From: Zestosphaera sp.
GTDB taxonomy: Archaea; Thermoproteota; Thermoprotei_A; Sulfolobales; NBVN01
Reading direction: 5' to 3'
Length of the DNA stretch: 64,000 nt
Assembly: GCA_038727705.1 (NCBI GenBank)
Contig: JAVYVJ010000001.1
Coordinates: forward strand, 669,924 to 733,923
Part shown: positions 1-64,000 of the stretch, piece by piece
Numbering within the stretch: the stretch's first letter is position 1
Layout of the letters: each line of letters starts with the position of its first letter
Made by a program: the position numbers and the translations under genes
The notes under the pieces: generated by a model
What the model saw: only the letters and a program-made list of their open reading frames with translations
The model's database searches: none
Told to the model about the DNA's origin: nothing

Positions 1-44
1 GCTGAGACACCTAAACCAATGGTCACTAGGATAGTATCACGCAA
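1..44 (-). CDS. possible start of a TRAP transporter permease (partial, window edge)
   Basis: A reading frame opens with TTG just inside the 3' end of the DUF1850 gene and runs off the window edge. The 14 visible residues are hydrophobic (LRDTILVTIGLGVS). TAXI-type TRAP transporters usually have a fused DctQM-like permease next to the TAXI binding protein and DUF1850 protein, so a permease is expected at this place. Only the position and hydrophobicity support the call. Confidence 0.25.
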   Translation of the reverse strand, partial: MRDTILVTIGLGVS

Positions 45-555
45 TATAATTTAAACCTTTAACACTACCTAGCACGGCCTGCAGGAGGAGAGCGACCGGT
101 GGCACTCGCACACAGGCTTTAATCTCTACAGTCCCGTTGCACGTAACCCTTCTACCATTAACAGTTAGTGTAGGATCTACTCTATGTCTCATGCTCACCA
201 TCACTACCGGCCCTAAGGATATGTCCTCAGCCGTATACCCCCCGTCAGAGCCAACAATCTGAACCGGCAAGTCGTTCGGTGTTGAAGGTAACCCGGCCCC
301 GTGTCCCGGCCACACGAGCTTGACGAGCCTAACCTCACACCCGACTACCTCGTAGGTTTCGACAACCTTCATCAACTCTACACTGTGCAAGTACTCCAAA
401 GCTACCGTAACTTTTACATTGGGTTGGATTAAGTACACTGTGTTATCCATCACTACCTCAGTCACTTGGATTATTGGAAGGCTGAGGAGCGTTACTCCAA
501 AAAACAAGGTTGCGAGCAAAAAGACGAGCTTACTTTTACCCACCATCTGATTCAC
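37..555 (-). CDS. DUF1850 protein of a TAXI/TRAP transporter operon
   Basis: A 172-residue protein with one N-terminal hydrophobic segment (about residues 9-30), then a small extracytoplasmic domain. The YLHSVE motif near residue 55 and the WPGHGAGLPS motif near residues 82-91 are typical of DUF1850, a family found almost only beside TAXI-family TRAP transporter genes; its biochemical role is unknown. The start is GTG, two bases after the TAA stop of the TAXI binding protein, so the two genes are one transcription unit and probably translationally coupled. A second short hydrophobic stretch (PPVALLLQAVLG) lies near the C terminus. Function beyond transporter association is inferred from neighbours. 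Confidence 0.8.
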   Translation of the reverse strand: MNQMVGKSKLVFLLATLFFGVTLLSLPIIQVTEVVMDNTVYLIQPNVKVTVALEYLHSVELMKVVETYEVVGCEVRLVKLVWPGHGAGLPSTPNDLPVQIVGSDGGYTAEDISLGPVVMVSMRHRVDPTLTVNGRRVTCNGTVEIKACVRVPPVALLLQAVLGSVKGLNYIA

Positions 556-557
556 GT

Positions 558-1556
558 TTATGGTCTCAGCTCTGAGGGTATGGTGATGCCCTTCTCCTGG
601 AAGTACTTAGCAGCTCCCGGATGTAGCTTTATTGGTACTCCATTCAACGCTGTCTCGAGTTTTATATCCTGAGCTCTTGAATGGGCCTGCCTTAACTCGT
701 CTATGCGTTCATACATCACTTTCAGTATTGTGTAGGCGACGTCGTCAGGCACGTCGGAGCTTATGGCGAGCATGGCCATTACTGCCGCTGTTTTCACATC
801 CTTCTCCATGCCGGTGTAGGTACCCTTCGGCACAGTATATGGTACGAAGAAGAGGTAACCCTGCTGTTTCAGCGTGTTGAAGAGGGCGTCAGGCACCTCC
901 ACTAGATTGACGGGAGTTGTCGCAGCCAGCTCCATTATTGCTGAGGTAGGTATACCGGCTACTACGAAGCCCGCGTCAACCTGGCCAAGTTTGAGGGCCT
1001 GGGCTGCTTGTGTGAAGTCTAGGTTCTGGACCGTTATTTTATCCCAGACTCCTGCAGCTTTAAGTATTATCTCGGCCTCAACCGCTGTTCCGCTACCTGC
1101 GGCACCGACAGCGACCCTCTTTCCAGCGAGATCAGTGATGGATTTGATCCCACTGTCAGCCCTGACCACAATCTGGATGATCTCTGGGTAGAGGGCTGCG
1201 AGACCCCTTATCTTATCTACCTTGCTACCCTCAAACATGTAGAGACCGTTGAGAGCGTAGTAGGCTATGTCGTTCTGTATGAAGACCAGGTTAGCATCAC
1301 CCGTTCCTAAAGCCCTCGCGTTGGCTACCGACGCGCCACTCGAGGACGCTGAGGCCGTGATCTTGTCGCCCGCGTACTTGTTAAGCAGGTCGGCCAGCTT
1401 GACACCAATAGGATAATAGACTCCCCCTGTGCCCCCGGTGTAAATTGTGACCTTATACGGCGCCTTAGGCATGAAGGCATAGTAAGCAAGTAAACCTACG
1501 ACCATGAGAACTACCACTGCTATGGCTACAATGAGGGTCTTCGAAACTCCCTTCAT
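558..1556 (-). CDS. TAXI family TRAP transporter solute-binding protein
   Basis: Extracytoplasmic binding protein of a secondary TRAP transporter of the TAXI class, which import organic acids such as glutamate or C4-dicarboxylates; the substrate here cannot be told. After a short basic N-terminus there is one membrane anchor, then the family motif IYTGGTGGVYYPIGVKLADL and further blocks typical of the fold (VQNLDFTQAAQALKLGQVDAGF). I start it at the ATG for MKGVSK rather than 10 codons upstream: a GGTG ribosome site lies 5-8 bases before this ATG and a TTTATTAA TATA-like box lies about 30 bases further up. About 332 residues, normal length. It is the first gene of the operon with the DUF1850 gene. 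Confidence 0.9.
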   Translation of the reverse strand: MKGVSKTLIVAIAVVVLMVVGLLAYYAFMPKAPYKVTIYTGGTGGVYYPIGVKLADLLNKYAGDKITASASSSGASVANARALGTGDANLVFIQNDIAYYALNGLYMFEGSKVDKIRGLAALYPEIIQIVVRADSGIKSITDLAGKRVAVGAAGSGTAVEAEIILKAAGVWDKITVQNLDFTQAAQALKLGQVDAGFVVAGIPTSAIMELAATTPVNLVEVPDALFNTLKQQGYLFFVPYTVPKGTYTGMEKDVKTAAVMAMLAISSDVPDDVAYTILKVMYERIDELRQAHSRAQDIKLETALNGVPIKLHPGAAKYFQEKGITIPSELRP

Positions 1557-1893
1557 AACGACACCTACAAAATAGTAGTTGTACACGACTTAATAAACCT
1601 TCTTAATAGGAGATGTAAGAGTCCTTAACATGGCTTTGAAGTATTATCTTCTCAACACTATGAGGAACTCCCGCATCCTGTCTCCACAGGCTCGGTTTCC
1701 TCGAAGCACTCACCACATACCTACATCCAGGCGGACTACAAATCACCTAAGAATATCAACAAACCCTCATAAACCTCCCAAAACCCCTCGAAAAGTCCTG
1801 ATGAGCAAGGAAGGCATGGCCGTTGAGGAGAAGATGATCCGATGTAAAATGTATAATCACGTTGTTTTTATGAATGAAGCTATGGGTAATTCT
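1557..1893. other. intergenic stretch without a supported gene
   Basis: 337 bases between the TAXI gene start and the end of the M20 pseudogene. The only recognisable element is the TATA-like TTTATTAA of the TAXI promoter on the minus strand near 1590. A plus-strand frame crosses it, but its composition (rich in Pro, Arg, Thr, Ser) and lack of a ribosome site argue against a gene. Confidence 0.5.
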
Positions 1894-2414
1894 TTACTGG
1901 GAAATTGTCAGTATCTTGTTCAATACGTTCAGGTAGACTTCACCCATTTTTCGAGCTCCTCTATGCTCAGGTACTCGTCAGCCACGTGGCCATGCCTAAC
2001 CCGCCAGGTCTATACGTTACCGCCCTAGGACCTCCTCAGTAGCGCTCCTGACGGGATTGACGATCCTTGGCTCAGGATTCATTAATGCGGGATTGAGTTT
2101 GTTAGTTGTCATAACCTTCACCCTCACTTCAGGATATTCTGAAGCAATCATATCCACAAACCCTCTGAATTTCTTTTCAACATCCTCAAGTCTCTCCTCA
2201 GGTGTGACCCTCCTATCGATAGAGGACGCGTAGTAAGCTGGAACCATGTCCGTCTTAGCACCTCCCTGAATATTTTGTTGTTACTCACAACGGAATTAAA
2301 GGGGTCTGTGCTCCACCCGTTGTCGGGCGGGATGATGGTCGGTATGGATATCACGTCCTTGAGACCACAGATACTCCAGCCCAGATTACGTCTGACTGCG
2401 TAATCTGAGAACAT
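1894..2414 (-). pseudogene. M20 metallopeptidase remnant with internal deletion and frameshifts
   Basis: Decayed gene of the ArgE/DapE/ACY1 (M20) amidohydrolase family. It still has a good GGTGAT ribosome site and an ATG at 2414 (MFSDYAV). The text then jumps to NGWSTDPFNSVVSNNKIF, which is the stretch just before the metal-binding GRGxxD motif. After a frame change it continues as GGAKTDMVPAYYASSIDRR, the dimerisation domain. The C-terminal piece reads HGHVADEYLSIEELEKWVK and then, after another one-base shift, VYLNVLNKILTISQ with a TAA stop. The HxD and GRGxxD metal ligands and the catalytic Glu are missing, so the product cannot be active. About 520 bases remain of the roughly 1,200 expected. 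Confidence 0.8.
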
Positions 2415-2439
2415 GTGTCATCACCTCAATGTAAACGAC

Positions 2440-2796
2440 TCAACTCTTATTAACGTTTTTGGAGAGAAGGTCCGCGGATTCGTCTTGACGACTTGAATCG
2501 ATTGCCCGCTGTGCTATCAGGCTGAGAACTTCCTCAACATCCTCGAGAGTTACCCCGTAGAACCTCACCTCCTTCCCTCTCAGCAGTTCCAGAATCTTCT
2601 CCACCACCTTACTCACAGGAGTCTCCATTTTAGTGAGTTCTTGCAGAACCTCCTCAAATCCCTCTGCTGGGTCGGCAAAGAAGTCCCCCGTCAGTACTGC
2701 ACCCTTCACTAAACTTCCCTGGATTTTGAGACACGCCTTAATGACTTTTCCGCCGGGACGCTTTACTTCAGCACACGCTATTCTCACTTCATCCAA
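2440..2796 (-). CDS. lplB: lipoate-protein ligase, C-terminal accessory subunit (LplB-like)
   Basis: A 118-residue protein matching the small C-terminal domain that is fused to LplA in bacteria but separate in some archaea such as Thermoplasma, where both parts are needed to activate lipoate with ATP. It carries the core ACLKIQGSLVKGAVLTGDFF and a C-terminal helical part. The start is TTG, overlapping the end of lplA by 13 bases, with a GAGGTG ribosome site eight bases upstream inside lplA. Cytoplasmic. The tight overlap supports a two-subunit ligase. No lipoylated complex (glycine cleavage, 2-oxoacid dehydrogenase) is encoded in the window. Confidence 0.8.
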   Translation of the reverse strand: MDEVRIACAEVKRPGGKVIKACLKIQGSLVKGAVLTGDFFADPAEGFEEVLQELTKMETPVSKVVEKILELLRGKEVRFYGVTLEDVEEVLSLIAQRAIDSSRQDESADLLSKNVNKS

Positions 2797-3635
2797 GACG
2801 AGAGCACCTCTTCCTGCTGCGGACTTGGTTTCGAGATCTCCTTAAGTGCTTCATACTCCTCCTCATTGAGGAGGTCTCTGAGTTCCTCTACGTACGCCAG
2901 ATTCCACTCAAGTCTGGAGTACCTGCTCCTGTAGAGATCTAGGGCCTTCACCAACTCCTCCCGTCCTACATCGCTCTGCTTGATCCTCAACCTCATTCTC
3001 CTTGCAAGGACCTCTAGGATTGCATCGATAACCTCCTCAGGACTAACTGCTCTTCCGAGAGCCTCACTAACAGTGACCACCCTCTTAACCCTGCTCCCAG
3101 TGAATCTCTTGTCGGAGAGCTTAACCTCGGATACTTTGAGAACCCTCCAGAGTACGGATATGTCACTCGAGAGGAGCATGGCCCCATGAACGAAGATTCT
3201 GTCATGCGATCTGTGAGCCGCCATACCGGAGACCTTCAGTCCGCCGACCTCAATATCATTCAGTGGTCTGTAGTAAGCGTCCTTAACCCCCAGATCTTTC
3301 AGAGCCTCCGCCACTGCCTCACCGACAAGTCTGAATGCCTCCTCGACGTCGAGACTGTAGCCCGGCAGAGCCAACGCGTAATTCAAATTGCCCAAATCAT
3401 GGTATACAGCACCGCCCCCCGTGAACCTCCTCACAAGCCTAACGCCAAGACCCAAAGCCTCCACCGCGTTAACCTCAAGAACAGGTGACTGAAACCTCCC
3501 TATAATCACTACCCTATCATTACGCCAGAAACGTATGGTGGGTTCTCGTGCTACGGAATAGAATCCTTCTTCAAACGCTAGGTTGAAGAATTGATTTCCA
3601 GGCCACTCAGCAGTGAAGGTCCTTAAGACATCCAT
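2784..3635 (-). CDS. lplA: lipoate-protein ligase A, catalytic subunit
   Basis: Transfers lipoate, through lipoyl-AMP, to the lysine of lipoyl domains. The family signature RRFTGGGAVYHD is at residues 69-80, followed by LGNLNYAL. The catalytic lysine region is present as LKVSGMAAHR near residue 134. At 283 residues it is the large domain only; the accessory domain is the downstream overlapping gene. The start at ATG 3635 keeps the usual N-terminal block (NLAFEEGFYS). An alternative is octanoyltransferase of the same fold, but the paired accessory gene favours ligase. Confidence 0.88.
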   Translation of the reverse strand: MDVLRTFTAEWPGNQFFNLAFEEGFYSVAREPTIRFWRNDRVVIIGRFQSPVLEVNAVEALGLGVRLVRRFTGGGAVYHDLGNLNYALALPGYSLDVEEAFRLVGEAVAEALKDLGVKDAYYRPLNDIEVGGLKVSGMAAHRSHDRIFVHGAMLLSSDISVLWRVLKVSEVKLSDKRFTGSRVKRVVTVSEALGRAVSPEEVIDAILEVLARRMRLRIKQSDVGREELVKALDLYRSRYSRLEWNLAYVEELRDLLNEEEYEALKEISKPSPQQEEVLSSWMK

Positions 3636-3804
3636 TCCCAGTACCCTAAATCAATAGATGAATCAGGTTGATTAAAGCTATACACATAACCGGGCATACT
3701 GCAACTAGAATGCCCAACCCTGAAGTTCAAGCGGGTCGGCTGACAGTAACTCTGATCTCACTCCTGCACTGAGTAAGAGGTTCACTGTAGGCTATGAGCC
3801 TCCT

Positions 3805-4968
3805 CTAATGGCTGGTGCGCATTATTAGCGCCCCCGTTAACCCCATTGTTGCTGTGAGGATTGAAGCCGCTGTTAATCCGTGTACATCATACATGTAGCC
3901 TACTGGTGATGTTAGCGTGTACGCCGCATATATGAATGATCCTGCCAAACCCATTGCCAGACTCCTCTGCTCTGGTTTTGCTGCGCTGATGGGTATTGAG
4001 AACATCGTTACTAAGATTGGCGCTATCCCGGCCCCTAGTGCCGCTACTATCACGGTCGTCACAGGCCCTGGCGGTGTGTAGGTGAAGGCTAGTGTGGCTA
4101 TAGACGTCAGTGTAGTCCCGACTATGAAAAGAGATTTATGTCCGTCCTTAAGCATCTTGTCGGCGATCTGACCGCTAAGTATCTGTGATACTATGCACCC
4201 TGCATTGAGGACGGTGCCGAGTAGTGACGCCTCCATGTACCCATATCCTTTAGCCATGCACCACTTAACTACATAGGTTGAATACACGCTCCAGAGACCT
4301 ACACCAAAAAATATAGCGATGCACGTCTTTAGGAAGGTGTGGTTCTTAAGCGGCTCTAACACCTCATGCCACGATAACTTGCTTGGAGGATCCAAGGGGT
4401 AAGGTGGTCGCCTCCTCAGTATGACAAGGATGGGAACTACCATAAGGAGGGAGGCAAACATGAATACGGTGTAAGCCTGCCTCCACCCCCAGTTACTGAT
4501 CATCCAAGCCGAGAGCGGGATCTCCCACACAAGCCCTAAAGTCATGGAGGACGCCCAGAAACCCATTGCAGTGCCTAGCTCACCTCTACTAAACCACTCG
4601 GAGATTGTGACGGGAGCGACTGTGGCTATAGTGCCGGATCCGAAACCCATGATGAATCTGCTTAATAGAACGCTCAGAAAGTCGGGGGCTGATGAGGACA
4701 GAGCCCAGCCGGCGACGGAGATCAAGACCCCTACAGCAAGTGCGGACCTGGTACCAAGCCTCATCGCGATAGCACCGGCAGGAATTGATACAATAACCCT
4801 TGACACAGCCCAAACAGAGGTGATCAAGCCGGCGACAGCCGAGCTGATTCCGAAGACCGTCATTAAGATGGGAACTGAGGGGGAGGCTACGGCAAGCTGG
4901 GAAGCGACGACAAGCATGTTCGTCAGAACGCACAAAGCCAACACAACCCATCTAAAGCGATCTCTCAA
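3805..4968 (-). CDS. major facilitator superfamily transporter
   Basis: A 387-residue membrane protein with about 12 hydrophobic segments. The loop between segments 2 and 3 (AGAIAMRLGTRSAL) and the FIMGFGSG motif near segment 4 match the MFS pattern. TTG start with a GGTGG ribosome site seven bases upstream; a TATA-like TTATAATG lies near 5012. It is monocistronic between intergenic stretches of about 170 bases on each side. Substrate unknown; no binding motif or neighbour points to one. Confidence 0.85.
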   Translation of the reverse strand: MRDRFRWVVLALCVLTNMLVVASQLAVASPSVPILMTVFGISSAVAGLITSVWAVSRVIVSIPAGAIAMRLGTRSALAVGVLISVAGWALSSSAPDFLSVLLSRFIMGFGSGTIATVAPVTISEWFSRGELGTAMGFWASSMTLGLVWEIPLSAWMISNWGWRQAYTVFMFASLLMVVPILVILRRRPPYPLDPPSKLSWHEVLEPLKNHTFLKTCIAIFFGVGLWSVYSTYVVKWCMAKGYGYMEASLLGTVLNAGCIVSQILSGQIADKMLKDGHKSLFIVGTTLTSIATLAFTYTPPGPVTTVIVAALGAGIAPILVTMFSIPISAAKPEQRSLAMGLAGSFIYAAYTLTSPVGYMYDVHGLTAASILTATMGLTGALIMRTSH

Positions 4969-5134
4969 CCGTCAACCACCCTAGCCGAAAACTATGAACT
5001 GAGGAACATTATAAGACAAGAATTGCGCCTTAAGTGGAACTTAATATCGCGAGTCACGTGCTAAACCCAAGTTTTCCGAACATAACCTTATGTAATTCAA
5101 GGTCTTAGCTTTCCTAACAACGTGGAGCTCAAGG

Positions 5135-5767
5135 TCAGACAATAAGCCTCAGCATCACCACACTCACTATGAAAATCACTGACCATTCAATGAGAGATCT
5201 TCTGAATATCCTTGAGCCATCCAATGGGGGCAGTGGAAGTATGTTGAAGAAAGCGAGCCAAGCGTTTATCCTCGCTACGTAGTAGATTAGCTCACGTGCC
5301 ACAAACGCCTCAACAGGTACCACAGTGAGTAATAACCACGCCCCAACACCTAAGGCTATGTTCATCAGCGGGCCTGCCTCAGCTATCCTCAGCTCGGTAT
5401 GCGGATCTACACGACCCCAGTACGCATATATGATGACAGCACCGGGGGCCGCAAACAAGATAGGAATTCTTACAGCTATGTTCAGGAGAGCGATGGCCAG
5501 AGTTATCATAAGTCCTAAGTACCAGGCCCTGTACCTGGCGACGAGGTCGTATGCCTTAGCTACTTCCCTATGAGCCAGCTCATGGAACAAGAACGCAGTC
5601 CCCACGCCAACGGAGGAGTAGAGAAGACTAATATACAGTAGTCTGAGATCATGTTGCATAACGAGAGCGAATGAGAAGGTGAGGACGGCCCACGAAACAA
5701 TTAAATCGAATACCTCACTGCCCCAGTACACGCCCCTACCACGGTAAATATGCGGGGTCATCGACAT
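5135..5767 (-). CDS. M50 family membrane zinc metalloprotease (site-2 protease type)
   Basis: Intramembrane protease with the zinc motif HELAH at about residues 62-66 of the start chosen here, and the third-ligand motif NILPLPPLDGS near the C terminus, both set in hydrophobic segments. About 210 residues, the compact archaeal form without a PDZ domain. The open frame extends 26 codons further up, overlapping guaAb, but that extension (PPCFNTYNDF) is not part of the family. I prefer the ATG at 5767; the ATG two codons later is also possible. Substrates are unknown; members cut membrane-anchored regulators or clear membrane proteins. Confidence 0.82.
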   Translation of the reverse strand: MSMTPHIYRGRGVYWGSEVFDLIVSWAVLTFSFALVMQHDLRLLYISLLYSSVGVGTAFLFHELAHREVAKAYDLVARYRAWYLGLMITLAIALLNIAVRIPILFAAPGAVIIYAYWGRVDPHTELRIAEAGPLMNIALGVGAWLLLTVVPVEAFVARELIYYVARINAWLAFFNILPLPPLDGSRIFRRSLIEWSVIFIVSVVMLRLIV

Positions 5768-5837
5768 CACTACAAGAATAGGGATGAAGTCATTATAAGT
5801 GTTAAAGCACGGAGGTTCGAGTTGCTGAGATGTGTAC

Positions 5838-6785
5838 CTACTCAAACTCTATGGTCGCTGGAGGCTTGTCAGTGATATCGTAGAGTACTCTCGCCACCTC
5901 AGGCACCTCCGACAATATCCTGTCCCTTACTCTCTCGAGCCTCCCCCATTCAAGCCTTAGGTATTTGGCGGTCAGAGCGTCTTGCGACTCAACCACCCTC
6001 AACGCTACGATGTATCCGTATTTCCTCATACCCTCAGGGCTAACCCCAGTAGCCCTTCCCTCCAATAGGACTGGGAAGGCCTGGAAGCACTCGATATCCC
6101 TCAGCTCCTCCTCGACTATTGCTGTGGCTTTCTTTATTATCGAGAGTTTCTCTCTTGTAACCTCACCCAGGATCCTCACTGAGAGGCCGGGACCGGGGAA
6201 TGGTCTGCGCCTCACTATCTCGTCAGGCAATCCTAAAGCCTTAGCCACGAGCCTGACCTGACTCTTGTAGAGATCCTTGATTGGCTCGAGAACTCTGAAG
6301 CCATAGCTCGTGAGCGGGTTTATGCCAACTTGCTCGAGAACGTTATGCTGAGTCTTAACACCTCCTTTCGTCTCCACAATATCAGCAGCTATAGTACCCT
6401 GCAATACGATGTTGACCCTGTACTCCTTAGCGATTCTTGAGAAGACCTTGTAGAACGTATCACGGAAGCGTTTCCTCTTCTCCTCAGCATCCCTAACACC
6501 GCTTAAAGCCCCTATGAACTCCTCCGACACGTCGAACACTCGTACCTCCAGTCCGAGGTCTTTGAACACACTCTTGACTCTCTCTGCCTCACCCAACCTC
6601 ATGAATCCATCCTCTAGAAAGACTGCTTTTAACCTGTTGCCGATAGCTCTGAAACCCAGCACAGCAGTCACGGAACTGTCCACACCGCCGGAGAGGGCTA
6701 CTATAGCCTCCTCTCCTCCTATCTCCCTTCTAAGCCACTCAACCTTCTCCGCTATGAAAGACTCAGGACTTAAGTTACTCGGCAC
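5838..6785 (-). CDS. guaAb: GMP synthase, ATP-pyrophosphatase subunit B
   Basis: Converts XMP to GMP with ATP and ammonia. The PP-loop SGGVDSS is at residues 32-38 and the C-terminal dimerisation part ends with the conserved KPPATIEFE. In archaea the glutamine amidotransferase subunit is a separate gene; it is not in this window. The start is placed at GTG 6785 (MPSNLSPESF), because a GGTG ribosome site lies at 6792-6795 and a TATA-like box (TAAAAGATTTATTT) lies at 6818-6831. An upstream TTG at 6818 would overlap the TATA box. About 315 residues, normal for subunit B. Confidence 0.92.
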   Translation of the reverse strand: MPSNLSPESFIAEKVEWLRREIGGEEAIVALSGGVDSSVTAVLGFRAIGNRLKAVFLEDGFMRLGEAERVKSVFKDLGLEVRVFDVSEEFIGALSGVRDAEEKRKRFRDTFYKVFSRIAKEYRVNIVLQGTIAADIVETKGGVKTQHNVLEQVGINPLTSYGFRVLEPIKDLYKSQVRLVAKALGLPDEIVRRRPFPGPGLSVRILGEVTREKLSIIKKATAIVEEELRDIECFQAFPVLLEGRATGVSPEGMRKYGYIVALRVVESQDALTAKYLRLEWGRLERVRDRILSEVPEVARVLYDITDKPPATIEFE

Positions 6786-6951
6786 ATGACACACCAAACA
6801 ACAAGGACGAGGATCCAAATAAATCTTTTAATGTTAATGCAGGAGGAGGTTAATGTGAAACGACCCCTCCCTTCAGAAGTCCCCGAGAGGCAAAAAATAA
6901 GTGAACTTTGAACTAAATAAGTAAATAAGGGGGGCGTCATCCGAAAACCAG

Positions 6952-7974
6952 TCATGGCATTTGTTTGCTGACCTTGTTTTTAGCAAGCTCCACAGCTAAT
7001 TTAATCGCTTCGTAGGAGGCAGTCTCGTCTGCAGTGCCTTTACCCGCCTTACCCCACACGGTGCCGTGATCCGGGGATACCCTGATTATAGGGAGACCCA
7101 ACGTTACGTTGACCCCCTCCATGAAGCCCACCATCTTCACCGCTATGTGTCCCTGATCATGATACATTGCCACCACGGCGTCGAACTCCTTGTTGTAATA
7201 CGCCCTATAGAACACGGTGTCCGGTGGATAGGGTCCTAACACGTTGAGACCTTTACTCTTAGCCTCTTCTACAGCTGGTATTATCTCTTTAATTTCCTCG
7301 TCGCCGAATAACCCACCCTCGCCTGAATGTGGGTTCAATCCTGCCACAGCAAGCCTGGGTTCTAGTATATTAAAGTAGTTCCTGAGATACTCGTAAGTCA
7401 ACTCTATGGTCTTCAGAATCCGTTCCTTTCTCACAGAATCCGGGACCTTCCTCAGAGGAATATGAGTTGTTACGTGAACAGCTCTCAGGTGCCTCGCGGC
7501 CAACATCATCCTGACCTCCCTCGCCCTGGTCAGCTCTGCCAACAGCTCCGTGTGACCAGGGTAGTTGTGGCCGGCCATGTTGAGGCTTTCCTTGCTTATA
7601 GGCATTGTCACGATAGCGTCCACTAGACCTCTTAACGCTAGGTCAACTGACTTCACTATATAGTCGTACGAGGCCCTCCCGCCCATGACAGAGGGCTTGC
7701 CGTACACAAGCCTGCTTAAGTCAACGTTATCCAGGTCATACACCCCAATCACGTTAGGCTCGTCAGGAAGCATAGTTGGGTCGTCAACCTTGAACATGCT
7801 TAGGTTTCTAAACCCGACAATACTCAAAGCTTTCAGAAGCACCTTATGGCTGCCTATGATGACGTACTTAGCGATGTCGTAGTCAGCCTTACGCAATGCC
7901 TTCAAGGTCAGCTCAGGACCTGAACCAGCCGGATCACCCATGGTGATTCCTATTATCACCTTACGATGTGACAT
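6952..7974 (-). CDS. pdxA2: PdxA2-like four-carbon phospho-acid dehydrogenase
   Basis: NAD-dependent metal-dependent dehydrogenase of the PdxA family. The N-terminal GITMGDPAGSGPE, the metal-site histidines in NYPGHTELLA and MYHDQGHIAVK, and SPDHGTVWGKAGKGTADE are all present. Its gene overlaps a DUF1537 kinase by 14 bases. That pairing defines PdxA2, which oxidises 4-phospho-D-threonate or 4-phospho-D-erythronate to give dihydroxyacetone phosphate and CO2, rather than the pyridoxal pathway enzyme. No other vitamin B6 genes are nearby. The start at ATG 7974 has a GGGTGA ribosome site; the nine-codon upstream extension is unlikely. Confidence 0.85.
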   Translation of the reverse strand: MSHRKVIIGITMGDPAGSGPELTLKALRKADYDIAKYVIIGSHKVLLKALSIVGFRNLSMFKVDDPTMLPDEPNVIGVYDLDNVDLSRLVYGKPSVMGGRASYDYIVKSVDLALRGLVDAIVTMPISKESLNMAGHNYPGHTELLAELTRAREVRMMLAARHLRAVHVTTHIPLRKVPDSVRKERILKTIELTYEYLRNYFNILEPRLAVAGLNPHSGEGGLFGDEEIKEIIPAVEEAKSKGLNVLGPYPPDTVFYRAYYNKEFDAVVAMYHDQGHIAVKMVGFMEGVNVTLGLPIIRVSPDHGTVWGKAGKGTADETASYEAIKLAVELAKNKVSKQMP

Positions 7975-9229
7975 GACGTGACTCACCCTTGACTCTAGCA
8001 ACTATACGTATTATGGTTGAGTCTTTACCGAAACCCCCTGCCTTGGTTACTATGTAGAGATCTCCAGACCTCAGGAGGGGGACGCCTGGCTCGACCTCAC
8101 CTACTATTTCTAGCGAGTCAACGTTCATGTTCTTCATCAATGACATGGCAGTGTCGCCTCCCGTTACGAAAACACCGCTGAAGGCTTTCGTGCCGAATTC
8201 CCTCACTATGCCAGATGCGATTCTGCCGAGGCCCTCAGCTATTCTAGCGCCGAGCTCGGAGGAGGAGAGTCCCATCTCAGAAGCGGCTGCCTTCCCCTCG
8301 TTAACCTGAGTTGAATCATATGAAGTCGTCACCACGACGTCTATTCCCATCTTTAAAGCTTCCGCTACCTGACTCATAGTCCTGGAATGCTCCTCCTCGA
8401 AATTCGCGAGTAAGCTCTTAATACTTAGTTTGACAAGTTTGCAGCTGAACTTCCCAATGAAGCTGGCTAACTGTCTTCTGGTAACGTCGTTAAGTGATCC
8501 CACGACGAGTAATGTAGGTTTTCCAGCAGGACTTCCAACTATCACATTATAAGCCAACGTCTCTGAGAGGCCAGCTGAGCCGACCCACAGGACTCTTCCA
8601 TTAAACTCCATCAGAGACTCTACTATGGACTTCAGGTCGTTTTCGTTCTCTACGTCGAAGGAAATCACTTTATAAGCGTACAACCTGCTCCTGAACTCAC
8701 CGGATCTGAGGTCCTCTAGAAAGACATGAGTGTATAACTTCTCGAAGGCATTGCTGAAGAACGAAGGTATGTAGGAGCTCTTAACCGGAGTTCTGGGGTC
8801 TCTGCCAAAGAATGTCTGGTCCACTGGAATCCCATTCACCAGATGCACACCCCTTATTGTGGTCCTGCCTTGCTTCGGGTATGCTGGTGCAAAAATCACT
8901 AGGTCAGGCTGTACAGAGTCGAAGAGTCCTCTAATCTCTTCAGTCACGTTACCTCTCAGTGTGGAGTCGATTTTCTTATATAGTAGAATATCATCGTAGT
9001 GCTTGATCCTAAGCCCAACTTCATACAACTTTCTATAGGCTTCTGAAGCCTCGTCGGACCTGCTCTCTGTGTTGATGGCTACGACGCTGCACTCACGTAA
9101 GTACTTAGCAATCAGGTTTGGATTTAATGTGGAGATTGTTCTAAACCCTAGCTTTGAGAACTGTGCGGCGGTGTCGTTAGCTCCGGTGAAGTCGTCAGCG
9201 ATTATCAGGACCGACCTGAAAACCTTCAT
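7961..9229 (-). CDS. four-carbon acid sugar kinase (DUF1537; DtnK/OtnK/LtnK type)
   Basis: ATP-dependent kinase phosphorylating the terminal hydroxyl of C4 sugar acids (threonate, erythronate). The N-terminal substrate domain begins with ADDFTGAND at residues 11-19. The C-terminal nucleotide domain has VFVTGGDTA, the acidic GEVEPGVPL and a KAGGFG motif. 422 residues, usual length. It lies between kdgT and pdxA2 in one transcription unit and should feed the PdxA2-like dehydrogenase. Which isomer is used cannot be read from sequence alone. Confidence 0.87.
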   Translation of the reverse strand: MKVFRSVLIIADDFTGANDTAAQFSKLGFRTISTLNPNLIAKYLRECSVVAINTESRSDEASEAYRKLYEVGLRIKHYDDILLYKKIDSTLRGNVTEEIRGLFDSVQPDLVIFAPAYPKQGRTTIRGVHLVNGIPVDQTFFGRDPRTPVKSSYIPSFFSNAFEKLYTHVFLEDLRSGEFRSRLYAYKVISFDVENENDLKSIVESLMEFNGRVLWVGSAGLSETLAYNVIVGSPAGKPTLLVVGSLNDVTRRQLASFIGKFSCKLVKLSIKSLLANFEEEHSRTMSQVAEALKMGIDVVVTTSYDSTQVNEGKAAASEMGLSSSELGARIAEGLGRIASGIVREFGTKAFSGVFVTGGDTAMSLMKNMNVDSLEIVGEVEPGVPLLRSGDLYIVTKAGGFGKDSTIIRIVARVKGESRHVTS

Positions 9230-9235
9230 TAAAAG

Positions 9236-10189
9236 TCAGCCTGCCCTCCTGTTCTCCCTCATCACAAGGTAGTGAGTCACTATGGGGGTCAGGACAGCAG
9301 TTATGAGGACCGCCATTCCAGTGGCGGCCGTTGCAGTGGGGACGAACGCCTGATAGCTAGGGTCGGCTTGAGCGACTAGTGCCGGGACAGCCACACTGTT
9401 CCCTGCCGTGGTTCCTATGGCGAAGCCCACGCCAGGGTTGGTGTCTTTCTTGAAGAAGGTCTTATAGACTAGATATCCTAGAGACCCTGTGAGGAAGGTG
9501 GAGAGTAATCCTATCACTATCCCACCGACGAAACCCTGACCCAACGCACTTATGTTTATCCCTGCACCCAGCGCGAACGCGAAGAACGGTATGGTTATGC
9601 TGCTCGTGGGCTTGAATATCTCTGCTATCTTTGGATCGAGATTGCCGAGCGCTAGACCCAGTAGGTATGGAAGAATCGCCGCAAGCAGGTATTGAGCAGG
9701 TATGTTCGCCAGACCGGCTAAACCGAGGAACAGCATGGTGAAGAAAGGACCGTCATTCAGCGCCGAAGCAATGTAAGCACCAACGTCGGTCTGATTACCG
9801 TATTTCGACGAGAGGGCTATCCACAGACCGCCGTTGGAGTTTATCGTACCCGCCATCAAAGCCAGTAGCGAAAGTCCGGGCAGTAACTCAACCCTACCGA
9901 ACACCAACCCGTAACCCACGACCAGCAATGCAGGCAGGAAGGTCTTCGCAGTCATCAGAGCAGCAGTCTTCGCAGCCACGATCCCGGCGACCTTAAGTGA
10001 GGTGTTCGCTCCAGTGGCAAAGATGAGCAAGGCTATCAGAGGCAGTGCACTGTCTCTGAAAAGGGCTGTCGTGAAACTACCGAGGTTTAGGAAGTCTGGG
10101 AAGAACGTCCTAACCAGTGAGCCTATTATTAGTGGTATAACCATCAAACCGCCTGGAACTTTATTGATCGAGTCCCATAGTTTTACCAC
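9236..10189 (-). CDS. kdgT: KdgT family sugar-acid permease
   Basis: Membrane carrier of the 2-keto-3-deoxygluconate transporter family. It has the signature KVPGGLMVIPLIIGSL, the FTTALFRDSALPL block and about ten hydrophobic segments. First gene of the sugar-acid operon, with seven bases to the kinase. The start is the GTG at 10189, which has GGGGTGAT six bases upstream; an ATG 12 codons earlier has no ribosome site. A TATA-like CTTATTAA lies near 10240. Beside a C4-acid kinase and dehydrogenase, it probably imports a threonate or erythronate-like acid, not KDG; this is inferred from context. Confidence 0.85.
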   Translation of the reverse strand: MVKLWDSINKVPGGLMVIPLIIGSLVRTFFPDFLNLGSFTTALFRDSALPLIALLIFATGANTSLKVAGIVAAKTAALMTAKTFLPALLVVGYGLVFGRVELLPGLSLLALMAGTINSNGGLWIALSSKYGNQTDVGAYIASALNDGPFFTMLFLGLAGLANIPAQYLLAAILPYLLGLALGNLDPKIAEIFKPTSSITIPFFAFALGAGINISALGQGFVGGIVIGLLSTFLTGSLGYLVYKTFFKKDTNPGVGFAIGTTAGNSVAVPALVAQADPSYQAFVPTATAATGMAVLITAVLTPIVTHYLVMRENRRAG

Positions 10190-10433
10190 TACTACATCAC
10201 CCCTGTAAGAATGTGGTCCATACATTAATCAAGGCAAGGGTTAATAAGTTAATTAAGATTGGGCTTGATGCAAATCAGCTACCATTCACACAGGTAATGA
10301 AGTTAATCTATTGCTTCTCATCATCGAATCTACGGTGGGAACTCGTTTCACGAACGCACGCCCAGCGTGCTACACTAAAGGCGAGCAACTTGGTCCTTAT
10401 TAATAGTGTGGGAGAGATGTTGCAGGTGATGTT

Positions 10434-11162
10434 ATGTTTGGTTGGCGTGGAAGGATCGGGCTTATAATTCCCTCCTCTAACACCACCATGGAATCTGAGT
10501 TCTGGAGGATGGCTCCCGAGGGTGTCAGCATTCATGCGGCTCGGGTTCGCCTATCCGAGGTGCTCCCAACTACTTTAAGAGAGATGGCTGATGAGAGCGT
10601 TAAGGCTGCTGAGGATCTCGCCACAGCAGAAGTGGACGTGATTGTGTATGGATGTACGACAGGCTCCCTCCTGGAGGGGGTAGGGTGGGAGTTAAGTCTG
10701 AGGGAAAGAATAGAGAGGGCGTCCAGAGTTAAGACCATAACAGCGGCTGAGGCCGTGGTCAAAGCGCTAAAATCTCTTGATGTAAAGAGGGTGGTTATTG
10801 CCACACCATATGTAGAGGAACTCAACGTAAGGGAGAGAAAGTTCCTAGAGGATAACGGCTTCGAAGTTCCTAAGGTGGAAGGTCTAGGGCTGGTTAAAAA
10901 CGCTGAGATAGGTCGCCAACCTCCTTGGGTAGCGTATAGACTGGCACTGAAGGCTATTGAAGGGGTTTCGGTAGATGGAATCTTCATAAGTTGCACTAAC
11001 TTTAGGACCTTGGAGGTTGTAAACGCTCTTGAAGATAGGGCCGGGCTACCCGTCGTTACAAGTAATACTGCGTCCTTCTGGCTAGCTATGAGGAGTATAG
11101 GGATACGTGAAGGCATGGGCTACGGCAAGCTCCTGAAGGAGGTCAAGAACGCAAGTCCCTAA
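10434..11162 (+). CDS. Asp/Glu racemase superfamily enzyme, maleate isomerase-like
   Basis: A 242-residue two-lobe protein. The N-terminal GLIIPSSNTTMESEFWRM is the pattern seen in maleate cis-trans isomerase and arylmalonate decarboxylase relatives. Candidate catalytic cysteines are C74 in VYGCTTGS and C187 in FISCTNFR, one per lobe as needed for two-base racemisation or isomerisation. ATG start with GGTGAT three bases upstream; a TATA-like CTTATTAATA lies near 10400. It is divergent from kdgT and followed 217 bases later by an N-carbamoyl hydrolase gene. Hydantoin or amino-acid racemase activity is an alternative. Confidence 0.75.
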   Translation: MFGWRGRIGLIIPSSNTTMESEFWRMAPEGVSIHAARVRLSEVLPTTLREMADESVKAAEDLATAEVDVIVYGCTTGSLLEGVGWELSLRERIERASRVKTITAAEAVVKALKSLDVKRVVIATPYVEELNVRERKFLEDNGFEVPKVEGLGLVKNAEIGRQPPWVAYRLALKAIEGVSVDGIFISCTNFRTLEVVNALEDRAGLPVVTSNTASFWLAMRSIGIREGMGYGKLLKEVKNASP

Positions 11163-11378
11163 AGGTTAAAGAACGATTCGTCGCTGGAGGTTAGAACTCA
11201 CTGCATTCATAATTGTCGCCTCAAGTGTGTAGAGGTCGATTGCAAGGTCCAATGAAACTCGAACCTCCAGTAAAAGTAAGGCACTGCCGGCAGGAAATGT
11301 TCGATATCGTTATAATCTATAATTTAAATGCCTCGAGTTGATTGATAATCGTAGCGTATCTCAGGAGGTGCTCGTTAA

Positions 11379-12713
11379 GTGGGTAATAGCTTAGGTTCTT
11401 TAGATTGTAGGGATCGCCCAGGGGGTTGCATAAACCTTAAGAGGCTTAAGGAGAGCCTCGTGGAGTCGGGTAGGTTTGGGAGGAACCCACCGGTTAGGGT
11501 GGAGAATTACGAGGATCTCGATTTGGGGAAGGGGGTGACTAGACCAACGGGCAGTGAAGCCGATAGGATGGTGAGGGACTATGCTGTGAGGCTCATGGAG
11601 GAAGCAGGACTTGAGGTTAGGGTTGATGTCGTTGGAAACATATTCGGCAGACTGGAAGGGGCAAAAACAAGAGTAGGTGCTGTTATGATGGGTTCCCACC
11701 TAGACAGCGTCATAAACGGCGGTCAGTTCGACGGCGCTTTAGGAGTGTTTGGAGCTATCGAGGCCGTCAGGAGCTTGATAGAGGAGGGCTTCATTAACGA
11801 AAGGCCAATAGAGATCGTCGTGTTCACAGGGGAAGAGGGCTCGGCCTTCAAACCATCACTCCTAGGTAGTTCGGTTCTGGTGGGGAAGCTAAGGAGTGAA
11901 GAGGCCCTAAGTGCTAGGAATGATGAAGGAGTTACTTTAGAGGAGGCCCTGGATAGGATAGGATATAAGGGGGACTTCGTGAGAAATCTGGACGATGTAG
12001 AGTATATGGTTGAGTTACATATAGAGCAAGGGCCCGTCCTCTGGAGGGAGGGGGTGTCATTAGGGGTTGTGGAGAACATAACCGGCATAACATGGCTTGC
12101 AGCAACTATAGAGGGTGAAGCCAACCACGCTGGAACAACTCCCATGACAATGCGTAAGGACGCCCTAGTAGCAGCGGCTGAAATTGTTCAGTTGATTAAT
12201 AGACGTGCGAAGGAAATAGGTCCAACTACAGTCGGGACTGTCGGCAGGTTAAACGTCCACCCCAATGGAATCAACATAATCCCAGGCAGGGTGGAGATGG
12301 GTATAGACATCAGGGACGTCATTCAGGATAACATGCTCATGTTCAGGGATGAGGTGATAGAGAAGCTTAAGCAGCTGGAAGTAGGATATGGAGTCAAGGT
12401 TGACGTACAGACCCTCTTCACCCATAAACCAGCTCCTCTCTCGCCGGAGGTAATCAGCGCCGTTGAGGATGCTGCTGCGCGGGTTGGCGTACGATCGAAA
12501 AGAATGAATAGCGGTGCTGGACACGATTCCCAGAACATGGCGGAAAGGGTTAAGACGGGCATGATATTCGTTCCGAGTGTTAGGGGGATCAGCCACTCAC
12601 CGCTTGAGTGGACTGACTGGAATGACGTTGGAACGGGCGTGCAGGTCCTCAAGGAAACAATAAAACTGTTAAGTACCAAACCCCATAAGGTAACGCAATC
12701 CACTACAACTTAA
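11379..12713 (+). CDS. M20 N-carbamoyl-L-amino acid hydrolase / allantoate amidohydrolase family
   Basis: Zn/Mn-dependent amidohydrolase of the HyuC/AllC/beta-ureidopropionase branch. Metal ligands are visible in GSHLDSV (H107), GGQFDGALGV (D118) and TGEEGSAF (E152/E153); VELHIEQGPVL near residue 211 is diagnostic of this branch. The C-terminal GAGHDSQNMA completes the site. 444 residues, slightly longer than usual because of about 20 extra N-terminal residues. GTG start with AGGAGGTG nine bases upstream and a TATA box CTATAATTTAAATG near 11315. Likely substrates are N-carbamoyl amino acids, ureidoglycolate or allantoate; no hydantoinase or allantoinase is nearby. Confidence 0.82.
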   Translation: MGNSLGSLDCRDRPGGCINLKRLKESLVESGRFGRNPPVRVENYEDLDLGKGVTRPTGSEADRMVRDYAVRLMEEAGLEVRVDVVGNIFGRLEGAKTRVGAVMMGSHLDSVINGGQFDGALGVFGAIEAVRSLIEEGFINERPIEIVVFTGEEGSAFKPSLLGSSVLVGKLRSEEALSARNDEGVTLEEALDRIGYKGDFVRNLDDVEYMVELHIEQGPVLWREGVSLGVVENITGITWLAATIEGEANHAGTTPMTMRKDALVAAAEIVQLINRRAKEIGPTTVGTVGRLNVHPNGINIIPGRVEMGIDIRDVIQDNMLMFRDEVIEKLKQLEVGYGVKVDVQTLFTHKPAPLSPEVISAVEDAAARVGVRSKRMNSGAGHDSQNMAERVKTGMIFVPSVRGISHSPLEWTDWNDVGTGVQVLKETIKLLSTKPHKVTQSTTT

Positions 12714-12919
12714 AACCCGACTAACCTAAACATTCTCCCTCAAGTTTAGTTCTATAACTTAAACTCATCGACAAATCTCGAGTGAGACATTCGTCCGCCT
12801 TGGGAAGCAGTATAAAAATATAATGTCTAGTTACATGAATAACTATGGTGCTTCCAACGTCTAAGCAACCTATTCTGTATATGGTTTAATGATCTCTCAT
12901 CGATTCATCGTACTCAAAA

Positions 12920-12928
12920 TTTAAAATT
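12920..12928 (+). promoter_or_regulatory. TATA box of the hydBGDA operon
   Basis: TTTAAAATT in an A/T-rich block, about 50 bases before the hydB start. A transcript starting 25 bases downstream would carry a short leader with the GGTG ribosome site at 12964-12967. Confidence 0.5.
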
Positions 12929-12973
12929 TTAGGAAGATTTGTAGTGAAGGCATGACAGGGGCTGGTGATGTGT

Positions 12974-14050
12974 ATGTCTGTCTCAGGACTATATGTAGGT
13001 CACACTAAAGGGATAGAGATGATCTTCAACGAGTTAAAGCGGCTTGATTATGTCGTAGTTGGGTATAAGGTGGAGGAGGATGTGCTGAAGTTACGCGAGC
13101 TCAATTCCTTCGAAGAACTCGCATCGGGGGTTGAGGACGTACAGAATCCAGGTAGGTATTACCTTGTCAGGGGTAAGTTCTCTAGACACGGTCCCGACTC
13201 ACTCAAGAGATTCTTCTATCCACCGACCCTAACCCTCTTCAGCATCTCACCCAAGTGGGACATGAGTATGCCGGACTATGTGAATCGTAAGATAGCTTTC
13301 CTTGGCATAAAGCCCTGTGATCTGGTAGCCCTCAAAGTGCTTGACAGAGTGCTCCTAAATGTTGACGAGTACTACACACGACTCAGAAGGAATACAGCTC
13401 TCATAATAGAGAACTGTACAGCACCTGGTAATACCTGTTTCTGCGCTACTATGAGTACCGGACCTAGAGCCAGAGATTCCTTTGATTTGGCTTATACTAG
13501 GCTAGACAGTAGGTTAGTTCTAGAGGCTGGGAGTGATCTCGGGCTGAGACTCCTCAGCTTACTGGAGGTAGAGCCCATAGATGACTCCACCTACAGGGAC
13601 TTCGAAACAGTAATGCGTAAAGCTAGTGAGAAGGCTAGAGCAGGTTTTGAATTGAGCGAGTTGCCTGAGTTGCTTGAACTGAACATAGGATCGAAAGCCT
13701 TCAAGGAGGTGGCAGGAAAATGCTTGGGTTGCGCTAACTGCAACATGGTATGCCCAACATGCTTCTGCTTCGATGTGCTTGACGTGCCTAAGATTGACGG
13801 GTTCGCTGACAGAGTCAGAGTGTGGGACGGTTGCCTGAACTTCACCTACGCTCAGGTGGCGGGAGGGCACTTCAGGTCAGATCTATGGGCCAGGTACAGA
13901 CATTTTGTACTACATAAATTCACCTACTGGATAAAACAATTCGGTACCTATGGTTGTGTAGGTTGTGGAAGGTGTATCACGTGGTGTCCCACAGGAATAG
14001 ATCTCAGGGAGTCCGTGAAGAAGGTTCTCAGGGGCGATGTTGATGAGTAG
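12974..14050 (+). CDS. hydB: sulfhydrogenase beta subunit, iron-sulfur protein
   Basis: Electron-transfer subunit of a group 3b [NiFe] hydrogenase (sulfhydrogenase), cytoplasmic. The C-terminal half has a cysteine-rich block CLGCANCNMVCPTCFCF and a second one YGCVGCGRCITWCPTG, together able to hold two [4Fe-4S] clusters. The N-terminal half has GIKPCDLVALKVLDR, as in Pyrococcus HydB. I favour the ATG at 12974, which follows GGTGAT by four bases; an in-frame GTG at 12965 is the alternative. The gene overlaps hydG by 14 bases. About 358 residues. Confidence 0.92.
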   Translation: MSVSGLYVGHTKGIEMIFNELKRLDYVVVGYKVEEDVLKLRELNSFEELASGVEDVQNPGRYYLVRGKFSRHGPDSLKRFFYPPTLTLFSISPKWDMSMPDYVNRKIAFLGIKPCDLVALKVLDRVLLNVDEYYTRLRRNTALIIENCTAPGNTCFCATMSTGPRARDSFDLAYTRLDSRLVLEAGSDLGLRLLSLLEVEPIDDSTYRDFETVMRKASEKARAGFELSELPELLELNIGSKAFKEVAGKCLGCANCNMVCPTCFCFDVLDVPKIDGFADRVRVWDGCLNFTYAQVAGGHFRSDLWARYRHFVLHKFTYWIKQFGTYGCVGCGRCITWCPTGIDLRESVKKVLRGDVDE

Positions 14051-14873
14051 AGCCTCAGCGTCTCTAATTCCCATGAAGACCGTGATAACCCGTGTCAGAG
14101 TGGAGACCGAGAACGTAAAGACCTACTACGTCAGATTGCCTGAGGGGGTTGAATTACCCAAGCCAGGACAGTTCAACATGCTCTACGTCCACGGCGTTGG
14201 TGAAGTGCCTATATCTGTCAGCGACGTGGACGCTGACTCAAGGGCTGTGGCGCACACGACTAGGTTCGCAGGTTCAGTAACGCGAACCTTCGCCTTACTT
14301 AAGGAAGGCGACATAGTTGGCTTCAGGGGTCCCTATGGTGTGGGGTGGCCTATAGAACTAGTCACTAATAAAAATCTAGTCCTGATCGCAGGCGGTATCG
14401 GTCTCCCGCCTTTAAGACCTGTCATAAGAGAGATTGCCAGAAACAGGAGTGCATACGGCAAACTAATAATCCTTTATGGAGCGAGAACACCTAAAGATCT
14501 CATATTCAGCTATGAGTACAGGGAATACGAATCCATCCCAGACACAGAATTACTGCTGACCGTTGACGTCCCGAGCGAGGAGTGGAAAGGCAACTCAGGG
14601 GTGGTCACGAACCTAGTAAAGGTGGTCAACGTGAATCCTGACGAGACCTATGCCTTTGTATGTGGTCCTGAGGTGATGATGAGGCAGGCAACTCAAGAAT
14701 TACTCAGGAAGGGTTTTAAGACCAACAGGATCTATCTATCTCTAGAGAGAAGGATGAAGTGCGGTGTAGGATTATGCGGTCACTGTCAGATGGGCCCTTA
14801 CTTCGTGTGCAAGCACGGTCCCGTGTTTCCGCTTTGGTTCATAAGTAAGTACTTCTGGGTTGATCAGATATGA
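14037..14873 (+). CDS. hydG: sulfhydrogenase gamma subunit, FAD/NAD(P)-binding
   Basis: Ferredoxin-NADP reductase-like subunit that passes electrons between the iron-sulfur chain and NAD(P)(H). The FAD region has PISVSDVD, the nucleotide-binding motif is AGGIGLPPLRP, and the C-terminal CGVGLCGHC plus a later Cys (FVCKHGP) hold a [2Fe-2S] cluster. ATGs at 14037 and 14043 are both possible starts; the family core begins near the ATG at 14073. It overlaps hydB upstream and hydD downstream (4 bases), so the four genes are one tightly coupled operon. Confidence 0.92.
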   Translation: MLMSRASASLIPMKTVITRVRVETENVKTYYVRLPEGVELPKPGQFNMLYVHGVGEVPISVSDVDADSRAVAHTTRFAGSVTRTFALLKEGDIVGFRGPYGVGWPIELVTNKNLVLIAGGIGLPPLRPVIREIARNRSAYGKLIILYGARTPKDLIFSYEYREYESIPDTELLLTVDVPSEEWKGNSGVVTNLVKVVNVNPDETYAFVCGPEVMMRQATQELLRKGFKTNRIYLSLERRMKCGVGLCGHCQMGPYFVCKHGPVFPLWFISKYFWVDQI

Positions 14874-15637
14874 GGAAGCTGAAGGTAGCTGTGTTTAAAT
14901 TCTCTAGTTGCGACGGTTGCCAGCTACAGTTCCTCAATATGGAGGAGGAGTTACTGCGTTTGATGGATAACATAGAGTTCGCGCTATTTTATGAGGCCAG
15001 GAGGTTTGCAGAACCAGGTCCATATGATATTACCTTCGTAGAGGGCTCGGTCTCGACACCGCACGAAGTTGAACTTCTTGCTAAGCTAAGGGAAGACTCC
15101 AAGTTAGTCGTGGCTGTAGGTGCCTGCGCAACGTCAGGCGGAATACAGGCACTCCGTAACTGGGCGGACGTTGAGGAGTTTAAACGTCAGGTCTACCCCA
15201 GACCTGAATGGATTGAAGTTCTTAAAAATGCAGAACCTCCCTCGAAGTACATTAGGGTGGACTATGAGATACGAGGTTGTCCGGTGAGTAAGGAGCAACT
15301 AATGTTGTTCGTGCTACAACTGCTCAAAGGTAAGACTCCCTCACTTCCCGTCGACTCCGTGTGTCTGGAGTGTAAGAGGAAGGGCAACGTCTGCGTCCTA
15401 GTAGTTAGAGGGATGCCGTGTTTAGGTCCAGTCACAATGAGTGGTTGTGGAGCGTTATGCCCCTCCTACAGCAGGGGCTGCTATGGTTGCTACGGTCCCA
15501 TGGCAGACTCAAGACCAGCCGTATTAAACAAACGTCTCAAAGAACTTAACATAAGACCTAAGGATATACAGCTTCTTTTCAAACAGTTCACAGGTTGGTC
15601 GAAAGAGTTTAGAGGTGTTATTGATGAATACGAATAG
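14870..15637 (+). CDS. hydD: sulfhydrogenase delta subunit, [NiFe] hydrogenase small subunit
   Basis: Small subunit carrying the iron-sulfur relay. The proximal-cluster ligands are in SSCDGCQLQF and VGACATSGG plus RGCPVS. Further cysteines at CLECKRKGNVC, MPCLGPVTMSGCGALC and GCYGCYG indicate three [4Fe-4S] clusters, as in group 3b enzymes. 255 residues, normal for this cytoplasmic class, with no Tat signal. ATG start overlapping the end of hydG. Confidence 0.94.
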   Translation: MRKLKVAVFKFSSCDGCQLQFLNMEEELLRLMDNIEFALFYEARRFAEPGPYDITFVEGSVSTPHEVELLAKLREDSKLVVAVGACATSGGIQALRNWADVEEFKRQVYPRPEWIEVLKNAEPPSKYIRVDYEIRGCPVSKEQLMLFVLQLLKGKTPSLPVDSVCLECKRKGNVCVLVVRGMPCLGPVTMSGCGALCPSYSRGCYGCYGPMADSRPAVLNKRLKELNIRPKDIQLLFKQFTGWSKEFRGVIDEYE

Positions 15638-16934
15638 AGTTATTGAGGTGGATTACTTAGCCAGGGTGGAAGGCGAGGGGAGCCTCTACCTAGAGATAGA
15701 GAATGGCAAGGTGTTAAGAGTCGAGGTTGGAATCTTTGAAGCTCCGAGATTCTTTGAGGCCTTCCTAAATGGTAGGAAATACTATGAAGTACCTGACATA
15801 ACGGCTAGAATCTGCGGGATATGCCCCGTTGCCTATGTGATGAGCTCCAGCAAAGCGCTCGAGAAAATATTGCAGATCGATGTTTCTGATGAGGTGGAGC
15901 AACTTAGGAAGATCATATACCTTGGCGAATGGGTTGAGAGCCACGTGCTACACGTGCTAATGCTCCACGCGCCTGACTTCCTAGGACACGATTCACTTCT
16001 AAGTCTTGCAAAGGAGCAACCTGATATAGTCAGGAAGGGCCTAGTTTTGAAGGGGTGGGGTAATCAAGTAGTTAGGGTGGTTGGTGGACGCTCAGTACAT
16101 CCCGTCTCTTGCAGAGTGGGTGGCTTCCATAGAGTCATAAGAAAGGAGGAGTTACTCCCCCTTACAAGAGATTTAAGAAGGGTAGAGGGGTATGCGAAGG
16201 AGTTACTTGAGTGGGTGCTCGAACTACCCATACCTGACTTCAAGAGGGATATTGAATTCCTGTCCCTCAGAAATGAGGAGGAGTATCCAGTGCTACACGG
16301 CAGAATAGTCTCTAATAAAGGACTCAACATACATGAGGACGAGTTCGAAGAATGTCTAACGACAGAGCAGGCAAGGTACTCCACATCGCTCAGGTATAGA
16401 CTCAAGGGTAGAGGGCCCTACGTCGTAGGTCCTCTGGCAAGGTATAATAACAACTACGATCTGTTAAAACCTGAAGTCCGAGAAGTTGTTGAATCACACG
16501 GCTACAAAGCACCGTTAAGCAACAGCTTCCAAAGCATAATAGCCAGGGCGGCCGAGGTATACCATGCCGTCCTAGAACTTGAGGAACTCATCAACAACTA
16601 CAGAGAGCCTAAGCAACCCTACATGGAAGGCATGTTGTGCGAGGGTGTGGGGGCAGCGGTAACGGAGGCTCCTAGGGGCCTACTGTATCACAGGTACACG
16701 CTAAGCGAGAAGGGTTATGTAGTCAACGTTAATATAATACCGCCGACCTCCCAGAACCTAGCAAGCATAGAACAGGATCTGCTGGCACTAGGTGATAAGC
16801 TAGTAACGCTGGACCAGACTAGAGCACAGTGGCTAGCGGAACAGGCGGTCAGGAACTACGACCCCTGCATTTCATGCGCAACGCACTTCTTGAAACTCAA
16901 CTACGTCTCTAAAGAACACCGACATACGGAGTAG
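15624..16934 (+). CDS. hydA: sulfhydrogenase alpha subunit, [NiFe] hydrogenase large subunit
   Basis: Catalytic subunit. The Ni-Fe ligands are in RICGICP near the N terminus and DPCISCATH near the C terminus. The 15 residues after that His are the usual tail removed by a maturation endopeptidase. ARVEGEGSLYLEI opens the family block. The enzyme reversibly couples H2 to NADP(H) and in Pyrococcus also reduces polysulfide. The start is the ATG at 15624, seven bases after GGTG; a GTG nine bases earlier is in frame. It overlaps hydD by 14 bases. No maturation genes are in the window. Confidence 0.94.
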   Translation: MNTNRVIEVDYLARVEGEGSLYLEIENGKVLRVEVGIFEAPRFFEAFLNGRKYYEVPDITARICGICPVAYVMSSSKALEKILQIDVSDEVEQLRKIIYLGEWVESHVLHVLMLHAPDFLGHDSLLSLAKEQPDIVRKGLVLKGWGNQVVRVVGGRSVHPVSCRVGGFHRVIRKEELLPLTRDLRRVEGYAKELLEWVLELPIPDFKRDIEFLSLRNEEEYPVLHGRIVSNKGLNIHEDEFEECLTTEQARYSTSLRYRLKGRGPYVVGPLARYNNNYDLLKPEVREVVESHGYKAPLSNSFQSIIARAAEVYHAVLELEELINNYREPKQPYMEGMLCEGVGAAVTEAPRGLLYHRYTLSEKGYVVNVNIIPPTSQNLASIEQDLLALGDKLVTLDQTRAQWLAEQAVRNYDPCISCATHFLKLNYVSKEHRHTE

Positions 16935-17014
16935 TGAAAAGCACCGGCTTGAAGACCGAGAATAGGAGGAGAGCTAAAGTTCACTTAACCTAAACAAGTT
17001 CCTCATTCCTCGGC

Positions 17015-18211
17015 TCAATTTCCTGACTTGAAGGGTGCTCTAGCCGCTACTAGAGTTAAAGCTGTCATAGTTGTCAACAGTAATGACATGCCACCCAGCG
17101 TAAGGACATAACCTGAAGTCAGTGCGCCGGCGAAGCTGGAGATCTCGGATAATATCGTGTACGTTGCCGGGCTGCTGGCAAGGGATGCGTCTATGTAGAG
17201 TGAGTAGAGCTTAGAGTCTACGATCACGTTGGCCAGGTAAACAAGCGCAAGTGTAAGTGTTATTTCATAGTTCTTCGTAAGGAATGCCGAGATTATCAGG
17301 GACGCAGCCAGTAGTCTAAGTATTAACGCTGCTAAAGTCAGGTTCCTTCCAAAGGAGGTTGGTAGGAGAGTTAGAGCTAGGGCAGCCGAGAGCTTCGCTA
17401 CTCCGTAGATCGTTAAGACAACTTCGTTGCTTAGGTTAAGTAATCTGATGAATATGAATGATAACGGCGTAAACAGGAAAGAGTTACTCACTTTGAATGC
17501 TGAAGTTGAGAACATGACGTCAGCCGTTGTCAGGGCGACCTTAGAACTCCATACGCGTGAGAAAGCTCTTGCTTTAGAAGGTATGTACAGGGGTTCGTAA
17601 CCAAGGGAAGCCAGTATGCCCACGGCGGTGAGCGACGTGTTAATACTCCTTTCAGTTCTGTAGAGAGACCTGGTTAACGAGAACCTGCCGCTAGGTATGT
17701 AGTAGAATAGTAACGAGCATATCACGCCTGATACGATTGAGAACCAGAGGGCGGAGTCGACCACGAGGCTTAGGGAGAACCACGACGTGATATAGAGTAG
17801 GAAACCTTCGAAGAACAGAGTGACTTGAAAATACCTTCTGTTAACACTATCCCACTCCCTCTCATCCATATTGTCCAGTATAGCTATGGAGACGGCGTTC
17901 TTTGCCAGAGCGACGCTGACTGCGTGTAACGCTTGAGCAATGAAGAGGTACTGTATACCCTTAAGGACCAGCAGAAAGTATATGAAGGTCTGAACAGTTA
18001 GCATAGATATCATTATAAGGGTTTTAGGCCCCCTACTCTCAGCCGTTCTTGAAGCAATCTTAGATGTTAGCGCGTAGAGAATGACCCACAATCCGGAAAG
18101 GAGGCCTAGAGTCACTGCGTCAATGCCGTAGTAGTTAATGGCTACCAGGTCTACCAATAAGTCCGTAAGTCCTAAAAAAGCAACGTACATAGTGGACAGC
18201 AACAGCCACAC
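17015..18211 (-). CDS. MFS-like multi-pass membrane protein
   Basis: A 398-residue protein with about 11-12 hydrophobic segments and few charged residues. The loop SKIASRTAESRGPKTLIMIS between early segments resembles the MFS loop 2-3 pattern, but weakly. It converges on the hydrogenase operon and stands alone. GTG start; ribosome site weak. Substrate and role unknown; a distant MFS carrier is the best guess. Confidence 0.6.
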   Translation of the reverse strand: MWLLLSTMYVAFLGLTDLLVDLVAINYYGIDAVTLGLLSGLWVILYALTSKIASRTAESRGPKTLIMISMLTVQTFIYFLLVLKGIQYLFIAQALHAVSVALAKNAVSIAILDNMDEREWDSVNRRYFQVTLFFEGFLLYITSWFSLSLVVDSALWFSIVSGVICSLLFYYIPSGRFSLTRSLYRTERSINTSLTAVGILASLGYEPLYIPSKARAFSRVWSSKVALTTADVMFSTSAFKVSNSFLFTPLSFIFIRLLNLSNEVVLTIYGVAKLSAALALTLLPTSFGRNLTLAALILRLLAASLIISAFLTKNYEITLTLALVYLANVIVDSKLYSLYIDASLASSPATYTILSEISSFAGALTSGYVLTLGGMSLLLTTMTALTLVAARAPFKSGN

Positions 18212-18813
18212 TGCCTTAGGCCCCCTACCACAGGACTGTATTGAGAAACCACTTTTAAGCGCTATCCTGACACGCCACTATTAAGTCTTCCAGTTAGCTC
18301 GCATGTTTGTAGTTATTCATGATTTTCAATAGATGTTGTAGCGGATCTTAATATGTTGAGGGTACCAACAACTTCCTGGCTGATATATTAATTAGAGGGT
18401 TCGTATAGCGGACTCGATGAGTTCAACAAGGAGGCTTGAGTCTTTTTATCCGTAGTCCCACTTGTCGGGCAAATCAACTCTGATCATCTAGGGCTTCATC
18501 TAGCCCTCCTTGGCGGAGCTAGTGCCGTTGAGAAGTGGGTGACATAGAGCTCGGGTATAAGTGAATTACGAAAATCCATCAAGGTAACATCTTTAACGAC
18601 GACTTTAAGGGTGATGAATACAAAACTGAAAATCAGCTAACATTAGACTCAATAGACATCTAATTCCCGACGAGGAATTTCAGCGGTCCAAATTAATAGA
18701 TAACGGCCAGAGGTTCGGATTTCATTGCGAGCAATGTTGTCCCGTCCTTTTCTGGCTTCACGGTATTGTATACAGATAAAACTCCCGATAGAGTATTTCC
18801 TAAGGTGATTCAG
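18212..18813. other. long gene-poor stretch with one protein-like scrap
   Basis: About 600 bases between the MFS-like gene and the AMP phosphorylase. No intact gene, tRNA or repeat is visible. A short NeuB-like remnant at 18440-18547 is listed separately. A plus-strand frame opens at 18766, but the ribosome site places the deoA start at 18814. Confidence 0.5.
18440..18547 (+). pseudogene. possible remnant of a NeuB/SpsE-type sialic acid synthase
   Basis: An uninterrupted 35-codon frame, opened by a TGA and closed by a TAG, ends with SDHLGLHLALLGGASAVEKW followed by VT. This resembles the NeuB family block SDHTLG-(h/v)-A..-GA-x-VEKH-(F/V)T, shortened by a few residues. No other part of such a gene can be recognised on either side. 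It may be the last trace of a decayed gene or a chance match. Confidence 0.35.
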
Positions 18814-20319
18814 ATGCTCGTTAACGTTAAGATCCTCGATCTCGACGTCGGAGATTTAAGGTTGGTTCTAGTGCCGAGGAACATAGCCGAAAGCATGGGA
18901 ATTGCTGGCGGTCTGAGGGTTAAGCTCAGAAGCGGGGAGAGAACCTCCTCGGCATGGGTTATGGTGAGCGATGTTAAGGATGATGCTATATTATTAAGTA
19001 AGAGTGTTGCGGAGTCGCTAGGTAGCCCTGATAAAGTTGATGCAAGCATACACTCATCAACTCCTGCTGTCGACTACATCAGGAGGAAACTCAGCGGTCT
19101 TAAGCTGGGTCAGGATGAGATATACGTAATCATTAAGGATCTAGTATCTGGTCTCCTAAGCGATGCAGAGATAGCTGCCTTAGTAGCCGCTCAAGCAAGT
19201 GTGGGTATGGATGTAGACGAAATCGTATTCCTAACTAGAGCCATGGTTGAGGCAGGTAACTTACTTAGATTTGAGGAGCCCGCCTACGATATACACTCAA
19301 TCGGCGGGGTGCCGGGGAACTCTAAGGTCTCTTTAGTTGCTGTCCCCATAGTAGCGTCGGCAGGCGTACTTATACCCAAGACTTCCTCAAGAGCGATTAC
19401 GTCACCGGCCGGGACTGCCGACACTATGGAGGTTTTCGCACCTGTCACATTCACGGTTGAGGAGGTATTCAACCTGATTAAGAAGGTAAAGGGATTCATA
19501 ATATGGGGCGGAACCCTCAATCTAGCTCCTGCTGACGACATACTCATACGTGTGGAACATCAGTTAAAGTTGGATCCGGTCTCGCAGATGATAGCTTCGA
19601 TATTATCCAAGAAACTGAGCATGGGGATAAGTAGCTTGATTATAGACATACCTACGGGGAGAGAGGCGAAGGTTGAGAGCGTTGAGGAGGCGCGGAACCT
19701 GTCATCGTTGTTCACTCAGGTAGGGGGCAGGTTAGGGCTTAACTTAAGGTGCGCCATAACATACGGAGGGCAACCTATAGGCTATTCTATAGGTCCTGCG
19801 TTAGAGGCCCAGGAAGCGCTTCAAACCCTTATGGGTGAAGGACCTATGTCGGTGAGGGAGAAGGCCGTAGCTCTATCGGGGTTAGTGCTTGAGATGGCGG
19901 GAGTGGCTCCCAAGGGTGGGGGACGCAAGGTGGCTTCCGACATTCTCGACTCTGGAAAAGCCTACCTGACATTCAAGGCAATCGTGGAGGCTATGGGAGG
20001 TAATCCTAATGTGAGGCCTGAGGAGATACCTGTGGGCAAGTACAAGGCCGAGGTTAAAGCACCTATAGACGGATATGTAACGAATGTCTACAATAAATCA
20101 CTGACACAGTTGGCTGTAGCGGCTGGTGCGCCCTTTGACAAAGGGGCTGGTGTGAAGCTTCATGTAAAGACTGGCCATAAGGTCAGGGAGGGGCAGTTGC
20201 TTCTCGAAATTTATAGCAATTCGGAAAGTCTTCTTGACGAAGCGTTGGAATTGATCAGCAAGCTAAGACCAATAAGCATCGAAGGAATGTTGTTGGAGAC
20301 CTACCCGGAGTACATCTAA
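18814..20319 (+). CDS. deoA: AMP phosphorylase (thymidine phosphorylase family)
   Basis: Catalyses AMP + phosphate to adenine + ribose-1,5-bisphosphate, the first step of the archaeal nucleotide salvage route that ends with type III RuBisCO. An archaeal N-terminal domain (about 85 residues) precedes the phosphorylase core with IGGVPGNSKVSL, PKTSSRAITSPAGTADTMEV (phosphate and base site) and the C-terminal barrel-sandwich domain. About 501 residues, typical of AMP phosphorylase and longer than bacterial thymidine phosphorylase. The start is the ATG at 18814 with AAGGTGAT five bases upstream; 16 upstream in-frame codons are not part of the family. The partner isomerase and RuBisCO genes are not in the window. 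Confidence 0.9.
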   Translation: MLVNVKILDLDVGDLRLVLVPRNIAESMGIAGGLRVKLRSGERTSSAWVMVSDVKDDAILLSKSVAESLGSPDKVDASIHSSTPAVDYIRRKLSGLKLGQDEIYVIIKDLVSGLLSDAEIAALVAAQASVGMDVDEIVFLTRAMVEAGNLLRFEEPAYDIHSIGGVPGNSKVSLVAVPIVASAGVLIPKTSSRAITSPAGTADTMEVFAPVTFTVEEVFNLIKKVKGFIIWGGTLNLAPADDILIRVEHQLKLDPVSQMIASILSKKLSMGISSLIIDIPTGREAKVESVEEARNLSSLFTQVGGRLGLNLRCAITYGGQPIGYSIGPALEAQEALQTLMGEGPMSVREKAVALSGLVLEMAGVAPKGGGRKVASDILDSGKAYLTFKAIVEAMGGNPNVRPEEIPVGKYKAEVKAPIDGYVTNVYNKSLTQLAVAAGAPFDKGAGVKLHVKTGHKVREGQLLLEIYSNSESLLDEALELISKLRPISIEGMLLETYPEYI

Positions 20320-20350
20320 CGTTCTTGCCCACGGTTTTATTCGACCTCAC

Positions 20351-21412
20351 TTAACAACTTAATACTCTGCTTGACGCCTTCCTGAGTCTATTCATTATTG
20401 CAAGCCCTATACCTCGCTCCTCAAACCCCTCTACGACAGCTATATCTGCACTTACCTCATCAACTTCCCTGAGAGTTTTAAAGAGGTTTCTCGCCACCTC
20501 ATACAGATTCTGCCTGGAACCAAGCTCTAGCGTGGTGACCCCGGCGTAATGTCTGCAAGTCTCACTACTGCATATAACGATCACTTTGAGGCCTGCCCTC
20601 AAATACTCCTCAACCACTGCTTTAACACACCCTACGTAGCTATCTGTGTCATAGCACTGGCCTAAGTCGGCCAGGGTTAAGGGTGTTTCAGGAGAGTAAT
20701 GTCTGTACTTAAGGCCGGGGCTTAACGCTTTCTCGGCCTCCATTATCCCCTTAGCAAAGGAGGGCACGATCACCCTGACCCCCATTAACCTCTCCAGGAC
20801 GTCAACCCCTACAGGGCCTGGCCTCAGCAGTGTAGGTGGATCACTCATCAGGTTGAGTATAGTGGACTCAACTCCTAAGAACGTATCGCCGCCATCTATT
20901 ATCAGCTCAACCCTGCCGCTCATATCCTTAATCACGTGCCGCGCACTCGTCGGCGAAGGCCTGCCTGAGAGATTAGCGCTCGGAGCTGCTATGGGATTTC
21001 CTAGAGTTTTGATGAGGGAAAGTGCCGTGGGATGTGCTGGACACCTCACGGCAACGGTGGGCAGACCAGCGGTCACTTCAGGCGGTACCGTCTCATTCCT
21101 TTTAAGTACTAAGGTCACAGGTCCTGGCCAAACCTTACCAACGACCTCATACGCTATCTGCGGCACGTCCTTGGCCACCAGATCCAGGTCACCGGGATCC
21201 CCGATGTGAAGTATCAGCGGGTTGTCAGGGGGCCTCTCCTTAACAGCGAATATCCTCCTCACCGCATTGGCGTTATACGCGTCAGCTCCTAACCCGTACA
21301 CTGTCTCAGTTGGAAAAGCCACTAAACCACCGTTCCTGAGTACCTCAGCAGCTTCGGCAATAACCCCATGATCCGGTCTCAGGGGATCCACCTTAACTAC
21401 CTTGGTCTTCAT
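20351..21412 (-). CDS. sua5: L-threonylcarbamoyladenylate synthase (Sua5 type)
   Basis: Makes threonylcarbamoyl-AMP from threonine, bicarbonate and ATP for the t6A37 modification of ANN-decoding tRNAs. The YrdC core has TETVYGLGADA, KERPPDNPLILHI, TVAVRCPAHP and SANLSGRPSPT. After about residue 215 comes the Sua5 domain joined through a linker (PGLKYRHYSP). 353 residues, the usual Sua5 length. ATG start. It converges on deoA with 31 bases between stops. Confidence 0.93.
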   Translation of the reverse strand: MKTKVVKVDPLRPDHGVIAEAAEVLRNGGLVAFPTETVYGLGADAYNANAVRRIFAVKERPPDNPLILHIGDPGDLDLVAKDVPQIAYEVVGKVWPGPVTLVLKRNETVPPEVTAGLPTVAVRCPAHPTALSLIKTLGNPIAAPSANLSGRPSPTSARHVIKDMSGRVELIIDGGDTFLGVESTILNLMSDPPTLLRPGPVGVDVLERLMGVRVIVPSFAKGIMEAEKALSPGLKYRHYSPETPLTLADLGQCYDTDSYVGCVKAVVEEYLRAGLKVIVICSSETCRHYAGVTTLELGSRQNLYEVARNLFKTLREVDEVSADIAVVEGFEERGIGLAIMNRLRKASSRVLSC

Positions 21413-21922
21413 AGTCCCTCACTCCTGTAATGTGATTCAGCTCGGAGACTCTTAAAACTAAGAGCACCTGAGGTAATGCATTAACTCTTTTGACTTGATG
21501 TTCGTGAACCCGCTCTCAGGTCTTGCCGTTTAAGGACAGGTGATCTTGAAGACGGTCAGTCTCGCCCAATATTGATTTTTGAGTTAGTGGTGTCTTTCTC
21601 TTGTAAGAAGGTGCACTGAGCCTGCTAAAGTCTTGGCAATTCCTAAAATCTTTAAACAACTACTGAATGGAAGAAAACTTCTCAACGCGTCCTATTTGTG
21701 CTTCCACTCACCCCCATGACGGGCTGTGCCTAAAGATGCGGTTGAAGCACGAGGCATAGCTTTGAAACTAACTGTGGACTCCATCGCATTCAAACAATGC
21801 CCCCAACCCTAGCGTAGAGTGGTTCGTAGCCGCTATTAACTATGAAACGAATGGTGCAGTCTATCTCATTAAGACCCACGGCGACCTGGATACAGGAAAC
21901 TGTTTGCTCTGAGCGTTAATGG
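21413..21922. other. gene-poor stretch with coding-like scraps on the plus strand
   Basis: 510 bases with no intact gene. Plus-strand frames at about 21730-21800 (ending KLTVDSIAFK) and, one base shifted, 21805-21912 (VEWFVAAINYETNGAVYLIK, ending in a TGA) have natural-looking composition and may be parts of one decayed gene. I cannot name the family. Confidence 0.4.
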
Positions 21923-23312
21923 TCAGCCGAGTTCACTTAGGATTTGCTGATATCTCTGCGTAACCGCTTGACTCCAGGCTAGCTTGTATAGGTCTATCGC
22001 ACTAGGATTCTGCGCTATTGCGTTCGTCACTCTTACCGCATCCTCCTCTGTAAACTTGAGAGTCTGTTTGGTTATGGGGTCTATGTACGTGAGTGGTTCG
22101 CTTAATCTATTCACGTAGCGGTTGAATTGATCCTGTGTTATCTGTCCCTTGAGGTACTTATCCACTAACCTAACCCAGACCTGCTTTAACTCGCTGTTGA
22201 GATCTACTAAGACTGACTTGAAGTAGTATATCACCGCCTTCTCATAGGAGAGGGCTACATTATCATCGAACTGTATCCCGACCGTCCTGTTTATCTCTAG
22301 AAACGCTTGGTAGAGGTCTTGTCTTTTCATCCCTTCAGGAGTTTCGAAGGCTCTTGGATTTACTGGAAGCCTATTTATATCTGGGTTGAACCAGACCTTC
22401 CACTGTCCCTCGGTGAGAACCCAAGCTATGAAGGCCTACGCCGCCTCAGGGTAGCGTGAAGTAGCCAGAAGGGCGATAGGATCTCCGTTAACTATGGTCT
22501 CACCTGCAGGTATTATGTATTTACAGTCTGGGTTCTGGTAGTGTGCTGTGTATCCGTAGAAGTCAATGGTAATTCCTACATCAACCTCACCTATAATTAC
22601 TCCCTCACGGACGTCTGCAGAGCCTGAATATACTTTAGAGTTTGCCGCCATAGTCGTTAATACTTTCCAGCCCTCATCCCACCCGTAAGCCTGAAGTATT
22701 ATTTCATACATCCTTTATTGCTTGTTGATTGAGTCGGATCGGCTATGCCTACTGCCCAACTTCCTAAGCTAACCAACTTCTTAGCATAGTCAATATTGCC
22801 TAAATCCCTCCAACTACCTGGTTGAGGCAGGCCGTAGTTAGCCAGCGTTCTTGTGTTGATAGTAAAGCCGAATGAAGACATGGCTGCAGCAACCCAATAT
22901 ATTCTACCATCAGAGCCTACTCTCTTCATGGGGGCCCCTGCAATGTAATCAGGGATCTGACTAACGGCCTCTAGGACCTCTGGTGATGTTAGAGGGGCGA
23001 GAAGACCTGCCTGATACACGGTATCGAAGAGTGTAGGACCACCACCCCATGCCACGTCGTAGTCCTTTTTCTTTATTGTGTCAACCCACCACCCAGCCTC
23101 TATGTACTTAAACTCGACATTCTTAATGTTATATTTTTAGCAATGCCAGACTCTAGGAAAGCTCTCCTAGCAATATCCTGTATATCACCTGAATGCCTGG
23201 TTATAACATACAACACTATGCCATCACTAGGCGTTGGTGTTGGTGTTGTTGGTTTAGGCGTTGTAGGGGTCGTTGTAGGTCTCGTTCTTGTGCGGAGAAA
23301 GTGACATTGCAT
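21923..23312 (-). pseudogene. decayed ABC transporter solute-binding protein
   Basis: Four frame segments read as one binding protein of the iron/spermidine-like class. They are, in order: a Thr/Pro-rich linker then IVLYVITRHSGDIQDIARRA (23312-23135); after a one-base shift near 23135, IKNVEFKYIEAGWWVDTIKK and VAWGGGPTLFD; after a second shift near 22710, YEIILQAYGWDEGW; then an in-frame TAG at 22435-22437; then AFIAWVLTEGQWKVWFNPD and a C-terminal helical part to a normal stop. The N-terminal membrane signal is also missing: the frame starts directly in basic residues before the linker. Two frameshifts, one nonsense codon and a lost signal make function very unlikely. No permease or ATPase for it is nearby. 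Confidence 0.85.
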
Positions 23313-23476
23313 TTTTAAACGATAAGAGGAATGCTAGGTCGATGACCCGGACGAAGACCTTACGTACATCTACTTTTTGCTACTTAAATTCAAGGTTACG
23401 TGCTATTTACTCGACTTTGGTCCTTGGCTATCTAACTACACAACTTATTTTACTGTACATTTGAGAACTATTGTAG

Positions 23477-24874
23477 GTGAAGCCTCTGTTAAGAGATATA
23501 GCTTTGTACGCTCTACGGGTTGCGGAGGTTCTTGGAGTTTCATATGCTGAGGTAAGGACGCAGTCGGTGACTTACGAATTGATAGTCGCCGACAACTCTG
23601 TGTTAAGGGAGTTTTCGAAGACCTTCAGAATGGGGTTAGGTGTTAGAGTCCTCTATAATGGTAGTTTCGGTTTTTCCTCGACTAACGAGTTGAACAAGGT
23701 AAGTGTTGAGGAGGTTGTCAATAGGGCGGTAGCAACTGCTAGAGTCTCTAAGAGGGTAGAAGGCTTAGGAGAGAGGGAGTTATATAAAGGTAGGTTCACA
23801 TCCTTCTTTAAGATCAAGCCGGAGGACGTGTCAGACGACGTCAAGTCAGAGCTTACTCTAAAAGTAAACAAGGCTGGGTTAAGTGTTGATGGGGTTAAGT
23901 CAGCTGTGACTAGGCTGGGCATACAGCGTGATCACAGGTTCATCGTCACTTCTGACGGGGTGGAGTTGGAGTATGAGTCCTCCATGTTAGGTCTAAGTCA
24001 CTTGAGCATTGCTTTCGAGTCAGGCTCTATGGAGAGAGTAAGTAACCAGGAATCGTCTATGATGGGGTGGGAGTTCATTGAAAGCAAGGACTGGGAAGGC
24101 TTTGCCATTGAAGTTAGCGAGCTTGCTAGAAAGGCTGTCAAAGCCCCCCTACCCCCTTCAGGCAAGGCGAAGGTTGTGGCGGACCCTGAGATGGTTGGGT
24201 TAATACTTCATGAAGCGTTCGGACACGCGAGCGAGGGGGATTTAGTCGCTTCCAGCACATCCGTTCTTAAGGGCAGGTTGGGTGAGGCTATAGCTTCGCC
24301 ACTCGTAACTATATACGACGAGGGTATGGTCGAGGGAGGGTATTTCATACCCTTCGATGATGAAGGTAATTTGAAGAGGAAGACTGTCGTGGTTGAGAAT
24401 GGCGTACTTAAGGCGTTCCTCACTAATAGGGAGACAGCTGCAAGACTTAATCTACCCGTCTCTGGTAATGGGAGGGCTCAAGACTTCACACACATGCCGA
24501 TAGTTAGACAGACTAACTTTTACATGGCGCCGAGAGACTGGAATCTTGATGAAATGCTTGAGGAGGTTAGGAATGGAATTTACCTAGTAGGTAAGAGTAG
24601 CATGGGAGGGCAGGTCGATACAGGTGCAGGGACGTTTACGTTCTCTGCAGGGCCGTCGAGACTAATCAAGAATGGTGAGTTAGGCGAGCTGGTCAGAGGC
24701 GTAGTTGTTTCGGGTTCTATACTGGAAGTCCTGAAGAGCGTGGAGGCGGTGGGGAAGGATTTCAGGATAGCTACCTCAGTCTTTGGTGGATGCGGTAAGG
24801 AAGGACAGAGTGTCAGAGTTGGTGACGGTGGTCCGCACATGTTGGTTAAGGAGCTGATAGTGGGCGGTGGTTAG
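23477..24874 (+). CDS. tldD: TldD family metalloprotease subunit
   Basis: Zinc protease of the TldD/TldE pair, which degrades unfolded peptides and in some bacteria matures modified peptides. The HExxxH zinc motif is HEAFGH at residues 245-250, followed by ASEGD. The C terminus has the conserved FGGCGKEGQ. 465 residues, normal. GTG start; a TATA-like CTTATTTTA lies about 25-30 bases upstream, so the message is probably leaderless. The next gene is tldE, two bases away. Confidence 0.93.
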   Translation: MKPLLRDIALYALRVAEVLGVSYAEVRTQSVTYELIVADNSVLREFSKTFRMGLGVRVLYNGSFGFSSTNELNKVSVEEVVNRAVATARVSKRVEGLGERELYKGRFTSFFKIKPEDVSDDVKSELTLKVNKAGLSVDGVKSAVTRLGIQRDHRFIVTSDGVELEYESSMLGLSHLSIAFESGSMERVSNQESSMMGWEFIESKDWEGFAIEVSELARKAVKAPLPPSGKAKVVADPEMVGLILHEAFGHASEGDLVASSTSVLKGRLGEAIASPLVTIYDEGMVEGGYFIPFDDEGNLKRKTVVVENGVLKAFLTNRETAARLNLPVSGNGRAQDFTHMPIVRQTNFYMAPRDWNLDEMLEEVRNGIYLVGKSSMGGQVDTGAGTFTFSAGPSRLIKNGELGELVRGVVVSGSILEVLKSVEAVGKDFRIATSVFGGCGKEGQSVRVGDGGPHMLVKELIVGGG

Positions 24875-24875
24875 A

Positions 24876-26204
24876 ATGGATCTCGAAAAGATAGTTAAGA
24901 AGGCTGTGGGGTTTGGGGCTTCCGAAGCTGATGTCTACCTGAGTAAGGCGACAGAGACTCTGCTCAGACTATCTAACGTTATTGAGGCGTCTAAGTCCAC
25001 TAAATTATCGTCCTTGGGCATCAGAGTCGTCGTTGGTAAGTCCGTTGCCGTCGTCGGTACGCAAGACTTAAGTGAGGAGGGAATCATAAAGGCTCTGAAG
25101 TCTGCAATATCTATAGCTAGAGTCACTCCACCAGATCCGAACTGGATCAGCATCAACGACAAGGTCTCGCCGTCCTACGCAAGTGAGTCGTTCGACAGAG
25201 ACACGGCTGAAGCCACACCAGAAGACCTGTCTTTAGTGGCTGGAGAGCTGATTGAAGCTGTCAAGGAGGGGTGTAAGGATGCTGAACCCGTTAGGGGGGA
25301 GGTAGTTGCTAGAACGGTCGAAGTCTCCTACGCCAGCACTTACGGAGGACCTGTAGTGAGGTTTGAGACCCTCTCTAATCTCTACCTATACGCTAGGGTC
25401 AATGAAAGTGGGAGGATTGGAACGTATTTCGATTACGATATTCAGAGAAGTTACAAGAAGCTGAGAGCGAGGGATGTAGGCGTTGAGGTAGGTGCTAGAG
25501 CTAGGGACTTCATTAAAGTTGGAGCGCTCCCAGATGGTAGTTACGAGTTAATTTTAGCCAGCCGAGTAGTCAACTCCGTGTTGCCGATTATGTTAGGCCC
25601 TGCAGTCTCGGCTTTAAATGTTCAACGAGGCAGATCCCCACTCATAGGAAAGTTGGGCGAGGCACTGACGTCCGGGGAGATAACCATTGTTGATTTAGGA
25701 GCATCTTCACACGCGCTCGGCTCAAAACCCTTCGATGATGAAGGGCATTCCACAAGCAATCTAGCTATAGTTGAGAAGGGAGTCCTTAAGACCTACCTCT
25801 ACGATACCTATACAGCCGCCATAGAAGGACGGGATTCCACGGGCAACGCATCAAGGACGTACTCCTCAGGACCTGTCCCCCAACCACACCACCTTCACCT
25901 ACAACCAGGTAAAGCATCATTAGAGGAGCTGATCAGCGAAGTTAGAAAAGGTGTATTGGTAATGAACACTATAGGTGAGTGGCTCTCAAACCCTGTGAGC
26001 GGTCATCTGAACGCCACCATAACACACGCGTACGTAGTGAGTAACGGCGAGCTCGTCAAGCCTGTTGGGAATGGGGTTATCACGGCTAACATATACGAGC
26101 TTCTTAAAGACGGACTGGAAGAAATAGGTAGTGATGTCAGACCGAGCTACGGGGTCTCAACCCCCTCTCTAAAATTCAGTAGGGTGCGGATTGCAGGAAG
26201 CTAA
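24876..26204 (+). CDS. tldE: TldE/PmbA subunit, non-catalytic partner of TldD
   Basis: Homologue of TldD without the HExxxH motif; it forms the heterodimer needed for activity. Typical blocks are GASEADVYLS at the N terminus, KPFDDEGHSTSNL mid-protein, and GEWLSNPVSGHLNATITHAY near the C terminus. The start is the ATG at 24876, preceded by GGCGGTGG; the GTG nine bases earlier overlaps the tldD stop. 443 residues. In archaea the pair is usually an adjacent operon, as here. Confidence 0.92.
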   Translation: MDLEKIVKKAVGFGASEADVYLSKATETLLRLSNVIEASKSTKLSSLGIRVVVGKSVAVVGTQDLSEEGIIKALKSAISIARVTPPDPNWISINDKVSPSYASESFDRDTAEATPEDLSLVAGELIEAVKEGCKDAEPVRGEVVARTVEVSYASTYGGPVVRFETLSNLYLYARVNESGRIGTYFDYDIQRSYKKLRARDVGVEVGARARDFIKVGALPDGSYELILASRVVNSVLPIMLGPAVSALNVQRGRSPLIGKLGEALTSGEITIVDLGASSHALGSKPFDDEGHSTSNLAIVEKGVLKTYLYDTYTAAIEGRDSTGNASRTYSSGPVPQPHHLHLQPGKASLEELISEVRKGVLVMNTIGEWLSNPVSGHLNATITHAYVVSNGELVKPVGNGVITANIYELLKDGLEEIGSDVRPSYGVSTPSLKFSRVRIAGS

Positions 26205-26467
26205 TCTGACATCGAGTAAGTAGCCTGACCTTCTCCCTGCTCTGAAGGATAGGAGGCCTTTCGGGAAGGGTGCGAATATAAAATATCTCCTAAACCCACT
26301 ATAGTTGGGATCGCTGTAATCCGTCGGCAACGATTGCACGCCGTGATGAGATGAACTCCTCTGATCGATGATTGAGGACTCGAGCACTGAGATTTAAACA
26401 ATCCATGGCTTTTACTCAATATCTAAGGTTAATTAGACTCACAACGGTATGATGTGAGGGTGATTGT

Positions 26468-26731
26468 GTGGTCAGAGTTGTGGTTGTTTTCATAGGTTCT
26501 TTAGCCGACGTGATCGGTGCGCATGCGGAGATGGTAGAGGTACCGACGGATGCGGTTACCGTTAAGGGGCTCATCGATTACTTGCAGCGTCTGAAACCTT
26601 TGTTGTCTAAGTTCTTGGAGGCGAGTCCTCTCCTTCAGGTTTTCGTTAATGATGTTGAGGCGGCTTACTGCAAAGTGTTAAAGAACGGGGATAGAGTGAC
26701 CATAATGCTACCGCTCTATGAGGGTGGCTAG
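26468..26731 (+). CDS. MoaD/ThiS family sulfur-carrier protein
   Basis: An 87-residue beta-grasp protein ending in the diagnostic Gly-Gly (YEGG), which is adenylated and thiocarboxylated to donate sulfur. Residues in FVNDVEAAYCKVLKNGDRV match the MoaD pattern, and the length is that of MoaD rather than ThiS. GTG start with GGTG five bases upstream. No molybdopterin gene is adjacent, so its role (molybdopterin/tungstopterin synthesis, tRNA thiolation or protein tagging) is open. Confidence 0.82.
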   Translation: MVRVVVVFIGSLADVIGAHAEMVEVPTDAVTVKGLIDYLQRLKPLLSKFLEASPLLQVFVNDVEAAYCKVLKNGDRVTIMLPLYEGG

Positions 26732-26893
26732 CAACTCCCACTCGTTTCCTGGTAGATGATTATGCGTCAAGATCAATCCCTCCAGCAGTTCCATCAAGGC
26801 CTCCCACCGCATTAACTTCCGTCCCTCATATTCAGAGGATTCACGGCTCTTCCTTCAGCGTGAGCGATCTAGATCTCGCACCTCGCAACGCTC

Positions 26894-27763
26894 TCAGGTG
26901 CGCCTAAGCCTTGGGTTCAGGACCTCCTCTAGTGAGTAGCTTACTAAGACGAATGCATATATGAGGAGTAAGATGAACATGCCTGGCGGAACAAAGTACC
27001 ACCACCTTCCCGTTGAGAGCGCTCCGGAGGCGAAGGCGTAGTGAAGTATCATTCCCCAGCTTATGTCATTAACGTTTCCCACACCGAGGAACACTAGTGC
27101 AGCATGAGAGAATATGGCGTTGGATGTCGCTAATGCCATGTTAGCATACACTACAGGCATTACATTAGGTAGTATGTGCCTGAAGATTATCCTGGGGTTA
27201 CTAGCTCCGAGAGCCCTAGCTGACTCAACGTACGGCCATTCCTTTATCGATAGGACCATGGACCGCACGACCCGAGCTGTGGGACTCCAACTCAGGACAC
27301 CTATAATCAAAATGACGTTGATTAAACTAGGTCCTAAGATTGCACCCACGACTATCATCAAGATCAGAGGAGGTATAACGAGGAAGAGGTCTGTGATCCT
27401 CATCAAGATCTCATCCACCACACCCCCGAAATAACCGCTGACTAGTCCTACAGAAGTGCCTATGGTCACGGCGACTAGCGCGGCGAGGATGCCCACTATT
27501 ATAGATATCCTCGAGCCGTAGATGTTGAGAGCGAAGAGATCTTGACCTACCTCGTTGGTGCCGAACCAGTGTTCGAAGTTAGGGGGTAGCATGTACTTAG
27601 AGGGATCAGTTTTGTACGGATCTTGCGTGACTATGACGGGCGCTAGAAGACCGATAACTGTGAAGAACACTATTATAGCTAGCCCGACTACTCCCAACCC
27701 GTTCCTCTTATACACCCTCCAGAAATCAATTAATGAAGTTACGAGATGAGTTGGTTTCGACAT
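26894..27763 (-). CDS. dppC: peptide ABC transporter permease, DppC type
   Basis: Inner-membrane permease with an N-terminal segment, a periplasmic loop ending HWFGTNEVGQDLF, five further membrane segments and the EAA loop ESARALGASNPRIIFRHILP that docks the ATPase. 289 residues, typical. It overlaps dppB by one base. The operon reads binding protein, DppB, DppC; no ATPase gene follows. Confidence 0.93.
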   Translation of the reverse strand: MSKPTHLVTSLIDFWRVYKRNGLGVVGLAIIVFFTVIGLLAPVIVTQDPYKTDPSKYMLPPNFEHWFGTNEVGQDLFALNIYGSRISIIVGILAALVAVTIGTSVGLVSGYFGGVVDEILMRITDLFLVIPPLILMIVVGAILGPSLINVILIIGVLSWSPTARVVRSMVLSIKEWPYVESARALGASNPRIIFRHILPNVMPVVYANMALATSNAIFSHAALVFLGVGNVNDISWGMILHYAFASGALSTGRWWYFVPPGMFILLLIYAFVLVSYSLEEVLNPRLRRT

Positions 27764-28737
27764 TACCGTCTCACCCTTGGGTCTAGATACCCGTAGATTA
27801 TGTCAGCTATGAGGTTCGCTAGAACCACAGATATAGTCACTATTATGAACGCTCCTTGAAGTATTGGGTAGTCGCGATTCAGTATGGCGTCATAGATGAG
27901 CCTGCCGACGCCCGGCCAAGAGAAGACGGTCTCAGTTAGAACCGCACCAGCCACCACTAGGCCTAAGTTTATAGCTATTATACTTACTGTTGGTAACATA
28001 GCGTTTCTCAGGGCATACCTGCTTAAGAGTCTGTAGGTTGGAATTCCCTGGGCTCTCGCTGCCATTATATAATCTTCAGTTAGAACGTCTATCAAAGCGC
28101 TTCTCAAGATGATGGTGAACTCTCCGTAGGTAACTAGGGTCAGGGTTGTGTAAGGCAGTATGAAGTGCCTGAGGAAGTCCAGCAGGTAGGAGGTGAGGTC
28201 AGGGTACGTGACGCCGTACGTCAGCATCCCTGAGATGGGAAGCTTAATATAGTATATGGAGAGAAGTATTAGAACCCCACCGAGCCAGAATGTGGGTAGC
28301 GAGTAGAGACCCATAGCGGTTGTCATGATGACTACATCGGTCTTGCTCGCCCTCCTCCAAGCTGCAATCATTCCTGTAAGAACGCCTAGGAGTATGGCTG
28401 TGATGGTGGCTGGCAACACCAAGACTATTGTGTTAATTATCCTAGGTATCAGTACGTCTGTAACCGACGTCTTATAGAAGAACGAGATCCCCAGATTTCC
28501 CTGCATTACGTTAGCTAAGTATATGAAGAATTGATCTAGCAACGGTCTGTCTAGTCCGAACTGCCTCTCAAGAGTCCTTATCTGCTCTAAAGTGAGTCTA
28601 GGATTTCTGAACAGAAGCTGTATTGGATTGCCTGGAAGAACACGAAATAAGATAAAGTTGATTGTCACTATAGCAAAAATAGCTATTAAGCTTGCTACCA
28701 TCCTTCTTAGTATGTAGGCAACGTACTTCGAAACCAC
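27763..28737 (-). CDS. dppB: peptide ABC transporter permease, DppB type
   Basis: A 324-residue permease with six membrane segments. Family blocks are RVLPGNPIQLL with QFGLDRPLLDQ near the N terminus, the EAA loop AARAQGIPTYRLLSRYALRN, and TVFSWPGVGRL. Thirteen bases after the binding-protein gene and overlapping dppC by one base. Substrates are probably oligopeptides or other ligands of family 5 binding proteins. Confidence 0.93.
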   Translation of the reverse strand: MVSKYVAYILRRMVASLIAIFAIVTINFILFRVLPGNPIQLLFRNPRLTLEQIRTLERQFGLDRPLLDQFFIYLANVMQGNLGISFFYKTSVTDVLIPRIINTIVLVLPATITAILLGVLTGMIAAWRRASKTDVVIMTTAMGLYSLPTFWLGGVLILLSIYYIKLPISGMLTYGVTYPDLTSYLLDFLRHFILPYTTLTLVTYGEFTIILRSALIDVLTEDYIMAARAQGIPTYRLLSRYALRNAMLPTVSIIAINLGLVVAGAVLTETVFSWPGVGRLIYDAILNRDYPILQGAFIIVTISVVLANLIADIIYGYLDPRVRR

Positions 28738-28750
28738 TAAGGATCTCCCT

Positions 28751-30535
28751 TTACCTCCTTCTCAGCAATACTAAACCTAAGACGACTATGGCGATGACCA
28801 CGATCAACCCGACTACCAGGCCCGTTGGGAATGCTTCAGCGGGGGGTGGTACCGTAGTTGGCGTGCTCGTCGGCGTTGTGGGCTTTGTGGTAGGCGTAGT
28901 TACAGGAGTGGTTGTTTGTTGTGGCACTGGTTGTACCTTAAGGAACACCGTCCAGTCGTAGCCTCCAAAAGGTCCTCCTGGCCAGTCAAGCTCGAAGCCT
29001 GCAAAGTTCTTTACATAAGCTTGTGGCGACAGCACTTCGTAGAGTGGTAGGTAGGGAAGATCCTCGTGCAAAATCTCCTGCATGAGCCATGCAATCCGCT
29101 TCACAGTTTCTATGTCAGGGGCATACATCATCTTGTTATATAGGGCATCGTACTCAGGGTTGACGTAACCGCTGTCTGAGGTGCCCATTATCACTTGATT
29201 CGATAGGAACACAGATAAGACCGTAGGGTCATTTGGGGAGAAGAACCAGTCCCAGATATCTAAATCATGCCCTAACGTTGTTTCACCGCTTTCATTTTTA
29301 GTCCATATTATTGCTGCCATGCTACCTGTGTCCATGGCCTCTACGTCAACCTGAACACCTATCTGAGACCACCATTGGCTTATCTGTTGTGCTGCTCTGA
29401 CGGCTTCAGGCATGTTGCTTGGCACTAAGAGTGAGTATTTCATTGGTGTCCCGTCAGGTGCCCTCCTTACACCGTCTGAACCTACAGTGTAGCCTGCATT
29501 GTCGAGCATTTTCCTAGCCAGATCAAGATCGAACTTATAGGGTGTTAAGTTGGGGTGATAGAACATGTGTGTAGTCGGTAGCACTGTTGCGATCGGCCTG
29601 GCATATCCATGCCAAGTTAGCTCTGCAATGTAATTGACGTCGACTGCATGGGCTAGAGCTTTCCTTACTATCGGATCCTTAAGGGTGGGGTTACCCTTAC
29701 CCTGTGGATACATGTTGAAGGCCATATAGAAGTACATAGTGCCAGGCGATACTAATATGTCCATATTGGGGTTGGCTTTTATTTCATCGATCATCGCGAC
29801 CGGTATGTAGGGACCTACGGCATCTATGTCGCCTGCTCTTAAGGCGTTTGTTGCGGCGGTTACGTCAGAGTAGAAAGCTATTACGATCTTGTCCACCTTA
29901 GGAAGCCAGGATCTCCTGAAGAAGTTTGGATTCCTCTCCAGTACTACATACTGTCCCTCCCTGTAGTCTGTGACCTTAAAAGGCCCTGATCCCACTGGCG
30001 GGTAGTCGTGGTAAGTGGAGGGGTCTGGAATCTTCTCCCATATGTGTTTAGGAACTATAGGTATGGCCGGTGCGGCTGTAAGCATGAATATGGCGGTAGA
30101 TTTACACCTAAATGATATTGTGTGCTCGTCTAAAACTTGAATAGATTCAACCATTTCAACGCTTGGTGCCAGTCTTGACCAGCTTTGATTAGCCAGCTCG
30201 AAACTGTACTTGACGTCCTCTGCAGTAACTTTAATACCATCGTGGAAGGTTGCATTGTTAACCAGCCGGAACACGACAGTAGTGCTGTTCATAGTCCATG
30301 ACTCCGCGAGGTCAGGTATGAATATGGAGTAGGTTTTGTCAAGCCTGACTAACGTGTCGTAGACGTCCGTCGTCGCCCACAACGAGATCTGAGCGTATGT
30401 TGTGAAGGGGTTGAAGGTATCGAAGGACGTGCCACCCCAACCAACCCTGAAGGTTGTGGTTCCTGGAGCCTGCGAGTAAGTTACGAGACCTTGGTGCATC
30501 ATCAATGACAGCACGAGTAATATGAACATAATCAA
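28751..30535 (-). CDS. dppA: family 5 peptide/solute-binding protein with C-terminal membrane anchor
   Basis: Extracytoplasmic binding protein of the peptide ABC transporter. It has an N-terminal signal segment, the family 5 fold (VTAEDVKYSFE, YPPVGSGPFKV, RKALAHAVDV), a Thr/Pro-rich linker of about 25 residues and a C-terminal membrane anchor ending in RRR, the usual archaeal arrangement. The start is unclear. The TTG at 30535 or ATG at 30529 gives a signal with no basic residues. The in-frame stretch just upstream (SRLTRVTGSAL) looks like a normal signal N-region but has no standard start codon. First gene of the dpp operon. Confidence 0.9.
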   Translation of the reverse strand: MIMFILLVLSLMMHQGLVTYSQAPGTTTFRVGWGGTSFDTFNPFTTYAQISLWATTDVYDTLVRLDKTYSIFIPDLAESWTMNSTTVVFRLVNNATFHDGIKVTAEDVKYSFELANQSWSRLAPSVEMVESIQVLDEHTISFRCKSTAIFMLTAAPAIPIVPKHIWEKIPDPSTYHDYPPVGSGPFKVTDYREGQYVVLERNPNFFRRSWLPKVDKIVIAFYSDVTAATNALRAGDIDAVGPYIPVAMIDEIKANPNMDILVSPGTMYFYMAFNMYPQGKGNPTLKDPIVRKALAHAVDVNYIAELTWHGYARPIATVLPTTHMFYHPNLTPYKFDLDLARKMLDNAGYTVGSDGVRRAPDGTPMKYSLLVPSNMPEAVRAAQQISQWWSQIGVQVDVEAMDTGSMAAIIWTKNESGETTLGHDLDIWDWFFSPNDPTVLSVFLSNQVIMGTSDSGYVNPEYDALYNKMMYAPDIETVKRIAWLMQEILHEDLPYLPLYEVLSPQAYVKNFAGFELDWPGGPFGGYDWTVFLKVQPVPQQTTTPVTTPTTKPTTPTSTPTTVPPPAEAFPTGLVVGLIVVIAIVVLGLVLLRRR

Positions 30536-30694
30536 CGCCGACCCTGTGACTCTAGTTAATCGGGAAACATCGTTTTGAATTCAGGTTCACCTCAATGTAG
30601 TATTTTAGGTTGGGGTTTAAATACTTGAATACATTAACAGCACAATGCTGGTTTCAGCCAAAAATATTCACTTTAAACGCGACCAAGTATTAAG

Positions 30695-31984
30695 TTAGTG
30701 GATATAAAAAAGCTGTGCAGAATCTTTGAGAGGCAGACCCTCCTTAAGCACTGCAACCACGTTATTGCTATCCAGAAGGGCCTTTACGTCGTCCAGCGGA
30801 TTACGCTTCAGTATTATGATATCTGCTATCTTACCTCGCTCTATCGTGCCTATCAAGTGTTTTAGTCCAACAGCTTCCGCAGCGTTTCTGGTGGCACACG
30901 CTACAGCTTCGAGAACAGTCATACCTAACTTCTCAATAAACAGTATTAACTCTAATGCATTATCCCCATGTCTGAACGCCTTAACCCCACCGAAGAAGTC
31001 CGTTCCTGTGGCCAGTTTAACGCCAGCCCTGTATGCTTTCTTTACGTTATCTCTGTGTAATTCATAAAGCTCGATTATCTTCTCCAACCCCCATTTAGGT
31101 ATATTCACCTCCTCACCGTATTTGACTAGATGCTCGTCTACGGCGAATGTTGGTACTATTATTGCGTTTCTTTCTTTAGCGAGTTCGATTCCATCTTCAT
31201 CTATAAAATCAGCGTGTGCTATGACTTTAACCCCTCCCTTCAGGGCGTTCGCGATTCCTTTGCTGCCCTCAGCGTGTGCGTGTACGAATCTGTTTGCGTG
31301 CTCCGCTTCCTCTACTATTGCTTTTATCTCGTCTAGGGTGAACTGCGTGTATTCGGGTCTGTCCTTCTCTGATAGGACCCCTCCTGAAGCCATTATCTTT
31401 ATGAAGTCAGCCCCCTCCCTCAAAGCATACCTAGCAGCCTTCCTACACTCATCAACACCATCACAAATCAACGCCCCGAAAGCGGGCTTTAGTCTCGAGG
31501 TCCTGACGTCAACGTACTCCAAAGGCAGGTAATGATCATCACCATGACCGAACGTCTGACTCAACGCATAGCCTGCAGCTACTATGCGGGGTCCCTTGAT
31601 AGTTCCCTCTGCTACAGCGTGCCTTAGTCCCAAAGCTATAGCACCGCCAGCATCACATACTGTAGTGAATCCTGCCATAAGTAAGGACTCCAGATCTCGA
31701 ATCACCCTAGCCACCAGAACCTCATGGGGTGTCAGTAGTGATTCCCTTATGAAGTCACCCGATCTTAAACCAGTTAGGTGAAGGTGCGCGTCTATTAGTC
31801 CAGGTAACGCTGTGTAACCATTTAGATCAATCACTTCGACCTCTCGAGGTACCTCGACTGAACCTGTGGAACCCACATCACGTACGTAACGACCTTCAAC
31901 TACAACGACTCCGTTCTCAATGGGAGCGCTTCCAGTTCCGTCTACAATTCTTAAACCCGTTAAAACAGTTGTCTTCGAATTCAC
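30695..31984 (-). CDS. metal-dependent amidohydrolase (prolidase/imidazolonepropionase-like)
   Basis: TIM-barrel amidohydrolase with DAHLHLTG (first metal ligands), a lysine in ADFIKIMASGG, histidines in RFVHAHAEG and VIAHADFIDEDG, and the final aspartate in TGTDFFGG. About 429 residues. Relatives include Xaa-Pro dipeptidases and carboxypeptidases of the Sgx9260/Cc2672 kind, so cleavage of dipeptides brought in by the neighbouring peptide transporter is plausible. The start is set at GTG 31984, which follows GGTGG by five bases. Substrate not proven by sequence. Confidence 0.8.
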   Translation of the reverse strand: MNSKTTVLTGLRIVDGTGSAPIENGVVVVEGRYVRDVGSTGSVEVPREVEVIDLNGYTALPGLIDAHLHLTGLRSGDFIRESLLTPHEVLVARVIRDLESLLMAGFTTVCDAGGAIALGLRHAVAEGTIKGPRIVAAGYALSQTFGHGDDHYLPLEYVDVRTSRLKPAFGALICDGVDECRKAARYALREGADFIKIMASGGVLSEKDRPEYTQFTLDEIKAIVEEAEHANRFVHAHAEGSKGIANALKGGVKVIAHADFIDEDGIELAKERNAIIVPTFAVDEHLVKYGEEVNIPKWGLEKIIELYELHRDNVKKAYRAGVKLATGTDFFGGVKAFRHGDNALELILFIEKLGMTVLEAVACATRNAAEAVGLKHLIGTIERGKIADIIILKRNPLDDVKALLDSNNVVAVLKEGLPLKDSAQLFYIH

Positions 31985-32072
31985 ATAACCCACCAAACAC
32001 TAAAGGTATTTATATGTTAATAAATCCGAACACAGCTGAGTTACTGCTTGAGGCAAACAGCTCTGTCTTCTT

Positions 32073-33386
32073 TTAAGAGGTTCGAACCCTCCTCCGGAGT
32101 GATATTCTAAACTGCATTGAGAATATTCTTTCCGAACTAATTATCTTTGAGGCCGCATATATGAAAAGAGACATCGTAGTAATGCCGAAGACTATTGACG
32201 TGAAAGCCAGCCACTCATAACCCTCTATAACTGCCTTCATAACTACTAACGGCGTTATGAAGGGTGATACCATCAAGCCGAGCACCGGACCCCAGATACC
32301 GAGAGAGGTTAGATCAACGTAGGCTAGCAGTAATGACGGTATTATGAACACCATCGTAAGCGGTCCAGAGTAAGTTCCGGCAGTCCTTACATCCGGGGAT
32401 ATGGAACCCAGGAGGAGTCCTAAGCCTGCCGCGTTGAGCAAGGTTATTACGATAGAAACAACTAACAGCAATATTGTGAGGGGGTTAATTATGCTTGTAA
32501 GAGCACTTAACTGCGGGGTTATCTCTGAAGCGCCACCGCCAGCTGCTTCACCGATAGCGGAGAATAGTGACGTCATGTAGAACATGAAGCCTGCGAAGAA
32601 TGAGATGGTTGAGAGTAGTATGAGAAAGAAAACCCCCACAACCTTTGAGAGTAGTATGGTCCTCCTCTTAACAGGAAGTGAGAGAAGTATCTCAAGCGTC
32701 TTCTCCTCGTTCTCGTAAGCCATGAAGGTGGTTGCGTAGCCGAGCCCACTGCTGACTAAAATAACTGGGATGAAGAACATAGCATAGCTGGAGAGTGCTA
32801 GGTTGCTAAGGGTACTGGCATCCATAGTCATGTTTCTGAAGACTATCTGAGTCACAGCTCTAACAGGTGTTAACGTGAAATTCGGGTTCATGCCTCCTGA
32901 GGCTATCAAATACGCTCTCAACGATTCGCTGAGGACGTTCACGAAGGTAGCCGGTGCCGCAGTTCCTCCCAGCGTGGTAAATGAGATGCCGGAGACCCTG
33001 CCGTAGACTACCAGCCTTACCGGTATCGAGTTGCTGAAGTCTACAGTAGCGTTGGGAGGTATCAAGACCGCTATGGAGTACTGACCACCTGATAAAGCCC
33101 TCCTTAAGTCGTCTTCACTACATTCACGTGTTAACGTAACGCTCTTAAGTATGCCTTCAAGTGAGCGGAGCATCAACTGCGTGAAACCTCCTTCGTCTAA
33201 GTCACACACATATAAATTCACCTCAGTTACCGACTTCACCGCCTCCTGAAATGTGGACGTCATGGCAAACCTCATGATCCCCCCTAGTGCAACAAATATT
33301 ATGAGCGGGAGGACGACTGCTGGAATCAGAATCTTCTTGTCCCTCAGCATTACCTTAATCTCCTTAAGCGCGAGTTCCTTAAGCAT
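32073..33386 (-). CDS. ABC-2 type exporter permease
   Basis: Membrane component with one N-terminal hydrophobic segment, a large extracytoplasmic loop (about 130 residues) and a C-terminal group of five or six segments, as in NatB-like exporters. YENEEKTLEILLSLPVKRR is the conserved cytoplasmic coupling stretch of this family. The start is the ATG at 33386 (MLKELALKEIKV), with GGTGG just upstream inside the ATPase gene, overlapping it by eight bases. Export substrate unknown. Confidence 0.88.
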   Translation of the reverse strand: MLKELALKEIKVMLRDKKILIPAVVLPLIIFVALGGIMRFAMTSTFQEAVKSVTEVNLYVCDLDEGGFTQLMLRSLEGILKSVTLTRECSEDDLRRALSGGQYSIAVLIPPNATVDFSNSIPVRLVVYGRVSGISFTTLGGTAAPATFVNVLSESLRAYLIASGGMNPNFTLTPVRAVTQIVFRNMTMDASTLSNLALSSYAMFFIPVILVSSGLGYATTFMAYENEEKTLEILLSLPVKRRTILLSKVVGVFFLILLSTISFFAGFMFYMTSLFSAIGEAAGGGASEITPQLSALTSIINPLTILLLVVSIVITLLNAAGLGLLLGSISPDVRTAGTYSGPLTMVFIIPSLLLAYVDLTSLGIWGPVLGLMVSPFITPLVVMKAVIEGYEWLAFTSIVFGITTMSLFIYAASKIISSERIFSMQFRISLRRRVRTS

Positions 33387-34122
33387 GGGGCCCCACCAAA
33401 CGTGTAAAAAGCTCTTCCAGATTCTCGACACTGTGTTTGTCAAGTAGTTCCTTGACCCTTCCTTCAGTCACTATAAGTCCCCTGTCTATCAATGCTATTC
33501 TGTCACATAGATACTCCACTTCAAGCATGTTGTGGGAGGAGACTATGAAAGTGATTCCGAACCTTCTTGAATATTCTTTTATGACTTTCCTTATGTATAC
33601 CGCGTGGATGACGTCAAGCCCTGACGTCGGCTCATCAAGTATTGCCACCCTAGGTTTAACCATCAGAGCCCTAGCCACCTGAAGCCTCCTCTTCATCCCC
33701 TTACTGTATGTACCCGTATACTTATCTATGTCTCTACCCAGTCCACTTATCTCAACAGCTTCGTTAACCACCTCCTCCCCATATCCGTATACACTAGCTA
33801 TCAGCCTGAGGTACTCCCTTCCAGTTAGGTGTTTGTAGGAGCCTGCCTCCTCAGGTAGGTAGGCTATGAGTTTCCTCACTTTCTCATCATCTTTGACCAC
33901 GTTCAGTCCATGGATGGAGACTTCCCCTGCGGTCGGTCTGATTAATGTAGCAATTATTCGAAGGGTGGTCGTCTTACCCGCACCGTTAGGGCCGACGAGC
34001 CCGTACACCTCACCGGACTTCACGCTGAATGAAATATTCCTAAGAGCCGTAAAGCCCCCATAGTCTTTCCTGAGATTCTTGACTTCCACTGCCACTTCAG
34101 ACAAGGAACTGAAGTTTGACAA
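33379..34122 (-). CDS. ABC exporter ATPase (NatA/CcmA type)
   Basis: 247-residue ATPase with Walker A GPNGAGKTT, signature YSKGMKRR (LSxG class variant usual in this subfamily), Walker B VAILDEPTSGLD and the H-loop IVSSHN. It pairs with the overlapping permease gene. First gene of a two-gene export operon. Substrate cannot be inferred. Confidence 0.9.
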   Translation of the reverse strand: MSNFSSLSEVAVEVKNLRKDYGGFTALRNISFSVKSGEVYGLVGPNGAGKTTTLRIIATLIRPTAGEVSIHGLNVVKDDEKVRKLIAYLPEEAGSYKHLTGREYLRLIASVYGYGEEVVNEAVEISGLGRDIDKYTGTYSKGMKRRLQVARALMVKPRVAILDEPTSGLDVIHAVYIRKVIKEYSRRFGITFIVSSHNMLEVEYLCDRIALIDRGLIVTEGRVKELLDKHSVENLEELFTRLVGPHA

Positions 34123-34188
34123 TCATACCAGCCCAAATAAGTAAACTGTTAGTTGCAATTTTAAGGTATCATGCATTCGAAACCGCAT

Positions 34189-34557
34189 TTAGCATGTCAA
34201 ATGTATGAAGAGAAGGACCTTCCTGCCCTTGCTGACTTCCTCGTTGTATTTACGTACAGCCTGCCTAGATTTAGCAACGTAGACTTCCCGACCCAACTTC
34301 CTGAATTCTTCAATCACCTCCTCATCCACTCTCATCATGCCATCATAGCCAGTACCTATTATCACTAAGTCAACCCTTATGTTAAGGTAATCCCTAACAT
34401 CTGCTAACTGGAGTCTATGTCCCTCAACACGCCACCAATCACTGAATACAGCCTCAGGAGTTACCACAACGTCATGATCGTATTCAACACCGTTGATGAT
34501 AATCAACCCGAACTCGTAATGATCTAACAAAGGCTGTTTAGTCATCATACCCCCCAT
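34189..34557 (-). CDS. MTH938/NDUFAF3-like small protein
   Basis: A 122-residue cytoplasmic protein of the MTH938-like (DUF498) fold. Conserved parts are FGLIIINGVEYDHDVVV at the N terminus, WWRVEGHRL and VIIGTGYDGMM in the middle. Archaeal members have no proven function; the mitochondrial relative NDUFAF3 helps assemble complex I. A TTATAAG box about 27 bases before the ATG at 34557 suggests a leaderless message; the ATG at 34548 is the alternative. It is upstream of the ABC exporter on the same strand, 66 bases away. Confidence 0.8.
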   Translation of the reverse strand: MGGMMTKQPLLDHYEFGLIIINGVEYDHDVVVTPEAVFSDWWRVEGHRLQLADVRDYLNIRVDLVIIGTGYDGMMRVDEEVIEEFRKLGREVYVAKSRQAVRKYNEEVSKGRKVLLFIHLTC

Positions 34558-34597
34558 AAAAATGAAGGGTTAAGAACACTTATAACTGGCTTGATCG

Positions 34598-35416
34598 CTA
34601 CTTTATAAATCCTAACGCCTTCAAATACTTTATCAAATCCTCCGGCAGGAGTACACGAGCATCTCGTGCTACTTCCTGCGCTATCAGTGCTGTGTACGTT
34701 GACGTAAGCGAGTACTTCCTTAACAGACTGACATCACTCAACACATCTCTGGTCTCCCCATCAGCTACCACTCGTCCTGAATGCATGACAATAACTCTCT
34801 CAGAGTACTTGGAGAGCAACTCCACATCGTGAGTGACTAGCACTACGGTTGCCCCGCCCTCTCTTAAGCGCCTCAACACTTCTATAAATTGCACTGAACG
34901 ATACCAATCTTGGCCTGTGGTGGGCTCGTCGACTATGAAATTCCTGGTTCCCGCCAACATGTAGGACGCAAGCAACACCCTTAACTTCATGTACCTAGGT
35001 AGGCTAAGAACCGGTTTCTCAAGTAGATCATCACCTATCCCCACCTGCTTTAAAATTTCATTAAGCCTGATCTTGGTCAGCTCCTTCTCAACCCCAATAA
35101 CTCTTGCTGTGAAGAGAATCTCGCTGAGTACCGTTACGTTGAGCAACTGCGTGTTGACGTCCTGGGAGATAAATCCGATAAGTCTCACTAGGTCGCGTCT
35201 CCCGTATTCACTAATATTCCTGCCTTTAACCAACACTGAACCTGATGAGGGTTTAATTAAACCGGCTATGCATCTAACCAATGTGGTCTTACCGGAGCCG
35301 TTGTTGCCTAGAATACCCACGAACTCTCCCTCTTTGATGGCCAGGTCTACTCCACTTAAAGCTTTCGTGCCGTCAGGATACTCGTACGCCAGGTCTCTGG
35401 TCTCAACTAAGTACAT
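34598..35416 (-). CDS. ecfA2: ECF transporter ATPase, second subunit (EcfA2-like)
   Basis: ATPase of an energy-coupling factor importer, with Walker A GNNGSGKTT and Walker B NFIVDEPTTGQDW. The signature motif is degenerate: where LSGGQ is expected the protein reads LSLPRYMKLR. The H-loop LVTHD is intact. This fits an asymmetric ATPase pair in which only one composite site is fully canonical. The start is the ATG at 35416, overlapping ecfA1 by 14 bases; a GTG five codons upstream is in frame. Last gene of the S-T-A1-A2 operon. Confidence 0.87.
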   Translation of the reverse strand: MYLVETRDLAYEYPDGTKALSGVDLAIKEGEFVGILGNNGSGKTTLVRCIAGLIKPSSGSVLVKGRNISEYGRRDLVRLIGFISQDVNTQLLNVTVLSEILFTARVIGVEKELTKIRLNEILKQVGIGDDLLEKPVLSLPRYMKLRVLLASYMLAGTRNFIVDEPTTGQDWYRSVQFIEVLRRLREGGATVVLVTHDVELLSKYSERVIVMHSGRVVADGETRDVLSDVSLLRKYSLTSTYTALIAQEVARDARVLLPEDLIKYLKALGFIK

Positions 35417-36272
35417 TGTGACCCACTCCACTGGCTTTGTTCAGGAGTTGCTTCATATCCTGAATCCTCAGGTCGTAGTCTGCGAGAATCCTGTGTTGCA
35501 ATAGGTATTTCTGCACCCTCACCAGCTCAGGAACCCTGATTAAGTCTTCATAGTCGGGTGGTAATCTCTTGAAGAACTCGTTCGGTTCCTCAGCCAACAC
35601 TATCCTACCACTATACATCAACGCGACTCTGGACGCATAGGGCAGAAACACGTCCATTCTATGCTCTATGACTACGGTGGTCACTCTGAAGCTACGCCTC
35701 AGTGATTCTATAGACTTTACCACTTCGTTAACACCTACCCAGTCAAGGTTCGAGAGCGGCTCATCAAGAATTAATATTTTTGGTCTTGATGCCAGAGCTG
35801 CAGCAATAGCTACTCTCTGCTTCTGACCGCTACTCAACTCGTAAGGGGATTTAATTAAGAAGGAGGGATCCAGACCTACTTGACTCAAAGACCAAACCAC
35901 TCTCTCACGAATCTCCTCGGCGCTGAAACCTAGGAGCTTGAGACGTAGTGAGATCTCATCTTCAACGCTCATAGTCAGGAACTGCATTTCAGGGTCTGAG
36001 GACACGAATCCCACATACTCTGACAAGTGGTATGGTCTAACAGACCTCACGCTATTGCCTAGGACCCTAACATCGCCGTCCATAAAGCCTCTATAGCTGT
36101 TGGGTATCAGCCCAGTCATACTTCTAGCCAAGGTAGTCTTTCCAGCCTCGTTAGGGCCTGTTATGATCACTAGCTCATTCTCCTCCACACATAAATTGAC
36201 GCCCTTTAGGGTCCAGTCAGAAGACGCCTCATACATCCACCACAGATTTTTAACCTCTATTATGCAGGACAT
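35403..36272 (-). CDS. ecfA1: ECF transporter ATPase, first subunit (EcfA1-like)
   Basis: ATPase with Walker A GPNEAGKTT, a complete signature LSSGQKQR, Walker B ILILDEPLSNLDW and H-loop VVIEHR. The Glu in Walker A in place of the usual small residue is a mild variant. 289 residues. It overlaps ecfT by 13 bases. It docks onto the T protein and powers vitamin or metal uptake through the S component. Confidence 0.9.
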   Translation of the reverse strand: MSCIIEVKNLWWMYEASSDWTLKGVNLCVEENELVIITGPNEAGKTTLARSMTGLIPNSYRGFMDGDVRVLGNSVRSVRPYHLSEYVGFVSSDPEMQFLTMSVEDEISLRLKLLGFSAEEIRERVVWSLSQVGLDPSFLIKSPYELSSGQKQRVAIAAALASRPKILILDEPLSNLDWVGVNEVVKSIESLRRSFRVTTVVIEHRMDVFLPYASRVALMYSGRIVLAEEPNEFFKRLPPDYEDLIRVPELVRVQKYLLQHRILADYDLRIQDMKQLLNKASGVGHNVLS

Positions 36273-37132
36273 CTCAAATCCACCGAGTATTGAAGGAGAA
36301 TCCTACAAATGGGCGAGTTTGAGGGCTGGAGAACCCCTTCCAGACCCAGGTAGATCATGATAGCGATTGCTGCACCCAGCAACGAGAGGACAACGACATC
36401 TTTACAACTTAACCTCAACTCACCACTAACATGAGCTCGGGCCTTTGGACTGAAGCCTCTTAACTCAAGGACGTCGCTCACTTCATCCACTTTCAGCAGG
36501 GTTATGGCGAAGAGCGGGAGAAACCTGTGTAGGAAGCGTCTCACTCTACCTACAATGTCCGCGTTGGATGAGCTTAAACCCCTAGAGAGCTCGCCCAGCC
36601 TAACTTCCTCGAACTTGATCTGAAGGTAGTAAAGGAATTTAAAAACCAACCCGACTATGATAGATGCTCTAAAGTCCAGCCCCAGACTTGTTAATCCCTT
36701 AACGACATCGCCCTCGGTAGTTATTGAGAGCATGAGAACCATAGTGAGAACCGTCACGAGTATTTTAGAGTAGAGCGTTAAACCAATCACTAGACTCTCG
36801 ACATGTGGTTTAGGGGCTGTACAGGTTAAGGAGTTGGAACCCTGTACTTTGGCAAACACAATGTAACTAGCTATTATCACCACTAAGAAGCCTACTAAGA
36901 TCCTTAGATATCTGTTCAGCTCACTCAACCTAACTTTAGAGAGCTTAAAGCTTAACAGTACCACCGACAATGTCAGGAGGTTACCCTCCAGGATATTCAT
37001 GAAGACCACGTAGATCGCTGTGAAGGGTATTAAGGAGAGCTTCACCAAAGGATTCAGGTCGAGGAATGGGGATTCCCTATCTATGTACCCAGCTATGGTT
37101 CTAACCCTGCAAGAGACTCTATCGCTGAACAT
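36260..37132 (-). CDS. ecfT: ECF transporter transmembrane protein T
   Basis: 290-residue membrane protein with five or six hydrophobic segments and the long cytoplasmic helical coupling region near residues 180-235. This includes DVLELRGFSPKAR, equivalent to the Ala-Arg-Gly motif region that contacts the ATPases. Starts three bases after the S-component stop. No start-site problem. Confidence 0.88.
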   Translation of the reverse strand: MFSDRVSCRVRTIAGYIDRESPFLDLNPLVKLSLIPFTAIYVVFMNILEGNLLTLSVVLLSFKLSKVRLSELNRYLRILVGFLVVIIASYIVFAKVQGSNSLTCTAPKPHVESLVIGLTLYSKILVTVLTMVLMLSITTEGDVVKGLTSLGLDFRASIIVGLVFKFLYYLQIKFEEVRLGELSRGLSSSNADIVGRVRRFLHRFLPLFAITLLKVDEVSDVLELRGFSPKARAHVSGELRLSCKDVVVLSLLGAAIAIMIYLGLEGVLQPSNSPICRILLQYSVDLRCPA

Positions 37133-37135
37133 TGA

Positions 37136-37730
37136 TTAAGTCAACCACCCCTTACAGAAAGCCCTGTGATTAACTACCATCGGTGAGAGCCCCTTAAGTA
37201 CGGGCACCCCAACTGAGACTGCCGGTAAGACATTACCTAGGAACCATGAAGCCATAACGCCATAATATATCTCCCCCGTTATAAAGCCCCATGAAAGCAT
37301 TGCTGTAGTACCGAGATAGGCCCCTAACACGTTATTAAATATCACGCATGATATGATGAAGGTAATCCAGTCACGACTTGATCTGAGTCTGGGATCAGCC
37401 TTAAGAAGTCTAAAGGCGAGGGCGGGAATCAACGACTGCACGAGATTAGCTGGAAGTAATGATATGCTGATCGATATAGGTATCCCTCCAGTCAAGTCTC
37501 CTACGATTGGGAAGAAAACGCCGGCAAGAACCCCCCATAAGCCGAACCACACTCCGCCAAGTATTTGGATCACCACCGCCAAGTAGAACCATGAAATACC
37601 ATAACTAACTTGAAGAAAGCTACTTAGAGTTGCTGAGAGAGCCCCTAACGCACTTAGGAAAACAAAAACAACTACGTGGACGACCCCCCCAACTTCTCTC
37701 CTCGTCTTTCCTCACATTCCAGATGCTCAT
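37136..37730 (-). CDS. ECF transporter S (substrate) component, with a one-base frameshift
   Basis: Membrane protein of about 197 residues once a frameshift is bridged. Translation should begin at the ATG at 37730 (MSIWNVRKDEERSW), which has a strong GGTGG site five bases upstream and a TATA box at 37766-37773. The frame breaks in a run of seven G (minus strand, 37684-37690). Removing one G joins it to VVHVVVFVFLSALGALSATL and on to LGGVWFGLWGVLAGVFFP and the rest of a six-segment S protein. As sequenced, only a TTG well inside the protein could start the downstream frame. Directly upstream of ecfT, so this is its likely substrate subunit. Substrate unknown. A sequencing error, slippage or a real loss are all possible. 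Confidence 0.75.
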
Positions 37731-37765
37731 CCAAACCACCATATAGATTTAATCAGCTAACTCAC

Positions 37766-37773
37766 CTTATAAC
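37766..37773 (-). promoter_or_regulatory. TATA box of the ECF operon
   Basis: GTTATAAG on the minus strand. A transcript starting 25 bases downstream would leave a leader of about 14 bases containing the GGTGG site before the ATG at 37730. Confidence 0.5.
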
Positions 37774-37938
37774 TGACTCACTCGCAGTCCTGAAGGAGTC
37801 AGGAAGATTTAGAATCTCCATCACACTAATCCGGCCACTCGCATGAGGCTTAACATGCCCACCCCACCTAAAACCTTACCAGTAAGAACGCTGATTGTAT
37901 GTATAGATCCCCGTAGAACGTTTGCTTATTACCAAGTT

Positions 37939-39201
37939 TTAATGTGCAAGGTCTTCATATATGAGTCCTGTAATCTCTGCTACGTAACGTAAGTCCAACT
38001 CGTAGTCGCCGAGGGCTAGAACATAGTGATTTCCAATCGGGTTTGACAGGATCTGCGATGTGACTTCAGATCCCCCCGACACCTTTACTTTAAGTTGAGT
38101 TCTGCAGTGCTTGCTACTTAACGGCTCTCCATCTATTACTGTACCCCTGATTATGCGTAGGGTATTCGAGAGAGGGTCTAGCTTAACGAGCGTGACGGGA
38201 GAACCTCTAGGTATATGGCCCGCTATCCCAACGCCTACCCCTGACTCGAAGTGCGTGTCCAGCCCATACTTACACGTCATTCCCAATGCAATGCTGCAGT
38301 GGGTGATGAGGATCTCCTCACGCTCAACCCATGAAATGTTGCCCATGAAGACAGGCCCCTTAGTCAATTCCTTAAGGATTGCCATAGTAACCAGTGCCGA
38401 GAGATCCCCTTCACATCCTGCTACTAAACCCTCGCTATTAAGTAGCGAGAGCGCTAGGCATGCAGTGGTTCCTAAGTCCCTTATGAGGTCGAAACACCGT
38501 ATCGTGAGAGCTTTTAGCCCATGTCGAGCTATGAGTCTCTTAAGGGATACGTAGAGCTTGATAGCCTTCCGGACTTCCGAGGATGGCACCTTGACCATGA
38601 CGGCATTCTCAATAACTTTCCCAGTTAATTCAGCGACCTCCTCATCACCTATGTTGGCGAACAACTCTATAACTTCATTCATATTAATTCTAACGATTCT
38701 GAGGCCAGGCAGTAATTGCCTCAGGAGCTCTCCAACCTCGTTAGTGGCGCTATAGACCAACCATGGGGAAGGCTCTCCAATAATGCCTAGTACGTACTTG
38801 CCTACGCTATCAACGGTTCTCCAGGCATTAATGAAGCTTAGAGCATTCTGCGACAGCGGCCATTCAGCTATAAGTGTTGCAGGTCTCTCAGCAAGTCTCA
38901 GCATGGAGTACGCTTCCAGCGAGGCGGGCAGACTATTCATCTGATTGTGCGGTAATATAAGTGTGAACCTGGCCTTCCCAGCGAGCTCTACGATCAGCTC
39001 CTCAGTGCCCCCGGTTATCGGAGCCACCACCGCTAAGTCGTCAGCAGTTATCTGAGCCTTGTCGACGTGCTCACGCGTCGTTATTAGGCCAAGTATTTCA
39101 TCAACCGGCAGTTTCGCACTTAAGTACTGTAGGAGTACCTCAGAGACTTGTTCAGGGTTATGGAGGGGAGAGGCTACGGGTATTAGGTATGACTTACCCA
39201 C
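37939..39201 (-). CDS. L-fucose/L-arabinose isomerase-like protein
   Basis: About 420 residues with the layout of FucI/AraA-like sugar isomerases: an N-terminal Rossmann-like part (VAPITGGTEELIVELA), then CFDLIRDLGTTACLALSLLN, the GCEGDLSALVTMAI block that carries the acidic metal ligands, and a late His in ITHCSIALGM. Archaeal members are only distantly related to bacterial isomerases and their substrates are not established. The start is the GTG at 39201, with AGGTGAT four bases upstream, ten bases after the radical SAM stop; an upstream in-frame start would overlap that gene. Confidence 0.72.
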   Translation of the reverse strand: MGKSYLIPVASPLHNPEQVSEVLLQYLSAKLPVDEILGLITTREHVDKAQITADDLAVVAPITGGTEELIVELAGKARFTLILPHNQMNSLPASLEAYSMLRLAERPATLIAEWPLSQNALSFINAWRTVDSVGKYVLGIIGEPSPWLVYSATNEVGELLRQLLPGLRIVRINMNEVIELFANIGDEEVAELTGKVIENAVMVKVPSSEVRKAIKLYVSLKRLIARHGLKALTIRCFDLIRDLGTTACLALSLLNSEGLVAGCEGDLSALVTMAILKELTKGPVFMGNISWVEREEILITHCSIALGMTCKYGLDTHFESGVGVGIAGHIPRGSPVTLVKLDPLSNTLRIIRGTVIDGEPLSSKHCRTQLKVKVSGGSEVTSQILSNPIGNHYVLALGDYELDLRYVAEITGLIYEDLAH

Positions 39202-39211
39202 AGTTATCACC

Positions 39212-40723
39212 TCATAATCTGGCCAGTTCTTCAAGCTGAGGTCTCCATTTATCCACCTTATGCTTAACGTACGCAGTGAAGAACTTAAGCATTACTCTTA
39301 TGGGTAGGTGTTTGAGTCCCTTCATATAGAACTCATCCATTATCCTTTCAGCCCAGTAGATGGAATGATCAAGCGTTTTAAGCATAACCTCCACGTGCTC
39401 CCCCTTAACAGCCTCCCTCCGGAACCAGTCCCTGTTCTTGAGTGCTCCCATAGGGACGAAGAACATAGGTACTATCAAGCTTCTGTAATGCCGCACCCTA
39501 TCTAGAAGTTCCATGGTCTTAACTAGGTCGTCAGGGGTTTCTTCAGGGATTCCGAGTATAAGGGTAACGGCAGGGATGATCCTATTCTCATGCATTATTC
39601 CTAGGGCATCTTCAACTACCTCAGGCCATCTTTCGGGCTGGTATGGGGCTGCCTTAGCAGGCATTATCCTCCTGGCTAGGTTAGGACTTCCAGTCTCAAG
39701 GCCTACCTCAACCCCTAGGTAATTCTGTTTGTCGTATAGTATTTCATTCATCAGCTTAGATATTAGTCTGTAGTTATCTTCAGCGAACTTAGTTGCGGCA
39801 AAGCTTGTATGGGCCCACGCTATACTCCCAGGAATTAGCTTCTTCACACGTTCGTGTAGCCTGATTAGAGGTTCCTCTCTCGGCTTCACGCCCTCGGCAC
39901 CGTAGAGTAGCACGTCCTCGCTATGCAGTATCACGTTATCAACGCCATTGCTTACATTGATGCTGATCTCCGACTCTATCCTTTCTAGTGGGATGTTCCT
40001 AAGCGGTCTTAGAGTCACTGAGCAGAATCTACACCCTCTTGGACAGCCTCTCATGATCTCCACTAAGCCGTTCACGCTAGCCTTCCTAATCACCGGTATT
40101 TCGTCTATGGAAGGGGCTTCATGAGGTCCCACGAAAACATACTGCGGTAGCTTCTCATCATTCAGAGCCTTCTTAACTAAATCGCCTATCACCGACTCGG
40201 CCTCACCATCAATCACTGTGTGGACCCCAAACTCCCTCCACAACTCGACCTCCCACAACCATTGCCATGCTGCAGGACCACCGACTATGATCTTGACCCC
40301 TCGCTCCCTGGCCTTACGCACAGCTTCACTCCTCATAAACCTTATGAATGACTTCCTGTTGACAGGCTCCTCACCAGTTATGAACCACCACTCACTGCTA
40401 GGCGGTCCATATGCGAAGTAGTCGTGATGCCCTATCATGAGGACTTTCATCGTGTCCAGGTGCTTGCTAACATGGTCGGGATCGATAACTGCAGCACTAT
40501 ATCCTAGGTCCAGAAGCTTAGCTTCGATCTTCCTCAGGCCGTAGGGCGCCTCGACAGGTCTTCCCAATTCATCGACCCTGACCTTTGGCGCCGCTATCCA
40601 CATCCACAGGAATTCAGGTATGCCTGTGGCAGGTCCTGTGGTCATGAAGCCCAAGAACTCCTTACCCCTGTGATTAGACATCATCGTTCTGTCGGCAGTT
40701 ATAACTACCTCGAAACCTGTCAT
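39212..40723 (-). CDS. B12-binding domain radical SAM protein
   Basis: 503 residues: an N-terminal cobalamin-binding-like region (about 1-200, with VIIVGGPAAWQWL-type Rossmann elements) and a radical SAM barrel with the cluster motif CPRGCRFC. The N-terminal ITADRTMMSNHRG opening resembles archaeal B12 radical SAM proteins that modify membrane lipids (GDGT ring synthase and relatives), but the match is by recall and the substrate is unknown. ATG start overlapping the stop of the small upstream gene (ATGA) with GGTGG upstream. Confidence 0.8.
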   Translation of the reverse strand: MTGFEVVITADRTMMSNHRGKEFLGFMTTGPATGIPEFLWMWIAAPKVRVDELGRPVEAPYGLRKIEAKLLDLGYSAAVIDPDHVSKHLDTMKVLMIGHHDYFAYGPPSSEWWFITGEEPVNRKSFIRFMRSEAVRKARERGVKIIVGGPAAWQWLWEVELWREFGVHTVIDGEAESVIGDLVKKALNDEKLPQYVFVGPHEAPSIDEIPVIRKASVNGLVEIMRGCPRGCRFCSVTLRPLRNIPLERIESEISINVSNGVDNVILHSEDVLLYGAEGVKPREEPLIRLHERVKKLIPGSIAWAHTSFAATKFAEDNYRLISKLMNEILYDKQNYLGVEVGLETGSPNLARRIMPAKAAPYQPERWPEVVEDALGIMHENRIIPAVTLILGIPEETPDDLVKTMELLDRVRHYRSLIVPMFFVPMGALKNRDWFRREAVKGEHVEVMLKTLDHSIYWAERIMDEFYMKGLKHLPIRVMLKFFTAYVKHKVDKWRPQLEELARL

Positions 40724-41103
40724 CTTCCATCCACCATATCATACTCTACTTCGAGATTCTCGATCATGTCCAAGAGCCTATTTTGAACTTCTGAAGACAC
40801 GTAAACCTTGACTCTTAATCCTTGTGACTCACGCAGTTCCTCGACTACTTTTTTAACGTCCTCCGGGTAGGATCCAGCATATTCTACAGTGATGCTTAAG
40901 TGTATGTTGGAGAGGAGTAGATTCCTCACCTGCTCAATGTAGTATGGAGTCCCCCGCGGACTTACGACCTTAAGCACCACATTCCTTGACCCATAGGCCG
41001 TCGCGTCCTTAAGTAGTTTGTTGATGAAGGAGGAATGCAAGACATCCTCAGACCCTAGAATAAGGATGCTGTAGAATGACGTGGAGCTTCTAGAATCCGG
41101 CAT
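40720..41103 (-). CDS. hypothetical protein upstream of the radical SAM gene
   Basis: About 127 residues from the ATG at 41103 (MPDSRSSTSF), which follows GGGGAT; the frame extends 43 codons further but that part looks non-coding. The core (FYSILILGSEDVLHSSFINK, VVLKVVSPRGTPYYIEQVR) suggests an alpha/beta fold. No family recognised. It overlaps the radical SAM gene start by four bases, so it probably works with it. Confidence 0.6.
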   Translation of the reverse strand: MPDSRSSTSFYSILILGSEDVLHSSFINKLLKDATAYGSRNVVLKVVSPRGTPYYIEQVRNLLLSNIHLSITVEYAGSYPEDVKKVVEELRESQGLRVKVYVSSEVQNRLLDMIENLEVEYDMVDGR

Positions 41104-41579
41104 GAGACATCCCCTCAACATCCTTGTGATCCGGAAGCCCAAGTGATGGAGGGGACGGGCCGGAGGTATGCCATTCCTTAGCGCCTCATTAATAATAAAG
41201 TGGTAAGATAATAAAAACGCAGTTGTCCTCACCTCCTGTTTTGGGCTTCATGCATGCTTGCAGTGGTTGAAGTCCGTATCTAACTCAGTACTTCTTAGCG
41301 TTTTAGGCGCTGAGAATGTCATATGTTGCCTGCATATTTAAGACACCATCAACTCAACTAGTTGAATCTGATGAACTTTACACAATGAGCTCACTAGAGC
41401 TTTCCTAGTACATCTGAAAGTAACTGATCTCAGGAGCAGACTAGGAAACAGGGGCGGTGGAGTGAGTACGAGTTGAAATCAGCTAACGTGAAGTCCGGCG
41501 AAAGCTCAAACCCCAATACTACTTCTCCTTTAATAACCTTTAATAACCTTATTCCATAAGTTAATCAAGGTGATCTCAG
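41104..41579. other. divergent intergenic region with tandem TATA-like repeats
   Basis: About 350-475 bases, depending on the start of the minus-strand gene. It holds two direct copies of CTTTAATAAC (41528-41537 and 41538-41547) followed by CTTATT, giving two overlapping TATA-like boxes before ridA. The ridA ribosome site GGTGAT is at 41569-41574. No RNA gene is convincing. Confidence 0.5.
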
Positions 41580-41960
41580 GTGAGGTATGTCTATACTGAG
41601 AGGGCTCCGAAACCCGTAGGACCTTACTCACAGGCTGTTGTAGTCGGAAACATGGTCTTCGTGTCTGGGCAACTACCCATAAACCCTGCTACGGGGGAGT
41701 TAATCAAAACTACGTTTAAAGAAGCTTCCATGCGAGCTTTAAACAACTTGATTGAGATAGTCCGTGCTGCTGGAGGAGACGTACATAACATCGTTAAAGT
41801 TACGGTTTACCTGAAGGACATAGCTAGGTTTGGTGAGTTTAACGAGGTCTACAGCGAATTGTTCAAGGATCATAAACCCGCTAGGGTGGTAGTTGGCGTG
41901 GCTTCAATACCCAGGGATGCTGACTTAATGGTTGAGGCTATAGCGTATTTAGAGGGATAA
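41580..41960 (+). CDS. ridA: RidA family enamine/imine deaminase
   Basis: 126-residue YjgF/RidA protein that hydrolyses reactive 2-aminoacrylate and related imines. Typical blocks: APKPVGPYSQAVVVGNMVF at residues 9-27, SGQLPINPATGEL, and the C-terminal PARVVVGVASIPRDADLMVE with the Arg that binds the substrate carboxylate. GTG start with GGTGAT five bases upstream. Monocistronic. Confidence 0.93.
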   Translation: MRYVYTERAPKPVGPYSQAVVVGNMVFVSGQLPINPATGELIKTTFKEASMRALNNLIEIVRAAGGDVHNIVKVTVYLKDIARFGEFNEVYSELFKDHKPARVVVGVASIPRDADLMVEAIAYLEG

Positions 41961-42039
41961 CAGCGCGGAACCTGTCTTCACGTTCATTGTAAAAGTCCTC
42001 TCTCCTTCTAAAAGCTAATCATCACGTATTCAGGAAACT

Positions 42040-43209
42040 CTACTTAAGCCTACTAGATATATGCTGACTCAATATGTTGAGTAGCTCTCGATACATGTCA
42101 ACAGCCTTTCTTAACTCAATGATGTCGACGCATTCGTTGGCCTTATGCGCAAGCGTGTCATCCCCTGGACCGAGCCCTAGGCCTTCAGCGTTGTAGTCAT
42201 TGATTATCACCAGATCTGTTGAGAATCTCCAGTAATGCCTTGTCACACCACCGTAGAGCCTCTTCAGAGGACCTAGCAACGCTTTAATCATAATTATGTC
42301 ATCATTGACCCATCCAGGAAAGAACTCTTTAACCCTAACCTCAACCCCTGTCCAGGATTTCATCAGCGCTTCATTTATCGACTGCCGACAATGAACACCA
42401 TGAATTTTTCCAACCTCTGAGCACAGCTCCTCGTAGGGTTTGAGAATATCGTCTCCGCTCCTGCCTGGAATGATTCTGTGATCTATCATGACCGTGCATT
42501 TATCGGGTATCTGTGGCTGCATTTTCGGCGAGCACTCTATGAGGGTTGCAACGGCGGACTCACTACCAAGTACCTCATGCCTTGGCAACCTACTTGTTAG
42601 GTCAGCGATTCTCAATATCAGTGAAGCCGCGCCTTCGAGAGCATTGACGCCCTCAGAGGGCATGGAAGCGTGTGCAGTCTCTCCACGAATCTCGGCGTTC
42701 ACGACGGCCCTCCCCCTATGCCCTAAGCCCAGCTTAAGACCTGTCGGCTCTCCTGTCACCATCACGTCCGGGCGCCTCCCCACAGACCTACTTAACGCAA
42801 ATCCTAATGCGACCCCCTCAATCATTTCCTCAAGCACCGTGTAAACTATGTAAAGATCACTTTCCAGCGTTTTCAGCCCCTCTATAGCTTTTATCTGTGA
42901 GGCCAGAGCACCCTTCATGTCAACAGCTCCCCTCCCGTAGATCTTGCCATCAACCTCCATGCCTCTGAAGGGATCAACCTCCCACTGCAGCAGGTCACCT
43001 GCGTCAACCGTGTCCATATGCCCTTCCAGGACAAGGGTTCCTAAACCATTACCCTTTATGGGGGCGATCACGTTACCCATACCGTCTATGAGGACTTTAT
43101 CGACTCCTGCCGCGCTCAGAAGGTCCTTAATGAGACCCGCTACGTCTCCCTCATCGCCCGGGAGGCTTTTCACAGATATTAATTTCTTGAGTATCTCGGT
43201 AACATCCAT
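42040..43209 (-). CDS. M20 family metallohydrolase (ArgE/DapE/ACY1 type)
   Basis: 389 residues with intact metal ligands: EGHMDTVD (H and D), GRGAVDMKG, the catalytic Glu in VLEEMIEG, GEPTGLKLGLGHRG and the last His in DTLAHKANE. Dimerisation domain in the middle (RGETAHASMPSEGVNALE). Related to YgeY/DapE/ArgE-like enzymes; the substrate (N-acyl amino acid, dipeptide) cannot be fixed. ATG start overlapping the cysS stop by one base, so it is co-translated with cysS. Confidence 0.87.
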   Translation of the reverse strand: MDVTEILKKLISVKSLPGDEGDVAGLIKDLLSAAGVDKVLIDGMGNVIAPIKGNGLGTLVLEGHMDTVDAGDLLQWEVDPFRGMEVDGKIYGRGAVDMKGALASQIKAIEGLKTLESDLYIVYTVLEEMIEGVALGFALSRSVGRRPDVMVTGEPTGLKLGLGHRGRAVVNAEIRGETAHASMPSEGVNALEGAASLILRIADLTSRLPRHEVLGSESAVATLIECSPKMQPQIPDKCTVMIDHRIIPGRSGDDILKPYEELCSEVGKIHGVHCRQSINEALMKSWTGVEVRVKEFFPGWVNDDIIMIKALLGPLKRLYGGVTRHYWRFSTDLVIINDYNAEGLGLGPGDDTLAHKANECVDIIELRKAVDMYRELLNILSQHISSRLK

Positions 43210-44648
43210 TACCTTGCCTGCCCTCCGAGAGGTCTAATAACCCACTTGGTTCCTGAGGAGGTGTCCTGAAGTTCTACGCCTAATCCCTTCAGACGGTCTC
43301 TGATACTATCTGACAGATCCCAGAGCTTCCTCCTCCTCAGCTCAGACCTTACATCCACTATTAGCTTCACCAGCTCCTCCAGAGCTCCCCCCTGGACCTC
43401 CGGAACTATAGTGAAACCTAACACATTGTTCATGTAGTCCGTAGTCAACGTTACGGAGTTAAGCGTTCTAATGCTCACATCACTTCTTCTGTTAGAGTAT
43501 TCATTTATAGCGGATACCGCGTCCAGGTATGCTGCTAGCGCTTCTGCAGTGTTTAAATCGTTATTCATTGATTCGTCAAAGTCCATCCTCGCTCCCTCAA
43601 TCCTGCTTAAGAGGGTCTTCTCGTCTTCATTAACCTCATCATCGTTTCTGATCTCAAGCTGTCTTAACCTTGAATAGGCTACCTCAACCTTAGAGAAGGT
43701 TCTGCGTGCATTATCTAAAGCGTCCCACGTGAAGTCTATTGGCGACCTATAGTGTGTTTGAAGCAGGTACAGCCTGAGCGTGTTAGCTCCGTACTTGTCT
43801 ATTACCTCTCTTATAGTGACTATGTTGCCTAGCGACTTGCTCATCTTCTCACCGCCCACGGTCAGGAGCCCTACATGAATCCAGAAGTTGACGAAAGGCT
43901 TAACACCGCTGAAGGACTCTGCCTGCGCTATCTCGGCCTCATGATGCGGAAATATTAGTTCCACAGCGCCTCCATGTATATCGTACTGCAATCCGAAATG
44001 CCTTATAGTTATTGCAGTATCCTCGATATGCCATCCCGGCCTGCCATACCCCCAGGGAGACTCCCATCCGAACTCGTGTCTGGGCCTGACTCGCCACAGG
44101 GCGAAGTCCCCGGGATTCTTCTTAGTAGGGTCAGGCTCTATCCTGTGCACGACAAGCTCCTCAGGATCTCTGCCCGAAAGCTTTCCGTAATCGCTGAACG
44201 TGCTTATGTCGAAATACACTCCAGTTGGCGTTACGTATGCATATCCCTTAGCTAGAAGAGTCTCTATCTGCTCGGTTATCTCCTTCAAGTAGTCGGAGGC
44301 TCTTGCGTATAGGTTGGGCGTGGTCACGTTAAGGGAAGCCATGTCCTCGAGAAAGTACCTCTCATATCTTCTGGCTAGGTCTAGGGGATGCACTCCCTCC
44401 TCGACCGCCCTCCCAACTATCTTATCGTCGACGTCGGTTATGTTAACTATGTAGAATAGTGAGTACCCTAACCTCCTTAACCAGCGCGCAACCACGTCAA
44501 AGAAGACGAAAACCCTAGCGTGACCTATATGTGAGTGGTCGTAGACCGTAGGACCGCATACAAACATGAAAACCCTGTTACCATTGAGGGGTCTGAAAAT
44601 CTCTAGCGATCGAGTTCTCGTATTGTAGATCCTAAGTGTAGCAAACAT
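43209..44648 (-). CDS. cysS: cysteinyl-tRNA synthetase
   Basis: Class I synthetase with CGPTVYDHSHIGHAR (HIGH), PGWHIEDTA, HHEAEIAQAES (zinc ligands) and KMSKSLGN (KMSKS). The zinc site normally includes a Cys in WHIECS; here the residue is Asp (WHIEDT), a variant I believe occurs in other archaea. 479 residues. The start is the ATG at 44648; an upstream GTG two codons earlier is possible. Followed by the M20 hydrolase with a one-base overlap. Confidence 0.94.
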   Translation of the reverse strand: MFATLRIYNTRTRSLEIFRPLNGNRVFMFVCGPTVYDHSHIGHARVFVFFDVVARWLRRLGYSLFYIVNITDVDDKIVGRAVEEGVHPLDLARRYERYFLEDMASLNVTTPNLYARASDYLKEITEQIETLLAKGYAYVTPTGVYFDISTFSDYGKLSGRDPEELVVHRIEPDPTKKNPGDFALWRVRPRHEFGWESPWGYGRPGWHIEDTAITIRHFGLQYDIHGGAVELIFPHHEAEIAQAESFSGVKPFVNFWIHVGLLTVGGEKMSKSLGNIVTIREVIDKYGANTLRLYLLQTHYRSPIDFTWDALDNARRTFSKVEVAYSRLRQLEIRNDDEVNEDEKTLLSRIEGARMDFDESMNNDLNTAEALAAYLDAVSAINEYSNRRSDVSIRTLNSVTLTTDYMNNVLGFTIVPEVQGGALEELVKLIVDVRSELRRRKLWDLSDSIRDRLKGLGVELQDTSSGTKWVIRPLGGQAR

Positions 44649-44793
44649 ACTCACCTGCCAACATATACCCCCGCTAAATTAGGATGAAGGATTAATAAAC
44701 CTTGACGCTCCGACATAGCACGGCTGTATATCACTTCCACTTCCTGTACCTTTGCTGGGACGTGGAGGGAAGGCTCTTGCAGTCCCTTAAGAA

Positions 44794-45861
44794 CTACGTG
44801 TTGCGAAGGGATGTGGATTCAATAGTAACTCCTCTTTTCCTGAGCTCGCTCAGCACGTACTCTAAGTTCCTATCATCCATGCCTAGATACTCTGGAGGGA
44901 TCACCCCGGGTGCTATGTTGCCTCTAGCCACTAGACGTGTAATTATCGCCGTCATAAAGCCTGTCACACGAGACATCGAGGTGAAGCCACTGCTGGCCTC
45001 GTCATACATGTAGTAGCCCAACGTCACATCATCCTTCCTCCCATATACCTCCATTATGGAGAAGTCTGGTGAGTCGTACTGCATCGCAGGCAGGATCACC
45101 TTAATCGTGTGCTCCAGAAACTCCTTCCTGAAGAAGCCGAGTTCTTTCAGCGTCTTCATTCTCTCCAAGTGCCTAGGCCATCTTAAAGTGTATTCAGCCA
45201 TGTTCCTCGCCTTCACAGTCGTTAATAGGGTCCTGAGGCCGTCGCTTATAAAGCGTTCAAAGATGAAATTCCCCACACGGACTGACTCAATCCTCTGCAA
45301 TGGATCTACATCAACGACCCTGCCTTCTACCACACACCTAGCAGGTCTCAAATACTCATCTATCAGATCATAAGGTGAGAAGAGCACTTGATGATAGAGT
45401 GGCGGCCTAGGTTCTTTAGGCAGGCCTCCGACGTTTATGACGCCCTCATCCATGGGTCCCAGTTTATTGTAGATGTGACCTACTAGGATGTTACTGAGTC
45501 CCGGAGCGAAGCCGGCATCGACCACCACCTTAATCCCAAGTCTAGAGACCTCTGCATTAAGGTGGAGTGGGTCCTCAGGCATGAATGACACGTCTACAGT
45601 GTCACGCTTAGCCTGCAGGGATGCCTTGAGCGCTCTGAAGCCCAAAAACCCTGGCAGTGCATTAACAACTAAGTCGAAACCCCTGACTAGCTCGCTTACA
45701 CTCTCAGGTTTGGATGCGTCGAGCGTGACTACCTCAGCCACCCTACTAACCCTCGAAAGCCTCGCATGGTCTTTATCGGCCACCCACACCTCGAAGTCCT
45801 TGCTTAGATCATGTGCCACTAAAGCGCCGACATTACCTGCGCCTAAAATCACGACTCTCAT
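44794..45861 (-). CDS. saccharopine dehydrogenase-like NAD(P)-dependent oxidoreductase
   Basis: 355 residues with an N-terminal Rossmann motif VILGAGNVGALVA (residues 4-16) and ADKD at the end of beta-2. Catalytic-domain blocks VNALPGFLGFRALKA, VDAGFAPGLSNILVGHI and GGLPKEPRPPLYH match saccharopine dehydrogenase/lysine dehydrogenase relatives in archaea. Possible roles are lysine 6-dehydrogenase or carboxynorspermidine-like synthesis. No lysine genes adjoin, so the substrate is open. ATG start. Confidence 0.82.
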   Translation of the reverse strand: MRVVILGAGNVGALVAHDLSKDFEVWVADKDHARLSRVSRVAEVVTLDASKPESVSELVRGFDLVVNALPGFLGFRALKASLQAKRDTVDVSFMPEDPLHLNAEVSRLGIKVVVDAGFAPGLSNILVGHIYNKLGPMDEGVINVGGLPKEPRPPLYHQVLFSPYDLIDEYLRPARCVVEGRVVDVDPLQRIESVRVGNFIFERFISDGLRTLLTTVKARNMAEYTLRWPRHLERMKTLKELGFFRKEFLEHTIKVILPAMQYDSPDFSIMEVYGRKDDVTLGYYMYDEASSGFTSMSRVTGFMTAIITRLVARGNIAPGVIPPEYLGMDDRNLEYVLSELRKRGVTIESTSLRNT

Positions 45862-45905
45862 TGCAGGAACCCATAATATGTGAGTGTCGCCTAGTTAAAT
45901 AAGCG

Positions 45906-47234
45906 TCAACCTGATTGAGACATGACTTCCTGTGAAGCCCTCCTCATAACCTCCTCTGCGTAATTTATAGCCCGTTCCATTAACTCCGCATAACTACCTA
46001 AGTACTTCCTGTAGTCAAGAACCTCCCTTATCTCATCCTGCGAGAGGTACTTAGTTACCCTCACGTCGGTAGATGCTATAATGTGAAGATCCGTGCCTTC
46101 ACTCAGCGCCCTGTTTACTAGTTCCTTAACAAGCTCGTAGGCTTCATGCCTCCTCATGCCCTTATCGGTTAGCCTAAGAACTAATGCCTCACTGACTATA
46201 GCCCCCCTACTCAACTCGATGTTCCTAAGCATCCTCTCAGGATAAATCCTGAGATCCTCAAGAAGCTTGATGGCGGTTTCAAGAATCTCATCCACCACTA
46301 GGAATGCGTGAGGAATTAACAACCTCTCAGAGCTGCTGTTGCTTAGATCTCTCTCGTGCCATAGAGGGATGTTCTCCAGTGCAGTAATGACTAACCCCCT
46401 CAATAGCTTAGCAAGTCCAGCCAACTTCTCACTGAGCACGGGATTCTCCTTATGGGGCATTGTGCTACTCCCAACCCTGCCTTTAACGCCTTCTGCCAAC
46501 TCCATGATCTCGGGTCTCATAAGCTCCCTAACCTCTATGCCAAGCCTCTCAGCTTGAGCGGCTACTATGGCTAGGGAACTAATCAGTTCAGCGAAGCCGT
46601 CTCTGGGCGCTACTTGAGTGGCTATCAAGTGAGGTCTTAAACCTAGTTCCCTCATAACTACTGACTCAACGCAAAGCCCTCTGTCCTGCCAGCCAGCCAT
46701 AGTGCCTACAGCCCCGGCCATTTTCCCCAGCACGACCCTTGACTCCGCACTCATCAGTCTATCTAGGCTACGTGTGAATTCATACACGTAGTTAGCAAAC
46801 TTAAAACCTAGAGTTATTGGGAGGGCGTGTTGCGCATGAGTTCTGCCGACCATTAACGTTGTGCTATAGTTTCTCGATAATTTAATCAGGAGGTTGATGA
46901 GATTAACCAGCTTGAGTCTAACTAAACGCAGTGCCTCCCTAAGTGTGAGAGCCCACACGGTGTCGATGACGTCATTGCTTGTGGCGCCGTAATGTACGTA
47001 TCTACCCCGCTCCCCACACGCCTCAGCTATGGCTACCGCCAAACCCATCACCTCATGACCCAACCTCCTCTCACATTCCTCAACTGTAGCTACATCCACC
47101 GAGCGCGCACACTCAATTACTCCCGCACAGGACCCCTCAGGTATTAGACCGCACTCCTCCAGACCCTTAATGAGGGAAACCTCGACATCGATCATCCTTA
47201 CAAGGATGTTCTCTCGGCTGAAGAGCCTCCTCAT
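45906..47234 (-). CDS. purB: adenylosuccinate lyase
   Basis: Catalyses two purine steps (SAICAR to AICAR, adenylosuccinate to AMP). Signature GSSTMPHKENP is present, as are GRTHAQHALPI and YVHYGATSNDVIDT. Listed from the first ATG (47234). The conserved N-terminus of the family continues upstream in frame as VCPIEFRYGSDE directly before MRRLF, yet no ATG, GTG or TTG exists in that frame before a stop. A one-base shift near 47262 would join it to a GTG-started frame (MYDVRL). So the real protein likely starts about 13-20 residues earlier by a rare start codon or after a frameshift. Confidence 0.9.
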   Translation of the reverse strand: MRRLFSRENILVRMIDVEVSLIKGLEECGLIPEGSCAGVIECARSVDVATVEECERRLGHEVMGLAVAIAEACGERGRYVHYGATSNDVIDTVWALTLREALRLVRLKLVNLINLLIKLSRNYSTTLMVGRTHAQHALPITLGFKFANYVYEFTRSLDRLMSAESRVVLGKMAGAVGTMAGWQDRGLCVESVVMRELGLRPHLIATQVAPRDGFAELISSLAIVAAQAERLGIEVRELMRPEIMELAEGVKGRVGSSTMPHKENPVLSEKLAGLAKLLRGLVITALENIPLWHERDLSNSSSERLLIPHAFLVVDEILETAIKLLEDLRIYPERMLRNIELSRGAIVSEALVLRLTDKGMRRHEAYELVKELVNRALSEGTDLHIIASTDVRVTKYLSQDEIREVLDYRKYLGSYAELMERAINYAEEVMRRASQEVMSQSG

Positions 47235-47387
47235 CTCATCACTGCCATACCTGAACTCAATAGGACAGACGGACGTCGTACACCACCAAACATACTACTC
47301 ATGACAGATTTAATCTTAAACCATATCTGGACTCACCTGGATAAGCTTATTAATAGGTCTTGAACAAGAAAGTTATCGGTGGATCGA

Positions 47388-47804
47388 GTGGACAGTTTGA
47401 CTGAGGGTCTAGTGCCTGCACTCCTAGGTCTTTTCAATGCCTTCCTGATTATAGGCATTATAGTGTGTATTCTTTACCTCTACAGAAGGCTAGTGATAGA
47501 GAAGGTCAGGCCCTCGGCAGTAAGTGTGGCTGAGGGGAAGCCTGGAGAGGAGCCTAAAAAGGAGGAGCTCAAGATTGCCGAGGGACCTAAAGAGGTGGGC
47601 ACGGCCCCACATGAGGAGATAGCGGCAGCGGTTGCTGCTGTAAAGCATCACGTGAAACTCAAGTCGCTGGCCAAACCTGTAGCCACGATTGCTGGGCCTC
47701 AGTCATTTACATCGGCCTGGCTGACCAGTTGGCTGAGCGAAATCACGCAGAGCTGGGATTACAACCCATATGCCGTCAGGGAGCGCAAGATTCAAGAAGG
47801 TTAG
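47388..47804 (+). CDS. small membrane protein resembling OadG (decarboxylase gamma subunit)
   Basis: About 138 residues: one N-terminal membrane segment (GLVPALLGLFNAFLIIGIIV), a charged Glu/Lys/Pro linker, then HEEIAAAVAAVKHHV and an amphipathic C-terminal part with SAWLTSWLSE. A single N-terminal membrane helix followed by an Ala-rich EEIAAAVAA helix is the layout of sodium-pump decarboxylase gamma subunits, but no alpha or beta subunit is nearby. GTG start at 47388 with GGTGG five bases upstream. The call rests on layout only. It converges on thiDN with a four-base overlap. Confidence 0.45.
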   Translation: MDSLTEGLVPALLGLFNAFLIIGIIVCILYLYRRLVIEKVRPSAVSVAEGKPGEEPKKEELKIAEGPKEVGTAPHEEIAAAVAAVKHHVKLKSLAKPVATIAGPQSFTSAWLTSWLSEITQSWDYNPYAVRERKIQEG

Positions 47805-49168
47805 TCCATACTTAAAATTCTAACCAACTTCATCACAGCTTCTACAGCATCCTTACCCAGTATCCTTATCATGGCTTCCTTACCCACACATCCAGTATCG
47901 TATATGATGTCGGGGGTCCTTCCACTAGCCTTGAAAGCCTCCGCCACCAACCACTTTAGACTACCCCCCTCAACTCTCTCTACGTCTTCAGGCTCCTTCA
48001 TCCTGTCAACGTGAACTACCTCATAACCGATGCTCCTCGCCCTAATAACGTACTTTTCATCGAACCTGATGTTTAGTGCGGCCCTTACCTCGGCATCTCT
48101 CTTCATTACCTCCATGACTAATCTGGCTAGATGTGATGACGCTCCGAACTCAACCGGGCCCACCGCCTTTACCTCACCACCACATCTAACTATCCTGCCT
48201 GCAACCCCCGCTACATCATCAACCCCCCTCACATACCGTAGCGGCACACTCATAACAACGTTCATGCCGACTTCAGGAATCGCCTCAACCACTAGTCTTG
48301 AATTTTCAAGCAGCATTTTAAGAGCCTCCTTAACTTTCACTAGGGTCTGATACTTAGATGCGGGGATCTCCAGCCAGGCAGTCGGGTTGACGGGACAATG
48401 CCCCTTACCGAGCTTCGTCCCGAACTCTATAGCTCTAGTCACGAACTCCTTAGCCTTCTTGACGGACTCGTAGATGTTCGAACCCTTAGCTAATTCAGCA
48501 GCTATAGCTGCTGAGAAGGTGCATCCAGTTCCGTGAGTGCAGCCAGTGCTGATTCTAGGACCCCTTAAGATGTAGTGACCGCCTCTCCAGTAAAGAACGT
48601 CTACTGATTCCTCATCGCCCAGGTGGCCTCCTTTAACGACCACCGCCTCGCAACCGAAATCCTCAACTATTCTCCTGGCCACCAGTTTTGAATCTTCTAT
48701 ACTCTCAACTCTTATCCCCGTGAGGTGTTCCGCCTCAGGAACGTTAGGCGTCACCACCTTGGCTAATGGTAATATCTCTCTCTTCAACGCCTCTACAGCA
48801 TCCTCCCTAAGCAGTCTGGCACCGCTCTTAGCAATCATCACAGGATCCACGACCAGGGGGAATGAGAACTCCTTAACAGCCTTGGCCACGGCGTGTATTA
48901 TGCCACTACTACTTAACATGCCTGTCTTTCCAGCATCTATCCCCATGTCCCTAGCTACTGCCTCAATTTGCTTGTAAACAATCTCGGGAGGTATATCATG
49001 GATCGCAGTCACTTCATACGTATTCTGAGCTGTGACACTAGTAAGGGCTACGGTCCCATGGACGCCCAGGGTGCTGAAGACCTTTAAGTCTGCCTCGATC
49101 CCAGCTCCTCCGCCCGAGTCGCTACCAGCTATAGTTATCGCAACCCTCCATAAGCGAGCTCCGTCCAA
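47801..49168 (-). CDS. thiDN: bifunctional HMP(-P) kinase / thiamine-phosphate synthase (ThiD-ThiN)
   Basis: Residues about 10-265 are ThiD, which phosphorylates hydroxymethylpyrimidine twice ([44 protein letters not shown]). Residues about 275-455 are ThiN, the archaeal replacement for ThiE, which joins HMP-PP and thiazole phosphate; its blocks include [20 protein letters not shown] and [15 protein letters not shown] start with GGTGAT six bases upstream. Divergent from thi4, 74 bases apart. Confidence 0.92.
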
Positions 49169-49242
49169 AGCCCATCACCACCACAAACATTATTACTAAG
49201 AAATAAAAACCTTAATAATCAAGTTTTACAAGGGATGTTAAT

Positions 49243-50022
49243 ATGGAATCCCTAGAGTCGAGGATCACTAAAGCCATATGGAGATCGACTGCAGATGATT
49301 GGCTTAAGCTTACCAACTCTGACGTAGTGGTAGTCGGCGCCGGTCCCTCAGGACTTACAGCAGCCAAGTATCTAGCGCAGGCAGGGTTTAAGACGGTAGT
49401 GCTTGAGAGACGATTGAGTTTCGGCGGCGGTATCGGAGGCGGTGGGATGTTACTTCATAAGGTAGTGCTTGATGGAAGGGCCGTATCAATACTTAAAGAG
49501 TTCAACATAAAGTATGAGTACGCGGGCGACTACGACCTCTACACAGTGGATTCATCTGAATTAATGAGCAAACTCGCCACTGGGGCAATAGATGCAGGGG
49601 CTAAGATACTCCACGGAATCACTGCAGAGGATCTCATAGTGCGTGAGAATCCATTTAGAGTGGAAGGGGTTGTAGTTCAGTGGAGTGCAGTCCACATGGC
49701 AGGTTTACATGTGGATCCGCTCTTCATTCGTTCGCGAGCCACGGTAGATGCTACAGGACATGAGGCAGAGGTCCTCAGAATACTTGAGAAGAAGAACCCC
49801 ACAGCAGGCGTCAAGGTATTTACTGAGAGGTCAGCGTACTCAGAGGCAGGTGAGTCATCGGTAGCTGAGATGACCGGTAAGGTTGTGGAGGGCCTCTACG
49901 TAGCTGGTATGGCTGTTGCTGCACTAAACCGCTTGTTTAGGATGGGCCCTATATTCAGTGGGATGCTCCTCTCAGGGAGGAAGGTGGCTGACGAGGTAAT
50001 TAAGGATCTTAGGAGGTGTTGA
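49243..50022 (+). CDS. thi4: thiazole synthase Thi4, sulfide-using type
   Basis: Makes the adenylated carboxythiazole from NAD and glycine. The FAD/NAD motif GAGPSG is at residues 32-37, with the GGGIGGGG loop at 61-68. At the position of the self-sacrificing Cys of yeast Thi4 the protein has His156 (GLHVDPL), as in methanogen enzymes that take sulfur from free sulfide and act catalytically. 259 residues. ATG start, divergent from thiDN; tenA follows six bases later. Confidence 0.93.
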   Translation: MESLESRITKAIWRSTADDWLKLTNSDVVVVGAGPSGLTAAKYLAQAGFKTVVLERRLSFGGGIGGGGMLLHKVVLDGRAVSILKEFNIKYEYAGDYDLYTVDSSELMSKLATGAIDAGAKILHGITAEDLIVRENPFRVEGVVVQWSAVHMAGLHVDPLFIRSRATVDATGHEAEVLRILEKKNPTAGVKVFTERSAYSEAGESSVAEMTGKVVEGLYVAGMAVAALNRLFRMGPIFSGMLLSGRKVADEVIKDLRRC

Positions 50023-50027
50023 ATGTC

Positions 50028-50696
50028 ATGAAGCCCTCGGAGATGCTGTGGTCTGGGATCAAGGAGATATTTGATGCGATAGTAAGGCATCCCTTCATAG
50101 AGGAGTTGAGCAAAGGAACTCTCTCCGAGGCTGTCTTCAGAAATTACGTGATTCAAGACGCACTATACTTGGACGAATACGCACGGATCCTCGCGTTACT
50201 TGCAAGTAAAGCCCCTAGGGAGGAGTGGGTTAGGTCCTTCGTGGAGGACTCCTCAGCCATCATAGATTTTGAGAAAGCCCTCCATAGAGAGTACTTCAGT
50301 GTGTGGGATCTAAGCCCTGAGAAAGTGAGATCAGCGCCGCAGAACCCCACTAACCTTGCTTACGTTAATCATCTTTGGAGATCCGCCCTCCTGGAGGAGT
50401 TCCCCGTGGGTGTGGCAGCGGTGACTCCGTGTTATTGGATATATCTTGAGGTTGGTCGTTATCTTGAGGCTAAAGGTTCCCCCAATGAACTCTACAAGAG
50501 ATGGATAGCCACTTACTCATCCAAAGAGTATGCTAAGTACGTGGCCAGAATCCTCGACATAGTTGACGAGTCGTTAAGCTATGTTAACAGGCTTGTATGG
50601 GCTAAGGCGACGAAAGCTTTTAGACTGAGTTCCATTTACGAGTACATGTTCTGGGATGCTGCCTACAACATGGAAGCCTTTCCTTTCCAGGTGTAA
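50028..50696 (+). CDS. tenA: TenA/thiaminase II family aminopyrimidine hydrolase
   Basis: All-helical protein of about 222 residues that salvages HMP from degraded thiamine. Active-site features are DALYLDEYARIL near the N terminus, the Cys/Tyr block TPCYWIYLEVG, and the C-terminal MFWDAAYNMEAFPF with the catalytic Glu. ATG start at 50028 with AGGAGGTG nine bases upstream; an earlier in-frame GTG overlaps thi4. Second gene of the thi4-tenA operon. Confidence 0.92.
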   Translation: MKPSEMLWSGIKEIFDAIVRHPFIEELSKGTLSEAVFRNYVIQDALYLDEYARILALLASKAPREEWVRSFVEDSSAIIDFEKALHREYFSVWDLSPEKVRSAPQNPTNLAYVNHLWRSALLEEFPVGVAAVTPCYWIYLEVGRYLEAKGSPNELYKRWIATYSSKEYAKYVARILDIVDESLSYVNRLVWAKATKAFRLSSIYEYMFWDAAYNMEAFPFQV

Positions 50697-50724
50697 GTGA
50701 CCAGTCCAGGTGTAAGTGACCAGA
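50687..50724 (+). repeat. 19-base tandem duplication over the tenA stop codon
   Basis: CCAGGTGTAAGTGACCAG is present twice in direct tandem (period 19, second copies ending A instead of T). The first copy contains the tenA stop TAA. A recent short duplication that does not change the protein. Confidence 0.9.
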
Positions 50725-50731
50725 TAATTCT

Positions 50732-51736
50732 TTAACCTGGTGCTTCAAGAATTTCTCCTGCTAATGCGTTCATGTCAGGGAGTTTAATTGGCACTTTATT
50801 GAAGTATCTCAGTAATTCTTTCTTATCCAAGTGAGGATTAATTCCGTACTCTCTAATGCCGTCTATAACCATATCTCTAGGTATGCCCACCTGCAACGCG
50901 TACCACTCAATCCATCTCTCAGGAGTCTTACTGTAGGTTTCGAGAGACTCCCTATAGAGGTTGCCGAGTTTATGGCGGATCTCGCTAGGTATTATGTTGG
51001 ACACAGCCAGGGTGCAGCAATACGGAATGTCAAGCTCTTCACCCTTCACAAGGGCTTTATAGCCCATACTCTGTAGTCTTCTATATAGAGGATGCCAAAC
51101 AACAGCATACTTAACTAAACCTGTGGAGGCCGCCTTAATCACCTCCTCAGGACTTCTGAAGTATCTAGTAGTTACTTCAGTAGCGGGTATAATGCCTTCG
51201 CCCACTACCAGCGACCTGATTAGATCCATTGTTGATAGCTCGCTCGAGTACATATAATCTGAAACAATATCTCCTCTCGTCATGACTGCCGATCCTCCGT
51301 AGGCACCGCCTCCGATTATCTTGAAATTTCTGAAAGCTAGATAAAAGTGCACTTGAGTTATCGCAGGGGACAGAGCTAATGCCACATCCCCTAGGACTAG
51401 GGATTTAGTGGCCTGCAGTGAGCTTGCGAAGACCACCACGTTTAGTGAAATATTTAACTTCTCTCTAACTCGTTTAGCGAAGACTGTTAGGAAGGGATAT
51501 TCACTTGACCACACGACCCCTATTTTCAGCGACTTGAGAACACTTGATGCGGCAGTCCCTTGAGTCTCAAGCAACTTAACTAGATACTGATTACCTACCT
51601 TAACTCTGGCAATCAAGCCTTCACGCTCAAGTGTACTTAAGACTTCAGAGACCCTACTCCTAGAAAGACCGAGAGACTTATGGAGGTGGCTCTGAGGCAC
51701 TAACTCACCCGCCCTTACTCCAAGGGCTTTTAACAC
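50732..51736 (-). CDS. transcription regulator: winged helix fused to a THI5/NMT1-like ligand-binding domain
   Basis: 334 residues. Residues about 1-55 form a winged helix (HLHKSLGLSRSRVSEVLSTL as the recognition part, then a wing). Residues about 70-330 resemble a periplasmic-binding-protein fold of the NMT1/THI5/TauA group (SLKIGVVWSSEYPFL, a hinge at VFASSLQATKSLVLGDVALA, then EVIKAASTGLVKYAVVW). It has no signal peptide or membrane segment, so it should bind ligand in the cytoplasm. THI5-like domains bind hydroxymethylpyrimidine or related molecules. It is beside tenA and divergent from a membrane protein and symporter, with a 14-base palindrome between. GTG start; ribosome site weak. Likely a one-component sensor of a thiamine precursor. 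Confidence 0.75.
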   Translation of the reverse strand: MLKALGVRAGELVPQSHLHKSLGLSRSRVSEVLSTLEREGLIARVKVGNQYLVKLLETQGTAASSVLKSLKIGVVWSSEYPFLTVFAKRVREKLNISLNVVVFASSLQATKSLVLGDVALALSPAITQVHFYLAFRNFKIIGGGAYGGSAVMTRGDIVSDYMYSSELSTMDLIRSLVVGEGIIPATEVTTRYFRSPEEVIKAASTGLVKYAVVWHPLYRRLQSMGYKALVKGEELDIPYCCTLAVSNIIPSEIRHKLGNLYRESLETYSKTPERWIEWYALQVGIPRDMVIDGIREYGINPHLDKKELLRYFNKVPIKLPDMNALAGEILEAPG

Positions 51737-51785
51737 TCTCTCACGAACACTCGTTCTAAATCCCCTGCCCCCAACGCTATGGAGG

Positions 51786-51801
51786 TCTTAAAGCTTATAT
51801 G
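51786..51801. promoter_or_regulatory. divergent TATA boxes of the regulator and symporter genes
   Basis: GCTTATATG (51793-51801) fits the plus-strand operon, whose transcript should start near 51822, and CTTTAAGA on the minus strand (51786-51793) fits the regulator gene. The two boxes are almost side by side. Confidence 0.5.
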
Positions 51802-51808
51802 TGTTGGT

Positions 51809-51822
51809 CGAACATATGTTCG
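51809..51822. promoter_or_regulatory. perfect palindrome, likely operator (CGAACATATGTTCG)
   Basis: A 14-base perfect inverted repeat between the plus-strand TATA box and the start of the small membrane protein gene at 51832. A protein bound here would block RNA polymerase at the transcript start, the common place for archaeal repressors. The nearest regulator gene is the divergent winged-helix protein, so autoregulation plus symporter control is likely. Confidence 0.7.
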
Positions 51823-51831
51823 GAGGTCCGG

Positions 51832-52017
51832 ATGAAGCCGGGAAGTCTGAGGAAGCACTACATCTTGGCCAGCATCATTGTTATGTGTCTTTTCTACATA
51901 ATCCCTTACATGTTTCTTAGGAAAGTCTTAGGACTTGAGTTATTTGCTTTCTGGGTTGGTTTGTCTCTAACCTGGCTGACGGTGACGAACATCCTGTTGA
52001 TAGGCGATTTGGTATGA
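51832..52017 (+). CDS. 61-residue membrane subunit next to the symporter
   Basis: Two predicted membrane helices (ASIIVMCLFYIIPYMFL and FAFWVGLSLTWLTVTNIL) with a basic N-terminus (MKPGSLRKHY). Such short two-helix proteins (DUF3311/DUF997-like, as YhdT beside PanF) often precede sodium:solute symporter genes. The start is the ATG at 51832 with GGAGGT four bases upstream; the earlier in-frame ATG at 51799 would lie on the TATA box. It overlaps the symporter gene by four bases (ATGA). Confidence 0.75.
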   Translation: MKPGSLRKHYILASIIVMCLFYIIPYMFLRKVLGLELFAFWVGLSLTWLTVTNILLIGDLV

Positions 52018-53498
52018 GTCCATTGATTTGGACGTTCACTGCTGTGTTAGTAGTTTATATAACGGTAGGCTCCCTGATAGCTTACCTCTCCAGGCGCCAT
52101 GGAGTTAAATCCAGCAGGGATTACTTCGTGTCTAGTTACAGGTTGGGTTGGTTTCTCTCCTCAATGACGTACGCCGCCACTACGTACAGTGCGTTCATGA
52201 TGGTCGGGCTCGTTGGACTCACATACACGAGCGGTATCGGAGCTTTAGGCTTTGAACTGGCCTACCTGCTGGTCACAGTAGTGATTTTAGCTATCCTAGG
52301 TCCTAGGGTGTGGTCAATGGCCAGGGAGAGGGGTTGGGTCAGTCCGTCCGAGATGCTCTCAGATCTGTATGGCTCTAAACTGATTGGCTACGTTATCACG
52401 ATAATTTATCTGATTGCGATGGTGCCTTACGTCTCGGCTCAGGTGATAGGTGCGGCCACCATATTCGAGGGTCTTGGACTAGGTTATGAAGTTGGCGTTG
52501 TAGTCGTAGCCGTCCTTGTCCTCGCGTGGATTGCACTGGCCGGCATGTGGAGTGTAGCGACCACTGACGCGTATCAGGGGCTCTGGATGTTGAGTGCAGC
52601 TCTGCTCCTAGTCTTCTTGCTTACGAACCGCTTAATACCAAACTCCGGCATCACCATAACGCAGCTGAATGAGGTCCTGGGCAAGGGAGGCCTGCTCGGT
52701 CTGACGGACTTCTGGTCTTTTCAGACTTTCCTGGCTTACACGATGCCTTGGTTATTCTTCGCTGTAACTAACCCGCAGGTGGTTGTAAGACTGTACGTTC
52801 CTAAGGACAGGGCCTCATACAAGAGATCAGTACTGCTCTTCTCGATCTTCGGTTTCACATACACACTGGCGGTGGTTTACGTAGGCCTCGTTGCTAGAGG
52901 TCTCGTCGAACTGGGTTTACTTGAGAGCATCACCGTCCCTGACCTAGTAACTTCTAAGCTACTCTCGAGTCTGGAGCCGGTACTAGCCTCCTTCATATAC
53001 ATGTCCATAATAGCTGCTGCAGTATCTACTGCCAACTCTATAATTTTGGCGGTGGCATCCTCATTCGTGAGGGACGTAATAGAGAGTCGCGGCAAGCCTG
53101 ACCTAAACACGTACCGCATCTCCAACGTCATAGTAGCCGCGCTAACGCTTATCTCATCGACGCTGGCGTTCATGAAGGTTGGATTCGTCGTAGATCTTTC
53201 AGTACTTACATCGGTCCTGCTATTGCCGCTGGCGCCTGTCACCATAGTCGCATGGATCACACCACACGCAAGTAGAAAGAGACCCTTAAAGGTTGCGTCC
53301 CTGCTATCCATCCTAGCGGGGTTTGCCGTGGCAATTACGCATGCCTCCATTCTAGGACCTAGAAGAACATTCCTCACGTCATATTACGGGGTGCCAGTCT
53401 CCGTGCTAGTATTAATGGTCGCGACTGCAGTGATGCTTGCGGGATTCACAGCCTTGAAACTTAGGGAAAAAGTATTGACTAGTGACGTCTACGCATAA
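52014..53498 (+). CDS. sodium:solute symporter family transporter
   Basis: 494 residues, about 13 membrane segments. Family blocks: SRDYFVSSYRLGWFLSSMTY in the first loop, GPRVWSMARERGWVSPSEML, and ISVSTANSIILAV-like AAAVSTANSIILAVASSFVRD, which carries the sodium-site serines and threonines. Closest in layout to the pantothenate/PanF branch, which includes the predicted HMP carrier ThiV. With a THI5-like regulator and thi genes beside it, uptake of a thiamine precursor is the best guess. The 3' end overlaps the convergent thioredoxin gene by 20 bases. Confidence 0.83.
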   Translation: MSPLIWTFTAVLVVYITVGSLIAYLSRRHGVKSSRDYFVSSYRLGWFLSSMTYAATTYSAFMMVGLVGLTYTSGIGALGFELAYLLVTVVILAILGPRVWSMARERGWVSPSEMLSDLYGSKLIGYVITIIYLIAMVPYVSAQVIGAATIFEGLGLGYEVGVVVVAVLVLAWIALAGMWSVATTDAYQGLWMLSAALLLVFLLTNRLIPNSGITITQLNEVLGKGGLLGLTDFWSFQTFLAYTMPWLFFAVTNPQVVVRLYVPKDRASYKRSVLLFSIFGFTYTLAVVYVGLVARGLVELGLLESITVPDLVTSKLLSSLEPVLASFIYMSIIAAAVSTANSIILAVASSFVRDVIESRGKPDLNTYRISNVIVAALTLISSTLAFMKVGFVVDLSVLTSVLLLPLAPVTIVAWITPHASRKRPLKVASLLSILAGFAVAITHASILGPRRTFLTSYYGVPVSVLVLMVATAVMLAGFTALKLREKVLTSDVYA

Positions 53499-54108
53499 TG
53501 ATATATGTTAGGAGGATCATGACACCAGCAACTACTAGGATAAGTCCGGTAGCCTCCGAGGCGATGCTACTAGGGCGCGGTGTTGTGGTAGTGTTCAGAA
53601 GAGTTTCTAGTTTGGTCGTGATTTCTGCTAACGCGTTGCGTGGGATCTCTATCTCGGTGTTGTTCCCCAGATATACTGGGACTTTGTCCGTTGCCTTCAA
53701 CCCTATCATGTTGTCCCAGAACTCCCTGCCCTCCACATCCCCTATCACTATAGCTACTAAGGTTCCGTTGTTGAAGACCAGCGTGTGGGGTGTTGCGCCG
53801 GCGTATGAGGAGCTGAGATTGTAGCTGACCTCCAGGAGAGCGATCTTGTAGAGGAGTTCAGTGCCGACGTCCTCCACGTTAAGGACTGTGAAAACCCCCG
53901 CGTAGTTAGCGCTGAAGAACTTATGAAGCGCCTGACAGTAGGGACACGTCTTAGAACCAAGCATAACTAAGCTATAACCCACCCCCCTCGAATCCCCAGC
54001 GAGACAGAGAACCTGAACTGGCTGCACAATCAAAGACAGTAGCAACACTAGGGTGACGTAGCGTGCTAGTCCATCACGTATCGACCAATACATCCTCCAC
54101 CATCTCAT
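53479..54108 (-). CDS. membrane-anchored extracytoplasmic thioredoxin-like protein
   Basis: 209 residues: signal/anchor at about 15-35, a thioredoxin-like part with CPYC at residues 55-58 (MLGSKTCPYCQALHKFF), TPHTLVFNNGT as the cis-Pro region, and a C-terminal membrane segment ending in RRRH. It should act outside the membrane as a disulfide oxidoreductase. Divergent from a CcdA-like gene, its likely electron donor. A TATATAAG box is 26 bases before the ATG at 54108; the ATG at 54093 with GGTGG before it is an alternative start. Confidence 0.8.
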   Translation of the reverse strand: MRWWRMYWSIRDGLARYVTLVLLLSLIVQPVQVLCLAGDSRGVGYSLVMLGSKTCPYCQALHKFFSANYAGVFTVLNVEDVGTELLYKIALLEVSYNLSSSYAGATPHTLVFNNGTLVAIVIGDVEGREFWDNMIGLKATDKVPVYLGNNTEIEIPRNALAEITTKLETLLNTTTTPRPSSIASEATGLILVVAGVMILLTYIIMRRRH

Positions 54109-54171
54109 GCATAGTATTCTGAACTCAACTTATATAGACATTGTAAAATAAAATATTAGGTAAGATGATCC

Positions 54172-54852
54172 ATGAATGAATTTCCAGGGTTGCTGGGCCT
54201 GCTAGTGTCTTGGGCGTTGGCAGACTCTGTAGATCCATGCATCTTCGTCCTGTTTGTCTCCATACTAACGTCGGCTTCATTGATAGGTGTAAAACACGTT
54301 GCTAAGGTAGGCGTTTCATTCATCGCCGCAACGTTTGCAGGATACATGATTTTCGGGTTCTTGCTGAGGATCTTGGCAAGCGGGCTGCCCAGATGGTTAA
54401 TGGCTTCAGTGATGATATTCTACGGTCTAGCTTCCTTACTTAGTCTCGCCAGAGGTAGGAAGTCCGATGGGAACCAGCTCATCTGCAGGGAGGACGAATT
54501 ACCCTGTAGGATAGCTAGCATGCTCGGTCTCAACAAAATCCTTAGGGCTGAAGTTCTCTCAACAGCCGTCTTAGGACTTATAGTGTCGTTCACGCTGCTC
54601 CCCTGTAGTGCAGGGCTCTACATACTCTACAACGTCATCATGTCCCAGTACGGGTTTCTGACTTGGTTACCTCTCACGATGCTGTATGTCGCTATATTTG
54701 AATCTCCTCTAGTCCTGGTGCTTCTAGTGTTCGTCGGTGTGTCTAGAGTGAGAAGCGTACATGAAGTCTTACTGAGTAGAGAAAGGCCAATTAGGGCTTT
54801 AGGGGCTTTAATGATGATAGTGATCTCGTTCTACCTGTTCTTAACACCCTGA
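54172..54852 (+). CDS. ccdA: CcdA/DsbD-like transmembrane thiol carrier
   Basis: 226 residues, six membrane segments. One redox cysteine in each half: C23 (SVDPCIFVLF) and C145 (LLPCSAGLY), the pattern of CcdA/ScsB-type electron carriers that move reducing power across the membrane. Two additional cysteines, C105 and C112, lie in the central loop, which is unusual. Divergent from the thioredoxin-like gene with a 63-base spacer, suggesting a functional pair. Confidence 0.85.
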   Translation: MNEFPGLLGLLVSWALADSVDPCIFVLFVSILTSASLIGVKHVAKVGVSFIAATFAGYMIFGFLLRILASGLPRWLMASVMIFYGLASLLSLARGRKSDGNQLICREDELPCRIASMLGLNKILRAEVLSTAVLGLIVSFTLLPCSAGLYILYNVIMSQYGFLTWLPLTMLYVAIFESPLVLVLLVFVGVSRVRSVHEVLLSRERPIRALGALMMIVISFYLFLTP

Positions 54853-54927
54853 AGTAGGATCTCAACCCGATTCCCAACTGATCTTGAAGGCCTTGTCTTT
54901 ATATAGATTAGCTCTCACTATATTATT

Positions 54928-55290
54928 GTGGTGTTAATTTTGGCAGGGGTTGGAGAGGAGATAAGTGAGGAGGAGAAGATATGGGGTTTCATTGCTTGGC
55001 TACTCTCAATAATAGGTGCTGTACTGGCCTTAGTTCTGAAGCCCAACTACAAGTACGTTAAGTATTGGGCTTACTTGTCGATCTCCTTCTTCATAATAAT
55101 CATAGTCGCTTCCATAGTAACGAGGATTTTAAGCTTCATACCGATTATTGGATGGCTCATAAACGCGTTGGTGGGGCTGGCCTTACTGATACTGTGGGTC
55201 TTAGGTTTGATTAAGTCATTAGGTAGGGAGTACTGGAAGCCTCCAGTCATATATGAACTTGCTAGGGCATTAGGCATCGAGAGAATCTAG
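54928..55290 (+). CDS. small DUF4870-like membrane protein
   Basis: About 116-120 residues with an acidic N-terminus (EEISEEEKIW) then three or four membrane segments: GFIAWLLSIIGAVLALVL, YLSISFFIIIIVASIVTRIL, and a long C-terminal one. This matches the Tic20/DUF4870 pattern, of unknown function. A TTTATATAG box at 54898 is 25-30 bases before the GTG at 54928; the TTG at 54940 with GGTG six bases upstream is an alternative start. Confidence 0.65.
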   Translation: MVLILAGVGEEISEEEKIWGFIAWLLSIIGAVLALVLKPNYKYVKYWAYLSISFFIIIIVASIVTRILSFIPIIGWLINALVGLALLILWVLGLIKSLGREYWKPPVIYELARALGIERI

Positions 55291-55361
55291 GTAAGGTTTC
55301 TAGTGGCCGGGCCATCAAACAAGATTCCGATAAATTGCGGGGTTGAACCTCTCGACGTGGG

Positions 55362-56948
55362 TCAGAGGGATCTATAGTATGCCATTTCCCTACTTAACTC
55401 ATAACACTTAAGTGTCTGCGCCACAGTGTTGTGGATCCGGAAATTCTCATCTACCCGCCTAACGCAGTTATCCCTTACCTTGTGACCTGCTGAGGGGTCC
55501 GCCTTAAGAGCCTCTACAAGTTGCTTGAAGGTAATGCGCTCAAGCCCTCTACCCTCTTCACTAAAGAGGGTCATGTAGGCAACGTTCTGCAACGCTTCAC
55601 CTAACTCTTCCTCGCTACCCGGCGTCACTTTAACGCCGCATCCCTCCTTACTGAACCTTACATCTTCGACTATCTCACTTAAACCGCCCACATCACTCAC
55701 CACCGGCGGCGTTCCGACCGCCATAGCTTCAATCGCCACTATGCCGAAGGGTTCGTAGACTGATGGAACTGCGAACGCATTAGCGACGTAGTGCAATAAC
55801 TTGTACAATTGGTGTTCTATTCTCTCAGTGACCAGGACCGCTCTACCGTCTAGATCCTCGAGTAGCTGCCGCAAGAGGTCTTCATAGTCGACATCGCCGA
55901 CCGGAATACCTAGTAAGATCAGTCTCAGGCCGTCTGAGATTTTCCTGAAGCTTCTGAGTAGATGCTCGAAGCCTTTCTGCGGTGTTAACCTCCCGGTACT
56001 GAGGACCAGTGCCTCCCCCTCTGAGAGCCGTCCTACATGCTTGTGCCTTTCAATCACCTCCTTGCACAGAGTCCATCTCAATTTATCCCTGCCGCTATAT
56101 CTATACCTAGTTATAGCATAGTTTACGACCTCATTCAATGACCAGTCAGTCGAGTTATATATGACGCAGGTCTTAGGTTTAAGCCACTCGCCGTATCTCC
56201 TCAACAACTCACTAACCATGCTATGGCTAACTGAGGCAATCCCATCAGCTTCCACCACGGCCAGTGCCTCTAGGTTACCGCCCGCCGAATTCCACAGATC
56301 GTAGGTATTCTCTAGCCTATGGCAACAGACTCTCCAGACTCTGTGTTGTTCTGACGGGAGGGCGCACCATTCTGGGGATAGGTAGTGCCATGAAAACCTG
56401 GGCGATCCCGGCAGATGCACTTGGTGTAGATATGGGAGGGCCAACCCATTCAACTCTGCCTCTATCTTAAGCGACATAGCGGCTAGCGCGGTGTGCCAGT
56501 CATTACTATGCACTACATCGGGGAATCCGATAGCCTTAGTCAGGCATGAGACAGCCCTACTGAGTAGACACGCCTTTTCCTCCACCCTTCCATATATGTA
56601 TGGGTCATCGAGTATTACTGAAGTTCTTGAATCGCCTCCCCTGACCAAGACTACCTTAAGTTTATCCCCAAGCCTCAGCAGGTTGAATTTAATTCTGTAG
56701 GGATAATGCGAACCGTCCACACCCACGCGAAGCCCGTTGCAATCAACTCCTTCCATCTCGGATCCTGCCTCTACACCATGCGATGGCATGATTACCGTGA
56801 CGTCAAAACCCAAGGAGCTTAATCCCTCCGAGATATTCTTGACGGCCTCCCCCAAACCACCTAATTTCTTAATCCCTGCATACTCGAATGTCAGGACCCA
56901 CACCTTCCTAATCTCCGGCGGCGCGATCAGCAAGCGACTCCCTCTCAC
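55362..56948 (-). CDS. glgA: glycogen/starch synthase, GT5 family
   Basis: 528 residues. N-terminal donor/acceptor loop KKLGGLGEAVKNISEGL (the KxGGL motif), VVHSNDWHTALAAM, and C-terminal nucleotide domain STGRLTPQKGFEHLL, PSVYEPFGIVAIEAMAVGTP with the E-x7-E catalytic pair. Uses ADP- or UDP-glucose to extend alpha-1,4-glucan. Starts with GTG overlapping the stop of the sugar nucleotidyltransferase gene (GTGA), so the two are coupled. Confidence 0.9.
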   Translation of the reverse strand: MRGSRLLIAPPEIRKVWVLTFEYAGIKKLGGLGEAVKNISEGLSSLGFDVTVIMPSHGVEAGSEMEGVDCNGLRVGVDGSHYPYRIKFNLLRLGDKLKVVLVRGGDSRTSVILDDPYIYGRVEEKACLLSRAVSCLTKAIGFPDVVHSNDWHTALAAMSLKIEAELNGLALPYLHQVHLPGSPRFSWHYLSPEWCALPSEQHRVWRVCCHRLENTYDLWNSAGGNLEALAVVEADGIASVSHSMVSELLRRYGEWLKPKTCVIYNSTDWSLNEVVNYAITRYRYSGRDKLRWTLCKEVIERHKHVGRLSEGEALVLSTGRLTPQKGFEHLLRSFRKISDGLRLILLGIPVGDVDYEDLLRQLLEDLDGRAVLVTERIEHQLYKLLHYVANAFAVPSVYEPFGIVAIEAMAVGTPPVVSDVGGLSEIVEDVRFSKEGCGVKVTPGSEEELGEALQNVAYMTLFSEEGRGLERITFKQLVEALKADPSAGHKVRDNCVRRVDENFRIHNTVAQTLKCYELSREMAYYRSL

Positions 56949-58195
56949 CGTTGTTGATGATAGTGGGGTTTGACCTCATAGTTCTCTATTGACGCGTTGC
57001 TGGGGACATGCTCATGAGGCCATACTCTAACGTTGACGAGCTTGACGTTATTCCCGATCACCACATCATCGCCGATTACGCTGTTTAACACTACACTGTT
57101 ATCGCCTATCGCGGCATGCCTGCCTACTATCGAGTCAACCACTCTAACCCTCTCCCCTACATTAACCCTATCCATGATTGTCGACCTGATTACCTCACAC
57201 CTATTACCTACGATCACGTAATTGTCTATAGTTGAGTCCTCCACAATACATCTGCTCCCTATACTCACGTGCCTTCCTATCAAAGCCCTGCCGACGAAAA
57301 TCAGATCACCGTTACTAACCCTCCTTTCTATCTCCTTATGTAGTCTGAGGGAGGTTTGTGACTTACCCATGCCTAGAACCTCCTTCGTTATTTCCTTGGC
57401 CTCAAGATCCTCTGAACTCATGTTGTAGAGAAGGTATATCATAGCTTTTAGGTACCTGTCCGGAGATCCCACATCAAACCAATATCCGCCCATCACGTAT
57501 CCGTGTATTGGATACCCAAGCTCTATGAGCTTGGGTATCACGTCGTTGCCGAAATCCATCCTACCTTCCTTAAGCATCCTGAGCCCCTCACCTTCCCTGA
57601 AGAAGTCAAGTATTTCCGGGCTCACTACGTAGATACCTGTGTTCGCGAGCCTGCTTGGAGCCTCTTCAGGCCTTGGCTTTTCGATGAACTTGCGTATTCT
57701 TCCTCTATCATCGACCTCGGCAACGCCGAATCCTTGGACGTCGTCAACCTCTTTGAGGACTATACTCATGAAGGCGTTGTTCCTAATGTGAGCCCAGAAC
57801 ACTTCCTGGATATCTAAATCAAATAAGTTGTCACCCTGAATTATAGCGACAGGTTCTCTAATATCGTAATACTCCATAACTAACCTTACGGCATCAGCGT
57901 TTCCTAGAGTGTCGTATCTCGGCATGTACCTGATTCTCAAGTCCTCCTTGAGTCCGTACCTCTCTCTAAACCAATAGCCCTCCCTGAAGTAGTCGAATAG
58001 ATCCCTGTAGTTATGATATCCCCTGACACCCAGATACACTTCCCTGATGCCGGATTTAGCCAGCCTAAGAAGAGCTAGCTCTAGTAGAGGCTTGTTGAGG
58101 AACCTAACCATACTCTTAGAGGTTTCTATTGTCAGAGGTCTTAATCTAACAGCCTCGCCTCCTATGGGTATGACTGTGATTCTTAATCCAGACAA
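56945..58195 (-). CDS. sugar-phosphate nucleotidyltransferase with hexapeptide-repeat domain
   Basis: 416 residues. N-terminal GT-A fold with GGEAVRLRPLTIETSKSMV (a GGxxxRLxPLT motif in which the usual third Gly of the loop is changed), IIQGDNLFDLD (metal Asp) and KFIEKPRPEEAP. The C-terminal third is a left-handed beta helix with Ile/Val-Gly repeats (IGRHVSIGSRCIVEDSTIDN). It probably makes the ADP- or UDP-glucose used by the downstream glycogen synthase. TTG start at 58195. Confidence 0.85.
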   Translation of the reverse strand: MSGLRITVIPIGGEAVRLRPLTIETSKSMVRFLNKPLLELALLRLAKSGIREVYLGVRGYHNYRDLFDYFREGYWFRERYGLKEDLRIRYMPRYDTLGNADAVRLVMEYYDIREPVAIIQGDNLFDLDIQEVFWAHIRNNAFMSIVLKEVDDVQGFGVAEVDDRGRIRKFIEKPRPEEAPSRLANTGIYVVSPEILDFFREGEGLRMLKEGRMDFGNDVIPKLIELGYPIHGYVMGGYWFDVGSPDRYLKAMIYLLYNMSSEDLEAKEITKEVLGMGKSQTSLRLHKEIERRVSNGDLIFVGRALIGRHVSIGSRCIVEDSTIDNYVIVGNRCEVIRSTIMDRVNVGERVRVVDSIVGRHAAIGDNSVVLNSVIGDDVVIGNNVKLVNVRVWPHEHVPSNASIENYEVKPHYHQQR

Positions 58196-58376
58196 TCGAA
58201 ACCCCTAATATACCTTACAACACTTGCTAAATTAAATTAGGCGGCGACTATGGCTGAACCTCTGTACCTCAATAAACAGGTCCGAGGAGGGTTACTAATG
58301 ACACGTAGCTAGACAACTCCCCATGACGTCCAGGCGATAGAAGCGATTTCATGGCTAGTTACGTTTATATGCGTTG

Positions 58377-58384
58377 TTTTATAT
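58377..58384 (+). promoter_or_regulatory. TATA box of the AAA+ ATPase gene
   Basis: TTTTATAT about 23 bases before the ATG at 58403. With the usual 25-base spacing the transcript starts at the ATG, so the message should be leaderless. Confidence 0.55.
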
Positions 58385-58402
58385 CCTACAATTGGGTTAG
58401 AG

Positions 58403-59833
58403 ATGAGCAGGAAGCTCAGAGACGCTAAAGTGCTTTGGAGCAATCTATACAGGGACGTCAAGAACCTCTTTGTAGCATATGCCCCCTACAGGGAGTCCTA
58501 CGTGTCATATAGGTTGCTGGCGACGCTCAGCAAGCACTACAACTATCTAGAGAACATAGATAACCTGGACTTCGCCTACTATCTGAAGATTAGATCTAGA
58601 GTTCCTGTCAGGGACGGAGATATTTCATTTTCCCTGATCCCCCTCTCACTCAACGTCTTCTCTAAGATAGTGTCTAGGAGGAAGTTCTACGGAATTCTGG
58701 GGTTGGTTTTGGGTGGTTTTAGGAGAGCTGAAATGCTGTCGGCATCCATCACTACGGCGGAGGGCAAGGATTTGGAGGGTTTAAGACCTGTGATCATTCT
58801 AGTATCTCCCGACGAGGATGACGAAAAAATCAAGAGCAGGATATCCGAGGTGGTGACGGGTTTCTGGGTTAGATTGGTGGATGACTTGAGAAAACAGAGG
58901 GTCGACATAACGCCTTATGAAATTCTCCCACCACTCTCAGTAATATCTCTGAGATCAGTGGAACATAACGAACTCAGAGTCATCGTCAGCGACGGTAATG
59001 AGTACAGGGATATAAGAATACCTATTAGGAAGCCCTCCTGGACCATGAGCGATCTACCCCAGAAGCTCATCGATGAGATCAACGTGGTATTGGTTAACCC
59101 TATATTTAAGGAGCTACCGTTCTCAGTGAGAGGCGCCTTCATAACAGGACCCCCAGGGGTTGGTAAAACAGTGATGGCTGAAGCTCTCGCTTCGGCGTTG
59201 AATCTGAACGTTATAGAGTTAAGACCTCAGAGCTACAGGTCTATGTGGTACGGAGCTACTGAGAAGGCTCTCAACGCGATCTTCCAGCAAATCTTCAAGC
59301 AAAGAGGTAAGGTCGCCTTGGTAATAGATGATGCGGAGTTCATATCGTCAAGAAAGTATACAATTCATGAAGCGCATATAAGTGAGATCTCAACGATCCT
59401 GTATCACCTCCAGAGACCCGAGAGACCCTTCACTATACTCACTGCAAACAACCCCGACCTGATAGATCCAGCGCTCCTCAGACCCGGCAGGATAGACATT
59501 GCGATAATCCTAGGTTACCCGGATAAGGAAATGAGGAGAAAGGCTATTCTGAACAACGCCAGGAGGTATTCCATAAAATTCACGGATGACGCAATACCGG
59601 ACAGGATAGTCGAGCTCAGCAAGTGGTTCTCTCTGGCGGAGCTTGATGCGTTACTTAGGTTGTCAGCAAGCAAGGGTGAAGGTACTGTAAGCTCTAACGA
59701 GGTTGAGTGGGCTAAGAAACGGTTCACCATCAGTGTGGATGAGAGGAAATCCATTCAGGAGTACCTGCGGTGGTGGGCCAGGAAATTCCAGGGGATAGTG
59801 ATACCATATCTGCCGATGGATAGCGAAATTTAA
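58403..59833 (+). CDS. AAA+ ATPase with an unrecognised N-terminal domain
   Basis: 476 residues. Residues about 1-235 form a domain I cannot assign. The AAA module has Walker A GPPGVGKT (249-256), a pore-loop-like SMWYGATEKA, Walker B ALVIDDAE and DPALLRPGRIDIAI with the second-region Arg residues, as in Cdc48/proteasome-activator ATPases. In Walker B the usual DE is DD (D309-D310), with a Glu two residues later. A C-terminal WWARKFQ segment follows the lid. Role may be substrate unfolding or membrane-complex remodelling. Alone in its transcription unit. Confidence 0.8.
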   Translation: MSRKLRDAKVLWSNLYRDVKNLFVAYAPYRESYVSYRLLATLSKHYNYLENIDNLDFAYYLKIRSRVPVRDGDISFSLIPLSLNVFSKIVSRRKFYGILGLVLGGFRRAEMLSASITTAEGKDLEGLRPVIILVSPDEDDEKIKSRISEVVTGFWVRLVDDLRKQRVDITPYEILPPLSVISLRSVEHNELRVIVSDGNEYRDIRIPIRKPSWTMSDLPQKLIDEINVVLVNPIFKELPFSVRGAFITGPPGVGKTVMAEALASALNLNVIELRPQSYRSMWYGATEKALNAIFQQIFKQRGKVALVIDDAEFISSRKYTIHEAHISEISTILYHLQRPERPFTILTANNPDLIDPALLRPGRIDIAIILGYPDKEMRRKAILNNARRYSIKFTDDAIPDRIVELSKWFSLAELDALLRLSASKGEGTVSSNEVEWAKKRFTISVDERKSIQEYLRWWARKFQGIVIPYLPMDSEI

Positions 59834-59888
59834 GTAAGGACATGCGCGCCCTTACTGTAGACCCGCATTCTAACCCTAAGAATCAACG

Positions 59889-60443
59889 TTAGCCCCTCAG
59901 GATGCGGTCAGTTATCAAGTATACGGTCCCGTCATGCGCGCTTATGGAAGTCACGCAGTTAGTGAGGTAGCAGTAAGCTACAGCAGCTGCTATTAAAGCG
60001 TCTTCAAGGTGCTTGTTTAACTTGCAAGCCCCATTCAGCCGTATGCCCAGTAGTTTGAGAAGCTCCCTAACGTCCTTAAGTTCAAGTTGCTTCATGACGC
60101 TTCTCGGGTGGGTCTCAATTACAGTAAAGCCTACTTTACTTAGCTCAGACATTATACTATAACCTCTGAGGGTAAGTTGCCTCATCCACCTGAAGTTAGG
60201 CGGAAGCACTCTTAGGCCAGATTTAATCATGAGCCTATCAACCTCCCTCATCAGAGGGTACGCAGTCAAGGGCGCATCTATTGCGATGACGGATTCTGAT
60301 AAGTCGCGAACTGAATTCAGTATCTCTTCGTCAGAACCTAAGCAACTCAGATCGGTGACCTCCCTGCGTGAAGTGTTTACTACTGCGATTCCTGAGCATC
60401 TCTCAGGCTTGGCTGAAAGATCTAAACCTATTGCATGTTTCAT
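59889..60443 (-). CDS. DUF429 RNase H-like fold protein
   Basis: 184 residues. GLDLSAKPERCSGIAV at the N terminus with the first Asp, AIDAPLT in the middle with the second, and EDALIAAAVAYCY at the C terminus with the acidic pair match DUF429/COG2410, predicted RNase H-like nucleases. Its ATG overlaps the PadR stop by one base (TGATG), so it is translated with the regulator. Biological role unknown. Confidence 0.82.
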   Translation of the reverse strand: MKHAIGLDLSAKPERCSGIAVVNTSRREVTDLSCLGSDEEILNSVRDLSESVIAIDAPLTAYPLMREVDRLMIKSGLRVLPPNFRWMRQLTLRGYSIMSELSKVGFTVIETHPRSVMKQLELKDVRELLKLLGIRLNGACKLNKHLEDALIAAAVAYCYLTNCVTSISAHDGTVYLITDRILRG

Positions 60444-60784
60444 CAGTGGATCACTCCAGAGTTGTTGGAGCGAAGAACCTCTTTGAGACGGCTCACTAAG
60501 TCCTCCATGAGTAACACTGCCTCCTCTAACTCCTCAATGCCTTCTCTAGTTGGTCTGTAAATCTTCTCACCTGACACCGTCTCTTCTTTGATTAGCCCGC
60601 TTTTTGCAAGTCTGTAGATAACTGAGTAAAGGGTTATGGTCGTCGGATTAAATCTAAAGAATTCATTTATCAGCTTCTTCACTCGGTAGGCGTATGTAGG
60701 CTCAATCATTAACGATGCTATTACGTAGATCCATAGATTCTCAACAGTCAGTTTCCTCTTGAGGCGGTACAGGGGTTTTGACAA
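60443..60784 (-). CDS. PadR family transcription regulator
   Basis: 113 residues: a PadR winged helix (LWIYVIASLMIEPTYAYRVK, ITLYSVIYRLAKSGLI with the recognition helix, then a wing) and a C-terminal dimerisation helix (EAVLLMEDLVSRLKEVL). The start is the TTG at 60784: a TATA box (TATAAATTAC) lies at 60821-60830 and GGTG at 60795-60798. The open frame runs 55 codons further into the DHH gene but that part is out of promoter range. Target unknown; probably its own operon. Confidence 0.82.
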   Translation of the reverse strand: MSKPLYRLKRKLTVENLWIYVIASLMIEPTYAYRVKKLINEFFRFNPTTITLYSVIYRLAKSGLIKEETVSGEKIYRPTREGIEELEEAVLLMEDLVSRLKEVLRSNNSGVIH

Positions 60785-60842
60785 TCTCTCAACACACCAT
60801 ACATTATTACTAACGAAAGTGTAATTTATAGTCGGGGTTTTG

Positions 60843-61808
60843 CTACCTGCACGTCTGAGCGTTACGTTCTGAGTGCATGGCGTTTGGGATGCAGATATGC
60901 TCAAGCACTTTATCAACACACCACTCAGCGTAGAATTTCTTAAGCCCAATCACGTACATGATCCTCATAATAATGCTTGGTCTTAAACTGGCTCCTGCTG
61001 CCTTCGGGTGACCACCACCCCCCATACGCATAGCTATCTCCCGCACATCTACTTCCCTGGACCTGAGGCTTACGGAACCTCTACGGCATATTACCGCTAC
61101 GTCGGCTTCATACCTAGCGATTAATGTGTTAGCTATATATGACGTTAGGTGCTCTTCCTCGTCTTTTAGATAATACACTATTTTTACTCCATTACATTCC
61201 TTTACATTCGCTTTCTTGAGCGCCTTACTGTACACGTTTAACTCCTTAGTAATAGCTTTCTCCGTAACTTCGAATATCTCATGATCTACGGAGCCGCTGA
61301 ACTGAGCCAGTTTTCTGAGGGCTCTCTCCTTCCAGGCGTTACCCCCTGTGTATCCTACGTATCTAGAGAGGTAGTTGCCCCTCCAGTCATTCATTAGCCA
61401 TAGATCAACAGAACACGCAGTCCTTACCAGGTCGTCGGAATCCTTCACATCAAGGTACTTACTAACGACCCATGCACTACATGCAGTCCTGTCCACATAG
61501 AGATCAACGCCAAGCTTAGTCATGTCTGCAATCCAACTGTCTTCCCACACGTGATGATCAAACCAGTATACCTTACCTCCAGAGACCAGTATCTTCTTAA
61601 CTTGCTCCTTAACCTTATCTAATGTATTGCTGTTTACCCCCAAGTCAGTCACATAAACAGTGCTTCCACCAGGAACCCCAGCCAATTTGCTGTGCAGGTA
61701 GTGTGGCTGAGCAAAATAAACCCTATCTAGACTACCTAGCTTCTTTAATATTAAAGCGCCTGAGGCCAGGCCATCAAGGTCTGTATGAGTTATCAGTACT
61801 GTCCGCAC
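60843..61808 (-). CDS. DHH/DHHA1 family phosphoesterase
   Basis: 321 residues with HTDLDGLASG, VTDLG, YWFDHH (the DHH motif) and the DHHA1 end MGGGGHPKAAGASL. The family cleaves oligoribonucleotides, cyclic dinucleotides or pAp; archaeal members include RecJ-like nucleases and nanoRNases. GTG start, TATA-like CTTATAAAC about 35 bases upstream. Substrate not fixed. Confidence 0.88.
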   Translation of the reverse strand: MRTVLITHTDLDGLASGALILKKLGSLDRVYFAQPHYLHSKLAGVPGGSTVYVTDLGVNSNTLDKVKEQVKKILVSGGKVYWFDHHVWEDSWIADMTKLGVDLYVDRTACSAWVVSKYLDVKDSDDLVRTACSVDLWLMNDWRGNYLSRYVGYTGGNAWKERALRKLAQFSGSVDHEIFEVTEKAITKELNVYSKALKKANVKECNGVKIVYYLKDEEEHLTSYIANTLIARYEADVAVICRRGSVSLRSREVDVREIAMRMGGGGHPKAAGASLRPSIIMRIMYVIGLKKFYAEWCVDKVLEHICIPNAMHSERNAQTCR

Positions 61809-61851
61809 TTCAGCTTACCCTATACTATCGGATCGACGTTTATAAGTGTGA

Positions 61852-63060
61852 TTACCCAGTAGCTCTAGAGACTATGTAGTCGATTGTCCTCCTAATGGTC
61901 TCCATGACCTGCGGTGGTAGTTTGGGCTCCTCTATGCTGAGGAACCCCTTGATTATTGCCGCGCGGGCTTCATCCTCGGAGAATCCCTTACTTAAGAGGT
62001 AGTTAATTAACTCCTCTCCCACCTTACCTATCGCTGCTTCATGCGTTAAGACGGCCTCAGGAGTTGATGAGCTTATCTCAGGCTTTGAGTCTATAATGGC
62101 CTCGCTACTTTCTAGGAGCCCTAAACACTCTATATGCCCTTTCGAAGGTCCCACTCTGCCTTCAATTCTAGACCTAGCGTATATGGTCGAGCTTCCTCTA
62201 CCTAGGTTTCTCGAGATTATCTCTCCCGAAGAATTTCTGCCGTTGAGTGCTATGGCTGACCCAACGTCGTAGACTCCGTTCTTCTCTCCGATTATCACGG
62301 AGTTTAGAGTGGCCCTAGAGTCTTCATGCAAGAGGACAGTCGGGTACGTCTGCAGGGACTCTACTGGAGAGTATATCACGTAGTAGCTGACATACTCTCC
62401 GCCTTCAGAGACCTCTACAGCAGTTCTCGGCCTGACGACCATATCAGGGGCCCATGCGTGTATCATTGCAAACGTCAATTTGCTATTCTTACCTACGTAA
62501 AACTCAGAAACTCCTATGTGGAGGGAGTTGAGGGGTTGGTCAGGCACACCACAGCCCGTGATAAGGTTTAACTCCGCGTTATCATCCACAATCACTATGT
62601 TGTGTATCAGTTGCGCATAATTTCTCCTGGTTATGAAAAGACATGTGTAGATGGGTTCCTTAAGTTTGACTCCCGCAGGAATGTATATGAAGTATCCTGA
62701 CTCCCTCCCGTAGAGGTAGGTAGCGGCCGTGTACTTGTCTCTGTCGGGGCTTACAAGTCGCCAGGAATACTTGCTAGCCCATTCAAGCTTCTTGAGTGCC
62801 TCACTGGTCGGTAACACTATAGCGCCGTGCTTGACGAGCTTCTCACTCATTGCCCTGGCGACGGCGGATTCGTTCACCTGAAGGTATTCAGCCTTCCTGA
62901 AGGTCTCTCTGCCAAGGCCTAATCTGTCTGATATTCTCTCTGTCGTAACATCGCTGAAAGCCCCCGTCTCTGCAGGAGCTATATCGAATCTACTTAGATC
63001 TACATCCGGTCCGTAGGGTGACGGTTTATTGAGCGCCTTAACCACATTCTCTCGGTTCAC
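61852..63060 (-). CDS. sufB: Fe-S cluster assembly scaffold SufB/SufD
   Basis: 402 residues with the right-handed beta-helix core and the C-terminal block SKPEISSSTPEAVLTHEAAI, with the conserved His and Glu used for cluster assembly, then LLSKGFSEDEARAAIIKGFL. GTG start, GGTGAG five bases upstream, six bases after sufC. Archaeal operons often carry one SufB with SufC, giving a SufB-C complex. Cysteines are few, so it could be the SufD-like member. Confidence 0.9.
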   Translation of the reverse strand: MNRENVVKALNKPSPYGPDVDLSRFDIAPAETGAFSDVTTERISDRLGLGRETFRKAEYLQVNESAVARAMSEKLVKHGAIVLPTSEALKKLEWASKYSWRLVSPDRDKYTAATYLYGRESGYFIYIPAGVKLKEPIYTCLFITRRNYAQLIHNIVIVDDNAELNLITGCGVPDQPLNSLHIGVSEFYVGKNSKLTFAMIHAWAPDMVVRPRTAVEVSEGGEYVSYYVIYSPVESLQTYPTVLLHEDSRATLNSVIIGEKNGVYDVGSAIALNGRNSSGEIISRNLGRGSSTIYARSRIEGRVGPSKGHIECLGLLESSEAIIDSKPEISSSTPEAVLTHEAAIGKVGEELINYLLSKGFSEDEARAAIIKGFLSIEEPKLPPQVMETIRRTIDYIVSRATG

Positions 63061-63066
63061 CCTGAC

Positions 63067-63795
63067 TCACCTAGCGATTAATTGCGTCAAAGCCCCGGAG
63101 AACCCATGCCTCTCTATGAGGGGTACTACCTCGTCGTAGATGCCTGAATACATCATGGTGCCTCCATACAGCATGTGCACGGCGCTAATCTGCTCTCTCA
63201 GCAGTCTGAGCATGTGGAGTGAATGTGTAACTAGTATTATCGAGGATCCCCTATTTAGGGCGATCTTCAGAGCCTCTGACATGTTGTTAAGACTCTCTAT
63301 ATCCACGCCGCTGTCGGGCTCGTCCAACATAGCCACTTTAGGGTTTGTTAACAAGGTTAGAAATGTTTCTAGCCTCTTCCTCTCGCCGCCACTCATTTTA
63401 TCAAACAAGTACCTACTGAAGAGATTCTTGACCTCCAGAACCTCGGAAAGCACCTCTACATACCTCCTGTCAGCATTGAACCTCCTGATCAGCTCCTCCA
63501 CAAACCTCTCAGTCATCACGCCTTTAATGGCAGGAGGTAACTGGTAAGCCAGTATGATGCCCTTCCTAGCCTTCACATATGGAGGTTCTTGAGTTACATC
63601 TGAGTTCATGAAAAATACCTGCCCCTTAACAACTTCATATGGTTTAAGGCCCATCACAGCATTTAAGAGTGAGGTCTTTCCAGAACCATTAGGTCCTATG
63701 ACCACATGCAGTTCCTTCAGACCTACGGTCAAGTTGATGTTTGACAAGAGTTTGCGCTTGCCAACCGACACATCAACGTTCCTCAGCTCGAGCAT
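63067..63795 (-). CDS. sufC: Fe-S cluster assembly ATPase SufC
   Basis: 243-residue ABC-type ATPase: Walker A GPNGSGKTS, the SufC-specific AYQLPPAIKGV (Q-loop), signature MSGGERKR, Walker B VAMLDEPDSGVD and H-loop VTHS. It drives the SufB scaffold. The start is the ATG at 63795 (MLELRNVDV); a TTG three codons earlier is in frame. First gene of the suf operon. Confidence 0.93.
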   Translation of the reverse strand: MLELRNVDVSVGKRKLLSNINLTVGLKELHVVIGPNGSGKTSLLNAVMGLKPYEVVKGQVFFMNSDVTQEPPYVKARKGIILAYQLPPAIKGVMTERFVEELIRRFNADRRYVEVLSEVLEVKNLFSRYLFDKMSGGERKRLETFLTLLTNPKVAMLDEPDSGVDIESLNNMSEALKIALNRGSSIILVTHSLHMLRLLREQISAVHMLYGGTMMYSGIYDEVVPLIERHGFSGALTQLIAR

Positions 63796-63950
63796 CGCCA
63801 ACACTCTATTTAATAGGGTTTTCTGCCCTTATTTACCTTAACATAACGATCGTGAATGATGTTAAACCATTAAACTTCGTCCTTTATGGTGGAAAGGTGT
63901 ATTTAAGTTGGTTTGACACTTCAATACTATATTGAGGTATCTGGGGGTTG

Positions 63951-64000
63951 TTGGTAGTTTACGACTCGAAACACAGGCTACACCTAGACCCCTCCCGTAG
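63951..64000 (+). CDS. start of an unidentified gene (partial, window edge)
   Basis: A frame opens with TTG (or the TTG one codon earlier) and reads VVYDSKHRLHLDPSR to the window edge. A TATA-like CTATATTG lies about 20 bases upstream and GAGGTATCTGGGGG may serve as ribosome site. The YDxxHxxHxDP text could be the start of a histone-deacetylase/AcuC-like protein, but 16 residues do not allow a firm call. Confidence 0.35.
   Translation, partial: MVVYDSKHRLHLDPSR

Follow-up and report, generated by a model that had tools for sequence, protein, structure and literature searches.

Single-base breaks of archaeal genes have been described before. In Pyrococcus furiosus, a one-nucleotide insertion splits a chitinase gene (PF1233/PF1234) that is intact in a relative and is otherwise highly conserved; the authors re-sequenced the insertion and, in their account of this gene, left open whether it is a recent loss or is bypassed by frameshifting (PMC3575233). 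In Saccharolobus, a single base within a homopolymer interrupts the alpha-fucosidase gene fucA1, whose expression needs a programmed -1 shift; the slippery site and its surroundings are conserved across the Sulfolobales (PMC8211752). Conservation of the site across homologues is given as the mark of programmed frameshifting (PMC3711429, Table 1), and, as summarized in PMC8037382, only stop readthrough and -1 frameshifting have been unequivocally shown in archaea.

Here we describe a gene of the hot-spring archaeon Zestosphaera sp., predicted to encode the substrate-capturing subunit of a nutrient importer, that is split by a single base within a G run. As with the chitinase gene, its counterparts in relatives are unbroken and the rest of the gene is well conserved, but here the indel is read from the assembly, whereas the chitinase insertion was confirmed by re-sequencing. 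As in fucA1, the break lies in a homopolymer, but the tract is not conserved and a +1 shift would be needed. The operon resembles known energy-coupling factor (ECF) transporters in its gene order, its CbiQ-type T component, its two ECF ATPases, and a small hydrophobic S component, but the family of this S component scores below the cut-off of every ECF S profile. We judge that an unremarkable ECF-type operon has most likely acquired a slippage indel that occurs in this genome only, which is an ordinary kind of event.

The window (the whole stretch of 64,000 nucleotides that we analyzed) is part of contig 1 of a 1.59-Mb genome in four contigs. The operon runs on the minus strand in the order S-T-A1-A2, from 37730 down to 34598, and has these features:

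37767 to 37772, minus strand: TTATAA, a probable TATA box, which aligns with TTTATAA of the congener G004 in the DNA alignment
37736 to 37740, minus strand: GGTGG ribosome-binding site (from the sequence), 5 nt before the ATG
37136 to 37730, minus strand: gene for the ECF S component, divided between two frames by an indel of one base (from the open reading frames and the congener alignment)
37620 to 37730, minus strand: reading frame of 36 codons, from ATG at 37730 to TAG at 37622-37620
37684 to 37690, minus strand: run of seven Gs, the site of the frame change, which is four Gs in congeners (DNA alignment)
37136 to 37684, minus strand: open frame for the body of the S protein, with the 182 codons that follow the run and then the stop (from the frame and the comparison with congeners)
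37580 to 37582, minus strand: TTG (from the sequence), the first possible start in the body frame and a leucine codon
36260 to 37132, minus strand: ECF T component (CbiQ family), intact (PF02361, E = 2.4e-12)
35403 to 36272, minus strand: ECF ATPase A1, intact (matches ECF ATPase profiles below their curated cut-offs)
34598 to 35431, minus strand: ECF ATPase A2, intact (likewise matching ECF ATPase profiles below their curated cut-offs)

The S gene is split between two frames by one base. As the original prediction had it, an extra G in the run of seven is responsible: the frame that begins with ATG 37730 stops after 36 codons, and the rest of the protein lies in another frame. This body frame follows a nearby upstream TGA and contains no ATG, GTG, or TTG before 37582, which leaves it without an alternative upstream start. 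The run occupies nucleotides 41 to 47 of the gene, and the ATG frame ahead of it also has the score of a coding frame: +4.6 bits for 45 nt, compared with -13.8 and +1.2 for the other frames. Reading six Gs joins 15 codons to 182 and restores the expected normal length, 197 codons, which is the length of the S gene in each of three congeners (G001, G002, and G004). The three downstream genes are all intact. The proposed promoter held up in part: the GGTGG site and the ATG are sound, while the likely TATA box is TTATAA at 37772-37767 and not the TATAT that adjoins GGTGG.

We compared the body frame to 41 genomes, and 6 of them matched, including the genome itself. The other 5 (of 40) contain six homologous loci, and all six are open across the break point, have the same N-terminus, and keep the order S-T-A1-A2. 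The genes of the congeners G002, G004, and G001 begin with ATG, GTG, or TTG where the window has ATG 37730. When the DNA of the window is aligned to these three congeners, the coding sequence shows a single gap, one column wide, which falls at the G run (GGGG in the congeners); all other gaps are in the flanking DNA, before the start codon or beyond the stop codon. The idea that homologues start naturally at the downstream TTG, which was named beforehand as a point that would count against the split, can be dismissed, because the congeners carry TTA or CTA where the window has TTG 37582, and invariant residues lie upstream of this codon. We also searched 398 genomes of the phylum with a seven-member profile, which matched 49 of them (the genome itself included). 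Among the 45 rows from other genomes that start at profile position 19 or earlier, none contains a stop. Two further rows do contain stops, but both are partial, C-terminal matches: G416, with one TAG, and G088, which is weak and has four. Judging from these alignments, the frame change is a singleton.

The S gene shows no sign of decay. Its protein, in the frame after the run, is 69 to 70% identical to those of the congeners, which is more than chance would give. When the four components are compared, identity to the congeners is highest for S (0.70 to 0.71; T, 0.49 to 0.53; A1, 0.57 to 0.59; A2, 0.65 to 0.66). Differences are concentrated at third codon positions (0.53 to 0.60, versus 0.20 at positions 1 and 2), and in the S frame we found neither the further lesions nor the relaxed constraint that would be expected of a pseudogene. 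Because S is the best conserved component and T, A1, and A2 are intact, the sequences suggest that the break is very young, artefactual, or tolerated by being partly bypassed.

Since the gene is unbroken in every relative that we examined, the most likely explanations are that slippage, an ordinary kind of mutation, occurred here recently or that a sequencing error was made at this one place. We think there is about an even chance that the S gene recently gained one G by slippage. As the alignment suggests, synonymous changes would first have merged the codons for Trp-Gly-Val into a long G tract near the 5' end of the gene, which would then have been lengthened by one base. If the indel is present in the living cell and not just in the assembly, then the main translation product would now be a dead-end peptide of 36 residues, so the cell would lack the transporter, or would make little of it if the tract causes slippage of RNA polymerase or of the ribosome. 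This explanation fits the single-column gap in a gene that is otherwise collinear over 197 codons and is broken here in no other homologue. Also, the genome contains at least one apparently genuine pseudogene with multiple lesions, in the same window (see below), and a low number of T components is consistent with the erosion of ECF systems. However, the lack of decay in S is just as compatible with an error or with a gene that is bypassed. If real, this is one more recent inactivation of a gene by a single base in a hyperthermophilic archaeon, and a caution to look at the reads before a gene is called broken.

Alternatively, the true run may be six Gs and the S gene intact, with the seventh G arising from a sequencing or assembly error; we consider this a serious explanation, though somewhat less probable than slippage in the cell. 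A frame change that occurs only once, in a homopolymer, within a gene that is otherwise fully conserved is what such an error would produce, and singleton frameshifted genes are described as likely to reflect either an indel mutation or a sequencing error (PMC3711429). On the other hand, G runs do not seem to be miscounted elsewhere. Across 400 kb of the assembly, we compared codon scores on both sides of each G or C run of at least 6 (334 run-by-strand counts, of which 84 could be scored), and the frame was the same on both sides in all 84. This stretch contains seven G or C runs of length 7: the one in the S gene, one in 16S rRNA, and five in open frames of 300 to 726 amino acids, all five without a break. 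Miscounting of G runs as a general fault of the assembly is thus unlikely, although by our calculation, with just five unbroken runs, as many as about 45% of runs of seven could still be miscounted. Eleven apparent frame changes at G or C runs of length 5 fit gene junctions, given the stops and starts that we saw nearby.

We also compared 403 frames of G002 to the same 400 kb, of which about 147 kb was covered, and looked for hits that were split between frames. (This method is blind to breaks within about 20 codons of the end of a gene, and it missed the S gene itself.) Four frame-changing split hits were found in the Zestosphaera genome: two are real breaks, and two are in frames that we rejected as non-coding by inspection, one being antisense-like and the other lying upstream of a gene, beside a tRNA-like end. 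Two split hits in G002 correspond to one place, and Rfam identified no RNA gene in the matching stretch of the Zestosphaera genome (L019).

One of the two real breaks is in a small helical protein gene (L036, about 19440-19540; about 756440-756540 of contig C1), which has one extra base that is not in a homopolymer. Because only about 0.8 kb separates this isolated single-base break from the contig end, the assembly may contain isolated base errors. The other is in the window, at 21923-23204 on the minus strand, in a gene for an extracellular solute-binding protein. Its frame changes near 23133 and again near 22716, and it contains a TAG in frame at 22438-22436. One of its pieces matches SBP_bac_6 (E = 0.00039, 20.4 bits versus a cut-off of 24.6), and its counterpart in G002 is one open frame of 521 codons, stop to stop. 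From its sequence, it looks like a true pseudogene with multiple lesions.

The remaining explanations, switching or recoding at the tract, are unlikely even when taken together. Of the four options in the original prediction, recent loss and sequencing error still stand, but programmed frameshifting and phase variation gained no support: the run is present in no congener, and a +1 shift is needed. Under phase variation, the tract would alternate between six and seven Gs in the population and turn uptake on and off. The tract is placed where a shift silences the gene, and known phase-variable genes include surface transporters (PMC3711429), but a tract that all congeners lack makes this reading very improbable. 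Furthermore, the runs of seven that we sampled are not concentrated at gene starts, and poly(G) tracts are reported not to prefer gene starts (PMC2831843). A literature search for homopolymer mutation in Sulfolobus returned nothing on Sulfolobus mutation spectra.

Under recoding, whether programmed or incidental, +1 ribosomal frameshifting or transcriptional slippage would yield a functional S protein, which would account for the lack of decay. By inspection of the sequence, a tRNA-Gly that is paired with GGG in the P site can move one base on and pair with GGG again. Incidental bypass at G repeats is conceivable in principle, since in laboratory drift, bypass occurred at repeats of 3 to 8 bases, G among them (PMC3812077). 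In addition, the hairpin that the RNA of the window forms around the run is unusually stable (z = -3.2 and -3.0). However, the corresponding RNA of the congeners shows nothing similar (z = -1.0, -1.7, and +1.2), and the stem contains the run, whereas the spacing stated in PMC8211752 would put it 5 to 9 nt ahead of a stem. The site is kept in no homologue: no frame change occurs in the six close homologues or in the 45 phylum-wide rows. We consider recoding as doubtful as phase variation. More specifically, a poly(G) tract that turns the ECF system on and off, or works as a leaky switch for it, by slipped-strand change between six and seven Gs or by +1 recoding in a hairpin peculiar to this species, seems quite improbable; should the tract prove to switch or to be recoded, this would be a rare archaeal example of transport controlled by a homopolymer.

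For the broken gene, no ECF S profile passed its cut-off (the best was the FolT family, TIGR04518, with E = 0.031 and 14.1 bits versus a cut-off of 60), and the Pfam S families matched none of the 21 family members that were scanned. A search of PDB sequences gave no match for S below E = 0.28, and AlphaFold2, with just three sequences, gave a pLDDT of 40.9, too low for comparison with the six-helix fold of S components. But T and/or A components were found within 1.5 kb at 26 of 29 further homologue loci (all except L092, L093, and L099), and these neighbors therefore support an S role for the gene.

Among the 21 members, 5 match the MASE1 sensor domain (best E = 1e-7) and 14 match EspC-type kinases. 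The gene at 37136-37730 and its homologues (L011-L016 and L091-L118) form this archaeal S-component-like family, which is mostly found beside ECF T and A genes. Links between S components and other sensors have been reported, in a main text that makes no mention of MASE1 (PMC11109136), and a literature search that paired MASE1 with energy-coupling factor transporters found no link.

The Zestosphaera genome has two CbiQ-type T components, versus four in G001, five in G002, and four in G004; G003, which is 81% complete, has one. Loss or erosion of ECF systems in this genome is a possible reason. A scan of viral contigs for T components gave no match.

The S gene adjoins a gene at 37939-39234 (minus strand) that resembles sulfoquinovose or arabinose isomerases, and the S paralogue of G002 adjoins another such gene (L016, 7019-8290, plus strand). 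These neighbors hint that the substrate of S may be related to sugars. The two isomerase-like genes are 27.7% identical.

Follow-up and report, generated by a model that had tools for sequence, protein, structure and literature searches.

A conserved promoter palindrome, the probable operator of an adjoining winged-helix regulator, suggests an archaeal switch for NAD-precursor supply in Zestosphaera

Results

The divergent locus and its palindrome

The window (the whole stretch of Zestosphaera DNA that was analysed, 64,000 nucleotides) contains a winged-helix regulator gene divergent from two genes that encode a small membrane protein and a sodium:solute symporter (Table 1). The initial annotation had described a perfect 14-bp palindrome between a TATA box and the start of the symporter. 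The palindrome, CGAACATATGTTCG, is present exactly at 51809-51822, 8 nt after TTATAT (51795-51800, + strand), and an ATG does follow at 51832, after 9 intervening nucleotides. This ATG, however, opens the 61-aa membrane protein and not the symporter, whose gene start overlaps the stop codon of the smaller gene by four bases. On the other side, the regulator's TATA box begins 9 nt beyond the palindrome, as it does within the genus, and the AT-rich block AAAGCTTATATG (51790-51801) can be used as a TATA box for transcription either way. Transcription of the transporter operon is predicted to start at about 51820-51825, inside the palindrome or at its edge.

Table 1. Coordinates of the features at the divergent locus (positions within the window).
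Feature	Position	Strand	Evidence or remark
Regulator, N-terminal winged helix and C-terminal SsuA/TauA/Thi5-type binding-protein fold	50732-51736	-	Pfam, alignment, AlphaFold2, Foldseek
TATA box TATAAGCTTT of the regulator promoter	51790-51799	-	
TATA-like box TTATAT of the small-protein/symporter operon	51795-51800	+	AAGCTTATAT block conserved
Putative operator palindrome CGAACATATGTTCG, consensus CGAACANNTGTTCG	51809-51822		Conserved in orthologous promoters; recurs at nadA/nadB
Ribosome-binding-like GGAGGT	51822-51827	+	Shares the palindrome's last base
61-aa probable two-helix membrane protein	51832-52017	+	ATG 9 nt past the putative operator
Sodium:solute symporter (SSF) family transporter	52014-53498	+	Pfam PF00474, E 5.6e-29

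The true start of the regulator is probably about 10 codons upstream of the annotated one. On the minus strand, 51737-51787 holds no ATG, GTG or TTG from the in-frame stop to the GTG at 51736, and homology (V-R-E-R-V-L) extends upstream; the codon aligned with the ATG of related regulators is AGG, either a non-canonical start or a sequence error. A second GAACACTCGTTC (GAAC-N4-GTTC) at 51745-51756 was considered as an operator and set aside because it falls inside this 5' coding extension (codons R-T-S-V-R). It lies 65 bp from the palindrome, is not conserved in the genus, and is possibly a weak auxiliary site in this genome. At the other end of the gene, a tandem direct repeat, CCAGGTGTAAGTGACCAG, lies at 50685-50725, between tenA and the regulator's 3' end.

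By itself a perfect 14-bp palindrome is near chance: the window has six perfect palindromes of at least 14 bp against about 3.9 expected (64,000/4^7), and the non-random part is the promoter position together with the conservation described below. In the 1.59-Mb genome there is one exact copy of CGAACATATGTTCG, in this promoter. The genome search proposed in the initial annotation, with up to two mismatches, returned 4 places compared with 3 for the reversed control, so that the palindrome is no genome-wide repeat. Similarly, GAACNNNNGTTC was found 22 times against 33 for its control, and exact GAACANNTGTTC occurs at 3 places, the other two within coding sequence. Frequent occurrence in coding regions had been named as a point against an operator, and the genome-wide test leaves the operator reading standing. 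Genome-wide pattern searches gave no convincing further regulon copies in this genome.

The recognition helix of the regulator is SRSRVSEVL. The AlphaFold2 model of the protein (pLDDT 90.4, pTM 0.82) has a two-lobed type-2 periplasmic-binding fold in its sensor half, with 3ksj as the best Foldseek match (E 8.5e-14), Thi5 4esx at about 1e-9 and many matches at E < 1e-8; the HMM match in the PDB is SsuA 2x26 and is weak (E 8e-4). The sensor half thus has the SsuA/TauA/NrtA/Thi5 fold but differs from those proteins in its winged-helix fusion and in a Cys-Cys pair (residues 240-241) that is invariant in 64/64 aligned regulators, as are E79-Y80 and W214-x-P216. These residues possibly make metal or ligand contacts in the sensor domain.

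The symporter carries the PF00474 domain of the SSF/SSS family. Its best NCBIfam match is the PanF equivalog (TIGR02119), at 87 bits far under the cut-off of 328. The 61-aa protein is probably an accessory subunit of the symporter; a DUF3311/YhdT-like assignment was expected for it and was dropped, there being no Pfam match.

Conservation of the site in orthologous promoters

Regulator orthologues are present in 17/31 genomes of the family and, at E 1e-20, in 117/214 of the order, Zestosphaera tikiterensis being among the records; the labels f1-f11 for families and g1-g78 for genera are the grouping used for the genome set, in which f9 appears to be Sulfolobaceae. All family regulators in intact divergent loci with the upstream region present have CGAACANNTGTTCG or variants of it by one or two bases. 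The divergent promoter carries CGAACAATTGTTCG in three congeners, CGAACAAATGTTCG in Zestosphaera, and a AGAACACGTGTTCG-like site in genera g4 and g5, whose regulators are only 28-30% identical, and exact CGAACATATGTTCG recurs in regulator promoters of the distant families f4 and f5. What stayed invariant in an unanchored alignment of ten promoters was GAAC..TTCG together with the TATA/AAGCTTT block. In these loci the regulator and the symporter are nearly always divergent partners. Thus the site, far from being absent from orthologous promoters, is kept at the same position in nearly all of them, which supports its assignment as the operator of the divergent winged-helix regulator.

Some promoters fit less well. 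In the more distant L030 promoter a clear match was not found, only a three-mismatch version; the L031 promoter is uninformative for site conservation; and in f7 the motif is divergent, which we count against the operator reading. The near-chance frequency of such palindromes in the window would suit a chance palindrome, or an RNA feature, with no regulatory role. This explanation is contradicted by conservation over many genera at a fixed promoter place, with the arms fixed and the centre varied, and is hardly credible.

Matched changes in recognition helix and site

We compared the recognition helices of 64 regulator relatives with the sites in their promoters, each relative being scored on its own promoter. 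Helices ending in SE (SxS(R/W/Y)xSE) pair with GAACANNTGTTC, 30 SE-class members having it with at most one mismatch; eight members without a score comprise six f9 genes, which lie in another genomic context, L039 with two mismatches and L030 with three. Helices of the SRSWxWK/R type have GAAACANNTGTTTC in their own promoters in 8/8 cases, so that the change of helix from SxSRxSE to SRSWxWK is accompanied by a change of site from GAAC to GAAAC. The f7 group (helix SxxYxS(I/M)) has TAAACGGTTGTTTA-like sites in part. Direct binding predicts such matched changes, and they make the regulator the likely binder.

The same core may serve other regulators too, since TGAACANNTGTTCA is found upstream of an ArsR-family gene in G188, G190 and G204, and the palindrome could accordingly belong to some other winged-helix protein (ArsR/MarR-like) that uses a GAAC/GTTC palindrome. 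We regard this as highly unlikely, given that site changes track the recognition helix of the regulator and that the presence of a site at nadA (see below) tracks the regulator family of 50732-51736. The TGAACANNTGTTCA copies are kept at L198 1670-1683, L201 1752-1765 and L205 1664-1677, where the ArsR-family gene adjoins a flavoprotein reductase-like gene.

Loci L111, L112, L113, L115, L119, L120 and L122 hold a sister subfamily with operator GAAACANNTGTTTC, likewise divergent from an SSF symporter.

The site recurs at NAD synthesis genes

In G211 (JALWQH010000043.1) the palindrome lies between the regulator and divergent nadA-nadC-aspartate dehydrogenase genes, and the symporter is absent there. 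We scored nadA promoters across the order for GAACANNTGTTC with at most one mismatch within 200 nt. The site was present at 26/31 nadA promoters in genomes with the regulator and at 0/28 in genomes without it (Fisher 7e-12, overstated, as are the other Fisher p-values given here, because the genomes are related). By genus the counts are 12/13 with the regulator and 0/15 without (Fisher 4e-7), the collapse having been made by hand and relatedness not being fully removed. The f9 genomes have the site upstream of nadB too, and in G188, where nadA and nadB are divergent, exact CGAACATATGTTCG stands 3-4 nt before the ATG of each. In G010, the sole g4 genome with NadA, nadA is preceded by CGAACACGTGGTCG just before its ATG (L063 ~1451-1464). 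The occurrence of nadA/nadB sites only in regulator-bearing genomes, like the matched change of helix and site, further strengthens the operator claim.

For f9 the link between regulator and site rests on co-occurrence and on the shared recognition helix, since the regulator homologue there has no site in its own promoter and lies beside folE, away from nadA. In L097, L098, L104 and L105 (f9) this homologue directly follows a GTP-cyclohydrolase (folE)-like gene and adjoins a glutamine-synthetase-like gene.

NAD synthesis and the distribution of the symporter

NadA was not found in this genome, nor in 16 of the 17 regulator-bearing genomes of the family. The QRPTase-domain matches of this genome are weak (2e-18); proteins of 390-400 aa in two other symporter genomes, with similarly weak QRPTase matches, score as nicotinate phosphoribosyltransferase. 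On these sequence scores, a true NadC appears to be absent from this genome, and the QRPTase-like proteins would be of the nicotinate phosphoribosyltransferase type. Canonical NAPRTase_N was searched for in this genome and not found. A candidate NadE in the window, at 6.2 kb, was discarded, the match resembling a GMP-synthase-type ATPase.

Across the near-complete genomes of the order the symporter and NadA anticorrelate: 9 have both, 47 the symporter only, 33 NadA only and 29 neither (Fisher 4e-5). Genera g40, g53, g58 and g61 have one or the other by species. This avoidance fits a niacin-type importer used in place of synthesis, and we propose the symporter as a candidate importer of an NAD precursor of the nicotinate type.

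The surroundings of the locus also suggest another pathway. A cluster for ThiD-ThiN, Thi4 and TenA occupies 47801-50696, and ThiC is absent from the genome, so that the thiamine pyrimidine moiety must be salvaged or imported. With the same operator and regulator, the Thi5-fold-related sensor could then detect the thiamine pyrimidine and the symporter import it. Every examined member of the genus has the three thiamine genes next to the locus, ThiC was not found in the genus, and Foldseek returns Thi5 among the SsuA-like folds. Outside the genus, however, the thiamine genes are not adjacent, seven g4/g5 genomes with ThiC retain the regulator, the symporter and the operator, and the site recurs at nadA/nadB, which belong to another pathway. 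The limited adjacency and the g4/g5 genomes make thiamine the weaker reading, and we consider it unlikely.

Discussion

Judging from the sequence comparisons above, the adjoining regulator very probably binds DNA at the palindrome. We estimate a probability of about 0.78 for the joint reading in which the palindrome is the operator of the divergent regulator, the regulator is a repressor that answers to an NAD precursor, and the symporter imports such a precursor. A regulator dimer would probably bind the palindrome through its winged helices, with the C-terminal binding-protein fold as an intracellular sensor. Here it would govern one transcription unit, that of the small membrane protein and the SSF symporter, and would probably act on its own gene too. 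Since the site lies over the predicted transcription start and immediately precedes the TATA box of the regulator, a dimer bound there would obstruct polymerase on the transporter side, and we infer from this position that the regulator acts as a repressor.

The regulator might instead be an activator acting from the same operator. Bound upstream of its own TATA box, which in the genus starts only those 9 nt away, it could recruit TBP/TFB. The site on the transporter or nad side, on the other hand, is mostly found 3-13 nt upstream of the start codon (9-13 nt for the transporter operon in most loci with a clear start, 3-12 nt for nadA/nadB), a position suited to blocking, and activation seems to us rather unlikely. 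Under repression, the polymerase would be blocked at high levels of the NAD precursor or of NAD. An NAD precursor or product is the most likely signal, since in relatives the regulator and site are predicted to control nadA, nadB and nadC; nicotinate or quinolinate as ligand would be compatible with the pocket class. The symporter would most likely bring an NAD precursor, e.g. nicotinate, into an organism without NadA and apparently without NadC.

NAD-synthesis repressors (NadR, NrtR and NiaR) have been described from bacteria (PMC7713382, PMC5343564), and a search of a literature collection made up largely of open-access papers found no archaeal niacin or NAD regulator. NiaR is the niacin-responsive repressor of Bacillus/Clostridium, Fusobacteria and Thermotogales (PMC7713382, PMC5343564). 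The proposed regulator resembles it in joining a DNA-binding part to a small-molecule domain, in its presumed repression of niacin uptake and/or NAD synthesis genes and in having putative operators at nad and transporter genes, the nadA and nadB sites of regulator-bearing relatives being of this kind. The effector domain of NiaR is 3H, whereas the regulator here has an SsuA/Thi5-type binding-protein fold and an archaeal host, and neither Pfam nor NCBIfam gave a 3H match for it. NadR and NrtR control the NAD pathway as NiaR does (PMC7713382). NadR has NAD-synthesis enzyme activities and NrtR a Nudix-related domain; the regulator has neither, Pfam and NCBIfam giving no match to the NMN adenylyltransferase or ribosylnicotinamide kinase domains of NadR or to the Nudix-related domain. 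As the three bacterial repressors do not share its sensor fold and their defining domains are absent, the regulator would work like NiaR without being a member of that family.

Two further systems bear comparison. ThiR, the archaeal thiamine regulator (HTH-ThiN), likewise couples an archaeal HTH to a metabolic sensor domain, and the context in this genus is one of thiamine genes; ThiN gave no Pfam or NCBIfam match in the regulator and was seen only in the ThiD-ThiN protein. LysR-type regulators combine a winged helix with a type-2 binding-protein fold as sensor; here Pfam gave no LysR-domain match, and the sensor half is closest to SsuA/Thi5.

The site and regulator appear to form a previously undescribed archaeal switch that governs synthesis or import of the NAD vitamin precursor. 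If so, they would be an archaeal counterpart of the bacterial NAD repressors with a different sensor fold, and would offer a predicted regulon whose operators are exactly specified, in an order with some genetically tractable members, an SSS-family candidate for niacin transport, and a natural series in which helix and site change together. More broadly, we lean slightly towards an archaeal NAD-homeostasis family across the Sulfolobales, in which a transporter-type binding protein would have become an intracellular pyridine-carboxylate sensor joined to a winged helix, with at least two operator specificities through recognition-helix change. Such regulators would control NAD synthesis or else a new niacin symporter that has a small subunit.

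In G200, CGAACATGTGTTCG (L203 1686-1699) has an amino-acid-permease-type gene on one side and an MFS gene on the other; both are candidates for alternative NAD-precursor transporters.
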